Shown: positions 1-64,000 of the stretch, piece by piece | Numbering within the stretch: the stretch's first letter is position 1 | Layout: each line of letters opens with the position of its first letter | Assembly: GCF_963664965.1 (NCBI RefSeq) | Contig: NZ_OY761823.1 | Location: 1,808,001-1,872,000 of the forward strand | Reading direction: 5' to 3' | DNA from: an uncultured Pseudodesulfovibrio sp. | GTDB taxonomy: Bacteria; Desulfobacterota; Desulfovibrionia; Desulfovibrionales; Desulfovibrionaceae | DNA: 64,000 bases | Notes under the pieces: model-generated | Databases searched by the model: none | What the model was told of the DNA's origin: nothing | What the model saw: only the letters and a program-made list of their open reading frames with translations | Translations under genes and position numbers: made by a program

Positions 1-1379
1 ATTTCTGTATCCAGTGCGATGTCGGCCTCGCCTGTGTCCATGACTTTGGCAACCGTGGTTGCGATCCATTTTCCCGTGCCGTGGAAGAGGTCATCCACTG
101 GGAGTTCAAGGATATTCTCTTCTTTTTCTCCAAGGAGGTTCAGGGCCACGGCATTGCATTTTTCTACGCGCAGTTCGTCGTCAAAGGTTATCAGGCCGCT
201 GGACATGGATTCGAGGATGGACTCGTTGTAGTTTTTCATCCTCAGCACGTTCTCGAACAGTCGGGCGTTTTCAATGGCGATGGCTGCCTGTGCTGAAAAG
301 GCCCGTACGCGGCTTTCATCCTTTTCCGTGAACGGCCCGTCCTTCTTGTTCAGTGACTGGATGACGCCGACGGCTTCGTTGTCTTTGTTGTAGACCGGCA
401 TGCACAGGATGGAGTCGGTCTTGTATCCGGTCTTCTTGTCGATTTCCTGATTGAACCGCGGGTCCGCATAGGCGTCCGGAATATTGGCTGTTTCCCCGGT
501 CGTGAAAACGGTTCCAGCGATGCCGAGATGGTTGGGGAAACGGATTTCCTTCGTCTCTACGCCTTCAGCCACCATGGCCCAGAGTTCATTGGTTTTGGGA
601 TCGTTGACGAAAAGGGTGGATCGGTCTGCCTCAAGTATGGTCGTGGTGGTTGCCATGATCTTTTGGATCAGCGGGATGAGGTGGATTTCCGTGGAGATCG
701 CCTTGGTGACTTCGAAAAGCTCTTTTTCCTCTTTGCGTGATTTTTCTACCTGTTCATAGAGTTGTGCCTTGATGAGAGCGGAGGACGCCTGTGCGCCCAT
801 GGCTTCCAGCATGGACAGGTCGCCGTCGAGAAAGTCGCCGTCCAGCTTGTTGAGAATCTGGATGACTCCTACCGGAGTCCCGAATTTGTTGCGGATGGGG
901 GCGGTCAGGATGTTACGGGTGCGGTACCCTGTCTTTTTGTCAATTTCCTGATTGAAGCGCGGGTCTGCGTATGCATCGGGAATGAGGAGCGAGTCTCCTG
1001 ATGTGAACACTGACCCCGCGATGCCGAGATGATTCGGAAAGCGGATTTCCTGAAGATTGTCACCCATGGCGATACGGGAAAAGAGCTCGTCTGATTTGCG
1101 GTCATTGAGAAAAATCGTTCCGCGGTCTGCGTGCAGCGCCTCAGTCGTCAGGCTGACGAGGCGGGAAAAGAGGGTGTCCAGAGAGAGCGAGTCGGCCAGA
1201 CGGTTGGAGACTTCCAGCAGGGCGGTGAATTTGCCGAAGGTTTCGGATATTTTGTCAAGGAATGTATGCCGGTCGGACTTGCTCAGGCTGTCGAGAATGC
1301 GGCGGATATCGGATTGCTGGAGCCGGTGGTCAAAGACCTGACTCAGCATTTCCGGTGTGTAGTCGTGGTAGTCTCCCAT
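1..1379 (-). CDS. GAF-GAF-PAS sensor protein, C-terminus off the left edge
   Basis: The open frame runs off the left edge with 459 complete codons visible. After an N-terminal helical segment of about 50 residues come two GAF domains (about 55-195 and 225-370) and the start of a PAS-like domain (about 385 onward, NYNESILESMSSGLITFD). The two GAF domains share nearly identical blocks (FPNHLGIAG, IPDAYADPRFNQEIDKKTGY), so they look like a tandem duplication. The ATG at 1379 follows an AGGGA ribosome site. Proteins of this layout in Desulfovibrio often end in a nucleotide cyclase or histidine kinase. The output domain lies outside the window, so the activity is not assigned. No membrane segment is visible, which suggests a cytosolic sensor. 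Confidence 0.8.
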   Translation of the reverse strand, partial: MGDYHDYTPEMLSQVFDHRLQQSDIRRILDSLSKSDRHTFLDKISETFGKFTALLEVSNRLADSLSLDTLFSRLVSLTTEALHADRGTIFLNDRKSDELFSRIAMGDNLQEIRFPNHLGIAGSVFTSGDSLLIPDAYADPRFNQEIDKKTGYRTRNILTAPIRNKFGTPVGVIQILNKLDGDFLDGDLSMLEAMGAQASSALIKAQLYEQVEKSRKEEKELFEVTKAISTEIHLIPLIQKIMATTTTILEADRSTLFVNDPKTNELWAMVAEGVETKEIRFPNHLGIAGTVFTTGETANIPDAYADPRFNQEIDKKTGYKTDSILCMPVYNKDNEAVGVIQSLNKKDGPFTEKDESRVRAFSAQAAIAIENARLFENVLRMKNYNESILESMSSGLITFDDELRVEKCNAVALNLLGEKEENILELPVDDLFHGTGKWIATTVAKVMDTGEADIALDTE

Positions 1380-1394
1380 GATATTCCCTGTTGG

Positions 1395-3713
1395 CTAAGG
1401 AGATGTGTTTGCTTGTGAGTTCCCTGTCTGCGGCAATACATATCTGCCGACGCATTGCAGGAGTTTTATCTTGCTGACGGGTTTGGCCAGGTAGTCGGTG
1501 CATCCGGCGGCAAGGCAGCGTTCCTGATCTTCCTTGAAGGCATTGGCCGTGACTGCAACGATGGGAGTCGGTGATGCACTTCCCTGTCTGTTCTCGTATT
1601 CCCGGATTTTTCTGGTTGCTTCGTAGCCATCCATTACAGGCATCTGGATGTCCATGAGTACAAGGTCGTAGTCTTTGGCCATGAATTTTTCCATTGCTTC
1701 CAGTCCGTCGGTGGCAAAGTCGAGATGGCAGGCGGTGTTCTTGAAGTACAGTTCGATAAGAGCCTGATTGCTTTCGGAATCTTCGGCAATAAGAACATTG
1801 GCTGTTGTTTTGGAAAGGTCGTTGCTTAATTCCTCGAGACTTTTGAGCGGAGTCTTCGGCTGCGGTTGCGGTGCTTCCGCAACAGCGAAATCTATGGAGA
1901 AATAAAAAGTCGAACCCTGTCGTGGAGAGCTTTCCAAATGAATGGAACCACCCATGAGTTCCACCAGCCGTCTGCTGATGGCGAGTCCGAGCCCTGTGCC
2001 GCCGTATTTGCGGGTTGTGGATGTGTCTGCCTGTGTGAAGCGTTGGAAAACCTGCTTTTGCGCTTCTGCCGGTATGCCGATGCCGGTATCCATGACAGTG
2101 AAAGTAAGGCAGCCTCCCTCTTGGTTTTTGCATCTGCGAATGGCAAGGCATACGTGGCCTTCTTCCGTGAATTTGACGGCATTGTCGATGAGGTTCACCA
2201 GTACCTGTCGCAGGCGCACCGGATCTCCCATGATGTGCGAAGGAATGTTCCGGTCCGTGTCGACGATGAAATCAAGCCCCTTCTGGCGAGCGCGGCCAGC
2301 TACTATTTCATGGGTACGCGAGATGAACTTTTCCATGTCGATGACTGTTGTTTCCAGCCCGATTTCTCCTGCTTCGATTTTGGACAGATCAAGTACGTCA
2401 TTGATGATGCCCAGCAACATCTCTCCCGATGACTGGAATACTTCGATGTATTGGCGTTGGTCAGGGGTGAGTTCCGTGGCGAGCATCAGATCCGCCATGC
2501 CGAGAATGGTGTTCATGGGGGTGCGGATTTCGTGACTCATACCTGCGAGAAAATCACTTTTCGCACGGTCGGCCGCTTCGGCCTGTTCCTTGGATCGGGC
2601 GAGTTCATGCTGTGTTTTTTCGCGGACTTCTATTTCCGCTTCAAGGGTGGCGTTGGCCTTTTGCATTTCCTGCGTCCGGTCGGCGAGTTGTGTCATGAGC
2701 ACGGCGGAGCGTGTAACGGCGTTGCCGATATCTTCGAGTTCCCTGAGTCTGGCCTTTGGCAGGTCGAGTTCCTTGTCTCCCCGGGCGACCTTGTCGAGTC
2801 CCTGCACGCAGCGGATAATGGGAACCACGATATCCCGGTGTGCAAAATAGAGAAGGATTGCCAGAGCCAGCAACAGGGCGCAGGCCGCAGCCACACCGGT
2901 CATGATGGCGTGCTTCGCTTCGTTGGCGATCTGGGTGAAACGGGTGTCGGCCTTGGCGGCTGCGTTGATCGACAGGTTGTCCGCCATTTGTTCAAGCGAT
3001 ATGTTGACCCGGTTCCAGAGCGTCTCGCATTGGGAGTTTGTTTCAAGGATGACCTTGCGCTGTACGAGAAATGAGCGGGCCTTTGCAATGGATGCGACAG
3101 TCTGTTGGGATACCCCTGAATATCCGTTGACCAGGTTTTCGAATTCGCTTTTTATGTCGTTGAGGTCCGCGCGTGACAGGGTCTTGTCAGCCTGTGTCAG
3201 CATCTGGCCGATTCGCTGTCCCTGATTGAGAGCGAGCAGTCCTTTCGCGTTGTCGCTGCCCGGAGCAAAGCTGAGCAGGATATTGTCGGCAACTATCTGG
3301 TCACGATCCTGTTTACTGCGAAGCTGGGCGATCTTGTCGATGTCGTGAAACGCGTCCACGACCTGTGTGTTGATGTTGTGGTCGTCTTCAAAAACCGAGT
3401 CCTGGGAAAGGATATGGGCGGCCAGCTTGTACTGGCGGCGCAGGCGGGGATTCTTGGAACTGTAGACTGTTTCGGCAAAACGCCCCAGACGTTCAAGGTT
3501 GACGGCGGTGCGTTGGCGTTCAACTACGGCGGGCAGGACTTCATCCCGGGTGTTTGTGGCGAGGTCTGAAATCTTTTTCATGGCGTTGGCCATGACAATT
3601 CCGATGGTAGTGAGAACGACAAGCATGATGACCTGATATGCTGCCACTGTCGGAACGAGTCCCGGTTTATGCCGGGATGAACGGGAAGGAAGGTGCTGTG
3701 TTGCCTTGCTCAT
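1395..3713 (-). CDS. hybrid histidine kinase with TorS-like helical sensor domain
   Basis: 772-residue membrane kinase. A first membrane segment (about 22-42) and a second (about 270-292) flank a roughly 220-residue mostly helical periplasmic region. A HAMP-like linker and coiled coil follow. The HisKA box has phospho-His near 394 (MSHEIRTPMN), then comes an ATPase domain (N box LIDNAVKF, G boxes DTGIGIP and GGTGLGLA) and a receiver with phospho-Asp near 688 (LVLMDIQMPVMDG). No HPt domain is present, so phosphotransfer presumably continues in trans. The ATG at 3713 was chosen because upstream codons overlap the preceding gene and the segment after it begins the membrane anchor. It lies 19 bp downstream of the periplasmic binding protein gene, which suggests a TorT/TorS-type sensing pair (inference). 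Confidence 0.88.
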   Translation of the reverse strand: MSKATQHLPSRSSRHKPGLVPTVAAYQVIMLVVLTTIGIVMANAMKKISDLATNTRDEVLPAVVERQRTAVNLERLGRFAETVYSSKNPRLRRQYKLAAHILSQDSVFEDDHNINTQVVDAFHDIDKIAQLRSKQDRDQIVADNILLSFAPGSDNAKGLLALNQGQRIGQMLTQADKTLSRADLNDIKSEFENLVNGYSGVSQQTVASIAKARSFLVQRKVILETNSQCETLWNRVNISLEQMADNLSINAAAKADTRFTQIANEAKHAIMTGVAAACALLLALAILLYFAHRDIVVPIIRCVQGLDKVARGDKELDLPKARLRELEDIGNAVTRSAVLMTQLADRTQEMQKANATLEAEIEVREKTQHELARSKEQAEAADRAKSDFLAGMSHEIRTPMNTILGMADLMLATELTPDQRQYIEVFQSSGEMLLGIINDVLDLSKIEAGEIGLETTVIDMEKFISRTHEIVAGRARQKGLDFIVDTDRNIPSHIMGDPVRLRQVLVNLIDNAVKFTEEGHVCLAIRRCKNQEGGCLTFTVMDTGIGIPAEAQKQVFQRFTQADTSTTRKYGGTGLGLAISRRLVELMGGSIHLESSPRQGSTFYFSIDFAVAEAPQPQPKTPLKSLEELSNDLSKTTANVLIAEDSESNQALIELYFKNTACHLDFATDGLEAMEKFMAKDYDLVLMDIQMPVMDGYEATRKIREYENRQGSASPTPIVAVTANAFKEDQERCLAAGCTDYLAKPVSKIKLLQCVGRYVLPQTGNSQANTSP

Positions 3714-3732
3714 TGTGTCAAATCCGGGTCCA

Positions 3733-4494
3733 TTAGTAGATGGAGAAGGGGAAATACCTGCGGTTGATTTTGTCGTAGACGCCGTTGAGCCGAATATCCC
3801 GCAGGGCTTTGTGAAAGGCGTTGAGAAGCTGCGTGTCACCCTTGCGAACCGCTATACGGGCGGTACTGGACGGGTCGCTTTCCGGGAGCGGTGTGCCCAC
3901 GAAGTCAAAGGGTGCTCCTTCGGGAGTCTGAAGAAAACCAAAGATGGTCAGGCTGTCGGAAAGCACTGCGTCGGTTTCTCCCCGCACAAGCATGGTAAAC
4001 GCTTCGTCTGTTGTCGGGGCGTTCCTGATGGTGGCCGTATCGCTGAAATTGTCCTGAAGATACCGTGCCTGTACCGTGTCTCTCTGTGCTGTGAGTGTCA
4101 GTCCTGAAAGACCTGCGCTTGTCTGTACGAAAGGCTTGGTCGGATTTCCTACGAATGTCGAACGGGAGCGATAGTAGTAGTCTGTGAAATCGGCGAATTT
4201 CTGGCGTTCGGGCGTCTGTGCCATGCTTGCGATGACAGCGTCATACTTGTTTTGTACCAGACCCGGAAGAATGTCGTCCCACTTTACGGCCTCAAGAGTG
4301 CATTCCACATTCATGGCCTGACAGAGAGCCTTGGCTATTTCCACATCGAATCCGCTGAGGTTGCCCTGATCGTCGATAAAGTTGAAGGGGGGATACGCTC
4401 CTTCGGTGGCGATGCGCAGGGGCTCGCCAGCCATAGCGTGTCCGCAGAAAAGCGGAAGTGCCAGAACAAGAATGAGCCAACGCAATGATTTCAT
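3733..4494 (-). CDS. periplasmic solute-binding protein, family 3 (amino-acid type)
   Basis: 253 residues with a clear signal peptide (LRWLILVLALPLFCGHAMA, cleavage near residue 21). A family 3 binding fold follows: LRIATEGAYPPFNFID, DVEIAKAL, and the signature MAQTPERQKFADF. The ATG at 4494 sits behind a strong GGAGGAGA ribosome site, and the longer upstream frame lacks one. No permease or ATPase genes are adjacent. The next gene, 19 bp away, is a hybrid kinase, so this protein probably acts as a ligand sensor for that kinase rather than as part of a transporter. The ligand may be a polar amino acid or similar, but the specificity is not visible. Confidence 0.88.
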   Translation of the reverse strand: MKSLRWLILVLALPLFCGHAMAGEPLRIATEGAYPPFNFIDDQGNLSGFDVEIAKALCQAMNVECTLEAVKWDDILPGLVQNKYDAVIASMAQTPERQKFADFTDYYYRSRSTFVGNPTKPFVQTSAGLSGLTLTAQRDTVQARYLQDNFSDTATIRNAPTTDEAFTMLVRGETDAVLSDSLTIFGFLQTPEGAPFDFVGTPLPESDPSSTARIAVRKGDTQLLNAFHKALRDIRLNGVYDKINRRYFPFSIY

Positions 4495-4765
4495 GCTCTC
4501 CTCCAGTCTTTCAGGGCATCCTCTATTGAACGTACACTTTTTTTTTAGAATTTCCAATAATATGAAGAAATGAAGATAGGGCGCGAGGAGCATGCCCGTT
4601 GGGACGGGGGGCGTTTCTTGAACCTGACATGCGTATGGGCTGCAATGCCGGAACCCAACTTCCTTCCGTACTCGCCATTCCTGTCAGCCTGTCCCTGATT
4701 TGTTATTGATGCAGTGAGCCCGAGGTGACTCATGATTCGGGACAGAGGCGCTGGCTGTGTTTGTC

Positions 4766-5542
4766 CTAATCATTGCTGCCGGATGTCTTTTTCAGCATTT
4801 CCTTGAGCTTTGTGTTTTCCCTGTCCATGGCCTTGATGTGGCGGATGATGATATCCCTGTTGCGTAGCAGGTCGTTGAGTGCGTTGGAGAGCATGGCACC
4901 CGGTGTGGTCATTTCGTTGGGGTGCGGTACGTGATCCACGCGGCAGTCCGCATCAAGCATGATTTTTTTCCCGTTCCTACGCATTTTCATGCAGAAGCCG
5001 AAGTCTTCGCTTACCACTTGACTACAGGGGCCTTCATCGGACGGATATTCCACTTCCATGGACGTGAACCACGGGTAGGGAGTGTGTTCGAGAACGTCTT
5101 TTTTCAGAAGCAGAAAGCCTGCCCCGACCCAGTCAACCTCCAGGAGGCCGGCCTGCTCCAGCGGTACGCGTTTTTCACGGGGGGAAACGCCCTCCACTTC
5201 ATCGAACCATCCGGCGACCAGAAGTTCCGGCATATGTTTGTGCGTATACGAACCGCTGACGATGTCGAGGTCGTGCGCCATAAGCTGTCTGACGTTGTCC
5301 ACGGTGAAGGCGGTGTCTGCATCCACACAGAGAAAGTAGTCGAAATCAGGCAGCGTCTGGCGGATGAGGTTGGATTGGTCTCCGTTTATCATTGCGTTTC
5401 GGGCGCGTGGGACGTTGCTGCCCTGCTGGGTGATGATTTCCGTTTCGATATCCCTGCACTGGCTCAGGGCGCGGAGGCTTCCCAGTGTTTCATCGGTGAT
5501 CCGGCCGTGTTTGGCAAAGGGGACGCCAACTTTGAGTCTCAT
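4766..5542 (-). CDS. glycosyltransferase, GT-A fold, with DXD motif
   Basis: 258 residues. The N-terminal VGVPFAKHGRITDETLGSL and the metal-binding YFLCVDADTAF (DxD near residue 95) indicate a nucleotide-sugar glycosyltransferase of GT-A type. VDWVGAGFLLLKKDVLE and SEDFGFCMKMRRNG resemble the acceptor and catalytic segments of this group. The last 30 residues form a charged helix. The ATG at 5542 follows AAGGA. It stands alone on the minus strand, upstream of the binding protein/kinase pair but 271 bp away, so no pathway can be inferred. Acceptor and sugar are unknown. Confidence 0.75.
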   Translation of the reverse strand: MRLKVGVPFAKHGRITDETLGSLRALSQCRDIETEIITQQGSNVPRARNAMINGDQSNLIRQTLPDFDYFLCVDADTAFTVDNVRQLMAHDLDIVSGSYTHKHMPELLVAGWFDEVEGVSPREKRVPLEQAGLLEVDWVGAGFLLLKKDVLEHTPYPWFTSMEVEYPSDEGPCSQVVSEDFGFCMKMRRNGKKIMLDADCRVDHVPHPNEMTTPGAMLSNALNDLLRNRDIIIRHIKAMDRENTKLKEMLKKTSGSND

Positions 5543-5605
5543 GGTGAATCCTTGTTGTATAAGGGTTTCAGCGGGATATATTGGTTATATTTTCTGCTTT
5601 GAAAA

Positions 5606-5634
5606 TTGCTTCTTTGTCAGAGAATGTATATTAT
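5606..5634 (+). promoter_or_regulatory. candidate promoter for the FecR/RTX gene
   Basis: TTGCTT at 5606-5611, a 17-bp spacer and TATTAT at 5629-5634 (five of six consensus -10 bases), placed about 60 bp before the ATG at 5695. The same -35 hexamer with a 17-bp spacer recurs before the tRNA cluster and before rpmJ in this window. Confidence 0.55.
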
Positions 5635-5694
5635 TTATAACAGAGGTGAAAGAGTCTTTTCACTATTTCATGAGCCTGTGACAGGAGGGATCAA

Positions 5695-7281
5695 ATGACT
5701 CCGCAGACAGGTATGCAGATCGGCAGTGTGGTGACACTTAACGGCGTGGTGTGGGCGGTGACTTCCGAAGGTGACCGTGTCCTTGAAAGCGGTGCTCCTG
5801 TTTACAGGGGCGAATCCATTGTCACGGGTAGAAATGCCAATGTCGAGATTCAGTTTCAGGACGGCACACTGCTCGGGCAGGGGCAGGAAGCGCGTGTAGA
5901 CCTTGACGAGTACGTTTTCGACGGCGAATCCGGCGGACTGGATTTCCAGATGGTCAAGGGGGTCATGCGGCTGGTTTCCGGCAAGATCGCCGAAACCAAT
6001 CCCGAAGCGTTCAATCTCTCCACGCCGCTTGCCACCATAGGCATTCGCGGGACCGAGATTATCGCCAAAATCAACGTGGACGGGCAGGTGGTCGGTGTTA
6101 CCGACATGTCTCCGGGGCATTACGTCGTTGTGGCGACTCCTGACGGAGAGGTGCGTATCGAGGCTCCCGGTCTGTTCGCAGGCGTGGACGCCGACGGCTT
6201 CCTGACGCAGGTGCAGACGTTGCCGCAGGATTTCATTGATGCGGTGCAGGCGGCTGTTCCCCTTACGACTATGGGCGATTCGCCGCGTGACCCGGATGAT
6301 CCGCCTCCTGACGTGCAGGACCCGGTTCCGGGCGGGACCGAACCGGGCGGGCCGGACGGTGAACCTGAACCTGCGGGCGAGCCCATGCCGGGTGGAGATG
6401 ATCCGCCTCCGCAGGGAGTGGAGCCTCCTCCTCCGCCTCCGCCGCCTCCGCTTCCGCCTTCTTCTGATGCTGGCGCATTCGACCCTGCTGATTTTGTTCC
6501 TCCAGACACGACTCCCGAACCTCCTTCCGACGATACCGTCCAGATTCCCGATGAAACGGTTCCCGGCGGTGAGTCCGGTGGCGAAGTATGGGTGGACCAG
6601 TCCGGCAATGCTTCGGAACATTGCGGTACGGAATTCGGCGATACGTTGTCCGGAATGGACATGAACGACACTTTGTATGGCATTCAGGGAGATGACTACC
6701 TGCTGGGCGGGGACGGGAATGATGATCTGTTCGGCGAGTGCGACAATGACACGCTTCAGGGGGATGCCGGTCTCGACTATCTTGTCGGCGGCAACGGAAA
6801 CGATTCCCTTGTCGGCGGTGCGGGTGACGACATCCTTGCCGGTGGTGCCGGGATAGACACCATGAGCGGCGGAACCGGCAACGATACGTTTACCATTTCC
6901 TCGACCACGGACGGTATCGACTCCATTGTCGATATGCATGCGGCTTGCGGCGGGGGCGACATGATTTCGCTTTCCAAGGTCGGAGCAAATGCGTTCGGCT
7001 CATTGAGGTGGGAGGGGAACAACCTGTCCTCGTATTCGTTCGCATTTGTCCAGAGTTCCGACTATGACGGTACGGGTGTCGATTTCGATTCCGGTGAGAC
7101 CAAGGGCATTGTCTATGCCAGTGATTCCGGATCCACTTCGGGCAAGCTGTATTATGATCCGGACGACACGCAGGCCGGTGATGAAATCCTGTTGGCGACA
7201 GTCACCGAGACGGATGACGACGGCAATCCTCAGGACAATGACATCACCAGTTCCGATATCGTGGGAGATGTCGTTCGCTGA
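5695..7281 (+). CDS. FecR-like and RTX-repeat protein, probable type I secretion substrate
   Basis: 528 residues without a signal peptide. Residues 1-130 resemble a FecR/retention-module fold (VYRGESIVTG, VEIQFQDGTLLG, LSTPLATIGIRGTE). Residues about 195-300 are very rich in Pro, Gly and acidic residues, including a polyproline tract. Residues about 310-400 carry glycine-rich calcium-binding nonapeptides (GGDGNDDLFG, GGAGDDILAG, GGTGNDTF). The acidic C-terminal 120 residues are typical of type I secreted proteins. The ATG at 5695 follows AGGAGGG. The layout suggests a calcium-binding surface or released protein. No secretion ABC genes lie next to it. Its end is 30 bp from the convergent hgcB gene with no clear terminator between. 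Confidence 0.8.
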   Translation: MTPQTGMQIGSVVTLNGVVWAVTSEGDRVLESGAPVYRGESIVTGRNANVEIQFQDGTLLGQGQEARVDLDEYVFDGESGGLDFQMVKGVMRLVSGKIAETNPEAFNLSTPLATIGIRGTEIIAKINVDGQVVGVTDMSPGHYVVVATPDGEVRIEAPGLFAGVDADGFLTQVQTLPQDFIDAVQAAVPLTTMGDSPRDPDDPPPDVQDPVPGGTEPGGPDGEPEPAGEPMPGGDDPPPQGVEPPPPPPPPPLPPSSDAGAFDPADFVPPDTTPEPPSDDTVQIPDETVPGGESGGEVWVDQSGNASEHCGTEFGDTLSGMDMNDTLYGIQGDDYLLGGDGNDDLFGECDNDTLQGDAGLDYLVGGNGNDSLVGGAGDDILAGGAGIDTMSGGTGNDTFTISSTTDGIDSIVDMHAACGGGDMISLSKVGANAFGSLRWEGNNLSSYSFAFVQSSDYDGTGVDFDSGETKGIVYASDSGSTSGKLYYDPDDTQAGDEILLATVTETDDDGNPQDNDITSSDIVGDVVR

Positions 7282-7311
7282 CAGGGCGTCGATTTGATGG
7301 GTGAGAAGTAC

Positions 7312-7599
7312 TCAGCAGCAATCGGAGGTCACGGGACGTCCCGTGATGCGGGACAGCCAGACCGTCATTATGTATGAGGCACAACCTACGCCCGGTGTGA
7401 CGTTGATCGCGTCCACCGGGCAGTTTCTTGCACAGGCTCCGCATTCCATGCAGGCGTCGAAGTCCGTGATTTCCGCCTTCTGATCACGCAGCCCGAAAAT
7501 GCGGTGGGGACAGACCGTCACGCACATGCCGCAGCCGACACAGGCGGTTCTGTCCAGTGAAAGTGTCGCCACATCTTTGAGATAGCGGAATCCTTTCAT
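7312..7599 (-). CDS. hgcB: HgcB, 2[4Fe-4S] ferredoxin of mercury methylation
   Basis: 95 residues. Two cluster motifs are present: CVGCGMCVTVC (20-30) and CMECGACARNC (50-60). Cys73 (GVGCASY) and the terminal Cys94-Cys95 pair match the key cysteines I recall by number from the HgcB of strain ND132. HgcB is understood to reduce the HgcA corrinoid and may deliver Hg(II). The ATG at 7599 has GGGAG upstream. It begins 14 bp after the hgcA stop, so the two genes form one operon. Identification rests on the CMECGAC motif, the length, the C-terminal CC and the hgcA neighbour. Confidence 0.95.
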   Translation of the reverse strand: MKGFRYLKDVATLSLDRTACVGCGMCVTVCPHRIFGLRDQKAEITDFDACMECGACARNCPVDAINVTPGVGCASYIMTVWLSRITGRPVTSDCC

Positions 7600-7613
7600 A
7601 TCATGCTCCCTGC

Positions 7614-8798
7614 CTAGCCGATAAACGGCGCGGTAATCCAGATGACAAAGGCGAGCAGTGCGATTCCCGCCTGTATGGGGATGAAGCGCCGCATTTCCTT
7701 TTCCACCCCGGTGGGCGAGGTGAAAGGTGTCGCCCCTGTGAAGTTCATCGCCAGATATGAAGCGACTGCCGAGGCCCAGAGCAGAAAGGCGGCATGTTCC
7801 ATCAGGGAAAGAGGGAACGGCAGAAGGAGAGAGGTCGGCAGGGCCGTGATTGCGCCGACCAGAAAGCCTTTGGGTGAGAAGTATTTCCAAGGCAGTCTGG
7901 GGAGGAGCAGCGGTACGAGTGCGCCTCCTGCCAGCAGGCCGATCAGGGTGGCGCAGATGATTGCGGCTCCGCGTGTCCATGCCGTTTCGAGCGAGTAACC
8001 GCCCGGTCCGATCCCGGACACAAGGAGCGCGCAGGCAATGACGATCGCCAACGGTTTTCCGCATGTGAACAGTTCCACCGGGATGAGTTCGGCCCGTTGT
8101 TTCAGGGTGAAGGTGACTTCCCGCATCGCTTCTGTGGCTTCATTGCCCGCATGAATGAACGCAGGCAGGTCTTTTGCCTGCACAGGCCCGTAGACAATTT
8201 TGAATCCGCACGCTTTTTTCAGGCCATGGGCGGCCACGCCGGTGGCGCTCAACTGCGGCAAAATGACTTCCCGGTGGCTGACGACGTCGGCCAGCCGCGT
8301 GGTGATGATGCTGTATGCAATTTCCTCAGTGGAAAAGAGTTCCTTGCCCGCGGCACACCAGACGTTGATGCCACGGGTGTCGATGACGAGTAGCCACGCA
8401 TCCACACCTGCCAGTTCCCGGCGGACGGCATCAAACGTCAGCTTGTAGTTGGCGGTGACAAGCACCGGCGAATCCTCGGTGGGGTTGCCGACGCAATAGA
8501 TTCCGGGGACTACCTTGTAATTGTTTCGTCCGAACCCGATGCGTACCCGGGCTGTGCTGAAAGCGTCCTGAAAGGAGAGTTCCGTACGTATTCTGGGGAC
8601 AGGGCCGACAGGTGTCTCCCTGAAATCGATGACATATGGTTCAAGCGCGTATCCCGGTCTGTTGAAGCCCCCGGCACGGGGGGCGGGCTTGGGTCCTCAA
8701 CACGGTGCGTCATCTTGAATCGTCGGCGGGGATATGTTTTCGACAGGCGGTGCCATGTCGAGCGGTTCGAGTGTGTTTCCAGTCTCTTTTTTCTTCAT
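7614..8798 (-). CDS. hgcA: HgcA, corrinoid protein of mercury methylation, with in-frame TGA (possible selenocysteine)
   Basis: The cap-helix signature GINVWCAAGK supplies the Cys thought to be the lower cobalt ligand. The preceding block (ETPVGPVPR, NYKVVPGIYCVGNP, PVLVTANYKLTFDA) is the corrinoid-binding domain. The last 150 residues hold five membrane segments ending at FVIWITAPFIG. HgcA transfers a methyl group to Hg(II), working with HgcB encoded just downstream. The start is problematic. Between 8466 and 8696 the frame has 77 codons and no ATG, GTG or TTG, then a TGA at 8697-8699. Upstream the same frame continues to ATGs at 8756 and 8798, reading PTIQDDAPC, then TGA, then GPKPAPRAGGF. 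Read through, the protein is 394 residues (380 from 8756). The TGA may encode selenocysteine, be an error or mutation of a Cys codon, or be bypassed by a frameshift from the ATG at 8713. Family call certain, 5' end not. Confidence 0.93.
8667..8699 (-). promoter_or_regulatory. candidate bacterial SECIS element after the hgcA in-frame TGA
   Basis: TGA is at 8697-8699. Twelve bases later GCCCCC (8679-8684) pairs perfectly with GGGGGC (8667-8672) around the six-base loop CGUGCC. The apical loop starts 18 nt after TGA, and its second base is G followed by U. This fits the general bacterial SECIS pattern: a stem-loop immediately after UGA, loop 16-37 nt away, G among its first two bases. The stem is GC-rich and could be fortuitous in coding sequence. 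Confidence 0.5.
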
Positions 8799-8804
8799 GA
8801 TTCC

Positions 8805-8833
8805 AGTATGTTTTTTTGTATGGAAAGAGTCAA
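8805..8833 (-). promoter_or_regulatory. candidate promoter for hgcAB
   Basis: On the minus strand TTGACT (8828-8833), a 17-bp spacer and CATACT (8805-8810) lie in the 66-bp gap between rarD and hgcA. Transcription would begin near 8798, which would make the ATG at 8798 essentially leaderless and favour the in-frame ATG at 8756. The -10 match is only four of six. Confidence 0.35.
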
Positions 8834-8864
8834 GCTGACAGCCGTTTCAGACCGTTGAAGCGAA

Positions 8865-9776
8865 TTATTTTTTTGTGAGCTTGCGTTGCCTGCGGATCGT
8901 ACGGACGGAATCCATCGTGTAGATGACAAGACCTGCCCAGATAAGGGCGAAGGTGAGCAGGTGGCTCGGACCGAACGGTTCCCGGAATACGAACACGCCG
9001 AGCAGGAAAGCTATGCTGGGTGCGGTGTATTGCAACACCCCGAGTGTGGTCAGTTGCAGCCTGCGTGCGCCGAACGCAAAGCCGATGAGTGGCGAAGCGG
9101 TGACGACACCCGCACCTATCAGGAGCAGGTTGATTTCCATGTTCCCTGCCAGAAAACCGCTTGCACCCGTGAATTGCAGATGCAGGAGCCAGTAGAGTGC
9201 TGCCGGGGCGAGCACCATGGTTTCGAGAAAAAGTCCGGGGAGCGATTCAACGATCGCCACTTTTCGCAGCAACCCGTAAAAGGCGAAGGAAATGGCGAGT
9301 GTCAGTGAAATCCATGGAAGCTCGCCGTAGCTGACTATCGAGTTGGTGACGCCCGCGGCAGCCAGTGCGATGGCGATCCATTGCGGCTTGTTGGGGCGCT
9401 CCTTGAAGAAGGCGAATCCGAACAGCATGTTGACGAGCGGATTGATGTAGTAGCCGAGACTCGTTTCAAGGACATGGCCGGTGTTGACGGCCCAGATATA
9501 AAGCAGCCAGTTTCCACCGATCATCAGGCTGCTGAGAGCCAGAATGATGAGGGTCTTTGCACTTTTCATGGGAGCAAAGGTTTCAGGCCATCGCTTGTTT
9601 ATTGTCAGGATGACGGCAATGAAGACCAATGACCACAGGATGCGGTGGCAGAGAATCTCCATGGGATTCACTGAATGCAGGGTCTTCCAGTACAGGGGAA
9701 GAAGCCCCCATGCGACGAAGGATGCGAGGGCGGCGATGAAGCCGGAGGTGATGTCGTGTTGCGATCGAGGTGTCAT
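8865..9776 (-). CDS. rarD: RarD-type EamA permease
   Basis: 303 residues with about ten hydrophobic segments and the RarD-type opening FVAWGLLPLYWKTLHSVNPMEILCHRILWS. Later segments include LETSLGYYINPLVNMLFG and LQYTAPSIAFLLGVFVFREPF. The family belongs to the drug/metabolite transporter superfamily of inner-membrane exporters and its substrate is unclear. The C-terminus is basic (RRQRKLTKK) as expected for a cytoplasmic tail. It is upstream of hgcA on the same strand with a 66-bp gap, so partial co-transcription is possible, although a candidate promoter lies between them. Confidence 0.88.
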   Translation of the reverse strand: MTPRSQHDITSGFIAALASFVAWGLLPLYWKTLHSVNPMEILCHRILWSLVFIAVILTINKRWPETFAPMKSAKTLIILALSSLMIGGNWLLYIWAVNTGHVLETSLGYYINPLVNMLFGFAFFKERPNKPQWIAIALAAAGVTNSIVSYGELPWISLTLAISFAFYGLLRKVAIVESLPGLFLETMVLAPAALYWLLHLQFTGASGFLAGNMEINLLLIGAGVVTASPLIGFAFGARRLQLTTLGVLQYTAPSIAFLLGVFVFREPFGPSHLLTFALIWAGLVIYTMDSVRTIRRQRKLTKK

Positions 9777-9842
9777 GTGGCAGTCTTTGGAAGAGGTGCA
9801 GGAACCGGGAGAGGCTGATTGTCCGAGGGAAAAGTTTTTTGC

Positions 9843-10355
9843 CTATTTCAGGCTGGAGAAATATATGCCCGAGCCGATCAACAATTCTGTGCCGGGGATG
9901 AGCTGGACATAACCGAGCTTGTCCTGAGTGTCGGCAACTCCGGGTTTCTGCCAGTTGAATTCAATGAAGCCGCCACCGTTTTTGGCTGTGGTGATGAGGT
10001 GGCGGATGACGTACAGACCGTTTTCATCCTGCATATTATACAGGGATTTGCCAATGATTTCAGGCTGTGTTGCGTGGGCGACGCAGACACCTTCCGTGTT
10101 GTAAACGTAAAAGTAGCCGGATTTGTCGGGAAAGAAGCGGACAGGGGCAATGAACGCCTGCACTATCTGAATCTGTTCCTTCTGTGAATCGACAGAAGAG
10201 AGAAGGCCGCCAAGTCCTTGCGCCGTTATTTCAACGACCTGTTTCAGGGCGTGGCGGGTAGCGCTTGAATTGTCTGCACCAGCCGTGAGGGTGAACGGCG
10301 GCATGACAATGGTCATCAGCGCAAGTGCGATTGGCAGAAATACGGGGCGAAACAT
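9843..10355 (-). CDS. secreted single cache-domain protein
   Basis: About 170 residues. A hydrophobic export signal ends near LTAGA and is followed by one cache-type ligand domain (FFPDKSGYFYVYNTEGVCVAHA, GKSLYNMQDENGLYVI, FIEFNWQKPG). No membrane anchor or cytoplasmic output domain follows, so the protein is probably periplasmic. Such proteins bind small organic ligands and may present them to a receptor. The ATG at 10355 was preferred. A TTG at 10367 would add MKKR to the signal peptide and is the alternative; neither has a strong ribosome site. Confidence 0.72.
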   Translation of the reverse strand: MFRPVFLPIALALMTIVMPPFTLTAGADNSSATRHALKQVVEITAQGLGGLLSSVDSQKEQIQIVQAFIAPVRFFPDKSGYFYVYNTEGVCVAHATQPEIIGKSLYNMQDENGLYVIRHLITTAKNGGGFIEFNWQKPGVADTQDKLGYVQLIPGTELLIGSGIYFSSLK

Positions 10356-10421
10356 TCTTTTTTTCAACGGTGTCTGTGGTGGTGAAATGGTTTGTTGGCG
10401 ACTTCCATACTATAGCGCGTG

Positions 10422-11876
10422 TCACTTTTCTTGCAAATTCAATAAATCGTGAGTTGTTTTTCCAAGTTTTTCAAGGCCTTCTCTGAGTTTTTCGCTCCAT
10501 GGAGCGCCGCAGCTGAGGCGGATGTAGTTGGAAAACTTGTCCTGTGTGGAGAAAACCACGCCCGGGATGATGCCGATGCTTTGTGCCCGAGCCTTGTATG
10601 AGAGGTCGACAGAATCGATGGAACGGGGGAGTTCCAGCCACAGTACGGCCCCTCCGGTCGGGTGGGTGACGCGTGTGCCTGCCGGGAAGTAGCGTTTAAG
10701 GTGGAACTGCATGGTGTCCATCTGTTTTTCCAGCGCCCTTCGGAGCCGTTTCAGGTGCCGCTCCATGCGTCCCTGTCGCAGGTATTCCGCAATGGCCATC
10801 TGGCTGGGCGAGGCGGTGCAGACGTTGGTGGTGGCCTTGATTTCGAGCACCTTCTTGCGGAAGCGGCCCGGAAGAACCCAGCCGACACGGTAACCCGGGG
10901 CAATGGTTTTTGAAAACGACGAGCACAGCATGACAAGGCCCTTCTGGTCGAATTGCTTGTATGTTCCGGGCCGGTTGGGAGTGAAATACAGGTCCGTGGA
11001 CACATCATCCTCGATGAGGGGAATGTCTCTTTCCGCAAGCAGCCTCACTATCTCCTGTTTGGCCTCGTCCGGCGTCAGGCTTGAGTCGGGGTTGTTGTAA
11101 TTGGGAGCGAGCACGCAGGCCGCGATGTCGAAGGTAGACAGGGCGTGGGCGAGGTCTGCGGGGGAAACGCCGTTTTCGGGATCGGACGGAATTTCAATGG
11201 CGCGCAGGCCGAGCGTTTCCAGAAGTTGCAGGAAGCAGTAATAGGTAGGGGACTGGATGAGTACCGTGTCCCCCCGGCGGCAGGTTGATCGGAGGGAAAT
11301 GTAGAGTGCCTCGAGACATCCTGCTGTTATGACCGGTTCATCTATGGCGGAAGGTATTCCGTTTTCCATGGACCGGAAGGCGATCTGACGGATAAGTTCC
11401 GGACAGCCCGGAATGGGGGCGTAGTGCATGGCGCGGGCTGGGTCGTCCCGGATGATCCCGGCAGTTATCTTGCCAAGCTCTCTGAGCGGGAGCAGTTCCG
11501 GTCCCGGCGCTATCACGGCCAGTGGAACGTCGTCCTCCCTGCCGACGGCTTCAAGGTGTGACTGTATGAGACCGCTGCGGGTTACCGGACGCGGTTCCTT
11601 CATGGAAGAAGGGGATTTTTCCGTTCGCGGAAGCCGTGTGGAATTTCGACGTACGAAAAAGCCGGAACGCGGTCTGGATTCGATGATACCCTTGCGTTCC
11701 AGCTCCAGATATGCCTGATTGATGGTGGAGATGGACATGCCGAGGTTGGTGCTCAGTTTTCTGAGTGACGGCAGGCGATCTCCGAGGCTCAGCGCCCCTG
11801 TCTGAATCATTTGGGTAATGTGCTTCTCTACGGAACGATAGCGGAATGTTTCGCGATCAGAAGTGAGTTCAGGCAT
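10422..11876 (-). CDS. MocR-type regulator: GntR winged helix fused to aminotransferase
   Basis: 484 residues. An N-terminal GntR winged helix (about 5-75, LGDRLPSLRKLSTNLGMSISTINQAY) is followed by a class I aminotransferase domain. That domain keeps the PLP features: SPTYYCFLQLLETLG, NYNNPDSS and the Schiff-base Lys in SSFSKTIAPGYRVGW. MocR proteins use PLP or amino-acid ligands to control nearby genes and are usually not active aminotransferases. The ATG at 11876 has AGGA six bases upstream, better than the ATG at 11888. It is divergent from azlC-azlD-racemase, its likely target. Confidence 0.87.
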   Translation of the reverse strand: MPELTSDRETFRYRSVEKHITQMIQTGALSLGDRLPSLRKLSTNLGMSISTINQAYLELERKGIIESRPRSGFFVRRNSTRLPRTEKSPSSMKEPRPVTRSGLIQSHLEAVGREDDVPLAVIAPGPELLPLRELGKITAGIIRDDPARAMHYAPIPGCPELIRQIAFRSMENGIPSAIDEPVITAGCLEALYISLRSTCRRGDTVLIQSPTYYCFLQLLETLGLRAIEIPSDPENGVSPADLAHALSTFDIAACVLAPNYNNPDSSLTPDEAKQEIVRLLAERDIPLIEDDVSTDLYFTPNRPGTYKQFDQKGLVMLCSSFSKTIAPGYRVGWVLPGRFRKKVLEIKATTNVCTASPSQMAIAEYLRQGRMERHLKRLRRALEKQMDTMQFHLKRYFPAGTRVTHPTGGAVLWLELPRSIDSVDLSYKARAQSIGIIPGVVFSTQDKFSNYIRLSCGAPWSEKLREGLEKLGKTTHDLLNLQEK

Positions 11877-11891
11877 GGGATTCCTCATCTG

Positions 11892-11934
11892 TTATGCATA
11901 AGTTTTTTAAAAACTGTATCTGTACTGGTGTCAG
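11892..11934. promoter_or_regulatory. candidate MocR operator region
   Basis: The 121-bp divergent gap holds the 10-bp palindrome TTATGCATAA (11892-11901) and a repeated CTGTA-type element (11914-11934) reading CTGTATCTGTACTGG in part. MocR regulators often bind directly repeated sites of this sort between their own gene and the target operon. The assignment is by position and repeat pattern only. Confidence 0.35.
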
Positions 11935-11997
11935 AAAATACGCTTTACTGCAATCGTTGAATGGGAGAAGCAATTTCATATGCAGGAGAGAGAATTG

Positions 11998-12726
11998 ATG
12001 ACGACACAGACGGAATCGGCAGCCGCTTCAGAAATTCCGGCCGGTAAAACCTCATGGAGTTCCGGATTGCGGCAGGTGGCCCCCATTGTGATGGGGTATG
12101 TTCCCGTGGGAGCGGCTTTCGGCGTGCTTGCCCACAAGACCGGGCTGTCCATGCTGAGCACGATACTCATGTCGAGCATCGTATTTGCGGGATCGGCCCA
12201 GCTTATAGCGGTGGCCATGTTTGCCGCCGGGATGCCGCCGTTCAGTATTATCGCCACGACCTTCATTGTGAATCTGCGGCATCTGCTTATGACCGCCTCA
12301 TTGGCTCCGAACCTCGGAAAGTGGCGTAAATGGCAGCTTGCCCTTTTTGCCTATGAAATAACCGATGAGTCGTTTGCCCTGCATTCCGCACGGTTTGCCA
12401 ACGGCGACGACAGTCGGGCTGTCACGTTCATCATCAACGTGACAGCGCATGTCAGCTGGGTGATCGCTTCCTGGGCTGGTTTTCTGGCGGGGGCGACCAT
12501 ACCTGATATCAAGCCGCTCGGTGTGGACTATGCATTGCCCGCCATGTTCATTGCCCTTCTGTGCATGCAGGTGAAGGGCAGGCTGCACGTTCTTGTTGCC
12601 GGATTTTCCGGTCTCGCTTCCGTTGCGCTCGTTCAGTCGGGTGCGGATCAGTGGAGCGTCATCATTGCCACCCTGCTTGGCGCAACCTTTGGCGCGGGAG
12701 TCGAATCATGGATGAACAAACGGTAA
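11998..12726 (+). CDS. azlC: AzlC-family branched-chain amino acid exporter, large subunit
   Basis: 242 residues with seven or so membrane segments. AzlC signatures are present: VPVGAAFGVLAHKTGLS, SSIVFAGSAQLIAV and FIVNLRHLLMTASL. With AzlD it forms an inner-membrane exporter of branched-chain amino acids or analogues. The ATG at 11998 is preferred because AGGAG lies eight bases upstream; the earlier ATG at 11980 has its purine tract too far away. It is the first gene of azlC-azlD-racemase, divergent from a MocR regulator. Confidence 0.88.
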   Translation: MTTQTESAAASEIPAGKTSWSSGLRQVAPIVMGYVPVGAAFGVLAHKTGLSMLSTILMSSIVFAGSAQLIAVAMFAAGMPPFSIIATTFIVNLRHLLMTASLAPNLGKWRKWQLALFAYEITDESFALHSARFANGDDSRAVTFIINVTAHVSWVIASWAGFLAGATIPDIKPLGVDYALPAMFIALLCMQVKGRLHVLVAGFSGLASVALVQSGADQWSVIIATLLGATFGAGVESWMNKR

Positions 12727-13034
12727 TACTGACCATCGTCGGCATGACGTTGGTGACATATATTCCCCGCGTGGCCCCGGTTCTGGCTCTGGCTTCGCGT
12801 TCGTTGCCTGAACCGCTGGTGCGTTGGCTGTCCTTCGTGCCGACGGCGGTTTTGTCGGCCATGCTGTTTCCTTCGCTGCTGCTGCGGGACGGATCGTTCG
12901 ATTTTTCACCGCAGAACTTTTTTCTGTGGGCGGCCATTCCCGCCTTCATTCTGGCGGTAAAGACAAAAAGCTTTTTCGGCACTGTGGCGCTGGGCATGGC
13001 GCTTGTGGCTGCCGGTCGTTATTTTTTCATCTAG
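12708..13034 (+). CDS. azlD: AzlD-family exporter small subunit
   Basis: 108 residues with three to four membrane segments (TILTIVGMTLVTYIPRVAP, FVPTAVLSAMLFPSLL, FLWAAIPAFILAV, TVALGMALVAAGRYFF). This length and the TYIPR motif are typical of AzlD, the small partner of AzlC. It overlaps the end of azlC by 19 bp, which suggests translational coupling. The start was chosen at 12708 because the longer frame is simply the azlC coding region out of phase. Confidence 0.87.
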   Translation: MDEQTVILTIVGMTLVTYIPRVAPVLALASRSLPEPLVRWLSFVPTAVLSAMLFPSLLLRDGSFDFSPQNFFLWAAIPAFILAVKTKSFFGTVALGMALVAAGRYFFI

Positions 13035-13045
13035 GGGAGCAAGCC

Positions 13046-13732
13046 ATGAAGACAATCGGGTTGATCGGCGGCATGAGCTGGCAGTCGTCCGCCGAGTATT
13101 ATCGGATCATGAACGAGGAAGTGAAGCACCGTCTTGGCGGTATGCATTCAGCGCGCATTCTTATGTACAGCGTTGATTTCGCAACCATTCATTCCCATAT
13201 GTTCGCTGATGACTGGCAAAGCGCCGGACGTGAATTGGCCGAAGCCGCCAAGGTTTTGGAGAAAGGCGGAGCGGACGTCATCATCATCGGCACCAATACG
13301 ATGCATATCGTGGCCCCTTATGTGGAGGAAGCTGTTTCGATTCCGGTTCTGCATATTGCAGATGCCACAGCTGAAGCCGTGCGCGAACAGGGGGGTGCCA
13401 AAGTCGGTTTGCTCGGCACCGCCTTCACCATGGAGAAAGACTTTTACCGAGGTCGACTGGCAGGCCACGGCATCGAGGTTCTGGTTCCGTCCAAAGCGGA
13501 TCGGGAATTGGTGGACCGTGTCATTTTCGACGAGATGTGCAAGGGGATATTCAGCGACGATTCCCGGCATGAATATGTTCGCATTATTGGGGAACTTGTC
13601 TCGAAAGGGGCTGACTTGGTTGTTCTCGGGTGTACCGAGATCGGACTGCTCGTTCGTCCGGAAGATACGGATGTTCCGCTGATTGACACCTGCCGTGTTC
13701 ATGCTGTCAGTGCCGTGAAAGCTGCCTTGTAG
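13046..13732 (+). CDS. aspartate/glutamate racemase family protein
   Basis: 228 residues. The opening MKTIGLIGGMSWQSSAEYY and the two catalytic-Cys regions identify the family. The second catalytic segment, VVLGCTEIGLLV, keeps its Cys. The first, IIIGTNTMHIVAP, has Thr where many members have Cys, as in the YgeA-like branch, so broad amino-acid racemase activity by two Cys cannot be assumed. The gene is 11 bp after azlD and has a GGGGAG ribosome site. Together with azlCD and the PLP-type regulator the locus looks like amino-acid export or D-amino-acid handling. Confidence 0.83.
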   Translation: MKTIGLIGGMSWQSSAEYYRIMNEEVKHRLGGMHSARILMYSVDFATIHSHMFADDWQSAGRELAEAAKVLEKGGADVIIIGTNTMHIVAPYVEEAVSIPVLHIADATAEAVREQGGAKVGLLGTAFTMEKDFYRGRLAGHGIEVLVPSKADRELVDRVIFDEMCKGIFSDDSRHEYVRIIGELVSKGADLVVLGCTEIGLLVRPEDTDVPLIDTCRVHAVSAVKAAL

Positions 13733-13759
13733 ATTTTCATCAGTCGGATGTTTTCCGTG

Positions 13760-13792
13760 ACGGCACGTTGTTATTTGCGTGCCGTTTTTTTT
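13760..13792 (+). terminator. intrinsic terminator after the azlCD-racemase operon
   Basis: ACGGCACG pairs with CGTGCCGT around a ten-base loop and is followed by eight T. It lies 28 bp after the racemase stop. Confidence 0.85.
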
Positions 13793-13871
13793 CATTAATT
13801 ATGGATAAGCTTGCTCCTTTCGGTTATATCCCTCAACATCGGTATTTTTAGAATTCGTTTCAGAGGGGTTC

Positions 13872-16800
13872 ATGGGGAGAGGACTGTATCGGTTTATTCT
13901 GAATTTCGTGCTGATGATGTTGTGCCTGTTGCCGTCCATGGCGACAGCAGCGGATTCGGAAGTACGTATTGGTTTCTTCAGGGAAGAACCGCTTGCCTTT
14001 GTCGGGTCCGGTGGCATGGCTCAGGGGCTTGCGGTAGACGTCCTTTATTCCATTGTCGAGGAGATGGGCAGGAAGCCTGTTTTCATCCATGAGAACCGGC
14101 AAGTGGTGCTTGACCGCCTGCTGCTTGGCGAGATTGATCTGGTCGCAGCCCTTCCGTTTGAATATTCCCTTACGACCGATATCGCTTTTTCCGAGAATTC
14201 GATCGCTGCCGATTGGGGGACGGTGTATGTCCGGTCCTCACAGGTCGACAAGTTGCAGGATTTGAAAGGAATGCGTATCGGCGTTGTCGACGGGGACCGG
14301 TACGCCCCCGCCTTCAAGGCGCTGTGCGGAAATCTCGGTATTCCCATGACCCTGTTCGAGTATCAGGATTTTGAATCCCTGTTTAAGGCCGTCCACAAGG
14401 GGGATGTCGAAGCAGGCGTGGCCAACCGCCTGTATGGCATTCGATATGCCGAAAGCATGGAGGTCATCCCTACTTCCATCATGTTCAAACCTGTCAGCAT
14501 TCGGGTTGCCGCTTCCCAAAAGGGAGATGTCGCCTTTTTGCATGAGGTGGATGCCAGACTCGGTGAACTCAAGGCGGATTTGAATTCCGTCTATGCCGCC
14601 AGTCAGGCGCGGTGGCTGACTTCTGCTGAAAGTCGTTCCGACGTTCGCCATGTCTATTTATGGGGAGGGTTGACCCTTGTCGGGCTGTTGCTGACTCTCA
14701 GCATATGGCTCGGACGGCGGCTGTTCACCGCTTCGGGTGAGGTCAGCCGCAGGGATGAGGCGCTCAAGGAGGAAGCCGAGGTCCGCAAACGGGCGCAGCG
14801 GGCCCTGTGGGAAAGCGTGGAACGGCACCGGGCCATGTTTACAGACAATCGGTTGCCTCAGATGCTGATCGACGGCACAAGTTATACGGTCATTGAAGCC
14901 AATCCTTCCGCTGTTGATTATTATGGTTATCCGGACACGGAACTGACCGGCATGATGATACATGATCTCGTGGCTGATCCCGTGGTCCTGGTCAATTCCG
15001 TGCTCAGTGAGATTGAGCAGGGAAAAAGCCAGATGACGACCCGGCATCAGCTTGCCAGCGGGGTGATTCGCGAGGTGGAGTTGTTCATCAGCCCGTTGTT
15101 CATAAACGAGAGCCGTCATTTCATGGTCACGGTGGTGGATATTTCGGATCGTGTTGCCGCAGAAAAGGCTCGGGCCGAGAGTGAGGAACGTCTCAACCTT
15201 GCCGTGACCGGCGGCGATCTGGCTTTCTGGGATTGGGATCTTCGGACAGACGCCCTTGTTGTCAATGAACGCTGGGCCGAGATGCTGGGCTATACTCTGG
15301 ATGATCTGGACGGTACCGTGTTCGACTGGATTGATCGGCTGCATCCGGTTGACCGGAATGGAGCTATCAGACAATGGCAGGAGTATTCCCGTAGCGGGGA
15401 TAATTCCGAATCATCCGAATTCCGTTTGCGGACTTCTCTCGGGGAGTGGCGCATATTTTCGGCCCGGGGCAAGGTCTCTCAACGTTCATCCACGGGTGAG
15501 CCGTTGCGTATGAGCGGCATCATGTATGACATTACGGAGAGTCGGCGTGACGAGGAACGGTTGGCCCGCATCAATGAATGCGTGCTTGGCTTCGGTCCCG
15601 AACCTGATACCAATATAGCCAGCCTGACTGAACTTGTTGGGGATTTTCTTGGCGGAGCCGCCGCGTTTTATCATCGCATTGTGCCTCAGGGATTGGAACG
15701 TTGCATTACGTGGAACGTTTTGGATGCGGAGTATGGGGATTTTGTGGATGCAGGGCACATTTCAGTCGATATGGTGGCCGAAGACGAAGAAGGACTGCGC
15801 GTCTTCAGGGACCTGCATGAATCCGTGTATGCCGTGACCGACCCGGATGTAACCCGGTTCGATGTCAGGACCTACGTGGGGAGTGTGGTTCGCGTGGAGG
15901 GAGAGCCGGTCGGCGTTCTGTGTGTTTTTTTTCATCAGGACTTTGTGCCGACCGAGAGTGACAGGCAGCTTTTCAGTATCGTGGCGGCGGCCATCAGCGT
16001 GGAAGAAGTTCGCAGGACGTTCGGCCAGCAGTTGATCCGGGCCAAGGAAAAGGCCGAGGCGGCGAGTCACGCCAAGAGTGAATTTCTTGCCAATATGAGT
16101 CACGAAATCAGGACTCCGCTCAATGGCATTTTCGGCATGCTGCAACTGGTCGAGGATACTCGCCTTGACGATGAGCAGCGGGATTACGTGAAGACTGCCA
16201 TGACTTCCGGCCGCAGTCTGCTGCGGGTCATCAATGATGTGCTTGATTTTTCCAAAATGGAAGCCGGAATGCTTGTCTTGGAGAATGAACCGTTCGACGT
16301 CCGGCGCATGGTCACGGAAGTTCTTGATAATTTCTCGGTTCAGGTTGCTGAAAAGGAATTGGAACTGGTGGTGGATATCGATGTCGATATGCCGCGTGTC
16401 CTGCTTGGTGACGAAGCTCGGATCAGACAGATACTGTTCAATCTGGTGGGCAATTCCGTGAAGTTTACCCCTTCCGGTTCCATCAAGGTCGAATCCTGGG
16501 TCTCATTGCCATCATATCCCGGTCAGGACGCCCGATTGTTCCTTACGGTCCGGGATACGGGGATCGGCATTCCGGACAGCAAGATCGAGTCGGCATTCAA
16601 CGCCTTTTCGCAGGTGGACGGGTCCTATACCCGTCAATACGGCGGCACCGGCCTCGGGCTCGGCATTGTCAAAAGGCTGGTGGACCTCATGGGTGGCGAA
16701 ATCGCTGTGGAAAGTGACAGCGGAGGAACGGCCATTCACCTTTTCTTCAAGGTACAGGAAGGCGTCGGTGACATCAGTCCTGAAGATGATAGTGCCTTGA

Positions 16801-17210
16801 TGACGGATGCGTCCAGACCTCTGTCCATCCTGTTGGCTGAAGATGAGCGGGTCAACCGGATATCCGTGGTTCGACATCTTGAAAAATTCGGACATTTCGT
16901 GGATACGGCCAGCGACGGAGAAGAGGCGGTCGAGCGCGCGCAGAAAAACGTGTATGATGTCATTCTGATGGATATTCAGATGCCGGGAATGGACGGTCTT
17001 TCAGCGACCCGCATCATCCGGGAGAATGAACGTCTTGCTGGCAGCAGGGAAATTCCCATTGTGGCTTTGACGGCCCATGCCATGAAAGGGGACCGCGAGA
17101 AGTTTTTGGCGGCTGGCATGAACGGCTATTTGGCCAAGCCCATTGACTTTGCAGACCTTGCTGCGTTGTTCAGTCGGGTCGTCCCTTCCGGGAAAGTCGA
17201 GGAATCCTGA
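13872..17210 (+). CDS. hybrid histidine kinase with periplasmic binding-protein sensor, PAS and GAF domains
   Basis: 1112 residues. A signal segment (1-27) precedes a family 3 solute-binding domain (about 32-255, EVRIGFFREEPLAFV, DLVAALPFEYS). A membrane segment follows near 258-280. Then come a PAS domain (about 320-430), a PAS domain with PAC segment (about 435-555), a GAF-like region (about 560-720) and HisKA with phospho-His at 744 (MSHEIRTPLNG). The ATPase has DTGIGIP and GGTGLGLG, and the receiver has phospho-Asp at 1034 (LMDIQMPGMDG). The ATG at 13872 has AGAGGGG upstream. It resembles the BvgS/EvgS style of kinase but with one binding domain and no HPt. It is a single-gene unit downstream of a terminator. 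Confidence 0.9.
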   Translation: MGRGLYRFILNFVLMMLCLLPSMATAADSEVRIGFFREEPLAFVGSGGMAQGLAVDVLYSIVEEMGRKPVFIHENRQVVLDRLLLGEIDLVAALPFEYSLTTDIAFSENSIAADWGTVYVRSSQVDKLQDLKGMRIGVVDGDRYAPAFKALCGNLGIPMTLFEYQDFESLFKAVHKGDVEAGVANRLYGIRYAESMEVIPTSIMFKPVSIRVAASQKGDVAFLHEVDARLGELKADLNSVYAASQARWLTSAESRSDVRHVYLWGGLTLVGLLLTLSIWLGRRLFTASGEVSRRDEALKEEAEVRKRAQRALWESVERHRAMFTDNRLPQMLIDGTSYTVIEANPSAVDYYGYPDTELTGMMIHDLVADPVVLVNSVLSEIEQGKSQMTTRHQLASGVIREVELFISPLFINESRHFMVTVVDISDRVAAEKARAESEERLNLAVTGGDLAFWDWDLRTDALVVNERWAEMLGYTLDDLDGTVFDWIDRLHPVDRNGAIRQWQEYSRSGDNSESSEFRLRTSLGEWRIFSARGKVSQRSSTGEPLRMSGIMYDITESRRDEERLARINECVLGFGPEPDTNIASLTELVGDFLGGAAAFYHRIVPQGLERCITWNVLDAEYGDFVDAGHISVDMVAEDEEGLRVFRDLHESVYAVTDPDVTRFDVRTYVGSVVRVEGEPVGVLCVFFHQDFVPTESDRQLFSIVAAAISVEEVRRTFGQQLIRAKEKAEAASHAKSEFLANMSHEIRTPLNGIFGMLQLVEDTRLDDEQRDYVKTAMTSGRSLLRVINDVLDFSKMEAGMLVLENEPFDVRRMVTEVLDNFSVQVAEKELELVVDIDVDMPRVLLGDEARIRQILFNLVGNSVKFTPSGSIKVESWVSLPSYPGQDARLFLTVRDTGIGIPDSKIESAFNAFSQVDGSYTRQYGGTGLGLGIVKRLVDLMGGEIAVESDSGGTAIHLFFKVQEGVGDISPEDDSALMTDASRPLSILLAEDERVNRISVVRHLEKFGHFVDTASDGEEAVERAQKNVYDVILMDIQMPGMDGLSATRIIRENERLAGSREIPIVALTAHAMKGDREKFLAAGMNGYLAKPIDFADLAALFSRVVPSGKVEES

Positions 17211-17279
17211 ACTTGACGCCCTCGTCTGACGTGGTATGGATGCCGGGCGCATTTTGCGGACATCCATTTGGAGGAAAGC

Positions 17280-19124
17280 GTGAGTAATCAAATAACAACG
17301 TTGAAAGAGCTTCTGGAAAGTACGGTCAGCCGTTATCCGGACCGGATCGCCCTCAGCTTTGTCGGCGGAGAGCCCATTACCTATTCCCGACTGAACGAGC
17401 TGGTGCACGACATGAGAACCCTGCTCATGGATTGCGGTATCGAGCCGGGTGATAAAGTGGCCATTATCAGCGAGAATATGCCGAACTGGGCCATTACCTA
17501 CTTCGCCATTACCTCCATGGGTGCCATTGCCGTTCCCATTCTTCAGGAATTTCATACCAGCGCAGTCAACCATATCCTGCGTCATTCCGAGGCCAAGATG
17601 GTTGTGGCCTCGGAACGTTATATCCATAAGGTCGAAGCTGAAAATTTCCCCGGTTTGAAGACAGTCGTTTCCATGAATGACCTTTCCATCGTCAATGAGG
17701 ATGATGAGCCGCCGACCCATTTCAAGGAGGCTGTTGAGACTGCCAGACATCGGCTGGAGACTGCTCAGAAGGCTGCCAGGGAAAAACTTGAGAGCGCGCC
17801 GAAATCCGCCCGTGATACGATTGAAACTGCCCAGAAGACCGTAGAGCAGTTCAGTGAGACTGCCCAGAAGACGCTTGAGCAGTTTAGTGATGCCGCCAAA
17901 AAACTCATGGTTCGGAAGGGCGGAAAACGCAAAGGCGGAAAACCCGCATTTGAGCTGACTTCCGACAGCGTGGCGGTTATTCTCTACACTTCCGGCACTA
18001 CCGGACACTCCAAGGGAGTCGTCCTGACGCACGGCAATCTGGTTTCCAATGTCTTGTCCGGCGTGCTTTGCATTCCCGTTTTCGAGACGGACCGTTTCCT
18101 TTCCGTTCTGCCCATGGCACATACGTACGAATCCACAGTCGGACTGCTTGTTCCCATGCATTGCGGCAGCTCCGTGTATTATCTCCAGAAGCCGCCGACA
18201 CCCAAGGCGCTGCTGCCCGCCATGCAGAAGGTCCGGCCCACGGTCATGAACGTGGTCCCGCTGATTATCGAGAAGATTTACAAGAAGCGCATCAAGCCGA
18301 AGCTTTCCGGCGGCGGTATCATGGGTGGCCTGATGAAGATCGGTGCGGCTCGGCGCAAGGTCTCTCGCATTGCGGGAGCCAAGCTTGTCGAAGCATTCGG
18401 CGGCGAATTGCGTTGCATGTGTATCGGAGGTGCGGCCTTGTCTCCCGAGGTGGAGAAATTTCTTGATGACGCAAAGTTTCCGTATGCCGTCGGTTACGGG
18501 ATGACAGAGACGTCTCCGTTGGTTGCGGGCACCCGTCCGGGCAAGCAGCGGCTGCGTGGTATCGGGCCGACTCTTGAAGGTATATCTCTCAAGATTGCGG
18601 ACCCTGATCCCGAGACAGGTGAAGGCGAGATTTTTGTCAAAGGGCCCAACGTCATGCGTGAATACTACAAGGCTCCGAAGGATACCGAGGATACCTTCAC
18701 GGAAGACGGCTGGCTCAAGACCGGCGATCTCGGCCTTGTTGACGAGGACGGCTATGTATTCATCAAAGGACGTCTCAAGAACGTCATCATCGGCCCCAGT
18801 GGTGAGAATATTTATCCCGAGGAAGTCGAATCCATTATCAACGGACATGATTACGTTATGGAGTCGATGGTCCACGACGCGGGCGGCAAGCTGTCTGCAC
18901 GAATTCATCTTAACTATGAGGCGCTTGACGAGGCTTTGGGTGCCGGGAAGATGTTTGAGTCCGAAGTCCGTAAGAAAGTGAAGGAACTCCTTGAGGAGAT
19001 TCGCAAGGATGTGAACGGCAAGGTTTCGACCTTTGCCCGTCTCAGTCGTGTGACCGAGCAGGTGGAGCCGTTTGAAAAGACGCCCACTCAGAAAATCAAG
19101 CGATTCGTCTATCTTGATAAATAG
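17280..19124 (+). CDS. long-chain fatty acid-CoA ligase (AMP-forming) with helical repeat insertion
   Basis: 614 residues from a GTG at 17280 that sits six bases after GGAGG. Adenylation motifs are all present: the P-loop-like YTSGTTGHSKGV, GYGMTETSPL, and TGDLGLVDEDGYVFIKGR followed by ENIYPEEVE. The enzyme should activate a carboxylate, probably a fatty acid, as an acyl-AMP and then a thioester at the inner membrane or cytosol. Between an ordinary N-terminal part and the P loop lies an extra segment (about 158-212) of five 11-residue amphipathic repeats followed by a basic tail (GGKRKGGK). The gene stands alone between a kinase gene and a terminator shared with a convergent gene. Confidence 0.87.
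   Translation: MSNQITTLKELLESTVSRYPDRIALSFVGGEPITYSRLNELVHDMRTLLMDCGIEPGDKVAIISENMPNWAITYFAITSMGAIAVPILQEFHTSAVNHILRHSEAKMVVASERYIHKVEAENFPGLKTVVSMNDLSIVNEDDEPPTHFKEAVETARHRLETAQKAAREKLESAPKSARDTIETAQKTVEQFSETAQKTLEQFSDAAKKLMVRKGGKRKGGKPAFELTSDSVAVILYTSGTTGHSKGVVLTHGNLVSNVLSGVLCIPVFETDRFLSVLPMAHTYESTVGLLVPMHCGSSVYYLQKPPTPKALLPAMQKVRPTVMNVVPLIIEKIYKKRIKPKLSGGGIMGGLMKIGAARRKVSRIAGAKLVEAFGGELRCMCIGGAALSPEVEKFLDDAKFPYAVGYGMTETSPLVAGTRPGKQRLRGIGPTLEGISLKIADPDPETGEGEIFVKGPNVMREYYKAPKDTEDTFTEDGWLKTGDLGLVDEDGYVFIKGRLKNVIIGPSGENIYPEEVESIINGHDYVMESMVHDAGGKLSARIHLNYEALDEALGAGKMFESEVRKKVKELLEEIRKDVNGKVSTFARLSRVTEQVEPFEKTPTQKIKRFVYLDK
17751..17915 (+). repeat. five in-frame 33-bp repeats (11-residue units) inside the acyl-CoA ligase gene
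   Basis: Units start at 17751, 17784, 17817, 17850 and 17883. The peptide pattern is roughly xxETAQKxxxQ, for example TIETAQKTVEQ followed by FSETAQKTLEQ. Units three and four are the most alike at DNA level, pointing to recent duplication. An 11-residue period is typical of long amphipathic or lipid-surface helices. Confidence 0.8.
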
Positions 19125-19149
19125 TCAACCTTCAGCAGATTAAACAAAT

Positions 19150-19186
19150 AAAAAGTCCCGGCAACAGAATGTTGCCGGGACTTTTT
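19150..19186. terminator. bidirectional intrinsic terminator
   Basis: A perfect 17-bp inverted repeat (AAAAAGTCCCGGCAACA and its complement) with a three-base loop. It has A and T runs at the two ends, so it can serve the ligase gene on the plus strand and the cyclophilin gene on the minus strand. Confidence 0.9.
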
Positions 19187-19228
19187 ATATTCTCTCATTT
19201 TGCGCCGAAAGAAGCAGTCGGGTTGTTG

Positions 19229-19780
19229 TTACTTCTTCTTTGCGTCGGCGGCTACCTGCATTTTGACGATGATGTCCGGGGTGGAGACCATGCCGCTCTG
19301 GCCGTGTCCCTTGCGGATCATGTCCACGTATTTCATGCCTTCGGTGACCTGTCCCCAGACGGTGTACTGGCCGTTGAGGAACGGGGCGGGGGCGTAGCAG
19401 ATGAAGAACTGGCTGTCCCCGCTGTGAGGGCTTTGGGCGCGGGCCATGCCCACGGTTCCGCGCACGAACGGTTCATCGGTGAATTCGGCCTGAAGATTCT
19501 TGCCGGAGCCGCCGCGGCCTGTGCCGGTGGGGTCGCCGGTCTGGGCCATGAAGCCGTCAATGACACGGTGGAATTTGATGCCGTCGTAAAATCCCATGCG
19601 GGTCAGCTCCTTGATGCGTTTTACATGCTGCGGAGCGAGGTCGGGGCGCATTTCAATGACGACACGGCCATACTCTGTGTCGAGGTAAAGGGTATTTTCA
19701 AGGTCGGCTGCCTGTGCGGGAAGGGCTGTCAGCAGAAGGGCTGCAAGGGCCAGACAGACATTTTTCAGCGTTGAAATCAT
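19229..19780 (-). CDS. exported cyclophilin-type peptidyl-prolyl isomerase
   Basis: 183 residues. A signal peptide (LALAALLLTALPAQA) is followed by a single cyclophilin domain with the active-site segments FHRVIDGFMAQTGDP, TGRGGSGKNLQAEF, VGMARAQSPHSGDSQFFI and GQVTEGMKYVD. It should catalyse proline isomerisation during folding of periplasmic proteins. The C-terminus is a short Lys-rich tail. The ATG at 19780 overlaps the stop of the upstream glycosyltransferase gene (ATGA), which implies translational coupling although the functions look unrelated. Confidence 0.92.
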   Translation of the reverse strand: MISTLKNVCLALAALLLTALPAQAADLENTLYLDTEYGRVVIEMRPDLAPQHVKRIKELTRMGFYDGIKFHRVIDGFMAQTGDPTGTGRGGSGKNLQAEFTDEPFVRGTVGMARAQSPHSGDSQFFICYAPAPFLNGQYTVWGQVTEGMKYVDMIRKGHGQSGMVSTPDIIVKMQVAADAKKK

Positions 19781-21048
19781 TTTTTCTCTCTATCGGGTTG
19801 AGGTTGTTGAAAACGTCCCGGACCATCCTTGGCCATTTGGGCCAGCAGATTGAGATGGGCGGGCAGACATTTTGAAAGGCAATATCGGTCGAGAATCGTC
19901 TGTCGGGCATTCTTGCGTAGATTGCGGAGCTTTTCCTGCCGCTTGAGCGCAAAAACAACGGTCTTGGCGATTTTCTTGTGTGAATGGAAGTCGGTAAGCA
20001 GTCCGTTTTCCCTGTGCCGCAGCACTTCGCGTACCGGGTCCGTGTTGGAGCCGATCACGAGACAGCCGCAGGACATTGCTTCGAGGAAAGACCATGAGAG
20101 CACGAAGGGCCATGTGAGATAGACATGGGCGGACGATGCCTGGAGCACCTGCTTGTAGATGCCGTAGGGCAGGGGACCAGTGAAGTGGACCCGTTTCTCG
20201 TCCACTTTCACTTTTCCCATCATCTGTTTCTTGTAGGATTCACCCTCGGGCAGGCGGGCACTGTAGCAGACGCGGTCTTCGCCCACGATAAGCACATGGC
20301 AGTCAGGCCGCTCCTCAAGGATTTCAGGCAGGGATTCGTAGAATTGCGGAAAACCCCGATATGGCTCAAGGCCGCGCGAACAATAGGTGACCAGTTCTTT
20401 GGCTCCGGTCAGGTCGGTGTTGGGCAGGTCCAGTTTCTCCGGCGGAATCAGGCCGCCGGAAGCCGGTTCGAAATAATTGGTATTGATGCCGTCGTGCGCC
20501 TGAATGATTTTGGGCTGATACTCGATGGGGAATTGCGAGCGTTGCCAGAGGGTCGGAGTGATTCCGACGCGGCAGGACGATAGATCGTGCATGATGGCTG
20601 AATTGCGGAGTCGAAGCTGGGCCAGTTCCGGAGCGGACCGTTTGCGTTTGTCAAAGGTCGTCTCCGGGCTGGTGGAGTTGTAGTACCATTCGAAGTAGCC
20701 GACAAAGGGGGTGTCGGGAAAAATGTCGCGCAGGAACATGGTCTGTCCCCAGCCGGAATGACCGAGAATGACGTCCGGTATGAATCCCTGCTTTTTGAGT
20801 CCGGCGCACAGATTGAGCATGCCCATGCCGTGCCGGATGCCGTCTTCGATGCTACGGACCAGCGGGTAGCCGTCCTGTGAGGCTTCGCCGTCGGGCGTGA
20901 AAATGGCTTTGTTCACACCGGGAATGACCCATTCCTCACGCGGGGTCTTGGTAGCGAAGACTACCTGATTGCCGGGGGTGCGGCCGAGATACTCGGCGAT
21001 ATGCCGAAATTGGGCCGGAAAATTGTTATGTGTGATAAGTATTCGCAT
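19777..21048 (-). CDS. glycosyltransferase, GT4-like (GT-B fold)
   Basis: 423 residues. The N-terminal ILITHNNFPAQFRHIAEYL and the C-terminal nucleotide-sugar region, with LVTYCSRGLEPYRGFPQF, VLIVGEDRV and the E-x7-E-like SFLEAMSCGCLVIGSNTDPVRE, identify a retaining GT-B enzyme of the family 4 type. It probably acts in surface polysaccharide synthesis, but acceptor and sugar are unknown and no capsule or LPS cluster surrounds it. The ATG at 21048 is the natural start of the domain. It is first in a two-gene unit with the exported cyclophilin. Confidence 0.85.
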   Translation of the reverse strand: MRILITHNNFPAQFRHIAEYLGRTPGNQVVFATKTPREEWVIPGVNKAIFTPDGEASQDGYPLVRSIEDGIRHGMGMLNLCAGLKKQGFIPDVILGHSGWGQTMFLRDIFPDTPFVGYFEWYYNSTSPETTFDKRKRSAPELAQLRLRNSAIMHDLSSCRVGITPTLWQRSQFPIEYQPKIIQAHDGINTNYFEPASGGLIPPEKLDLPNTDLTGAKELVTYCSRGLEPYRGFPQFYESLPEILEERPDCHVLIVGEDRVCYSARLPEGESYKKQMMGKVKVDEKRVHFTGPLPYGIYKQVLQASSAHVYLTWPFVLSWSFLEAMSCGCLVIGSNTDPVREVLRHRENGLLTDFHSHKKIAKTVVFALKRQEKLRNLRKNARQTILDRYCLSKCLPAHLNLLAQMAKDGPGRFQQPQPDREKK

Positions 21049-21217
21049 GAGGACGGTCGTCGGTTGTTATTCTGTCCATTTCGGGGAATGTGGCATGATC
21101 GTACTGCATCAGATACCTGTCTGTGGCGAAGATCGCAAGTTTATTGGGGTTTGAGTGTGAATCAGGAGTGGAAAGGTCTTGGTTTTCTGTATTTCATTTC
21201 GCCAAAATCGATGAAAG

Positions 21218-21250
21218 AAAAGGCCCGAAGGAGCTTCCTTCGGGCCTTTT
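21218..21250. terminator. intrinsic terminator
   Basis: AAAAGGCCCGAAGG pairs perfectly with CCTTCGGGCCTTTT around a five-base loop. It lies 20 bp beyond the stop of the receiver-domain gene read on the minus strand and has T-rich flanks in both directions. Confidence 0.85.
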
Positions 21251-21270
21251 CCCCTTCTCTCAAAAAAAGG

Positions 21271-21654
21271 CTATGATTTGGAGCCTTTTTTCCCTAAACA
21301 TCGAGAAATATATCCCTGCAATTCGGCTCGATCAAGAGGCTTTGCCAGAAAAAGGGTCGCTCCGAGCTTGAGGAGATTCGAGATTTCCCCGATTCCGACT
21401 ACGGCAGACATGATGATGATCGGGAAGTCCATGAACTGCTGATCGCCTCGCATGGTCTTGATGAGCTGTTGTCCATCCATTTCCGGCATCATTATGTCGG
21501 TAAGCAACATGTCGAAATCGTTGCAGGCGGTCAGAGCTTCGTACGCATGTTTGCCATGAGGGCTGACAAAGGCGGTGTGTCCGAGTTCCTCGACAATTTT
21601 TACTGCGAGTTTCTGGGAAATCCTGTCATCTTCTGCAATGAGAATCTTGGCCAT
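21271..21654 (-). CDS. single-domain response regulator (CheY-like receiver)
   Basis: 127 residues forming one receiver domain: acidic pocket ILIAEDD, phospho-Asp53 (LLTDIMMPEMDG), Ser83 and Lys105 (LAKPLD). There is no output domain, so it must act by protein contact or as a phosphorelay step. The ATG at 21654 follows GGAGAAAGAG. The longer frame upstream adds a sequence with no family resemblance. It could serve the window's hybrid kinases, which lack HPt domains, though that is speculation. Confidence 0.87.
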   Translation of the reverse strand: MAKILIAEDDRISQKLAVKIVEELGHTAFVSPHGKHAYEALTACNDFDMLLTDIMMPEMDGQQLIKTMRGDQQFMDFPIIIMSAVVGIGEISNLLKLGATLFLAKPLDRAELQGYISRCLGKKGSKS

Positions 21655-21809
21655 CTCTTTCTCCGTCATCACTGGAAAACTGTCACATCCCGTGGAAAAC
21701 CGAGGATGCGTCATCTACGCATTGGTTTTGATAATATTTATTTGTACCAACCGAGTATAAAAGTAAAGTCAATCGATACGAATATAATGTGTCCCGTCTT
21801 GGAAATAGC

Positions 21810-21847
21810 GGCACCCGTTTTCGCCCAGAAGGTGAAAACGGGTGCCC
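21810..21847 (-). terminator. stem-loop downstream of the 80-residue gene
   Basis: GGCACCCGTTTTCGCC faces GGTGAAAACGGGTGCC across a short loop, a 16-bp stem with one mismatch. It is 23 bp beyond the minus-strand stop at 21871. The usual T run is missing on that side, so termination is likely but not certain. Confidence 0.5.
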
Positions 21848-21870
21848 AAAAAACTACAGGCGATCATTTG

Positions 21871-22113
21871 CTAGGCTTTTGCCACGTGCATCACATCGCC
21901 GAATTCACAGGTTACCTTGTAGCTGTTGCCGCCGGCTTCAACGATGAATTCGTTGCCGGGGAACAGGGTGCTGGCAGGTTCAAAGCCATCGTTGACCATG
22001 ATGTCCTTGGCTTCTCCGTTGGATTCAAACCGGACGGTGGTTCCGTCAGCAAGGGTTACGAGTTCGCCGTGATGTACATCAACGGGGAGATCTGCTTCGG
22101 AATAATTCGACAT
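21871..22113 (-). CDS. small uncharacterised protein, 80 residues
   Basis: A short soluble protein with no signal peptide or membrane segment, acidic and rich in beta-forming residues (HGELVTLADGTTVRFESNG, EFIVEAGGNSYKVTCEFG). It has a single Cys. I do not recognise the family. The ribosome site GCAGGAGGA directly before the ATG at 22113 and the downstream stem-loop support it as a real, well-translated gene. It lies divergently from the sigma-54 activator gene and upstream of the lone receiver gene. Confidence 0.75.
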   Translation of the reverse strand: MSNYSEADLPVDVHHGELVTLADGTTVRFESNGEAKDIMVNDGFEPASTLFPGNEFIVEAGGNSYKVTCEFGDVMHVAKA

Positions 22114-22271
22114 CTTTTCCTCCTGCTTTCTGATCGTTGTTGGAATCCGCCATGGTTTCTCCATACACCTTTCTACAGGAAATGGGTAGAGGGGAGTTCC
22201 CGAACGCTGCATTTCTTTGGGGTGGTTATCGGCGGGCAAGTGAGGTATGGGTATTTTCAGGAGATTTACAG

Positions 22272-25139
22272 GTGAATTCTACCATTCTCATCGCGGAAAG
22301 CGACCCTTCGATTCGAAAACTCATGAGTGATCTTCTCGGTGCCGGTGGATACCGGGTCGAGACGGCTGGCAGTGTGGCTGTCGCGGCAGCGTCAATGGCT
22401 CATGTTCAGCCGGATGCGATCTTTGTGGATTATCATCTTGAGGGTGGCGGCGGTGAAGAATTGAAGCGTGAAGTCGATCAGCTCGGTCTTGATGTGCCGA
22501 TCGCTCTGATCGTGGATGTGGGGATGGAGGCTCCCTTTGATCTTGTGACCCGTATGGGTGTTGCCAGTTACATCGAGCGTCCCATAGACCGGAACCGTCT
22601 CGTCATGCTCGCACGGCTGGGCGTTGCAATGAAACGCCGTCAGTGCAGGGAAAAGAACCGTATTCGGGAATTGTCTTTGGTCAAGGGCTTCCTTAGTGCA
22701 CTCATGGGGACTGGAGATGCCGCCATGTTTCTGCTCGATGTCGGCGGAAACATCATCGAAGCCAATGAGTCAGCCGCAGGGCTTTTGCAGACTTCGTTCG
22801 GAGATCTGGTCGGCAAGGAGTACATTTCCCTTTTGACTCCGCTCTCGGCCGGGGTGCAGGACGAGGCTATTGCCAAGGCGCGTGAGACTCTCACTGTCCA
22901 GCGTATCGAAGAGCATCGCGGCGGTGCGGTGTATAACACGATCATTCGTCCCGTTATAGAGGACAAAATTTTGTCCGGGGTTGTTGTCGTAACTCGTGAC
23001 ATTACTGCCCAGCGCCGGTCCGAGGTCGGGCTTGCCGAGAGCGAAAAGCGGTATCGCAGCGTGTATGAGGCTGCGCGGGATGCCATTGTCATGTTTGATC
23101 GCAACGACGGCTCGATCTGCGACTGCAATGCCGCTGCGCGTCGATTATACGGCTATACCTCGGAAGAGATGCTTCACATGACCGTTGCCGGACTGTCTGT
23201 CGAACCGAAGAGGGCGCTCGATAGGTTGCGGTCCGGCGTGGAAAGGATTCCCCTGGCACATCATCGCCGCAAGGGGGGCGGCTCATTTCCCGTGGAAATT
23301 TCCATGAGCCATTTCGTGCATGACGGGCGGGAGGTCTCGACCGCTTTCATACAGGACATCTCACATCGCAAGGTCGTGGAGGAGGCATTGCGTGAGGGGG
23401 CGCGTCTGTACCGGGCCGTGGTTGAAGACCAGACGGAACTCATCTGCCGCTATATGCCCGGTGGCGAACTGACGTTTGTGAACAGTGCGTATGCGAAGTT
23501 TTTCGGTGTGGACGAGGATGAAGTCATCGGCAAGAAATTTTTCCCGTACATGGCATCCAACGAGCGGCGGAATCTCAAATCGTGGCTGGGACTGGCCGGC
23601 GTGGATAATCCGGTTTTCGACCGCGAACAGAGTGTACGGCGTCACGACGGCGAGGAGCGTTACGTCCTCTGGACGAACCGGGCCATTCTCGATCATCGGG
23701 GCGAGGTGCTTGAAATACAGGCCGTGGGGCGCGACGTGACGGACCGCAAGGATGCCGAACGTGCGCTGAGTCTGGCTACGCAGGAAAAGGAACAGTACCG
23801 CCTTAATCTGGAAGCCACGTTTCGCAGCATTCCCGATGCCATCGTTACTGTTGACAGCGAATTTCGGGTCATCACCACCAACAGTGCGGCGGGCGTCATG
23901 CTCGGGCTTGACCGGGGAGAGGCCGTTGGTCAGCCGCTGGACGATTTGTTCGGAACCGAAGGAAATCCATGTGTCGGCGTTCTCAAGCAGGTCCTGCGTA
24001 CCAGTAAGGCCGTCCGGGGATTCGAGGCGGAGCTGGAGGCTCTGGAACTCGGACCCCGCATGGTTGAATTGAACTGTTCTCCGCTTATTGACAAGGAAAA
24101 GCGCCATACCGGTGCAGTGCTTGTCGTGCGGGATATCTCGCGTATCGCCGATTTGGAGAAGAGGCTGCATGAGCGCCACGGGTTCCGGGGCATTGTGGGG
24201 CGCAGTTCCGTGATGCAGGAAGTGTATCGTCTGCTTGAACAACTGTCGTCACTCGATTCCACCGTGCTGATTCTTGGTGAATCCGGGACCGGCAAGGAGC
24301 TTGTGGCAGATGCGTTGCATTATGGAGGTTCACGAGCCGGACAGCCGCTTGTCAAGGTCAACTGCTCAGCCCTGTCCGAAAGCCTGCTGGAGAGTGAGCT
24401 TTTCGGACATGTGCGCGGGGCGTTTACCGGAGCTGTGCGTGACAAGGTCGGGCGTATTCAGGCTGCACAGGGCGGTTCGCTCTTTCTGGATGAAATCGGG
24501 GATATTTCTCCGTTGATTCAGTTGAAGTTGCTCCGTTTTCTGGAGCAGAAAGAGTACGAGCGTGTGGGCGAATCCCGGACGTGTTCGGCGGATGTGCGTA
24601 TCATCGCCGCCACCAATGTGGATTTGCGTGAGGCCGTTCGCAAGGGCGCTTTCCGTGAAGACCTCTATTACCGGCTCAATGTCATGCCGGTCTCACTGCC
24701 TCCGCTTCGTGACAGGCAGGCGGATATCCCGTTGCTGACCGAGCACTTTCTGGATATTTTTTCCAATCAGTTCGACAAGAGTTTCAGCCGGGTAGCCGAT
24801 GAGGTCATGGATGTATTCATGGGATACTCATGGCCCGGTAATATTCGAGAACTCCGCCATATCCTTGAGCACGCATGTATTTTATCTCCGGGCAAGGAGA
24901 TAATGCTGCGGCACATGCGTAAGGATCTGGTAGACCAGATGCGTGCCAGCGTGTTTGTCGAACCGTCTCCTGTGGTGGAGTATGCCCCGTCGCCCTTGCC
25001 TGCGCGCAAGGCTGGAAAGCAGGATATCCTTGATGCCTTGGAGCGGTGCGGCGGCAACAAGGCGCGGGCTGCCAGACAGCTCGGTATTCATCGGGCCACC
25101 CTGTACCGCAAGCTCAAGGCGTGGGGGCTGGACGATTAG
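22272..25139 (+). CDS. sigma-54-dependent activator with receiver-like and four PAS domains
   Basis: 955 residues from a GTG at 22272 with AGGAG eight bases upstream. An N-terminal receiver-like domain (1-115) has an acidic pocket and an Asp (IFVDYHLEG). The usual Lys is replaced by Arg (YIERPIDR), and the Thr/Ser switch position looks altered. Four PAS domains follow, roughly 140-250, 260-375, 380-500 and 515-635. The AAA+ domain has Walker A GESGTGKE at 669, the sigma-54 contact loop GAFTGA, Walker B LFLDEIGD and RIIAATN. The C-terminus is a Fis-type helix-turn-helix (GGNKARAARQLGIHRATLYRKLKAWG). It should remodel sigma-54 RNA polymerase in response to cytosolic signals. Target genes are not evident nearby. 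Confidence 0.9.
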   Translation: MNSTILIAESDPSIRKLMSDLLGAGGYRVETAGSVAVAAASMAHVQPDAIFVDYHLEGGGGEELKREVDQLGLDVPIALIVDVGMEAPFDLVTRMGVASYIERPIDRNRLVMLARLGVAMKRRQCREKNRIRELSLVKGFLSALMGTGDAAMFLLDVGGNIIEANESAAGLLQTSFGDLVGKEYISLLTPLSAGVQDEAIAKARETLTVQRIEEHRGGAVYNTIIRPVIEDKILSGVVVVTRDITAQRRSEVGLAESEKRYRSVYEAARDAIVMFDRNDGSICDCNAAARRLYGYTSEEMLHMTVAGLSVEPKRALDRLRSGVERIPLAHHRRKGGGSFPVEISMSHFVHDGREVSTAFIQDISHRKVVEEALREGARLYRAVVEDQTELICRYMPGGELTFVNSAYAKFFGVDEDEVIGKKFFPYMASNERRNLKSWLGLAGVDNPVFDREQSVRRHDGEERYVLWTNRAILDHRGEVLEIQAVGRDVTDRKDAERALSLATQEKEQYRLNLEATFRSIPDAIVTVDSEFRVITTNSAAGVMLGLDRGEAVGQPLDDLFGTEGNPCVGVLKQVLRTSKAVRGFEAELEALELGPRMVELNCSPLIDKEKRHTGAVLVVRDISRIADLEKRLHERHGFRGIVGRSSVMQEVYRLLEQLSSLDSTVLILGESGTGKELVADALHYGGSRAGQPLVKVNCSALSESLLESELFGHVRGAFTGAVRDKVGRIQAAQGGSLFLDEIGDISPLIQLKLLRFLEQKEYERVGESRTCSADVRIIAATNVDLREAVRKGAFREDLYYRLNVMPVSLPPLRDRQADIPLLTEHFLDIFSNQFDKSFSRVADEVMDVFMGYSWPGNIRELRHILEHACILSPGKEIMLRHMRKDLVDQMRASVFVEPSPVVEYAPSPLPARKAGKQDILDALERCGGNKARAARQLGIHRATLYRKLKAWGLDD

Positions 25140-25321
25140 GCCTGACGTTTTTTTCAAGTCTTTCTACTGTTTTCATCACAAACTTATAATCAATATAACG
25201 GCCTGATATGATGCATCGGGATCGTTCTCTTGGTATGTAAGACCATGGAGTTGGTTTCGATCCGCTTCGAATTGATTCAGGGTATTCTCTTTGAATGATT
25301 GGCATGTTTGGGGATGGTCGA

Positions 25322-25645
25322 ATGGTGAAGACGATAGAACCGCAGGAATTTGATGTGGAGTTGCAGAGCCGTTGCGAGCCGTGCCTCGTCGCGTTTCTCA
25401 AGAGGAATGAGCGGTTTCGCGGTCAGACGAAAATTCTGGACGATGCCTCACGGAAGTATCGGGATACCTTGCGGTGTTATCTGTATGACTCTGATTATCT
25501 CGATACCGCCATGCGGCGGCATTTGATAAAGGGAACCCCGACATTTCTTCTCTTTTCCGGCGGGCGCGAAGTGAACCGTCTTATCGGCGAGTCCGACAGG
25601 GAGACGCTGGACGAGTTCATTCAAACTTTCATCAACCAAAAATGA
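25322..25645 (+). CDS. thioredoxin-fold protein with CEPC motif
   Basis: 107 residues. The pattern of a thioredoxin fold is visible: a beta strand and helix after the motif SRCEPCLVAFL, then YLYDSDYLD, and the cis-Pro loop GTPTFLLFSGG before a final strand and helix. The active-site pair is Cys-Glu-Pro-Cys rather than CGPC, and no signal peptide is present. A thiol-disulfide role is likely, with unknown partner. The ATG at 25322 follows a GGGGA tract. Two earlier in-frame ATGs (25295, 25304) have no ribosome site. Confidence 0.7.
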   Translation: MVKTIEPQEFDVELQSRCEPCLVAFLKRNERFRGQTKILDDASRKYRDTLRCYLYDSDYLDTAMRRHLIKGTPTFLLFSGGREVNRLIGESDRETLDEFIQTFINQK

Positions 25646-25648
25646 ACG

Positions 25649-25679
25649 AACGCCGGAACGCTGTCTGCGCCCCGGCGTT
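25649..25679. terminator. stem-loop terminator between convergent genes
   Basis: AACGCCGG pairs with CCGGCGTT around a 15-base loop between the thioredoxin-like gene and the marR stop. The T tract is short, so efficiency is uncertain. Confidence 0.5.
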
Positions 25680-25683
25680 TGAT

Positions 25684-26100
25684 CTAGAATTCCTTATTCA
25701 TTTTTTCCAGAGCGAGAACGAGTGACGTTTGTTCGTCCTTGGACAGGCCGACTGTTATGTCTCGGGTGAGTTGCATATGGAGCTGGTCATGTTCAGTGTA
25801 CACTGCATGGCCTTTTTCCGTCAGCTCGACGAGAATGGAACGGCGGTCGGTTTCATGGGGCCTGCGTCTGATGAGGTCCGCTTTTTCAAGGCGGTCGGCG
25901 AGGACCGTGAGAGTGCCGGTCGTCACTCCCATGCGTTCCGCCAGTTCTTTCATACGGAGAGCGGTGTGTGTGCCGAGAATTTCCAGAGCATGGACCTGCG
26001 GCAGTGTGAGGCCTTGGTCGCGTACCACACTGTGTTCCCATGATGACAGTTTTTCATAGAACTCGACAATGAGCTGGGTGAGTTGAGTTGTTTCAGGCAT
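25684..26100 (-). CDS. MarR-family transcriptional regulator
   Basis: 138 residues with the MarR winged helix: LTLPQVHALEILG, the recognition region MKELAERMGVTTGTLTVLADRLEKADLI, and the wing RRRPHETDRRSILVELTEKG. MarR proteins bind palindromic operators as dimers and release them on ligand binding. The ATG at 26100 has AAGGAA upstream. It is 13 bp downstream of the His-rich transporter gene in the same operon and probably represses that operon through the palindromes at 26881-26927. Confidence 0.9.
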   Translation of the reverse strand: MPETTQLTQLIVEFYEKLSSWEHSVVRDQGLTLPQVHALEILGTHTALRMKELAERMGVTTGTLTVLADRLEKADLIRRRPHETDRRSILVELTEKGHAVYTEHDQLHMQLTRDITVGLSKDEQTSLVLALEKMNKEF

Positions 26101-26113
26101 GGCAGTTCCTTTG

Positions 26114-26860
26114 TTAGGCCGGTATGAAATCAAGATACAATGTATAGGAACCAAAACCGATGGTCAGTATGCCGACTGTCCGCATGATAGCCGGTTCGAT
26201 CCACGGTCTCTGCATTTTCCGAATCAGTCCTGTTACCTTGTAGATGGCAAAGATTACTCCCGCAAGGGCTATGCCTGTGCCCACTGCATACACGGCGAAA
26301 ACGGATACAGCCTTCATCGTGCTGCTGGATTCAAGTGCGTATTTGTACATGATGGCAACCGTGGGGCAGGGGACGATCATATTGACGAATCCGAGGGTGA
26401 ACAGTCCCCACACAGTGGATCGTTTGGCAGAAAGCGGGGTGTGTGCGTGATTATGGTCGTGTGCATGGTCAGAGTTGTTACAATGTCCATGATCGTGTCC
26501 GGAGCAGCCGCATTTCCCATGACCATGCTCATGGTCATGATCGTGGCTGTGCAGAAGGTGTGGCCTCCAGATGAGAATGGCACCGAGAATGATGATGATA
26601 GCGCCGGTGATGATGTCTGTGACATATCGAATGGACGGCGGAAGGCTTGCGGAAACGCTCCCGAGAAAGAGGCCGATGGCGAGACATCCGAGCGAAGTCC
26701 CGGCTATGAATGCGGCGGTCAGGGAGAAAACCCGTTTGCCGCTTTTATCTCCTGCGACAAAAGGGGCGAGTACTATCCATGAGTGACCACAGGGATTGAT
26801 GCCATGTATCAGGCCCAGAAAAAGGCTTGACTGAAGGGCTATGAGAAAAAGGGATTCCAT
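26114..26860 (-). CDS. membrane transporter with His-rich loop (UreH/DsbD/NicO-like)
   Basis: 248 residues with six membrane segments. The first has the NPCGHSWIVLAPF motif, and the second half has a related FVNMIVPCPTVAIMYKYA, giving the two-fold repeat seen in UreH/DsbD/NicO-like transporters. The central cytoplasmic or periplasmic loop (about 104-140) contains many His, Asp and Cys residues (HDHDHEHGHGKCGC), which suggests heavy-metal binding, for example Ni, Co or Zn. The gene starts an operon with a MarR regulator. AAGGAG lies 11 bases before the ATG at 26860. Efflux of a metal is the preferred reading; sulfite or thiol export is an alternative. Confidence 0.78.
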   Translation of the reverse strand: MESLFLIALQSSLFLGLIHGINPCGHSWIVLAPFVAGDKSGKRVFSLTAAFIAGTSLGCLAIGLFLGSVSASLPPSIRYVTDIITGAIIIILGAILIWRPHLLHSHDHDHEHGHGKCGCSGHDHGHCNNSDHAHDHNHAHTPLSAKRSTVWGLFTLGFVNMIVPCPTVAIMYKYALESSSTMKAVSVFAVYAVGTGIALAGVIFAIYKVTGLIRKMQRPWIEPAIMRTVGILTIGFGSYTLYLDFIPA

Positions 26861-26880
26861 ATCGGTTTGAACTCCTTATT

Positions 26881-26927
26881 GTTTGAAGGTCAAACTGATT
26901 TATTGTCATATAGTTTGAAAGTCAAGC
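26881..26927 (-). promoter_or_regulatory. paired MarR-type operators overlapping a promoter
   Basis: A perfect palindrome GTTTGA-AGG-TCAAAC lies at 26881-26895, and a near-perfect copy GTTTGA-AAG-TCAAGC at 26913-26927. On the minus strand a TTGACT -35 overlaps the distal copy, with a weak TAAATC -10 17 bp later, and the proximal copy lies just downstream. A protein bound to both would block transcription of the transporter-marR operon. Confidence 0.7.
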
Positions 26928-26967
26928 TTTATGGCAGTGGCAATTATATGAGTAAAGGAAAGATGAT

Positions 26968-27972
26968 TTATTCCACGAAGGTAATGTCCAGCATAGGGGT
27001 GTCGAAATAGTCGGGCAGGGTGATTCTCCACCGTTTCAATTCGTGGAGACTGAAAATGAAGTGTCCCTGTTCCGCCATGACGGGTTGAATGTTCCGTGGG
27101 GACTGACCGTTGAGGATGCGGCGAACGAGTTTTGCTGCCTCCCGCCCCTGCGGTTCGGCAGCAAGTATCAGGCCGCCCATGGCGAGGCCTTTGCCCACGG
27201 AAAAATCCCAGAATCCGAATACAGGAACCGGCGAATGCTTTGATGTCCACCGGGCAACCTGTTCGGCGTCTACATGCCTACCCCTATCATCGACTAGCGT
27301 ATGGTACAGCCCGAGAATGATAGCTCCGTATCCGTTCTTTTTGGCGTTTAGAACACTTTGCTTCCAATCCTCGAATCGGGAGAGGAGCCTGATGTCGGTG
27401 ACGGTTTCATCAAAAACGAGAGAATGTTTCTTTTTGAAAACCTGTTCCAGAATTGTTTGGGCAGTAATGTCGTCATCAAAGAGAATCAGGCAGCTTTTGA
27501 AACTGTCTCCCAGTATTTCACGAATGTAGACGATGGACCGCTTGAGCAGCGGACGCTCCAGTACGCCGGTGGCAAGCATCATGGAATCGAGGTAGGTGCG
27601 CGGGTTGTTGTTGATGCCGAGAAAAACCACGGGAATGTGCATTTGGGCGGCAATGTTGCCAAGTGATTTAAGGGCGTAGTCATCAGTCAACACCAACAGG
27701 TCGGGGCGCTCTTTTTCGATTGCCGCGCGTGCGCGTGCCGCCTGAGCCTGATGGAGGCTCTTGGGCAGACGCTTGGTATTCATGTCGAAAAATATCAGCC
27801 GAGTGGAATCTTCCAGGTCCGCCTTCAGTGCGGTGTTGTGGCCTGTGACCCATGGGGATGCAGCATGGTAGCTGTTGATGACCATTATTTTTGGAACATC
27901 TGTCTGGGAAGAAGCGAGAGCTACAGCAGGGAGTAGCAGCAGGCAGAGAAGCATGGTCATGTATTTTGGCAT
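26968..27972 (-). CDS. periplasmic ABC-type substrate-binding protein (ABC_sub_bind-like)
   Basis: 334 residues with a signal peptide (MTMLLCLLLLPAVALA). The mature protein opens with PKIMVINSYHAASPWVTGHN and has LLVLTDDYALKSLG, IPVVFLGINNNP and VFGFWDFSVGKGLAMGG. This is the pattern of the ABC_sub_bind family of binding proteins that often sit in front of histidine kinases or diguanylate cyclases. The ATG at 27972 follows a GGGGGGA ribosome site. No permease, ATPase or kinase gene adjoins it, so a sensory or orphan role is likely. Ligand unknown. Confidence 0.8.
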   Translation of the reverse strand: MPKYMTMLLCLLLLPAVALASSQTDVPKIMVINSYHAASPWVTGHNTALKADLEDSTRLIFFDMNTKRLPKSLHQAQAARARAAIEKERPDLLVLTDDYALKSLGNIAAQMHIPVVFLGINNNPRTYLDSMMLATGVLERPLLKRSIVYIREILGDSFKSCLILFDDDITAQTILEQVFKKKHSLVFDETVTDIRLLSRFEDWKQSVLNAKKNGYGAIILGLYHTLVDDRGRHVDAEQVARWTSKHSPVPVFGFWDFSVGKGLAMGGLILAAEPQGREAAKLVRRILNGQSPRNIQPVMAEQGHFIFSLHELKRWRITLPDYFDTPMLDITFVE

Positions 27973-28108
27973 TTTCCCCCCGGTAAAAAAGGATGATTCT
28001 GCCAAAAGACTACATCATGCGTTGCGTCTTTTTCAATGATTAATACGCGCGGTGGGTTGAATCGTGAGTGGTATCACTTGAGTCTCAGGTGAACTGAGGA
28101 ATAAAGAA

Positions 28109-28138
28109 GGGGGAAACTTGATACACAAGGCTCCCCCC
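28109..28138 (-). terminator. probable terminator of the dus gene
   Basis: Read on the minus strand, GGGGGG with an inner CTTG/CAAG stem pairs back to CCCCC and is followed by a T-rich stretch (TTCTTTATT). It is 12 bp beyond the dus stop. Confidence 0.5.
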
Positions 28139-28150
28139 GACGGGTCATCT

Positions 28151-29143
28151 CTATTCGTTTTGGGAGGAGTCTTTTTCCAGAGTGGCGATGACCGAAGCGG
28201 CTTCATCGAGAGCTTCCCAGTCTTCACACGCGAGGAGTGATCCGCGTAAGGCCCTGATACCTTTGAGCCCCTTGGCGTAGCGGGGGATGATGGAGCGGAT
28301 TTTACGGAAGGATCGACCGTCACCTTCATATTCTCTGGTCAGCCGGATGTGTTCGCGGACGATTTGGGCAAGAAATGCACCGTCACGGGCAGGCCCTTCC
28401 TCTCCTTTGCGAAGGGCGATGAAGCGAGCGAAGATCGAGGGATCATAGAGTGCGCCGCGAGCGAACATGATTGCGTCGATGTCGGTTTCTTCAATGCACC
28501 TGTGACCGTCCTCGGCCGTAAACAGATCGCCCGAACCGATAACCGGAATGTTGACGGCCTGTTTTAGCTTGGCGAGTTTCCCCCAGTCGGCAGCGCCTGC
28601 GAACATTTGCTTGCCATAACGGGGGTGAAGGGTCACCCAGTCCACCCCGACATCCTCAAGGCGTTGGGCCAATTCTATATATACATCTTCGCCTTTATTG
28701 AAACCGAGGCGGAACTTGATGCCTACGCGACCGCCGTCGGGATGCTCGGCAGCTTTTTTGACCATGATGGATGCAAGGTTGACGAGGTTGTCGAGGTCTT
28801 CCATCAGTTTAACGCCGCTGCCGGATTTGAGCACCTTTCGTACCGGACAACCGGCGTTGAGGTCGTAGTTGCGGTATCCCATGGCCACGAGTTTTTCCAT
28901 GACCGGTTCAAAGTATCGTCCTTCGGAGCCGAAAAGCTGGAGAACCATGGGGTCGTCTTCCGGACAGGTGGCGAGCAGGCGTCGGGTGCCCGAGCTCTTG
29001 AAAGCCAGTCCCTTGACGCTCACCATTTCGGAACAGCGAATGCCGCAACCGTATTGTTTGGTCAAAAGACGGAAGGGGAGGTCGGAATAACCGGCCAGCG
29101 GTGCAAGCCATGGTGAGTTTTGTGTGATAGTGAAAGTGCTCAT
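28151..29143 (-). CDS. dus: tRNA-dihydrouridine synthase
   Basis: 330 residues with the Dus flavin-barrel motifs: SPWLAPLAGYSDLPFR, NYDLNAGCPVRKVLKSGSG with the catalytic Cys, VGIKFRLGF, and IPVIGSGDLFTAEDG. It reduces uridines in tRNA using FMN and NADPH. Length is typical of the family. The ATG at 29143 begins a sequence matching the family start although no strong ribosome site precedes it. It is divergent from the tRNA gene cluster, a sensible but not diagnostic neighbour. Confidence 0.9.
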   Translation of the reverse strand: MSTFTITQNSPWLAPLAGYSDLPFRLLTKQYGCGIRCSEMVSVKGLAFKSSGTRRLLATCPEDDPMVLQLFGSEGRYFEPVMEKLVAMGYRNYDLNAGCPVRKVLKSGSGVKLMEDLDNLVNLASIMVKKAAEHPDGGRVGIKFRLGFNKGEDVYIELAQRLEDVGVDWVTLHPRYGKQMFAGAADWGKLAKLKQAVNIPVIGSGDLFTAEDGHRCIEETDIDAIMFARGALYDPSIFARFIALRKGEEGPARDGAFLAQIVREHIRLTREYEGDGRSFRKIRSIIPRYAKGLKGIRALRGSLLACEDWEALDEAASVIATLEKDSSQNE

Positions 29144-29438
29144 GAGGGAAGCTCATAATTAGAGATATAGGATGAGTCAAAGGAAAACATGTGTTGAGGA
29201 GTTATTATTGGCATTTGAAGGGTTTTTACTGGAAAAACCGCATGGTTCGGGGACTTCCTGCTGATTTTGGAGTATGGGAGTGGTAGAGTGGATATTTGAA
29301 AAAGCAGGATTTGTGAGAAAATATGAAAAATTTTAACTCTCAGGGTTGACAAGAAGACGATTCTCACATTAAACCGACCCGTCTTCGAGCGGAAGGCGGC
29401 TCTTGAAAAAAGAGATCGCAAAAAAGCTGAGAAAACAC
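29144..29438. other. non-coding region between dus and the tRNA/translation superoperon
   Basis: About 295 AT-rich bases with no credible gene. A TTGACA hexamer at 29346-29351 is followed after 17 bp by TTAAAC, a possible weaker upstream promoter for the tRNA cluster. Confidence 0.6.
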
Positions 29439-29467
29439 TTGCTTTTTGAAATCGTGATGGATATAGA
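29439..29467 (+). promoter_or_regulatory. candidate promoter of the tRNA-tuf superoperon
   Basis: TTGCTT (29439-29444), a 17-bp spacer and TATAGA (29462-29467). The predicted start near 29474 is about 8 bp before the first tRNA. The -35 hexamer is the same as before rpmJ and the FecR/RTX gene. Confidence 0.55.
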
Positions 29468-29481
29468 CTGTCTTCCCGCGA

Positions 29482-29557
29482 GCTGGCGTAGCTCAATTGG
29501 TAGAGCAGCTGATTTGTAATCAGCAGGTTGCGGGTTCAAGTCCCATCGCCAGCTCCA
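29482..29557 (+). tRNA. tRNA-Thr (anticodon TGT)
   Basis: Full cloverleaf: acceptor GCTGGCG pairs with CGCCAGC, anticodon stem CTGAT/ATCAG with loop TTTGTAA, T arm with GGTTCAAGTCC-type sequence. CCA is encoded at 29555-29557. Confidence 0.96.
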
Positions 29558-29566
29558 GGATATAAT

Positions 29567-29652
29567 GGTGGGGTTCCCGAGTGGCCAAAGGGAACAGACT
29601 GTAAATCTGTCGGCATACGCCTTCGGAGGTTCAAATCCTCCCCCCACCACCA
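29567..29652 (+). tRNA. tRNA-Tyr (anticodon GTA)
   Basis: Acceptor GGTGGGG pairs with CCCCACC, anticodon GTA sits in ACTGTAAAT, and a long variable arm marks a class II tRNA of 86 bases. CCA is encoded. Confidence 0.96.
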
Positions 29653-29720
29653 CAAATTTTATAAGCCGCGCTGTAGGAGGCTGTCCCATGAGGGCAGTTG
29701 GTGACTACGGAAAAAAGTGA

Positions 29721-29796
29721 GCGGGAATAGCTCAATTGGTAGAGCATCAGCCTTCCAAGCTGAGGGTTGCGGGTTCGAGTCCCGTTTCCCGCTCCA
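29721..29796 (+). tRNA. tRNA-Gly (anticodon TCC)
   Basis: Acceptor GCGGGAA pairs with TTCCCGC, anticodon loop CTTCCAA, T arm GGTTCGAGTCC-like. CCA is encoded at 29794-29796. Confidence 0.96.
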
Positions 29797-29846
29797 TGTT
29801 CTGCTTTCCAAGTCATCCATACTCCTTATATACAGTGGGCGCATTC

Positions 29847-29922
29847 GCCCACGTAGCTCAGCAGGTAGAGCACATCCTTGGTAAGGATGAGGTCACCGGT
29901 TCAAGTCCGGTCGTGGGCTCCA
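29847..29922 (+). tRNA. tRNA-Thr (anticodon GGT)
   Basis: Acceptor GCCCACG pairs with CGTGGGC, anticodon loop TTGGTAA between ATCC and GGAT stems. CCA is encoded. It precedes tuf, completing the Thr-Tyr-Gly-Thr-tuf order common in bacteria. Confidence 0.96.
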
Positions 29923-29993
29923 GTGTTCATGACTTGTTAATTAGTATTTAAGTAAATAAAACCTACACAAACTTTTTAGTTAGGGGGATCATC

Positions 29994-31187
29994 ATGGGTA
30001 AAGCTAAATTCGAACGTAGCAAGCCTCACGTTAACGTTGGTACCATCGGTCACATTGACCATGGTAAGACCACTCTGACCGCTGCCATCACCAAGCTGGC
30101 CGCCCTCGGTGGTCACGGCGAGTACGTCGCCTTCGACGAAATCGACAAGGCTCCTGAAGAAAAAGAGCGCGGCATCACCATCGCCACCGCTCACGTCGAG
30201 TACGAGACCGCAAACCGCCACTACGCACACGTGGACTGCCCCGGTCACGCCGACTACATTAAAAACATGATCACTGGTGCTGCCCAGATGGACGGCGCTA
30301 TCCTGGTCTGCGCGGCCACTGACGGTCCGATGCCTCAGACTCGTGAGCACATCCTGCTCGCTCGTCAGGTTGGCGTCCCCGCAATGGTTGTCTTCCTTAA
30401 CAAGTGCGACATGGTCGACGACGAAGAGCTCCTCGAGCTGGTCGAAATGGAAGTTCGTGAGCTTCTCGACAAGTACGAGTTCCCCGGCGACGACATTCCG
30501 GTCATCCAGGGTTCCGCTCTGAAGGCTCTCGAGTGCGACAGCGCTGACGATGCAGACGCCAAGCCGATCTTCGATCTCCTCGAAGCCTGCGACAACTACA
30601 TCCCCGAGCCGGAACGCGACATCGACATGCCTTTCCTGATGCCCGTTGAGGACGTTTTCTCCATCTCCGGCCGCGGTACCGTTATCACCGGTCGTGTTGA
30701 GCGCGGTGTCATCACCGTCGGTGAGGAAATCGAAATCGTCGGTATCAAGGACACCATCAAGACCACCTGCACCGGTGTCGAGATGTTCCGCAAGCTGCTT
30801 GACCAGGGTCAGGCTGGTGACAACGTCGGTCTCCTGATTCGTGGCGTCAAGCGCGAAGAAGTCGAGCGCGGCCAGGTTGCAGCCAAGCCCGGTTCCATCA
30901 ACCCCCACACCAAGTTCAAGGCAGAGGTCTACGTCCTCTCCAAGGATGAGGGTGGTCGTCATACTCCGTTCTTCACCGGCTACCGTCCGCAGTTCTACTT
31001 CCGTACAACTGACATCACCGGTGTTGTTACTCTGGATGATGGTGTTGAAATGGTCATGCCTGGTGATAACGCAACATTCAACGTTGAGATGATTGCACCC
31101 ATCGCCATGGAAGTTGGTCTCCGCTTCGCTATCCGCGAAGGTGGCCGTACCGTTGGCGCAGGTGTTGTTACCGAAATCGTGGAGTAG
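29994..31187 (+). CDS. tuf: elongation factor Tu
   Basis: 397 residues with complete GTPase motifs: [17 protein letters not shown] and NKCDMVDD. It delivers aminoacyl-tRNA to the ribosome as a GTP complex. AGGGGGA precedes the ATG. The sequence is full length and normal, with the effector block [13 protein letters not shown] and domain II signature [16 protein letters not shown]. It follows the Thr-Tyr-Gly-Thr tRNAs and is 3 bp before rpmG. This is the only tuf copy in the window; the fusA-rpsJ interval has none. Confidence 0.98.
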
Positions 31188-31190
31188 CAC

Positions 31191-31340
31191 ATGCGCGTCA
31201 ATATTCAGCTGCAATGCACCGAGTGCAAGCGTAAGAATTACGCAACGCATAAGAATAAGAAGAATACTACTGGTCGTCTGGAAGTGAAGAAGTATTGTCC
31301 TTGGGACAAGAAGCACACTGTCCACAAAGAGTCCAAGTAG
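31191..31340 (+). CDS. rpmG: 50S ribosomal protein L33
   Basis: 49 residues reading [16 protein letters not shown] at the start and ending HTVHKESK, typical for L33 of the large subunit. It keeps the first CxxC pair, but the second pair is reduced to CPWD, so only three zinc-type cysteines remain. It starts 3 bp after tuf and precedes tRNA-Trp, secE and nusG, the usual order. Confidence 0.95.
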
Positions 31341-31352
31341 ATTCGATAGAGC

Positions 31353-31429
31353 AGGGGTATAGTTCCAACGGCTAGAACGCCGGTCTCCAAAACCGGATGT
31401 TGGGGGTTCGAATCCCTCTACCCCTGCCA
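31353..31429 (+). tRNA. tRNA-Trp (anticodon CCA)
   Basis: Acceptor AGGGGTA pairs with TACCCCT, anticodon loop CTCCAAA between CCGGT and ACCGG, and CCA is encoded at 31427-31429. It lies between rpmG and secE, as in many bacteria. Confidence 0.96.
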
Positions 31430-31515
31430 ATTAAGTCTTAGAAAGCGGGCGTTTCGGGGCCTTGACCGAAAGGACAAGGCCCCGCGGCCCGCTCAATAAT
31501 TTGGGAAAGGAAGTT

Positions 31516-31770
31516 ATGGCCAAAAAGAAAGGCAAGAAATCTGCTGAAAAGCAGGCTGTGCAGGCATCTGCCGGTCCGGTCGGGAAAGTCAAGGAACTGA
31601 TTACGTTCTTTGAAGAGTCCAAGGTCGAGATCAAGAAGGTTGTCTGGCCGACTCGCAAGGAAACCATCACCACGTGTGTCGCCGTGCTGGTCGTCAGCCT
31701 GGTCATAGCCCTCTACCTGGGCATCGTTGACTTCGCTCTCTCCAAGACTGTCGAAGCAATTCTGTCCTAA
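31516..31770 (+). CDS. secE: preprotein translocase subunit SecE
   Basis: 84 residues: a Lys-rich N-terminus, the amphipathic segment FFEESKVEIKKVVWPTRKET and one membrane span (TCVAVLVVSLVIALYLGIVDF). SecE clamps SecY, which is encoded at 55497 in this window. The ATG at 31516 follows AAAGGAAG. The longer upstream frame has no ribosome site. It is followed by nusG after 33 bp. Confidence 0.95.
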   Translation: MAKKKGKKSAEKQAVQASAGPVGKVKELITFFEESKVEIKKVVWPTRKETITTCVAVLVVSLVIALYLGIVDFALSKTVEAILS

Positions 31771-31803
31771 GCCCCGCTAGACAAGCAAAGGCTGGATCAT
31801 AAC

Positions 31804-32361
31804 ATGGATGCCATTATGGAAAACGCAGCACCCCGCGCACGCTGGTATATTGTTCATACCTACTCTGGTTTCGAACAGCGTGTCGAGCTGACGATCAACG
31901 AGATGATGCGGACAGGACAGGACAAGGGCCTCATTGAGGAAGTTGTCATGCCCACCGAGAAGATCGTGGAGATGGTCAAGGGTGAGCGCAAGACTTCCAC
32001 AAGGAAGTTTTACCCCGGTTATATCATGGTCAAGATGATCTTGACTGATGATACCTGGCATCTCATTCAGTCCATCCCGCGTGTCACCGGATTTGTAGGC
32101 GGTAAAAACCGTCCTACCCCCATGCGTGACAGCGAGGCGGAGAACATCCTCAACATGATGGAAAGCCGCCAGGAAAAGCCTCGTCCCAAGTTCAATTTTG
32201 ATCGAGGCGACGAGGTCAGGGTCATTGACGGCCCGTTCAGCGGTTTCAACGGTGTTGTGGAAGAAGTCAATTACGACAAGGGAAAACTCAAGGTTTCCGT
32301 CTCCATTTTCGGACGTCAGACTCCTGTCGAGCTTGATTTTGTTCAGGTGGACAAAGGGTAG
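31804..32361 (+). CDS. nusG: transcription elongation/antitermination factor NusG
   Basis: 185 residues. The NGN domain (RWYIVHTYSGFEQRVE, FYPGYIMVKM, VTGFVGGKNRPTP) is joined to a C-terminal KOW domain (GDEVRVIDGPFSGFNGVVEEVN). It binds RNA polymerase and links transcription to Rho and the ribosome. A second ATG 12 bases downstream is a possible start, but GGA lies closer to the first. It stands between secE and rplK. Confidence 0.95.
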   Translation: MDAIMENAAPRARWYIVHTYSGFEQRVELTINEMMRTGQDKGLIEEVVMPTEKIVEMVKGERKTSTRKFYPGYIMVKMILTDDTWHLIQSIPRVTGFVGGKNRPTPMRDSEAENILNMMESRQEKPRPKFNFDRGDEVRVIDGPFSGFNGVVEEVNYDKGKLKVSVSIFGRQTPVELDFVQVDKG

Positions 32362-32406
32362 CCCCAAAATACTCGCAAACAGCGAAATTTCTCATCGAGG
32401 AATACA

Positions 32407-32832
32407 ATGGCCAAGAAAGAATTAGGAAAGATCAAACTGCAGATTCCCGCAGGTAGCGCCAACCCTTCCCCGCCGGTCGGTCCGGCTCTGGGTCAGCACG
32501 GCGTTAACATCATGGAGTTCTGTAAGGCATTCAATGCCAAGACACAGGACCAGAAGGGACTTATTATCCCGGTCGTCATCACGGTCTATCAGGACCGTTC
32601 CTTCGACTTCATCACCAAGACTCCTCCGGCATCCGTGCTGCTGCTCAAGGCTGCCAAGCTGGAAAAGGGTTCCGGTGAGCCCAACAAGGAGAAGGTCGGC
32701 AAGGTTACCCGGGCTCAGATCCAGGAAATTGCTGAAATGAAGATGCCGGATTTGAACGCCAATGACATTGAGAACGCCATGCTTCAGATTGAGGGCACTG
32801 CCCGCAGCATGGGTATCGAAGTCAAGGGCTAG
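32407..32832 (+). CDS. rplK: 50S ribosomal protein L11
   Basis: 141 residues, the normal length. The rRNA- and factor-binding Pro-rich segment [20 protein letters not shown] and the C-terminal RNA-binding part ending [10 protein letters not shown] are intact. It forms the GTPase-associated centre with the L10-L12 stalk, whose genes follow. The ribosome site is GAGGA. Confidence 0.97.
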
Positions 32833-32845
32833 TGAGGGAAGTATA

Positions 32846-33553
32846 ATGCCTAAGCATGGAAAAAATTACCGCAATGCCGTTGGTGACCGCGATACTGTCG
32901 TTCGTGTCCCCGTTGAAGAAGGCGTGAAGGTCGCTGTTGAAGCATCCTACGCCAAGTTTGACGAGACCGTCGACGTCGCTATCAACCTCGGTGTTGATCC
33001 CAAGTACTCCGATCAGATGATTCGCGGAGCTGTCAGCCTGCCTAACGGTCTTGGCAAAGACGTTCGCGTTGTTGTCTTCTGTAAGCCTGAAAAGGAAGCA
33101 GAAGCCAAGGAAGCCGGTGCAGATTTCGCCGGTTCCGATGAGCTGGTCGAGAAGATTCAGGGCGGTTGGCTCGATTTCGACAAGGCTGTTGCCACTCCGG
33201 ACATGATGGCCGTAGTTGGTAAGATCGGCCGCGTACTCGGTCCCCGTGGCCTGATGCCCAATGCCAAGACTGGTACCGTGACCATGGATGTCGCCAAGGC
33301 TGTCTCCGAACTCAAGGCCGGTAAGGTCGAGTTCAAGGTTGACAAGGCCGGTATCCTGCACGCTCCCATCGGCAAGGTCTCCTTCGGCGCTGAGAAGCTC
33401 TGTGAAAACCTGCGGACCCTGCTGTCCACGGTTGTCAGCATGAAGCCTTCTTCCGCCAAGGGAACCTACATGAAGGCAGTGGCTATCGCCACCACCATGG
33501 GCCCCGGCGTCAAAATCGACCCCCTGACTGTCCGGAAATTCCTGGACGCCTAA
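32846..33553 (+). CDS. rplA: 50S ribosomal protein L1
   Basis: 235 residues with the L1 signature [19 protein letters not shown]1 binds the 23S stalk and in many bacteria also represses its own rplKA mRNA. The ATG at 32846, 13 bp after rplK and behind GAGGGAAG, begins the family-typical MPKHGKNYR. The longer upstream frame only re-reads rplK. Confidence 0.97.
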
Positions 33554-33568
33554 ACTAATTGGTATGCC

Positions 33569-33706
33569 GGACACCTCTTCCCGGGGTGTCCAGTAGATAA
33601 CGCACGGGAAGTTGCGTCAGAGACGGCAGGTGGGACTGTGTCCCTTAATTCGCCTGCTTAGACAACGCTTTGACCTGCTTTCCGGGCCTAAGACGAGGAG
33701 TGGTAG
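33569..33706 (+). promoter_or_regulatory. L10 leader (rplJL mRNA autoregulatory structure)
   Basis: The rplA-rplJ gap is 153 bases and strongly structured. A GGACACC/GGTGTCC hairpin (33569-33591) is followed by ACGCA/TGCGT pairing near 33600-33618. Next comes a long hairpin with outer GCAGG/CCTGC and inner GGGAC/GTCCC (33626-33657). Leaders of this position and shape bind the L10-(L12)4 complex to limit rplJL translation. The assignment is by position and pairing. Confidence 0.65.
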
Positions 33707-34228
33707 ATGAACAGGCAAGAAAAAGCCCAGATCATCGAGCAGCTGAACGAAAAAGCTGCGCGGGCGAGCATTGCCGTCGTTACCGACTTCAAGGGACTGA
33801 CCGTGGAGGAGATGACTCAACTCCGCGCCAAGTGCTTCGAAGCTGGTGTAGACTACCAAGTCGTCAAGAACACCCTGGCCCGGTTGGCTCTCAAGGACAC
33901 CGAACACGGTGACCTGAGCGAACACTTTAAAGAGAACTGCGCCATTGCGCTTGGTTACGACGATCCTGTCGCCGCAGCCAAGGTTCTGGCCGATTTCGAC
34001 AAGGAAAACAAAAAGTTTGCCCTGCGTTTCGGTTCTCTTGAAGGGAAGTTTCTTGATAACGACGGCGTGAAGGAACTCGCCAAGATGCCCAGCAAGCCTG
34101 AGCTTCTGAGTTCCGTACTCGGCACTATGCAGGCCGTACCGCGCAATTTCGTTTGCTTGTTCGCAAACATCGAACGCAAATTCCTGTACGCTTTGACTGC
34201 GATCAAAGAACAGAAAGAAGCTGCGTAA
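33707..34228 (+). CDS. rplJ: 50S ribosomal protein L10
   Basis: 173 residues with the conserved [18 protein letters not shown] and [14 protein letters not shown]10 anchors the L12 dimers to the ribosome and can repress its own operon through the leader just upstream. The ATG at 33707 follows GAGGAG. rplL follows after 40 bp. Confidence 0.97.
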
Positions 34229-34268
34229 ACAAGGTTCAAAGCGAATCAATTTCTAAGGAGAATTTATC

Positions 34269-34652
<384 letters not shown>

Positions 34653-34680
34653 CTTCAACGACTTAAGCTATTCATAGCGA

Positions 34681-34717
34681 AGAGCGCTCACCCTGTAATA
34701 AGGGTGTTGCGCTCTTT
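34681..34717 (+). terminator. attenuator-like hairpin between rplL and rpoB
   Basis: AAGAGCGC...CACCCT pairs with AGGGTG...GCGCTCTT around a six-base loop, with a single internal mismatch. It is in the position where other bacteria have a partial terminator or RNase III site that lowers rpoBC relative to rplL. Confidence 0.65.
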
Positions 34718-34738
34718 GCTCTGTCTATGTATATAATG
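34708..34738 (+). promoter_or_regulatory. candidate internal promoter for rpoBC
   Basis: A perfect TATAAT lies at 34733-34738. The best -35 match is TTGCGC at 34708-34713 with a long 19-bp spacer that overlaps the attenuator hairpin. It would leave a leader of about 205 bases before rpoB. Confidence 0.35.
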
Positions 34739-34851
34739 GATAATTCGCTCTAAAATTTGGGTTTAAGCACATAGGCGAGTATTCGCCTGCTCCTCGTAAA
34801 AACATGTTTCGGGATTATGAGTCCCGTACATGGCTTAGCACCCGTTTTTTC

Positions 34852-34877
34852 CAACAGCCGATTCCACGAGGCTGTTG
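34852..34877 (+). promoter_or_regulatory. hairpin in the rpoB leader
   Basis: CAACAGCC pairs perfectly with GGCTGTTG around a ten-base loop, 72 bp before the rpoB start and with no T run. It is the main structure seen in the rest of the 297-bp rplL-rpoB gap. Function unknown. Confidence 0.4.
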
Positions 34878-34949
34878 TGGCCGAGAAGAGGGCTCCAGGG
34901 GTTCCACGCCCCGCGCCCCAACCATCAACCACTCAATCATGAGGGTACA

Positions 34950-39071
<4,122 letters not shown>

Positions 39072-39157
39072 CTGTTCGTTGAATCAAGGTGATCAGCCCG
39101 GTCGGTCGAAATGACTCGACCGGGCATCATATAACTTTATTACAATAGGGGATATCC

Positions 39158-43309
<4,152 letters not shown>

Positions 43310-43348
43310 TTATAACGTCGATTGAAATCGTCGTAACAGACTGAAAAG

Positions 43349-43380
43349 ACTGGAGAGGCTTGCCCTCTCCAGTTTTTTTT
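43349..43380 (+). terminator. intrinsic terminator after rpoC
   Basis: ACTGGAGAGG pairs with CCTCTCCAGT around a four- to five-base loop and is followed by a run of T. It separates the rpoBC transcript from the rpsL unit. Confidence 0.9.
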
Positions 43381-43513
43381 GAAAAATAAGTTTTTTTGTA
43401 ACTCAAAAGTGACGGCCGAATCGCTTGACAAGGCCGCCGCTTTTGGATTACTTGCGGTCCTCTTTGCGTAGAAATGCGTAAGGGTAATGTATTAACTATT
43501 GATTGGAGGATGA

Positions 43514-43885
43514 ATGCCTACCATTAACCAGCTGATCCGCAAAAGCCGCAAAGCGCAGCCCAAGCGGAAGAAGACCCCGGCTCTGCTCGAATGCCCGCAG
43601 CGTCGCGGTGTGTGTACAAGGGTTTACACCACGACCCCGAAGAAGCCGAACTCCGCGCTTCGTAAGGTTGCTCGTGTGCGCCTGACCAACGGCATCGAAG
43701 TCACCGCTTACATCGGTGGTGAAGGCCATAACCTGCAGGAACACTCCGTGGTTCTGATCCGTGGCGGTCGTGTAAAAGACCTTCCCGGTGTCCGTTACCA
43801 CATCGTTCGCGGTTCCCTCGACACCTCCGGTGTTGATGATCGTCGCCGCGGTCGTTCCAAGTACGGCACCAAGCGCCCGAAATAA
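43514..43885 (+). CDS. rpsL: 30S ribosomal protein S12
   Basis: 123 residues with the decoding-centre loops [11 protein letters not shown] and [10 protein letters not shown], wild type at the lysines whose change gives streptomycin resistance elsewhere. It starts the str cluster. A perfect TTGACA at 43425-43430 may be part of its promoter, but no good -10 follows. GGAGGA lies before the ATG. Confidence 0.97.
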
Positions 43886-43908
43886 GGTTATAGCTTTATT
43901 CGTAATGC

Positions 43909-43962
43909 CCGGGGAGGGATGACAAAGTAGGGCAGAGGCTGCCCGAAATAATGTCCCCCCGG
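43909..43962 (+). promoter_or_regulatory. structured rpsL-rpsG intergenic RNA, possible S7 site
   Basis: The 98-bp gap folds into an outer CCGGGG/CCCCGG stem (43909-43914 with 43957-43962) enclosing an inner GGGCAG/CTGCCC hairpin. In E. coli, S7 binds a structured rpsL-rpsG spacer to repress translation, so a similar function is inferred. Confidence 0.45.
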
Positions 43963-43974
43963 CCGAAATTCTAG

Positions 43975-44454
<480 letters not shown>

Positions 44455-44469
44455 TCCCGGAGTAGTACA

Positions 44470-46542
44470 GTGCCAAGAAAGGTTCCCAGAGAAAAACAGC
44501 GCAATATTGGTATTATGGCCCACATCGATGCGGGTAAGACTACCACTACCGAGCGCATTCTGTTCTACACCGGTGTCTCCCATAAGATCGGTGAGGTTCA
44601 CGACGGCGAAGCTACCATGGACTGGATGGTTCAGGAGCAGGAACGTGGTATTACCATTACTTCTGCTGCAACCACCTGCATGTGGCGCGATCATCGTGTC
44701 AATATCATTGATACTCCCGGTCACGTTGACTTCACCATGGAAGTTGAGCGCGCTCTGCGCGTTCTGGACGGCGCTGTAGCCGTCTTTGACTCCGTTGCCG
44801 GCGTCGAACCCCAGTCTGAGACTGTCTGGCGTCAGGCGGATCGCTACAGCGTTCCCCGTATGGCGTTTGTCAACAAGATGGACCGTATCGGTGCGGATTT
44901 CTTCCGTTGCGTTGACATGATGAAGACCCGTCTCGGCGCAAAGGCCGTTCCTCTTCAGCTGCCCATCGGTGCTGAAGACGAGTTCGAAGGTGTCGTCGAC
45001 CTGATTGAAGGCAAGGCGTACATCTACGATCACAAGGATCACGGCGCAAGCTTCACCACCATCGACGTTCCCGCTGAATTGCAGGACCAGTACGAGGAAA
45101 TGCGCTCCGAGATGATCGAAGCCATTGCCGAGGAAGATGAAGCTCTGCTCGACAAGTACATGGCCGAAGAGGAGTTGACTCCTGAAGAGCTGCGCGAGGG
45201 TGTGCGTAAGGCGACCAACAGCCTGACCATCTGCCCCGTGCTCTGCGGCACGGCATTCCGTAACAAGGGCGTGCAGCCTTTGCTGGATGCCATCGTTGAC
45301 TATCTGCCGTCTCCTCTTGATATCGAGACCATGAAGGGTCTTGATCCGCAGACCGGTGACGAAGTCGAGTGCCCCTGCGATGACGATATTCCGCTCGCAG
45401 CACTTTCCTTCAAGCTGATGACCGACCCGTTTGTCGGTCACCTGACCTTCCTGCGTATTTACTCCGGTAAAATCGAATCCGGTGCCACCTTCATGAACGG
45501 TGCCACCGGCAAGAAAGAGCGTATTGGTCGACTGTTGAAGATGCACGCTAACAAGCGTGAAGAAATAAAAGAGGCATACGCCGGTGACATCGTCGCCGCT
45601 GTCGGCCTCAAAAACCTGGCAACCGGCGACACTCTGTGTGGCCTCAAGAACGCCGTGGTTCTGGAATCCCTGGATATCCCGGATCCGGTTATCGAAGTTG
45701 CCATTGAGCCCAAAAGTAAGGCAGACCGTGACAACCTGTCCAACGGACTCGTCAAGCTGGCCAAAGAGGACCCCTCTTTCCGTGTCAAGACTGACGAAGA
45801 GACCGGACAGTGCCTGATCGCCGGAATGGGAGAGTTGCATCTCGAAATCATCGTTGACCGTCTTCTCAGAGAGTTCAACGTGAATGCAAATGTGGGTGCA
45901 CCCCGCGTTGCGTACAGAGAAACCATCTCCGCGCCGAAAAAGGTTGATGTCAAGCATGCCAAGCAGTCGGGTGGACGTGGTCAGTACGGCCATGTTGTTC
46001 TCGAAGTCGAGCCCAATCCTGAGAAGGGTTACGAATTCGAGGACGAGATCAAGGGCGGCGTGATTCCGAAGGAATACATCCCCGCTGTTGACAAGGGCAT
46101 CAAGGATGCCATGAAAAACGGCATCGTGGCCGGGTTCCCGGTTGTCGATGTCAAGGTCAAGCTGGTTTTCGGCTCCTATCACGAAGTCGACTCCAGCGAA
46201 CAGGCCTTCTACATTGCCGGTTCTCTGGCAATCAAGGAAGCCTGCCGTGCCGCCAAGCCGGTGCTGCTTGAGCCGATCATGTCGGTTGAAGTTGTCACCC
46301 CCGAGGATTACCTCGGTGACGTCATGGGTGACCTGAACGGACGCCGCGGTCGTGTGGGTGAAATGGAAGCCCGCCCCGGTGTTCAGGTTGTGCGTTCCTT
46401 TGTGCCGCTGTCCGAAATGTTCGGATACGCCACGGATCTTCGTTCGAAGACCCAGGGCCGCGCCACCTTCACCATGCAGTTCGACCACTACGAGAAAGTG
46501 CCGAACAGCTTGGCTGAAGAGTTGATGACACAGAAAGATTAA
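44470..46542 (+). CDS. fusA: elongation factor G
   Basis: 690 residues from a GTG at 44470 behind GGAG. GTPase motifs are [26 protein letters not shown] and NKMDRIGAD. Domain IV has the loop [15 protein letters not shown], and the C-terminus is normal. It drives translocation. In many proteobacteria a tuf gene follows, but here the next gene is rpsJ. Confidence 0.97.
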
Positions 46543-46577
46543 CGACGAGCCGGGATTTTCCCTTTGCTTGACAGAAG

Positions 46578-46650
46578 GGTCGGGATGAGTGTACTCAACC
46601 CGACCGCTTCGACAATTTGCGTCGTCCGAGAAAAAAAGACGACGCGCAAA
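46578..46650 (+). promoter_or_regulatory. S10 operon leader hairpins
   Basis: Two hairpins fill most of the 134-bp fusA-rpsJ gap. The first pairs GGTCGGG with CCCGACC plus inner TGAG/CTCA (46578-46605). The second pairs TTTGCG...TCGTC with GACGA...CGCAAA (46616-46650). A TTGACA at 46568 precedes them but lacks a good -10. Leader control by L4, known from E. coli S10 mRNA, is a possible role. Confidence 0.45.
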
Positions 46651-46676
46651 GATAAATCCTTTGAGGAGAAAGCACT

Positions 46677-46997
46677 ATGGCTGCTTCGATGGCGAGCGAT
46701 CGCATCAGAATCAAACTGAAAGCATACGATTATCGTATTCTGGACAAAGCGGTGACCGAGATTGTCGACACCGCCCGGAATACCGGTGCTGCAATTGCGG
46801 GCCCTGTTCCGCTGCCCACCGATATCCATCGTACCACCATCCAGAAGTCTGTTCACGTTGACAAGAAGTCCCGTGAGCAGTTCGAAATGCGTATTCACAA
46901 GCGCCTTCTGGACATCCTTGAACCCACTCAGCAGACCGTCGACGCCTTGGGCAAGCTCTCGCTTCCCGCCGGTGTTGATGTCGAGATCAAACTCTAG
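46677..46997 (+). CDS. rpsJ: 30S ribosomal protein S10
   Basis: 106 residues with [18 protein letters not shown] and the GPVPLPT loop, ending VDVEIKL. It is both a ribosomal protein and the NusB partner in antitermination. The ATG at 46677 is well spaced from GAGGAG. An ATG four codons later is nearer the usual length of 102-103. First gene of the S10 cluster. Confidence 0.97.
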
Positions 46998-47008
46998 GAG
47001 TTACCATT

Positions 47009-47638
47009 ATGAAAACTCTTGGAATTCTCGGGAAAAAACTGGGTATGACCCGCATCTTCAAGGATGACGGTACTGTCTGCCCCGTGACTGTGATCGAAGC
47101 CGGACCCTGTCCGGTCATGCAGATCAAGACACAGGACAAGGAAGGCTACAACGCCCTGCAGGTCGGCTATGACGCCATTGCCGAGCGCAAGGTGAACAAG
47201 CCCATGAAGGGCCACATGGCCAAGGCCGGTAAGGAACTCTATCGTCACCTCAAGGAATTTCCCCTTGATACCGTCGAAGAGTACGAGCTTGGTCAGGAAA
47301 TCACCGTCGACATCTTTGCCGCCGGTGACAAGGTCAAGGTTACCGGTACCAGCAAGGGTAAAGGTTTCCAGGGCGTCATGAAGCGTCACAACTTCGCTGG
47401 CTCCCGCGCATCCCACGGTGCCGAGAAGGTTCACCGCGTTCCCGGTTCCGTCGGTAACGCCACCTTCCCCGGCCGCGTCTGGAAGGGCAAGAAGATGCCC
47501 GGACAGATGGGTAACGCCCGTGTGACCGTATCCAACGTCGAGATCGTCGATGTCAGGCCTGAGGACAACGTCCTCGTGGTGAAGGGACAGATTCCCGGAG
47601 CCAACGGCGGCCTCGTCATGATCCGCAAGAACGGTTAG
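47009..47638 (+). CDS. rplC: 50S ribosomal protein L3
   Basis: 209 residues. It opens with [18 protein letters not shown] and holds [15 protein letters not shown] and MPGQMGN of the extension that reaches the peptidyl-transferase centre. The ribosome site is AGGAG, and rpsJ ends 11 bp earlier. Confidence 0.97.
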
Positions 47639-47657
47639 CCCGAGCGAGGTATATATC

Positions 47658-48278
47658 ATGGCAAAATTACAAGTTGTCGATCAGAATAATACGAAAGTGG
47701 GTGACATCGAACTGGCTCCTGAGGTTTTCGAGGTTGAAGTTCAGCCTGAAGTCCTCAACCTGGTCGTTCGTTACCAGCGCGCATCCGTGCGTCAGGGTAC
47801 CCACGCTACCAAGAACCGCGCCCTGAAGAGTGGCGGCGGACGCAAGCCTTGGCGTCAGAAGGGCACCGGTCGTGCCCGCGCAGGCTCTAACCGTTCCCCG
47901 CTGTGGCGTGGCGGTGCGACCACCTTTGGTCCGCAGCCCCGCGACTACTCCTTCAAGGTTAACAAGAAGGTCCGCAAGCTTGCCCTGCAGATGGCTTTGT
48001 CCTCCCGTGTCGCTGAAGAGAAGCTGACCGTGGTCAATTCCATCGATCTCGCAGAAGCCAAGACCAAGGCCTTCGCTGCAGTCGCTGACAAGCTCGGTTT
48101 CGGCAAAACCCTGATCGTGGCAAAGGACGCTGACGAAAAGCTCGTGCTTTCCGCCCGCAACATGCCCCACATCAAGGTCATCGAAGCTGACAAGCTGAAT
48201 GTTTACGACGTGCTGCTGTACCCCGAGCTGGTTATGCTCGAGTCTGCCGCCAAAGACGTTCAAGAGAGGTTGAAGTAA
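47658..48278 (+). CDS. rplD: 50S ribosomal protein L4
   Basis: 206 residues. The rRNA-binding loop RALKSGGGRKPWRQKGTGRAR is intact. L4 lines the exit tunnel and in E. coli also represses the S10 operon. Its TAA overlaps the rplW ATG by one base (TAATG), which suggests coupled translation. Confidence 0.97.
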   Translation: MAKLQVVDQNNTKVGDIELAPEVFEVEVQPEVLNLVVRYQRASVRQGTHATKNRALKSGGGRKPWRQKGTGRARAGSNRSPLWRGGATTFGPQPRDYSFKVNKKVRKLALQMALSSRVAEEKLTVVNSIDLAEAKTKAFAAVADKLGFGKTLIVAKDADEKLVLSARNMPHIKVIEADKLNVYDVLLYPELVMLESAAKDVQERLK

Positions 48279-48568
48279 TGGATTATTCCAAAGTCCTGCT
48301 CAAGCCCGTTGTGTCTGAAAAGGCCAACGACGCTAAAGAAGCATCCAATCACGTCTCTTTTTACGTCCACCCCGATTCCAACAAGATCGAGGTGAAGAAG
48401 GCCGTTGAGGCAGCCTTCGACGTCAAAGTCGAGTCCGTGAACATTGTCAGGAAACCCGCCATGCCGCGTAAGAAGTTTGGTCGTGTCACCGGGCGTATCC
48501 CCGGTTACAAGAAGGCCTACGTCAAGCTCGCAGCCGGCGACAAGATCGAAATCTTCGAAGGAGTGTAA
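48278..48568 (+). CDS. rplW: 50S ribosomal protein L23
   Basis: 96 residues: [12 protein letters not shown] at the start and the flexible loop with [23 protein letters not shown] pattern. It forms part of the tunnel-exit docking site for SRP and trigger factor. It is translated from the TAATG junction with rplD, and rplB begins 2 bp after it. Confidence 0.97.
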
Positions 48569-48570
48569 CC

Positions 48571-49401
48571 ATGGCAACCCGTAAGCTGAAGCCTACTTCT
48601 CCGGGCCGCCGGTTCCAGACGATCTCCGATTTTGCAGAGATCACCCGGACCACTCCCGAGAAGTCGCTGACCAAGGGCCTGACCAAGAAGGCCGGTCGCA
48701 ATAACAATGGTCGTGTCACCATGCGCCGTCGTGGCGGTGGTCACAAGACCCTGTACCGTATCATCGATTTCAAGCGTAACAAGCTGGGTATCCCGGCCAA
48801 GGTCGCCGAGATCGAGTACGATCCCAACCGCAGCGCCCGTATCGCCCTTCTGCACTACGCAGACGGTGAGAAGCGCTACATCCTGGCTCCTGTCGGCCTG
48901 AATCAGGGCGACACCATCCTGGCGGGAGAGGGCGCTGATATCAAGCCCGGTAACGCCATGGATCTGGCCAAGATTCCGACTGGTACCGTCGTTCACAACA
49001 TTGAACTGCATCCCGGAAAGGGCGGCCAGTTCTGTCGTGCAGCTGGTACCTACGCACAGCTGATCGCCAAGGAAGGCAAATACGCCCTGCTGCGTATGCC
49101 CTCCGGTGAAGTTCGCAAGGTGCTCGCCACCTGCTGCGCCACCGTCGGTCAGGTTGGTAACATTCATCACGAGAACATCAAGATCGGTAAAGCCGGCCGT
49201 AACCGCTGGCTCGGTCGTCGTCCGAAGGTCCGTGGTGTTGCGATGAACCCGATCGATCACCCGTTGGGTGGTGGTGAGGGCCGTAGCTCCGGTGGTCGTC
49301 ACCCGGTTTCCCCGTGGGGCGTACCTGCCAAGGGCTACAAGACCCGCAACAAGAAGAAGGCTTCCTCGAAGCTTATCGTCAAACGCCGCGGCCAGAAGTA
49401 G
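48571..49401 (+). CDS. rplB: 50S ribosomal protein L2
   Basis: 276 residues. Family motifs are [15 protein letters not shown] and the C-terminal active region [20 protein letters not shown], including the conserved His near the peptidyl-transferase centre. GGAG lies just before the ATG, inside the end of rplW. rpsS follows after 11 bp. Confidence 0.98.
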
Positions 49402-49412
49402 GAGTATAAGTA

Positions 49413-49682
49413 ATGCCTAGATCTCTTAAGAAGGGCCCGTTCATTGACGGCCACCTGATCAAGAAAGTCGAAGTGGCTGCTGAAAATCAGGATCGTCGCG
49501 TGATCAAGACTTGGTCCCGCCGTTCCACGATCATCCCCGAGATGGTCGGTGTGACTTTCGCTGTCCATAACGGCCGCAAGTTCATCCCCGTGTTCGTGAC
49601 CGAAAATATGGTCGGACACAAACTCGGTGAGTTCTCGCCCACCCGTACCTACTTCGGCCACGCTGCCGACAAGAAGAAGTAG
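49413..49682 (+). CDS. rpsS: 30S ribosomal protein S19
   Basis: 89 residues with [15 protein letters not shown] and [24 protein letters not shown], ending FGHAADKKK. It binds the head of the 30S subunit with S13. The length is a few residues short at the C-terminal tail compared with 92-93 in many bacteria. Confidence 0.97.
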
Positions 49683-49693
49683 GGGAGGACATC

Positions 49694-50026
49694 ATGGAAG
49701 CTAAAGCAGTCGCAAAATACATTCGTGTATCTCCGCGCAAGACCCGCCTGGTCGCTGAGAATATCAAGGGCAAGGGTGTCGAAGACGCTCTGAACATCCT
49801 TCGGTTCACCCCGAAGAAGCCTGCAAAGATTCTCAGCAAGGTTCTGTACTCTGCCATTTCCAATGCAGAGCAGATGCCCGGAGTGGACGTTGATTCCCTG
49901 ATCGTCGATACGGTCATGATCAACGAAGGTCCGACCTGGAAACGCATCCAGCCGCGTGCCATGGGCCGCGCCTATCGCATTCGGAAGCGTACCAGCCACA
50001 TTACCATCGTAGTGAAGGAACAGTAG
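49694..50026 (+). CDS. rplV: 50S ribosomal protein L22
   Basis: 110 residues. [19 protein letters not shown] and the tunnel hairpin with [21 protein letters not shown] are intact, the site of macrolide-resistance changes in other species. GGGGAGG precedes the ATG. The stop is one base from rpsC. Confidence 0.97.
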
Positions 50027-50027
50027 T

Positions 50028-50669
50028 ATGGGACAGAAAGTACATCCTTACGGTTTTCGTCTGGGGTATAACAAGAACTGGCTGTCCCGCTGGTACAGCA
50101 AAAAGGATTACCCTGCGTTTGTCCTCCAGGACGACCAGATCCGCAAGTTCGTTAAGAAAAAACTCTTCCAGGCCGGTATTGCTCGTCTCGAAATCGAGCG
50201 TGCAGGCGGGAAGGTTCGCCTGATCATCCACACCGCGCGTCCCGGTATCGTTATCGGTCGCAAGGGTGTAGAGATAGAAAAGTTGCGCGAAGAACTCCGC
50301 AACAAGTTTCAAACTGAATTCACCATTGAGGTCAACGAGATCCGTCGACCGGAGGTTGAAGCTCAGCTCGTAGCTGAGAACATCGCCCAGCAGCTCGAAC
50401 GTCGAATTGCCTTCCGCCGTGCCATGAAGCGTACGGTGGGCCTTGCCAGGAAATTCGGCGCCGAGGGTATCAAAGTTGCGTGTGCAGGCCGGCTTGCCGG
50501 TGCTGAAATCGCTCGCGGCGAATGGTACCGTGATGGTCGTGTGCCCCTGCACACCCTCCGTGCCGACATCGACTACGGTTTCGCCGAAGCTGCCACCACC
50601 TACGGCGTGATCGGTGTCAAGGTCTGGATCTTCAAAGGTGAGATTCTGGACAAAGAGGTAGAACAGTAA
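50028..50669 (+). CDS. rpsC: 30S ribosomal protein S3
   Basis: 213 residues: [18 protein letters not shown], the KH-domain motif [17 protein letters not shown] and the C-terminal domain ending ILDKEVEQ. It helps form the mRNA entry channel. Its TAA overlaps the rplP ATG (TAATG). Confidence 0.97.
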
Positions 50670-51082
50670 TGCTTGCTCCAAAAAGAGTTAAATTCAGAAA
50701 GCGGCAGAAAGGCCGCCTCAGAGGCAAGGCCCAACGGGGTAACAGTGTGTCCTTCGGCGATATTGGCCTGAAGGCATTGGAGCACGGGAAACTTTCCAGC
50801 CAGCAGATTGAATCCGCTCGTGTCGCCATCATGCGTCACATCAAGCGCGGAGGTAAGGTCTGGATCCGCATCTTCCCTGATTTCCCCGTCACCTCCAAGC
50901 CCGCGGAAGTCCGCATGGGTAAGGGTAAAGGCGCACCCGAAGGTTGGGTTGCACCGGTGAAACCGGGTCGTATCATGTACGAAGTGAAAGGCGTCGACAT
51001 CGAGCTTGCCAAGGAAGCCCTCAAGCGTGCTTCCTACAAGCTGCCGATCAAGACCGCTATTGTTGTGAAGGAGGGTGTGTAA
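50669..51082 (+). CDS. rplP: 50S ribosomal protein L16
   Basis: 137 residues. [19 protein letters not shown] and [19 protein letters not shown] identify L16, which helps position tRNA in the A site. It is directly abutted by rpmC with no gap. Confidence 0.97.
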
Positions 51083-51277
51083 ATGCTGACTTCCAAAGAA
51101 CTTCGTGAACTGGATGACGCAAAGCTCGTCGAAAAGCTGACCGAGTCCCGCCAGGAACTCTTCAGCCTCCGTTTCAAGCACGCCACCGCGCAGCTTGAAA
51201 ATACCCGCGAGCTGGGTAACGTCAAAAAGACCATCGCCCGTATCCTGACTATCCAGCAGGAACGACAGGGAGCGTAG
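51083..51277 (+). CDS. rpmC: 50S ribosomal protein L29
   Basis: 64 residues, two long helices: LTSKELRELDDAKLVEKL and ELFSLRFKHATAQLENT with NVKKTIARI. It sits at the tunnel exit beside L23. It begins immediately after the rplP stop behind GGAGGG, and rpsQ follows in 4 bp. Confidence 0.97.
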   Translation: MLTSKELRELDDAKLVEKLTESRQELFSLRFKHATAQLENTRELGNVKKTIARILTIQQERQGA

Positions 51278-51281
51278 AGAA

Positions 51282-51548
51282 ATGGCTGAGTTCAAATACA
51301 AAGGCAACAGGCGCGTGCTCACCGGCCTGGTCGTCTCCGATAAGGCTGACAAGACAATTGTCGTCCGTGTCGAGACCCTGGTGAAGCACCCCCTGCTGAA
51401 GAAGTACATCCGTCGCCGCAAGAAGTTCATGGCCCATGATCCGGCTAATGACTGCGGTGTTGGCGATAAGGTGCAGATTGTCGAATCGAGGCCCATGTCC
51501 CGGCGTAAGCGCTGGCACCTGGTTCAGATCCTCGAAAAGGCCGTCTAG
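51282..51548 (+). CDS. rpsQ: 30S ribosomal protein S17
   Basis: 88 residues with the OB-fold signature [19 protein letters not shown] and [23 protein letters not shown]. It binds helix 11 region RNA in the 30S body. Tight spacing on both sides indicates operon translation. Confidence 0.97.
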
Positions 51549-51565
51549 GGTTAGGAGGAAATACC

Positions 51566-51934
51566 ATGATACAGGTTGAATCCAGACTCGACGTGGCTGA
51601 CAACTCCGGGGCCAAGCAGGTCCTGTGCATCAAGGTGCTTGGTGGTTCCAAGCGCCGCTACGCCAGCGTCGGTGACATTATTGTTGTGTCCGTCAAAGAG
51701 GCCATGCCCCATTCCAAGGTGAAGAAGGGCTCGGTCATGAAGGCGGTTGTCGTTCGTACGAAGAAGGAAATCGGTCGCCCCGATGGTTCCTACATCAAGT
51801 TCGACAACAATTCCGCCGTGCTGCTTAACGCAAACATGGACCCCGTCGGTACCCGTATTTTCGGACCCGTCGCCCGTGAACTGCGCGCAGCCGGTTTCAT
51901 GAAGATCGTTTCCCTCGCTCCCGAGGTCCTGTAA
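51566..51934 (+). CDS. rplN: 50S ribosomal protein L14
   Basis: 122 residues, exactly the usual length: [19 protein letters not shown], then [18 protein letters not shown], and the final [20 protein letters not shown]14 forms the bridge to 16S RNA and the RsfS site. TAGGAGGA precedes the ATG. First gene of the spc-type block. Confidence 0.98.
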
Positions 51935-51946
51935 AAGGATATAAAG

Positions 51947-52267
51947 ATGAAGACTAAGATCCGTAAAGACGACAAAGTCATGGTCATCGCCGGGAAGGAC
52001 AAGGGAAAGATCGGCAAGGTGCTCAAGCTGCTGCCCAAGAAGGACAAAGTCCTGGTTGAGAAGATCAACATGGTCCAGCGCCACACCAAAGCCAATCCCT
52101 ATGCCCAGCAACCTGGCGGGATTATCGAGAAGGAAGCCCCGATCCATGTATCCAATGTGGCTGTTGTGTGCGATGCCTGCACCAAGCCCACGCGGATCGG
52201 GTACAAGAAGACTGAAGACGGCAAGAAGGTCCGCTTCTGCAAGAAGTGCAACGAGACCTTCAAATAG
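51947..52267 (+). CDS. rplX: 50S ribosomal protein L24
   Basis: 106 residues. KOW motif [16 protein letters not shown] followed by [11 protein letters not shown]. The C-terminal part has two CxxC pairs (VVCDACTKP and [10 protein letters not shown]), a zinc-ribbon-like feature found in many but not all bacterial L24. An early-assembly protein. Confidence 0.96.
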
Positions 52268-52275
52268 GTGCCAGT

Positions 52276-52815
52276 ATGACTCGTCTCGAAAAAGTATATA
52301 ATGAAAAGGTCGTCCCCGAGCTCCTCAAGGAGTTTGGCTACAGTTCCTCCATGGAGATCCCGAATCTTACGAAGATCTCCCTGAACATCGGTCTCGGTGC
52401 TGCTTCGCAGAACAGCAAGCTCATCGAACCCGCTGCTGCGGAACTGACCGCTATCGCAGGCCAGAAGGCCGTGGTTACCAAGGCAAAGAAGTCCATCGCG
52501 CAGTTCAAACTGCGCGAAGGCATGCCGATCGGTACCCGTGTCACCCTGCGTGGTGAGGCTATGTGGGACTTTTATGACAGGCTCGTGAGCTTCGCTCTGC
52601 CCCGTGTCCGCGACTTTCGCGGTGTACCTGATCGTGGTTTTGACGGTCGTGGTAACTTCACTATGGGTATCAAGGAACACACCATTTTCCCCGAGCTTGA
52701 CATTGACAAGGTTGAGATGGTGAAGGGTATGAACGTTACTGTGTGTACGTCTGCCAAGACCGACAAGGAAGGCAAGATGCTTCTTGACCTCCTTGGCATG
52801 CCCTTTAAAAAGTAG
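52276..52815 (+). CDS. rplE: 50S ribosomal protein L5
   Basis: 179 residues with [40 protein letters not shown] and the C-terminal [19 protein letters not shown]5 binds 5S RNA. The ATG at 52276, 8 bp after rplX, begins the family sequence. Ten extra upstream codons in the same frame are out of place. Confidence 0.97.
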
Positions 52816-52826
52816 GAGTTTGGAAA

Positions 52827-53012
52827 GTGGCCAAGACAAGCATTCGCGTTAAGGCTCGCCGCAAACCCAAGTTCAAGGTGCGCGCATACAATCGTTGTCC
52901 GATTTGTGGTCGCCCTCGGGCTTTTCTGAGGCGTTACGGCATCTGCCGTATTTGCTTCCGTAACAAGGCTCTCGCCGGTGAACTGCCCGGCGTCCGCAAG
53001 GCGAGCTGGTAA
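52827..53012 (+). CDS. rpsN: 30S ribosomal protein S14, zinc type
   Basis: 61 residues from a GTG at 52827 preceded by TAGGAG and GGAAA. The short zinc-binding form is shown by [21 protein letters not shown] (two CxxC pairs). The long zinc-free form seen in E. coli is absent from the window. It lies between rplE and rpsH, its standard place. Confidence 0.96.
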
Positions 53013-53027
53013 GTAAGGAGAATTAAA

Positions 53028-53411
53028 ATGGCTGTTGTTGATCCTGTAGCCGACATGTTGACCCGCATTCGGAATGCGTATGGTGCCTATCACACTGATG
53101 TCACCATTCCCGTTTCCAAGATGAAAACTTCCATCGCGGGTATCCTGAAGGAAGAAGGTTATATCACCGACTACGCTGTCGAGGACAGGGACATCAGTAT
53201 TACCCTCAAGTACGCTGAAGGCAAACCGCTCGTTACTGGCCTGAAAAAGGTCAGTAAGCCCGGTCGCCGCGTATATGTAGGTGCTTCTGATATCCCCCGC
53301 GTGCAGAACGGTATCGGTATTTGTATCGTGTCCACCTCGAAAGGGTTGCTCGAAGGCGCCAAGGCTAAAGAAGCCAAGGTCGGCGGCGAGCTGCTGTGCG
53401 AAATCTGGTAG
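53028..53411 (+). CDS. rpsH: 30S ribosomal protein S8
   Basis: 127 residues: DPVADMLTRIRNAYGAYH at the start and RVQNGIGICIVSTSKG near the C-terminus, ending GELLCEIW. It binds helix 21 of 16S RNA and in E. coli represses spc mRNA. AAGGAG precedes the ATG. Confidence 0.97.
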   Translation: MAVVDPVADMLTRIRNAYGAYHTDVTIPVSKMKTSIAGILKEEGYITDYAVEDRDISITLKYAEGKPLVTGLKKVSKPGRRVYVGASDIPRVQNGIGICIVSTSKGLLEGAKAKEAKVGGELLCEIW

Positions 53412-53423
53412 AGAGGTTCCAAA

Positions 53424-53960
53424 ATGTCTCGTATAGGAAAGAATCCCATCGCAATTCCTTCGGGTGTTGAGGTGACTGTTGGAGCCTCCGAGATCCAGGT
53501 CAAGGGACCCAAGGGTTCCTTGAAAACCGCGGTCCATCCGACCGTGGAGTACAAGATCGAGGATGGCAAGGTGTTTGTCACCCGTACTGATGATTCCCGC
53601 CTCGCACGCGGTCAGCATGGTCTTCGCAGGACCCTGCTCGCCAACTGCGTGGAAGGTGTTTCCAAGGGCTATGCAAAGGCTCTGGAAGTTATCGGTGTCG
53701 GTTACAAAGTGTCCGTTCAGGGCAAGAAGATCGTGCTTAACGTGGGATATTCCCATCCGGTAGAGTTCGATCTGCCCGCCGGTATTGAAGCCAAGGCCGA
53801 AGGCAGCAAGCTGACCATCGAAGGCATCGACAAGCAGCTTGTCGGTGAAGTCGCAGCTCAGATCCGCCGCGTACGTCCGCCGGAACCCTACAAGGGCAAG
53901 GGCATCAAGTACGCTGAGGAAATCATCCGCCGCAAGGCTGGTAAGTCCGGCGCTAAGTAG
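53424..53960 (+). CDS. rplF: 50S ribosomal protein L6
   Basis: 178 residues. [19 protein letters not shown] and the signature [19 protein letters not shown] identify L6, located next to the sarcin-ricin loop. Length and order (between rpsH and rplR) are standard. Confidence 0.97.
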
Positions 53961-53970
53961 GGGTATAGCC

Positions 53971-54330
53971 ATGAGTAAAAGCAAGAATGCACAGAGGCTT
54001 CTCCGCAAGCCCCGCATCAGAAAGAAGATCTCCGGTACCGAAGCCCGGCCCCGTCTGGTCGTCTTCCGCTCCAACCAGCATCTTTATGCACAGTTGGTGG
54101 ATGACGTGAACGGTGTGACTCTCGCAGCTACCAGCACTCAGATGCTGAACAAGGACGGCGAGACTCTCAAGGCCAACAAGGACTCTGCTGCCAAGGTGGG
54201 CAAGGATATTGCCGCCAAGGCTCTCGAAAAGAAAATCGAGTCCGTGGTCTTCGACCGGAATGGATACATCTATCACGGCAAGATCAAAGCCCTTGCCGAT
54301 GGCGCCCGCGAAGCCGGGCTTAAATTCTAG
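53971..54330 (+). CDS. rplR: 50S ribosomal protein L18
   Basis: 119 residues. [23 protein letters not shown] and [23 protein letters not shown] are the 5S-RNA-binding L18 signatures. The ATG at 53971 lies 10 bp after rplF. The longer frame starting inside rplF is only a shadow. Confidence 0.97.
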
Positions 54331-54347
54331 GTAGCTAGGAAAGTACA

Positions 54348-54839
54348 ATGGAACAGAATGATAGTGGATTGATTGAAAAAATCGTCTACCTCAATCGCGT
54401 CGCCAAGGTTGTCAAAGGTGGCCGCCGTTTCAGCTTTAGCTGCCTGGTGGTCGTCGGCGACGGTGAAGGTGGAGTGGGTTACGGTCTGGGTAAGGCCAAC
54501 GAAGTGCCCGAAGCTATCCGCAAGGCTAGCGAGCGCGCCAAGAAGAACATGATTCAGGTTCCTCTTCTGGACGGCACTCTGCCCTATGAGGTTCTGGGAC
54601 GTTACGGTGCAGGCCGCGTTATGCTGAAGCCTGCCAGCCGTGGTACCGGTATCATCGCCGGTGGTCCCGTTCGCGCGATCATGGAAGCCGTTGGCGTTCA
54701 TGACATCCTGACCAAGGCAATTGGCACCAACAATCCGCACAACGTGCTGCGTGCCACCATTGCCGGTCTCGAGTCCCTGCGTAGTGCCGAGGAAGTTTCC
54801 GCTCTTCGCGGTGTCCCGGTTTCTACGCCGAGAAAGTAA
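54348..54839 (+). CDS. rpsE: 30S ribosomal protein S5
   Basis: 163 residues. [23 protein letters not shown] with [17 protein letters not shown] and the nucleic acid-binding [16 protein letters not shown] are present. It contributes to decoding accuracy and the mRNA entry site. It is followed by rpmD after 12 bp. Confidence 0.97.
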
Positions 54840-54851
54840 TAGGAGATCGCC

Positions 54852-55025
54852 GTGTTGAAAGTAAAACAGATCAAAAGCAAGATTGCGTGCAAGCCCGACC
54901 AGGTCAAGACTCTGGAAGCACTGGGCCTGCACAAGATCCGTCAGGTCAAAGAGCACGAGGACAACGCTGTCATTCGTGGCATGATCTATAAGGTCCGTCA
55001 TCTGGTGGAGGTAACTGAGTCATGA
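54852..55025 (+). CDS. rpmD: 50S ribosomal protein L30
   Basis: 57 residues from a GTG at 54852 behind AGGAGA: MLKVKQIKSKIACKPDQVKT, then GLHKIRQVKEHED and the end MIYKVRHLVEVTES. The small L30 is missing in some bacterial groups but present here. Its TGA overlaps the rplO start as ATGA. Confidence 0.94.
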   Translation: MLKVKQIKSKIACKPDQVKTLEALGLHKIRQVKEHEDNAVIRGMIYKVRHLVEVTES

Positions 55026-55468
55026 GACTTCATGAACTGTATGCATTCCCGGAAGAATACAAGCAGCGTCGCCGTATAGGCCGCGGCTCCGGCTCCGGCT
55101 GGGGCAAGACCGCTGCTCGTGGTCATAATGGCCAGAAATCGCGTTCCGGTGGCGGAGTCCGCCCCGGTTTCGAAGGTGGCCAGATGCCTCTGGCTCGCCG
55201 CCTTCCCAAGCGCGGATTCAAGAATCCCTTCCGCGAGGAGTATGAAGCCGTCAACGTGGGCCGTCTGATTGCCCTGTTTGAAGGCAAGGACGAGATCACC
55301 CTGGTCGACATGTACGAGCGTGGCGTCGTGAAGAACGGCGCACCTGTGAAGGTGCTTGGTACTGGCGAGGTTGAGAAGGCCGTTACCATTGAAGCTCACC
55401 GTTTCAGTGCGTCTGCTGCCGAAAAGATTGCCAAGGCCGGCGGAAACGCCAAGGCCATTGAAGGCTAA
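55022..55468 (+). CDS. rplO: 50S ribosomal protein L15
   Basis: 148 residues with the Gly-rich RIGRGSGSGWGKTAARGHNGQ and FEGGQMPLARRLPKRGFKNP. It is a late-assembling 23S-binding protein. It starts in the ATGA overlap with rpmD and precedes secY by 28 bp. Confidence 0.97.
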   Translation: MRLHELYAFPEEYKQRRRIGRGSGSGWGKTAARGHNGQKSRSGGGVRPGFEGGQMPLARRLPKRGFKNPFREEYEAVNVGRLIALFEGKDEITLVDMYERGVVKNGAPVKVLGTGEVEKAVTIEAHRFSASAAEKIAKAGGNAKAIEG

Positions 55469-55496
55469 CCCATAGAATATCGGAAGGGTTGTTATT

Positions 55497-56804
55497 GTGG
55501 CGATGTCAGGAGTTGAGAATCTTGCCCGATTGCCAGAGCTGAAGAAAAAACTGCTCTGGACGTTCGCACTGCTTGCTGTCTACCGGATGGGCATTCATAT
55601 CCCTATTCCCGGCGTCGACAGTGCTGCGCTTGCGGAGTTTTTCGCACAAGCGCAAAACACCCTCTTTGGGATATTCGATATGTTCTCGGGCGGTGGACTG
55701 AAAAATATGTCCATCTTTGCCCTGGGAATCATGCCCTACATCTCCGCTTCCATTATTCTGCAACTGCTCACCGTGGTTTCACCCGAGCTGAAGCGTTTGC
55801 AGAAGGAAGAGGGAGAGGCAGGACGTAAAAAAATAACCCAGTACACCAGATACGGTACCGTACTCATTACCATCGTGCAGGGCTTTGCCATTGCCACCGG
55901 TCTTGAGAGTGCGGCCAGCCCCACGGGTGCTCCCATGGTGCTGATCCCGGGATGGGGATTCAAGCTGATGACCATCCTGACGCTTACCGCCGGTACCGTC
56001 TTTCTGATGTGGCTGGGTGAACAAATGACAGAAAAGGGAATCGGAAACGGTATCTCCCTCATCATCTACGCCGGTATTATCGCAGGCCTCCCGGCCGCGG
56101 TTATCAATACCGTGCAGCTGATGACCGTGGGTGAAATCTCCCTGTTCATCCTGCTGTTCATCATGGTATTCATGGTCGCCACTTTGGCGTTCATCGTCTT
56201 CATGGAACGCGGTCAGCGCAGGATTCCGATTCACTATGCAAAGCGTCAGCAGGGACGTCGCATGTTCGGTGGGCAGACCACGCATCTGCCGCTCAAGATT
56301 AACACCGCAGGTGTTATTCCGCCGATCTTTGCATCGTCCATTCTGATGTTCCCGGCAACGGTTGCACAGTTCTCCAACGTGCAGTGGTTGAAGGATATTT
56401 CATCCTTCATGAGCCCTGATTCCATTATTTATAACATCTTGTTTATTGGAATCATCATCTTTTTCTGCTACTTCTACACAGCGATCATGTTTGATCCGAA
56501 GGGAATTGCAGAGAATATCCAGAAGCAGGGTGGCTTCATTCCGGGCATTCGTCCGGGTGTCCGTACGCGTGAATACATTGACCGTGTGCTGTCTCGAATC
56601 ACCTTGTGGGGCGCATTCTACGTATCGTTGGTGTGTGTCGTTCCCATGTTCCTGATCTCGAACTTCGGTGTCCCGTTCTATTTCGGCGGCACCTCGCTCC
56701 TGATCGTGGTCGGCGTGGCCATGGACTTCATGGGCCGCATCGAGTCCTACCTGATTTCGCGTCAGTATGAGGGCTTGATGGGGAAGGCCGGAAAGGGTAG
56801 ATAG
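55497..56804 (+). CDS. secY: preprotein translocase subunit SecY
   Basis: 435 residues with ten membrane segments. Signatures are YRMGIHIPIPGVD, the plug-region FDMFSGGGLKNMSIFALGIMPYI and RRIPIHYAKRQQGRRMFGGQ. It forms the protein-conducting channel with SecE (encoded at 31516). The GTG at 55497 is eight bases from GGAAGGG; an ATG two codons later is the alternative. map begins 2 bp after its stop. Confidence 0.97.
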   Translation: MAMSGVENLARLPELKKKLLWTFALLAVYRMGIHIPIPGVDSAALAEFFAQAQNTLFGIFDMFSGGGLKNMSIFALGIMPYISASIILQLLTVVSPELKRLQKEEGEAGRKKITQYTRYGTVLITIVQGFAIATGLESAASPTGAPMVLIPGWGFKLMTILTLTAGTVFLMWLGEQMTEKGIGNGISLIIYAGIIAGLPAAVINTVQLMTVGEISLFILLFIMVFMVATLAFIVFMERGQRRIPIHYAKRQQGRRMFGGQTTHLPLKINTAGVIPPIFASSILMFPATVAQFSNVQWLKDISSFMSPDSIIYNILFIGIIIFFCYFYTAIMFDPKGIAENIQKQGGFIPGIRPGVRTREYIDRVLSRITLWGAFYVSLVCVVPMFLISNFGVPFYFGGTSLLIVVGVAMDFMGRIESYLISRQYEGLMGKAGKGR

Positions 56805-56806
56805 CC

Positions 56807-57577
56807 TTGAAGAAATTCAGGGGAGTCTTCCTTAAGAATGAAAAAGAGATTGGCCTCATTCGTGAGGCCAATCGTATTGTTTCCCGAATCCTTGATGAAC
56901 TGGGAGAAAACGTCAAACCCGGCGTTTCAACCATGTTTTTCGAGGATATATGTCAGGCGCGTTGCAAGGAATTGAACGTTCGTCCGGCATTCATGGGGTA
57001 TGGCGGTTTTCCCTATGCCCTGTGTTGTTCTGTGAATGAAGAGATTGTGCACGGCTTTCCTTCCAAGGATCGTATTCTTCAAGAAGGAGACATCGTCAGT
57101 TTTGACATGGGTGTCGTGTACAAGGGGTTCTATGGCGATTCTGCTCGCACCTTTGCGGTAGGGCAGGTTTCCCCTGAGGCGCAGAAACTCATGGACGTGA
57201 CCCGTGAATCTCTTCACATTGGTATCGAACAGGCCGTCCCCGGCAACAACTTGTATGACATCTCCGCGGCAATCCAGTCATACGTTGAAGGGTTCGGCTT
57301 CGGTATAGTTCGTCGATTTGTCGGACATGGGATCGGAAGTCATCTCCATGAGAAGCCTGAGATCCCCAACTTCGTCCCCAAGGGCATGACCGGCGTTCCT
57401 CTCAAAGCCGGGATGGTGCTTGCCATTGAGCCGATGGTCACGGTTGGGAGTTACGAAGTTGAGATTCTGGACGACAAATGGACTGCGGTGACCAAGGACA
57501 GAGGCTTGTCCGCTCACTTTGAGCACACCATTGCAGTCACAAGCGACGGACCGAGGATACTAAGTCTGTCCGACTAG
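56807..57577 (+). CDS. map: methionine aminopeptidase, type I
   Basis: 256 residues from a TTG at 56807, the only start close enough to the secY end. Metal ligands are recognisable in SFDMGVVYKGFYGDSARTF, RFVGHGIGSHLHE, AIEPMVTVG and HFEHTIAVT. It removes N-terminal Met during translation. Position after secY matches the spc operon of many bacteria, but adk, which usually lies between, is absent here. Confidence 0.96.
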   Translation: MKKFRGVFLKNEKEIGLIREANRIVSRILDELGENVKPGVSTMFFEDICQARCKELNVRPAFMGYGGFPYALCCSVNEEIVHGFPSKDRILQEGDIVSFDMGVVYKGFYGDSARTFAVGQVSPEAQKLMDVTRESLHIGIEQAVPGNNLYDISAAIQSYVEGFGFGIVRRFVGHGIGSHLHEKPEIPNFVPKGMTGVPLKAGMVLAIEPMVTVGSYEVEILDDKWTAVTKDRGLSAHFEHTIAVTSDGPRILSLSD

Positions 57578-57602
57578 CCTATGGAGATGGGCAAAATAGG
57601 AC

Positions 57603-57631
57603 TTGCTTATTGTCATGAAACGCTGTATAAA
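57603..57631 (+). promoter_or_regulatory. candidate promoter of the rpmJ/alpha cluster
   Basis: TTGCTT (57603-57608), a 17-bp spacer and TATAAA (57626-57631, five of six). It is in the 129-bp gap between map and rpmJ, about 75 bp before the rpmJ start. Confidence 0.6.
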
Positions 57632-57706
57632 TCGCAGCTTCGTTTAAAAGGCCAGCCCCGTTAGGGGGTTTTGGGCATTATTGTTATTAAGACATTGGAG
57701 ATGGTC

Positions 57707-57820
57707 ATGAAAGTCAGACCTTCTGTTAAGAAAATGTGTTCCAAGTGCAAAGTAATCAGGCGCAACGGTGTGCTGCGGGTAATCTGTGAGAATCCGCGTC
57801 ACAAACAGCGTCAAGGATAA
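57707..57820 (+). CDS. rpmJ: 50S ribosomal protein L36
   Basis: 37 residues, [19 protein letters not shown] at the start and a Cys and His near the end ([13 protein letters not shown]), the zinc-binding form of L36. The second ATG at 57707 is used because GGAG lies six bases before it. The preceding infA gene, common in other genomes, is missing. Confidence 0.95.
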
Positions 57821-57833
57821 AGGGTAAAAAACT

Positions 57834-58205
57834 ATGGCACGTATAGCTGGTGTAGATCTGCCGAGAAACAAGCGCATGGACATTGCGCTGACCTACATTT
57901 ACGGCATCGGCCGGACCATGGCCCTGCAGATTCTCGATGCCACGAATGTTGACTGGAAGACGAACAGTGACAACCTCACTGCCGAAGAAGTCAACGTTAT
58001 TCGTACCGAGATTGAAAACAACTACAAGGTTGAGGGTGATCTCCGTCGTGAAATCACCACCAATATCAAGCGTCTGATGGACATCGGCTGCTACCGCGGC
58101 CTGCGTCATCGTCGCGGTCTTCCCGTTCGCGGGCAGAAATCCAAGACCAATGCTCGCACCCGCAAGGGTCCCCGTCGCTCTGTGATGGGTCGCAAGAAGA
58201 AGTAG
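57834..58205 (+). CDS. rpsM: 30S ribosomal protein S13
   Basis: 123 residues with [37 protein letters not shown] and [11 protein letters not shown]. It contacts P-site tRNA and the 50S bridge. First gene of the alpha operon order rpsM-rpsK-rpsD-rpoA-rplQ. Confidence 0.97.
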
Positions 58206-58293
58206 CGTTGGGCCTGAGAGAATATCGCATCTGCCGTTCCAGTGAATAGGTGGGCGCGTTTTTACAGACTTTTATTCAACGGAGATTAAGGTA

Positions 58294-58680
58294 ATGGCTA
58301 GACCTCGTCGAGCTGGGAAGAAAAAAGAGAAAAAGAACATTCCCGTAGGCATCGCTCACGTCAAGGCCACGTTCAATAATACGATCGTGACCTTCACTGA
58401 TGTCAAAGGTAATGTTGTCAGCTGGGCTTCCGCCGGCGCCCATTTCAAGGGTTCCCGCAAGTCCACTCCTTTTGCGGCACAGATGGCTGCCGAATCCGCC
58501 GCCAAGCGCGCTCAGGATTCCGGTATGCGTACTGTCGGCATCTACGTCAAGGGACCTGGTTCCGGACGTGAGGCCGCTATGCGTGCTATCAACAACGCTG
58601 GTTTCAAGGTGACCTTCATCAGGGATATCACACCGATTCCCCACAATGGCTGCCGTCCGCCGAAACGCCGCAGGGTTTAA
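58294..58680 (+). CDS. rpsK: 30S ribosomal protein S11
   Basis: 128 residues. [19 protein letters not shown] and the end [17 protein letters not shown] are diagnostic of S11, part of the platform near the mRNA exit. It is 88 bp after rpsM, an unusually wide gap for this region, with no gene in it. Confidence 0.97.
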
Positions 58681-58695
58681 TTAAGGAGATCTATC

Positions 58696-59322
58696 GTGGC
58701 AAGATATACTCAAGCAAAATGCAAGCTGTGCCGCCGCGAAGGAACCAAGCTGTTCCTCAAGGGCGATCGCTGCTACACTGATAAATGCGCTTACGAAAAG
58801 CGTCCGTACCCTCCGGGACACTCCGGTCGCATGCGTCACAAGATGAGCGACTACGCCATCCAGCTTCGTGAGAAGCAGAAAGTTCGTCGCATGTACGGCG
58901 TTCTGGAAGGCCAGTTCCGTGATTACTACCATCGTGCAGACGGCATGAAGGGTGTCACAGGTCACAACCTGCTGATGCTCCTCGAACGCCGACTTGACAA
59001 CGTCATCTACCGCCTTGGATTTGCCAACTCCCGCGACCAGGCTCGCCAGTTGGTACGTCACGGCATTTTCATGATGAATGGCCGCCGCGTGAACATTCCG
59101 TCCATGCAGGTCAAGCCTGAAGACGTCATCACCGTTCGCGAGGAAGCCCGCAAGATTCCCGTGATCAACGAAGCTCAGGAAGTTATCGCTCGTCGCGGTT
59201 GCCCCGAGTGGCTCGAATCCGACGGTGCCAACTTCAAGGGCACGGTTAAGGCCATGCCGAGCCGGGAAGACATCCAGTTCCCGATCAACGAGCAGCTCAT
59301 TGTCGAATTGTACTCCAAGTAA
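58696..59322 (+). CDS. rpsD: 30S ribosomal protein S4, zinc-type N-terminus
   Basis: 208 residues from a GTG at 58696 after AAGGAG. The N-terminus has four cysteines ([28 protein letters not shown]), the zinc-binding variant. The S4 RNA-binding domain ([26 protein letters not shown]) follows. S4 nucleates the 30S body and in E. coli represses the alpha operon. Confidence 0.97.
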
Positions 59323-59334
59323 ATAGGGGACTTC

Positions 59335-60375
59335 ATGCTTATTGAGAACGGCGACAAACTCATCAACACCCGCAACTGGAGCGAACTGGTCAAGCCCGAG
59401 AAACTCGTGCGCGACGCCAAGTCCTCCGAGAACTACGGCAAGTTCATCTGTGAACCCCTTGAGCGCGGCTACGCCACCACCATCGGCAATGCCATGCGTC
59501 GGGTGCTTTTGTCCTCCATGCAGGGCTGTGCCATTGTTGCTGCCTCCATTGAGGGCGTGCAGCACGAGTTCACGACCATGCCGGGTGTTCTCGAAGACAT
59601 GACTGAGGTCGTGCTGAACCTCAAGCAGGTGCGTATTGCCATGACCACTGATGAGCCGCAGAGGCTCGTCATCGAGGCCAACAAGAAAGGCCAGGTCACG
59701 GCAGGCATGATTCAGGAAAATCAGAACATCAAGGTTCTGAATACCGATCAGCTCATTGCCACTCTGACTGAGGATCGCCCCCTGAAGATGGAGATTGAAG
59801 TACGCATGGGCAAGGGCTACGTTCCTGCCGACATGCACGAAGGCCTGGACGATGAGATTGGTTCCATCATTTTGGATGCCAGCTACTCTCCCGTCAAGAA
59901 GGTCGCGTACTCCGTCGAGCAGGCTCGTGTTGGCCAGATGACTAACTACGATAAACTCATCCTTGAGGTGTGGACAGACGGTTCCGTGTCACCCGAGGAT
60001 GCCTGTGCATACAGTGCCAAGATCCTGAAGGATCAACTGTCCGTGTTCATCAACTTTGATGAACTTTCCTCCGAAACCGCTGAGGAAGAGGACGATCCGA
60101 TCGATCTGAACCCGAATCTCTTCAAGAGCATTGATGAACTCGAACTTTCCGTTCGTGCCACCAACTGCCTGAAGGCCGCCAACATTCAGCTTGTTGGTGA
60201 ACTGGTTCAGCGTACCGAGCAGGCCATGCTCAAGACCAAGAACTTCGGTCGTAAATCTCTTGATGAGATTCGCCGGGTGCTTGACGGTATGGCTCTGAAA
60301 TTCGGTATGACCGTTGAGGATTTTGACAAGAAATACCAGGAATGGTTGAAGAGGAAAGAGAAAAATGAGGCATAG
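59335..60375 (+). CDS. rpoA: RNA polymerase subunit alpha
   Basis: 346 residues. The N-terminal dimerisation domain ([23 protein letters not shown]) is joined by an acidic linker ([13 protein letters not shown]) to a C-terminal UP-element/activator domain ([32 protein letters not shown]). It overlaps rplQ by 11 bp. Confidence 0.98.
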
Positions 60376-60781
60376 AAAGTCCGGTCGCAAACTGAATCGG
60401 TCCAATACTCACCGTGCCGCCATGTTCAAGAATATGGCCCGCGCGCTCCTGACCTACGAGCAGATCCGCACAACCGAAGCCAAGGCCAAAGAGCTCCGTC
60501 GCGTTGTCGACAAGCTTATCACTCTGGCACTTCGCAACGATCTGCATACACGCCGCCAGGCCTACAAGGTTCTTGGCAGCCACCAGATGGTGCAGCGTCT
60601 GTTTGACGAAATCGGTCCTCGTTTCGAGGCTGGTAAGGGTGGTTACACCCGCATCGTCAAGTTGGCTCAGCCCCGCAAGGGCGATTGTGCTCCCATGGTC
60701 ATCATTGAGCTGACCAAGAAAGCTGAAGTTGCTCCTGCGAAGGAAGAGACCAAAGCTGAAGAGTCCAAGAGCGAAGACTAG
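60365..60781 (+). CDS. rplQ: 50S ribosomal protein L17
   Basis: 138 residues. [21 protein letters not shown] and the [10 protein letters not shown] segment are typical. The C-terminal 20 residues form an acidic and Lys-rich extension ([15 protein letters not shown]) beyond the common length. It ends the superoperon, with a terminator directly after. Confidence 0.97.
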
Positions 60782-60786
60782 ATAGT

Positions 60787-60819
60787 AAAAAGGGCAGACC
60801 TCAGGTCTGCCCTTTTTTT
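60787..60819 (+). terminator. intrinsic terminator ending the ribosomal superoperon
   Basis: AAAAAGGGCAGACC pairs with GGTCTGCCCTTTTT around a short loop, followed by T residues. It lies just after the rplQ stop. Confidence 0.92.
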
Positions 60820-60862
60820 GCCTACTGCTATAGATAATTTCGATACTTATGATAGGTGTGGT

Positions 60863-61762
60863 ATGGATATTCGAAAACTCGAAGCTTTTTGCAAAGTCTA
60901 TGAACTGAAGAGTTTTTCCAAGGCTGGTGAAGATATGTTTCTTTCACAGCCTACCGTGAGTTCTCATATCGCCAATCTTGAGGCTGAACTTGGTGTCAGG
61001 CTTTTTGATCGCCTCGGGCGCAAGGTCATTCCCACGCAGGCCGGGGATGTATTGTATCGCAGTTCTGTGCGTGTTTTCGAGAATCTTGAACAGGCCAAGG
61101 CGTCTATCGAAATGCTTCGGGACAAGGTCGTCGGTGAGCTTGTTGTCGGGTGCAGTACTGTGCCTTCTCATACCATTATGCCCAATCTTCTCGGAAGGTT
61201 TTCCAGGCGCTATCCTGATGTCGAGTTTTCCATTCATACCGGCGATTCTTCAGAAGTGATCAACCGTGTTGCCGCAGGTGATTGGCCCATCGGTATAGTG
61301 GGGCGCGAGCCGGTGTCTGATGAGTTGACCTCTGAGGTTCTTTTTGAAGATGAGAATGTCGTTGTCGCAGCCGGTACGGCTTCCTGGTTGCCAGAGGGGC
61401 ATGTCAGTGTTGAGGATTTGGTCAAGTTGCCGTGGATCATGCGGGAAAAAGGATCAGGCACGCGGCAGATCCTAGAAGACATCCTTGCCGCTGAAGGCCG
61501 GACGTTACAAGATCTCAACGTCAGGTGTCGGGTGGACAGCACCAGTGAAGCCATGGCGCATACAATCGCCGGTGTCGGGATGAGCATGACGTCGCTGCTC
61601 GCTGCAAAGCCGCACATCGAGAGTGGGGCTGTAAAGCGGATTGATGTTCCTGAATTGGCGGGAAAGCGCGATTTTTATCTTATATACCACAGTGGCAGGC
61701 ATGTTTTTCCTGCTTTACAAGCGTTTGTGGATTTCGCGCTACAGACTGATAAGGAATTTTAA
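60863..61762 (+). CDS. LysR-family regulator, resembles the selenium-metabolism-associated type
   Basis: 299 residues. The N-terminal helix-turn-helix is MDIRKLEAFCKVYELKSFSKAG with LSQPTVSSHIANLEAELG. The effector domain begins GELVVGCSTVPSHTIMPNLL and has the usual two-lobed pattern (IGIVGREPVSDEL, WIMREKGSGTRQILED). The opening strongly recalls, from memory, the LysR proteins named selenium metabolism-associated in sulfate reducers; CysB/CysL-like sulfur regulators are the alternative. The ATG at 60863 is the start of the conserved domain. The gene is monocistronic between two terminators. Confidence 0.85.
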   Translation: MDIRKLEAFCKVYELKSFSKAGEDMFLSQPTVSSHIANLEAELGVRLFDRLGRKVIPTQAGDVLYRSSVRVFENLEQAKASIEMLRDKVVGELVVGCSTVPSHTIMPNLLGRFSRRYPDVEFSIHTGDSSEVINRVAAGDWPIGIVGREPVSDELTSEVLFEDENVVVAAGTASWLPEGHVSVEDLVKLPWIMREKGSGTRQILEDILAAEGRTLQDLNVRCRVDSTSEAMAHTIAGVGMSMTSLLAAKPHIESGAVKRIDVPELAGKRDFYLIYHSGRHVFPALQAFVDFALQTDKEF

Positions 61763-61800
61763 CAACAAAGGCCCGGAGAGATATCTCCGGGCCTTTGTTG
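61763..61800. terminator. bidirectional intrinsic terminator
   Basis: A 17-bp perfect inverted repeat (CAACAAAGGCCCGGAGA and its complement) with a four-base loop. It serves the LysR gene and the convergent mqnA gene. Confidence 0.88.
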
Positions 61801-61802
61801 TT

Positions 61803-62627
61803 TTATGGGATGAAGTTGAGTGGCGGAACAGCTTTGATAATTCCGTGATCCGTCAGATGCTGATAGAAAAGTTTCAAACCGTCCTTTTCCTTGTCTCCCA
61901 AATCGTACACCAGACCGTCGAAGTACGAACACATTTCCTGTTCACTCAGGCAACTTCCGTCCGAAGCCAGAGAGCACATGTCGGCGATATTGTCGGTGCC
62001 CCATTGCTTTGCGGCAATAAGGGTTTCGCACGCACGGCGCATGCGGTCCGGCTGGCTGTCAAAACAGGGTTTCTGCACGATCCAGACGCCGAAGATGAAG
62101 GGCAGGCCTGTCAATTCACGCCACGCTTCGCCCAGATCAATTCTGTGCGGATAGTCGGGATGATAGCGGAGGTTCAGTGCTTCGTCGCCGATGGCAAGTA
62201 TAGCCGAAGGGCGCTTTCCCTGTTCCAGTTGTGACGTGGCGTCGCCTGAAACGAATTCGGTTTTGACTTTCCACAGTTGGGCGAGCAGGACTCGCAGAAG
62301 CGCGGCCGAAGTATGCGTCTGCGAACTGACAAGAATGGTCTCGCCCGCCAACTCCTTGACCGGAGTGCGGCTGAGCAGGAGAACACTCTGGACAGGACCG
62401 CAACTGCCGATGGCGATATCCGGGATGAGGTAATACTTTTTCGGGTGTCGCGCATACTCGATGCTTGATGACGCGGAAAGGTCCAGCTTCCCGGCATCCA
62501 TCCTGCGGTTCAGTTCGGACGGCGGGCCGGAGACGATGGAGAAATCGTTTTCGATGCGGTCGTTTTCCAATGGGTGATAGATCGGAAGGACATTGAGATA
62601 CCCGATTTTTCCTAGTCGAATGGTCAT
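61803..62627 (-). CDS. mqnA: chorismate dehydratase MqnA (menaquinone, futalosine route)
   Basis: 274 residues, a binding-protein fold: IRLGKIGYLNVLPIYHPLE, DLSASSSIEYARHPKKYYLIPD, SVLLLSRTPVKEL and LPFIFGVWIVQK. MqnA makes 3-[(1-carboxyvinyl)oxy]benzoate from chorismate, the entry step of the futalosine route. The ATG at 62627 overlaps the mqnC stop (ATGA). It is the last gene of an mqnE-mqnC-mqnA unit. Confidence 0.9.
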   Translation of the reverse strand: MTIRLGKIGYLNVLPIYHPLENDRIENDFSIVSGPPSELNRRMDAGKLDLSASSSIEYARHPKKYYLIPDIAIGSCGPVQSVLLLSRTPVKELAGETILVSSQTHTSAALLRVLLAQLWKVKTEFVSGDATSQLEQGKRPSAILAIGDEALNLRYHPDYPHRIDLGEAWRELTGLPFIFGVWIVQKPCFDSQPDRMRRACETLIAAKQWGTDNIADMCSLASDGSCLSEQEMCSYFDGLVYDLGDKEKDGLKLFYQHLTDHGIIKAVPPLNFIP

Positions 62628-63694
62628 GCGCTTTCTCCCATGATTCGATAGTCCATGGTCCGCTGCTTCGGAGTGAAACCTGCGGCTTCGACCAGTCGGT
62701 GTATCTCTTCACGGGAGAGGCGGAATTTCACGCCCGCCGCCTTGACCACGTTTTCTTCGATCATGGTGGAACCGAAGTCGTTGCCGCCGAAATAAAGGGC
62801 AAGCTGCGCGATTTTCGGCCCCATGGTGACCCAAGACACCTGAATGTTGTCCACGTTGTCGAGCACAAGGCGCGAGACGGCCAGTGTGCGGAGGTATTCG
62901 ATACTCGTCAGTTTGCGGCAGTCCGGCAGTTCCGTGTGATCCGGTTGAAAGGTCCACGGAATGAAAGCGGTGAAGCCGCCGGTGCGGTCCTGTGTTTCGC
63001 GGACTGCGAACAGATGCTCAAGGCGTTGTTCCGGGGTTTCGCGGTGACCGAACATCATGGTGGCTGTCGTGCGGAGTCCCTGAGAGTGAGCCTCTTCCAT
63101 AACGCCGAGCCATTGGCCGCTGGGACATTTGTTGGGCGCTACTTCGGAGCGGACCGCATCCACGAGGATTTCAGCGCCGCCGCCTGGAATGGAATCAAGG
63201 CCCGCGGCTTTGAGCCGTGCGACGACTTCCGAGACCGGGATGCCTTCCTTTTCACTCCAGAAGACGACCTCGGGCGGGGAAAAGGCGTGGATGTGGACCT
63301 TGTAATTGGCCTTGATGTACCGGAGCATGTCCTCATACCACGTAAGCGGCAGATCGGGGTGATGCCCACCCTGCATGAGAATCTGGGTGCCGCCGAGGTC
63401 GAGTGTTTCCTGAATTTTTTCCCCGATCTCTTCGTAGGAGAGAACGTATTCACCTTCCTGCCCCGGTTCCTTGTAGAACGCGCAGAACTTGCAGCAGCAG
63501 ACACAGACGTTGGAATAGTTGATATTGCGGTCCACGACGTACGTCACGACCGGTTCCGGGTGCTTTTTCAGACGGACTTGATGCGCCAATTGGCCGAGAT
63601 CGTGAAAATCAGCTTCTAGATACAGGCGTCGGGCTTCCTCAAAGTCGATTCGCCCGCCATCGAGAATTTTTGCGTAAATGGTTTCGAGTGTCAT
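62624..63694 (-). CDS. mqnC: cyclic dehypoxanthinyl futalosine synthase MqnC (radical SAM)
   Basis: 356 residues. The radical-SAM CxxxCxxC lies within NVCVCCCKFCAFYK, which carries extra Cys residues. LGGTQILMQGGHHPDLPL, HAFSPPEVVFW and IPGGGAEILVD are typical of MqnC. It closes the spiro ring of the futalosine pathway intermediate. It starts one base after the mqnE stop and overlaps mqnA, so the three genes are translationally linked. Confidence 0.93.
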   Translation of the reverse strand: MTLETIYAKILDGGRIDFEEARRLYLEADFHDLGQLAHQVRLKKHPEPVVTYVVDRNINYSNVCVCCCKFCAFYKEPGQEGEYVLSYEEIGEKIQETLDLGGTQILMQGGHHPDLPLTWYEDMLRYIKANYKVHIHAFSPPEVVFWSEKEGIPVSEVVARLKAAGLDSIPGGGAEILVDAVRSEVAPNKCPSGQWLGVMEEAHSQGLRTTATMMFGHRETPEQRLEHLFAVRETQDRTGGFTAFIPWTFQPDHTELPDCRKLTSIEYLRTLAVSRLVLDNVDNIQVSWVTMGPKIAQLALYFGGNDFGSTMIEENVVKAAGVKFRLSREEIHRLVEAAGFTPKQRTMDYRIMGESA

Positions 63695-63695
63695 T

Positions 63696-64000
63696 CTATA
63701 CCTCGTTGAAGAAGCCGTCGCGTTCGACCGGCGTACAGCCGCAGCCCCGGATCATTTCTTCCAGTTCGTTGCGGGTCATTCCTTGCTCGCTGGTGGCTCC
63801 GGCCTCGTGTCCGATTTTTTCCTCGACCACGGTGCCGTCGAAATCATCCGCGCCGAACTTGAGCGCGGCCTGTGCCTGCTTCACGCCGAGCATGACCCAG
63901 TAGGCCTTGATGTGCGGAATGTTGTCGAGCATGAGACGGCTGATGGCGATGGTGCGGAGTTCTTCCAGTCCGGTCAGCGGATTCTTGATGTCGAGCTGGC
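63696..64000 (-). CDS. mqnE: aminofutalosine synthase MqnE, C-terminal part
   Basis: The open frame enters from the right edge, so only the last 100 residues are visible (NPLTGLEELRTIAISRLML, IKAYWVMLGVKQAQAALKFG, ending GFFNEV). These match the C-terminal half of a radical-SAM futalosine enzyme and differ from the adjacent MqnC copy. Together with mqnC and mqnA this indicates MqnE. The catalytic CxxxCxxC is outside the window. Confidence 0.85.
   Translation of the reverse strand, partial: QLDIKNPLTGLEELRTIAISRLMLDNIPHIKAYWVMLGVKQAQAALKFGADDFDGTVVEEKIGHEAGATSEQGMTRNELEEMIRGCGCTPVERDGFFNEV

Follow-up and report, generated by a model that had tools for sequence, protein, structure and literature searches.

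A candidate selenocysteine codon in the N-terminal arm of HgcA from an uncultured Pseudodesulfovibrio

The hgcA gene of an uncultured Pseudodesulfovibrio, contained in the 64,000-nucleotide stretch of DNA analysed here (the window), is interrupted by a single in-frame TGA that is best read as a selenocysteine (Sec) codon, with Sec inserted at residue 34 of HgcA at a probability of about 0.95. That HgcA is a selenoprotein in this lineage was suggested in the initial annotation of the window, and the suggestion is supported by the exchange of TGA with Cys codons, by covariation in a hairpin that follows the TGA, and by the Sec machinery of the genome. We infer the insertion of Sec from these three lines of evidence together with the anatomy of the locus and the conservation of the codon. 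In the proposed mechanism, translation would start upstream at ATG 8798 or ATG 8756; SelB and Sec-tRNA, guided by the hairpin at 8667-8684, would insert Sec34 beside Cys33, and the ribosome would then continue to give an HgcA of 394 residues.

Selenocysteine in HgcA is already predicted in print, and the window gene is a further member of a described kind. A table in a 2026 review lists HgcA with the motif 'CU', citing its references 61 and 63, and HgcB with the motif 'GVGU', citing its reference 63 (PMC13188914). Reference 63 is Haft and Gwadz 2023 (J Bacteriol 205:e00259-22), and reference 61 appears to be Zhang and Gladyshev 2008 (PMC2398784). Citing Haft and Gwadz, a 2024 paper mentions possible selenoproteins among the homologues of hgcA and hgcB (PMC11588087). 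As far as the review table describes it, the listed selenoprotein HgcA (NF040863; PMC13188914) belongs to the same family as the window protein, has the same Cys-Sec pair, and owes its Sec to prediction from an in-frame TGA; there is no demonstrable difference in kind, and the window adds one more member. The searched literature, in which most listed papers were judged by their listing, yielded no further paper bearing on selenocysteine HgcA.

The features of the locus are collected in Table 1. The TGA, at codon 34 of 394, is the sole interruption of the hgcA frame. The product is identified as HgcA by a profile search (NF040863, 434.2 bits against a cut-off of 275, residues 67-392), and the cap-helix motif N(V/I)WCA can be recognized in it as GINVWCAAGK, in which Cys148 is the counterpart of Cys93 as numbered in the published ND132 protein. 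The cap Cys of HgcA is the corrinoid ligand (PMC11588087, PMC7305189). Immediately before the TGA the frame reads PTIQDDAPC and after it GPKPAP; the next 77 codons, up to GTG 8465, include no ATG, GTG or TTG, and two ATGs lie upstream. The flanking residues, the start-free codons and the two ATGs had been described in the initial annotation, and the translation and the start-codon listing agree. It had also been expected that automated annotation would lose about 110 residues. A gene call beginning at GTG 8465, the first possible start past the TGA, loses 111, a loss that in an AlphaFold model extends to where the third-to-fourth strands of the corrinoid domain begin. The 283-residue piece that is left still scores 368.5 bits against NF040863, so the truncation goes unnoticed. 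Inspected by eye, sites of the GGAGG type precede the homologous ATG in four relatives (L009, L012, L016 and L018), and the window has GGA only. hgcB adjoins hgcA downstream. The upstream neighbour, on the same strand, is a rarD-type EamA transporter gene (window 8865-9776), and hgcAB is faced by an ORF on the plus strand (window 5695-7281), 528 residues long, that has FecR and RTX calcium-binding repeats. The viral contigs that were scanned held no relative.

Table 1. Positions in the window of the features discussed in the text.
Feature	Position	Strand	Basis or remark
hgcA, read with Sec34	7614..8798	minus	394 codons plus stop TAG; translation, NF040863
ATG, proposed start	8796..8798	minus	Homologous ATGs in relatives
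Second in-frame ATG	8754..8756	minus	Upstream of the TGA
TGA, candidate Sec codon (residue 34, right after Cys33)	8697..8699	minus	Cys-TGA in 61 distinct loci
Proposed SECIS hairpin, GCCCCC-CGUGCC-GGGGGC	8667..8684	minus	6-bp stem, hexaloop CGUGCC; covariation in relatives
Val56 codon, GTC in the window	8631..8633	minus	Published ND132 numbering begins at the matching codon
GTG, codon 112, first possible start past the TGA	8463..8465	minus	Start-codon listing
hgcB	7312..7599	minus	95 residues plus stop TGA; NF040864, 129.5 bits against a cut-off of 99

The TGA is found in many relatives. A set of 98 genomes, that of the window included, was searched with the window HgcA (P0001); 54 match at E<=0.001, some of them weakly and through the corrinoid domain alone. 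An HgcA match with one in-frame TGA is present in 39 of the 98, again including the genome of the window (in G026 the match is split over two contigs). A larger set of 126 loci combines 46 from these genomes with 80 that were the nearest GTDB contig matches listed, and is therefore not a random sample. Among the matches listed, a TGA lies within 60 codons upstream of the HgcA core in 71 of the 126 loci, and in 64 of these a Cys codon stands before it (60 CUGP, one CUDP and three CUPP). Removal of duplicates (L068, L069 and L124, and also L108) takes three from the 64 and leaves 61 distinct Cys-TGA loci. The seven loci with no Cys before the TGA were dropped; in L104, L105, L125, L126 and L136 the TGAs look like stops upstream of the gene, the other two being L086 and L130. 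A second count, made over 121 loci listed with L046 left out and L041 scored as Cys-Cys, finds 60 with Cys-Sec and 45 with Cys-Cys in the arm, 12 with neither, and 4 that are cut off.

In other relatives the window TGA aligns with Cys, in CCGP and similar motifs, which bears out the idea that it stands for a Cys of the Cys-Cys-Gly-Pro element named in the initial annotation. Exchange of TGA and Cys codons between relatives is the usual mark of a Sec codon. A lack of conserved residues upstream of the TGA had been named as evidence against selenocysteine; such residues are present, with Cys33, Cys-or-Sec 34 and Pro36 invariant in all 25 aligned rows (25 of the 40 HgcA sequences prepared, Sec being written as C). 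On a quick tree of the HgcA core from 116 loci, built with no bootstrap, the distribution of Sec versus the rest needs at least five changes, a count that is the only one used from this tree, in which L026, L086, L104 and L126 are marked 'none' despite a Cys pair. One group of 51 rows, in which Desulfovibrionales-type relatives stand with loci titled Desulfobulbaceae and Desulfocapsaceae, is all Sec.

A few loci depart from the common arrangement. L041 (from G050) has Cys-TGA in the arm, then a 9-bp hairpin with the loop GGC, and a Cys-Cys element 26 residues on; no ATG, GTG or TTG lies between the TGA and this element. In L130, from the SAR324 cluster, the Cys comes directly after the TGA (Sec-Cys order); the arm is Cys-rich, and there is a hairpin of 7 bp with the loop GGUCA. 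The CUPP variant occurs in L116 and L142 (Desulfuromonas-like) and in L040 (from G043), where the arm is unlike that of the CUGP proteins and is followed by hairpins of 6 or 7 bp. Within the genus, L047 (G033:C3:30247-30603) contains hgcA as short pieces with a TAG and looks decayed.

The candidate SECIS hairpin of the window starts 12 nt past the TGA, and its loop, with G as the second base, lies 18 nt past it. The initial annotation had its position, stem, loop and G exactly right, but taken alone the hairpin is weaker evidence than was thought. The 55-nt fold of the window is less stable than the mean of its dinucleotide shuffles (z +1.37), 188 of 200 shuffles being at least as stable, and the best hairpin of the window (L001) is unexceptional against synonymous recodings (p = 0.109). 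Single-sequence folding is thus uninformative and was rejected as proof of a SECIS. What raises the hairpin above chance is that the TGA and its flanks are conserved and that stem changes are paired across relatives. For each gene, the best hairpin with a G in the first two loop bases was compared with those of synonymous recodings, with relatedness between genes uncorrected. Among the matches listed, the 61 TGA genes have a median of -10.2 kcal/mol, where their recodings average -4.1. Of these genes 28 are at p<=0.05 and 59 are at p<=0.5, and L031 and L085 are the two that have no hairpin of this kind. In contrast, the 41 Cys genes among the matches listed have a median of -0.1 against -1.7 when recoded, with 3 at p<=0.05 and 18 at p<=0.5.

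Covariation was assessed in 29 of the 61 TGA genes, hand-chosen to share one register (L013 was kept though its best hairpin lies elsewhere). Both sides change at five of the six stem pairs, and 98.2% of stem cells pair, compared with 30 to 63% when the register is slid; none of 500 shuffles reaches as high. The window itself is a clear case, in which Ala and Gly take the place of the Asp and Val seen in most genus members, an A-U pair becoming C-G, so that two protein residues change together and the RNA stem is kept. For L014, Val and Asp at the covarying stem positions give a U-A pair.

The genes needed to read such a codon are present. A check of the genome for selA, selB, selC and selD had been recommended, and profile searches place selA (604.5 bits), selB (392.0 bits), selD (320.6 bits) and tRNA-Sec (80.7 bits) over their cut-offs, ARAGORN also calling the tRNA as Sec with the anticodon tca. 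The selD gene (G000:C1:1034944-1035873, L057) has one in-frame TGA of its own, so that SelD may be a selenoprotein as well. Of the 39 TGA genomes, 37 have selB over cut-off, the exceptions, G007 and G056, being 82% and 67% complete; since selB is over cut-off in 88 of the 98 genomes, its presence in TGA genomes is weak evidence. G048, which has a Cys-Cys HgcA (L026), has no selB over cut-off at 95% completeness. An Rfam scan of the 64-kb window at gathering thresholds returned five tRNAs and nothing else.

The pattern of substitution indicates that the part upstream of the TGA is translated. Its residues are partly conserved within the genus, and dN is below dS in all 12 pairs with computable dS (14 were tried); the ratios are mostly 0.4 to 0.8, so the constraint is moderate.

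Where HgcA starts is of consequence for the model protein from Pseudodesulfovibrio mercurii ND132. Its cap Cys has been published as Cys93 (PMC11588087, PMC7305189), its named residues include Asn245, Arg250 and Tyr303 (PMC7305189), and its position 1 is described as a 'putative' GTG start (PMC5038027). When residues are counted from the Val found 22 codons past the TGA, the cap Cys becomes residue 93 in all 20 genus members, a likeness to the ND132 protein; in the same numbering Arg250 is found in 17, Asn245 in 6 and Tyr303 in 5 of the 20. No genus member has both Asn245 and Tyr303, and hence none of the 20 is ND132. The Val codon is GTG in 12 of the 20 and GTC in the window. Because the cap Cys falls at 93 throughout and the Val codon is often GTG, the published ND132 start very probably falls immediately past the Sec arm, and the 'full-length' ND132 HgcA probably lacks that arm. 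As described, then, the published protein differs from the window HgcA in running from the putative GTG with no Cys-Sec arm. This shortening was not found in the literature searchable as text, and Haft and Gwadz may already state it. E. coli lysates containing the ND132 protein methylate mercury (PMC11588087). That protein is armless by the present reading, and the arm would therefore not be strictly required in vitro; the purified ND132 complex was inactive, which its authors blame on Sarkosyl (PMC11588087).

The same start and the same active lysates lend support to the best of the rival explanations, which we nevertheless regard as very unlikely. Here the TGA would be a real stop, the upstream frame would encode a separate short peptide, and HgcA would start past the TGA, possibly through coupled reinitiation and in many relatives at the Val56 position; in a mixed version, the Sec form and a short form would both be made. 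The modelled domain does begin at residue 56, and the matching codon is GTG in the 12 genus members mentioned, GTG accounting for 258 of the 602 Val codons found elsewhere in these genes. However, the remaining 8 genus members have no GTG there, and in the window, where the codon is GTC, the next ATG, GTG or TTG is codon 112, within the corrinoid domain; with this GTC and the 77 codons devoid of a start, Val56 is ruled out as the true start in the genome of the window. Among the matches listed, 27 of the 61 TGA loci have no ATG, GTG or TTG within 22 codons after the TGA. Also against a start past the TGA, dN in the 22 codons between the TGA and Val56 is below that of the core in all 14 pairs, other relatives have the arm with Cys-Cys fused in frame to HgcA, and the hairpin is conserved.

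More improbable still is readthrough of the TGA that inserts an ordinary amino acid without Sec machinery, whether through an altered code or through general leakiness. The frame is indeed open on both sides of the TGA, but TGA terminates hgcB just downstream, the residue exchanges with Cys and not with Trp, a dedicated hairpin is conserved, and Sec genes are present. Least probable of all is that the TGA comes from faulty sequencing, or that the gene is decaying and has recently acquired a nonsense mutation: decay does occur, as G033 has hgcA in broken pieces alone, but the same codon in 39 of 98 separately assembled genomes, that of the window included, is not a sequencing error, and the window frame is otherwise open, with residues that match the invariant alignment columns.

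Selenocysteine is also predicted in the partner protein. The window HgcB has Cys73 (in GVGC), ends in Cys94-Cys95 and has no Sec; it differs in this from the selenoprotein HgcB with the motif GVGU (NF040864), in which Sec replaces Cys73, a different thiol position within the HgcAB complex. Among the loci listed, 15 have a TGA at HgcB residue 73 (L104, L107, L109, L112, L113, L120, L123, L125, L126, L131, L132, L133, L136, L139 and L147), and these are Desulfobacula/Desulfotignum-like where titled. For the comparison with HgcA, arm labels were reassigned by script on 107 loci. None of the 15 has a Sec-HgcA, and in 10 the HgcA arm is devoid of a Cys pair. Among the loci listed, 60 have Sec-HgcA; their HgcB has Cys in 57 and is unreadable in 3. 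In the loci listed Sec thus occurs either in HgcA or in HgcB (at residue 73), and in no locus in both, a pattern that fits one selenol per complex and that was not found in the literature searchable as text. On the tree HgcB-Sec amounts to one change, confined to one clade, and the pattern therefore proves nothing by itself; as a statistical result it was rejected, with 4 independent pairs and a median p of 1. In L115, L117, L141 and L146, HgcB ends in a single Cys and then TGA, where many relatives end in Cys-Cys, and this TGA could be either a C-terminal Sec codon or an ordinary stop.

The AlphaFold model of HgcA has an overall mean pLDDT of 87.2 and is confident from residue 51 on. The arm is modelled as coil at low confidence, with block values of 65, 63 and 70 for residues 21-50 and below 50 for residues 1-20. 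By sequence, the HgcA corrinoid domain matches the large subunit of the corrinoid iron-sulfur protein (2h9a; profile positions 66-211, E 2.8e-17), a likeness that covers neither the HgcA membrane domain nor the Cys-Sec arm. As corrinoid iron-sulfur proteins are the sole matches among solved structures, there is no template for the arm. By homology the corrinoid ligand is Cys148, and not the Cys-Sec pair.

Selenolates bind mercury more tightly than thiolates, and a Cys-Sec arm would for this reason suit either end of the mercury route. The pair could form part of a flexible HgcA arm that would bind mercury, as Hg(II) or as methylmercury, and carry it towards or away from the corrinoid and the thiols of HgcB; we give such a mercury-handling role roughly even odds. 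In a model published in 2020, Hg(II) from an unknown source is taken up by HgcB Cys94/95 and then methylated at the HgcA corrinoid, after which the product is transferred to HgcB Cys73; a thiolate from outside, which may be a Cys of a protein, then releases it (PMC7305189). A more far-reaching proposal, tentative and on balance doubtful, is that ND132 HgcA as studied is N-terminally shortened and that the native mobile Cys-Sec (or Cys-Cys) arm is the missing ligand of this model, either as the source of Hg(II) or as the outside thiolate by which methylmercury is released from HgcB Cys73, with one selenol per complex, in the HgcA arm or at HgcB residue 73 but never in both.

Methylmercury is the product of HgcAB, and a large part of what is known of HgcAB chemistry comes from a single model protein. 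Should ND132 natively have the Sec arm, the 'full-length' constructs lack a conserved Cys-Sec pair, and a dependence of mercury methylation on selenium would be directly testable.
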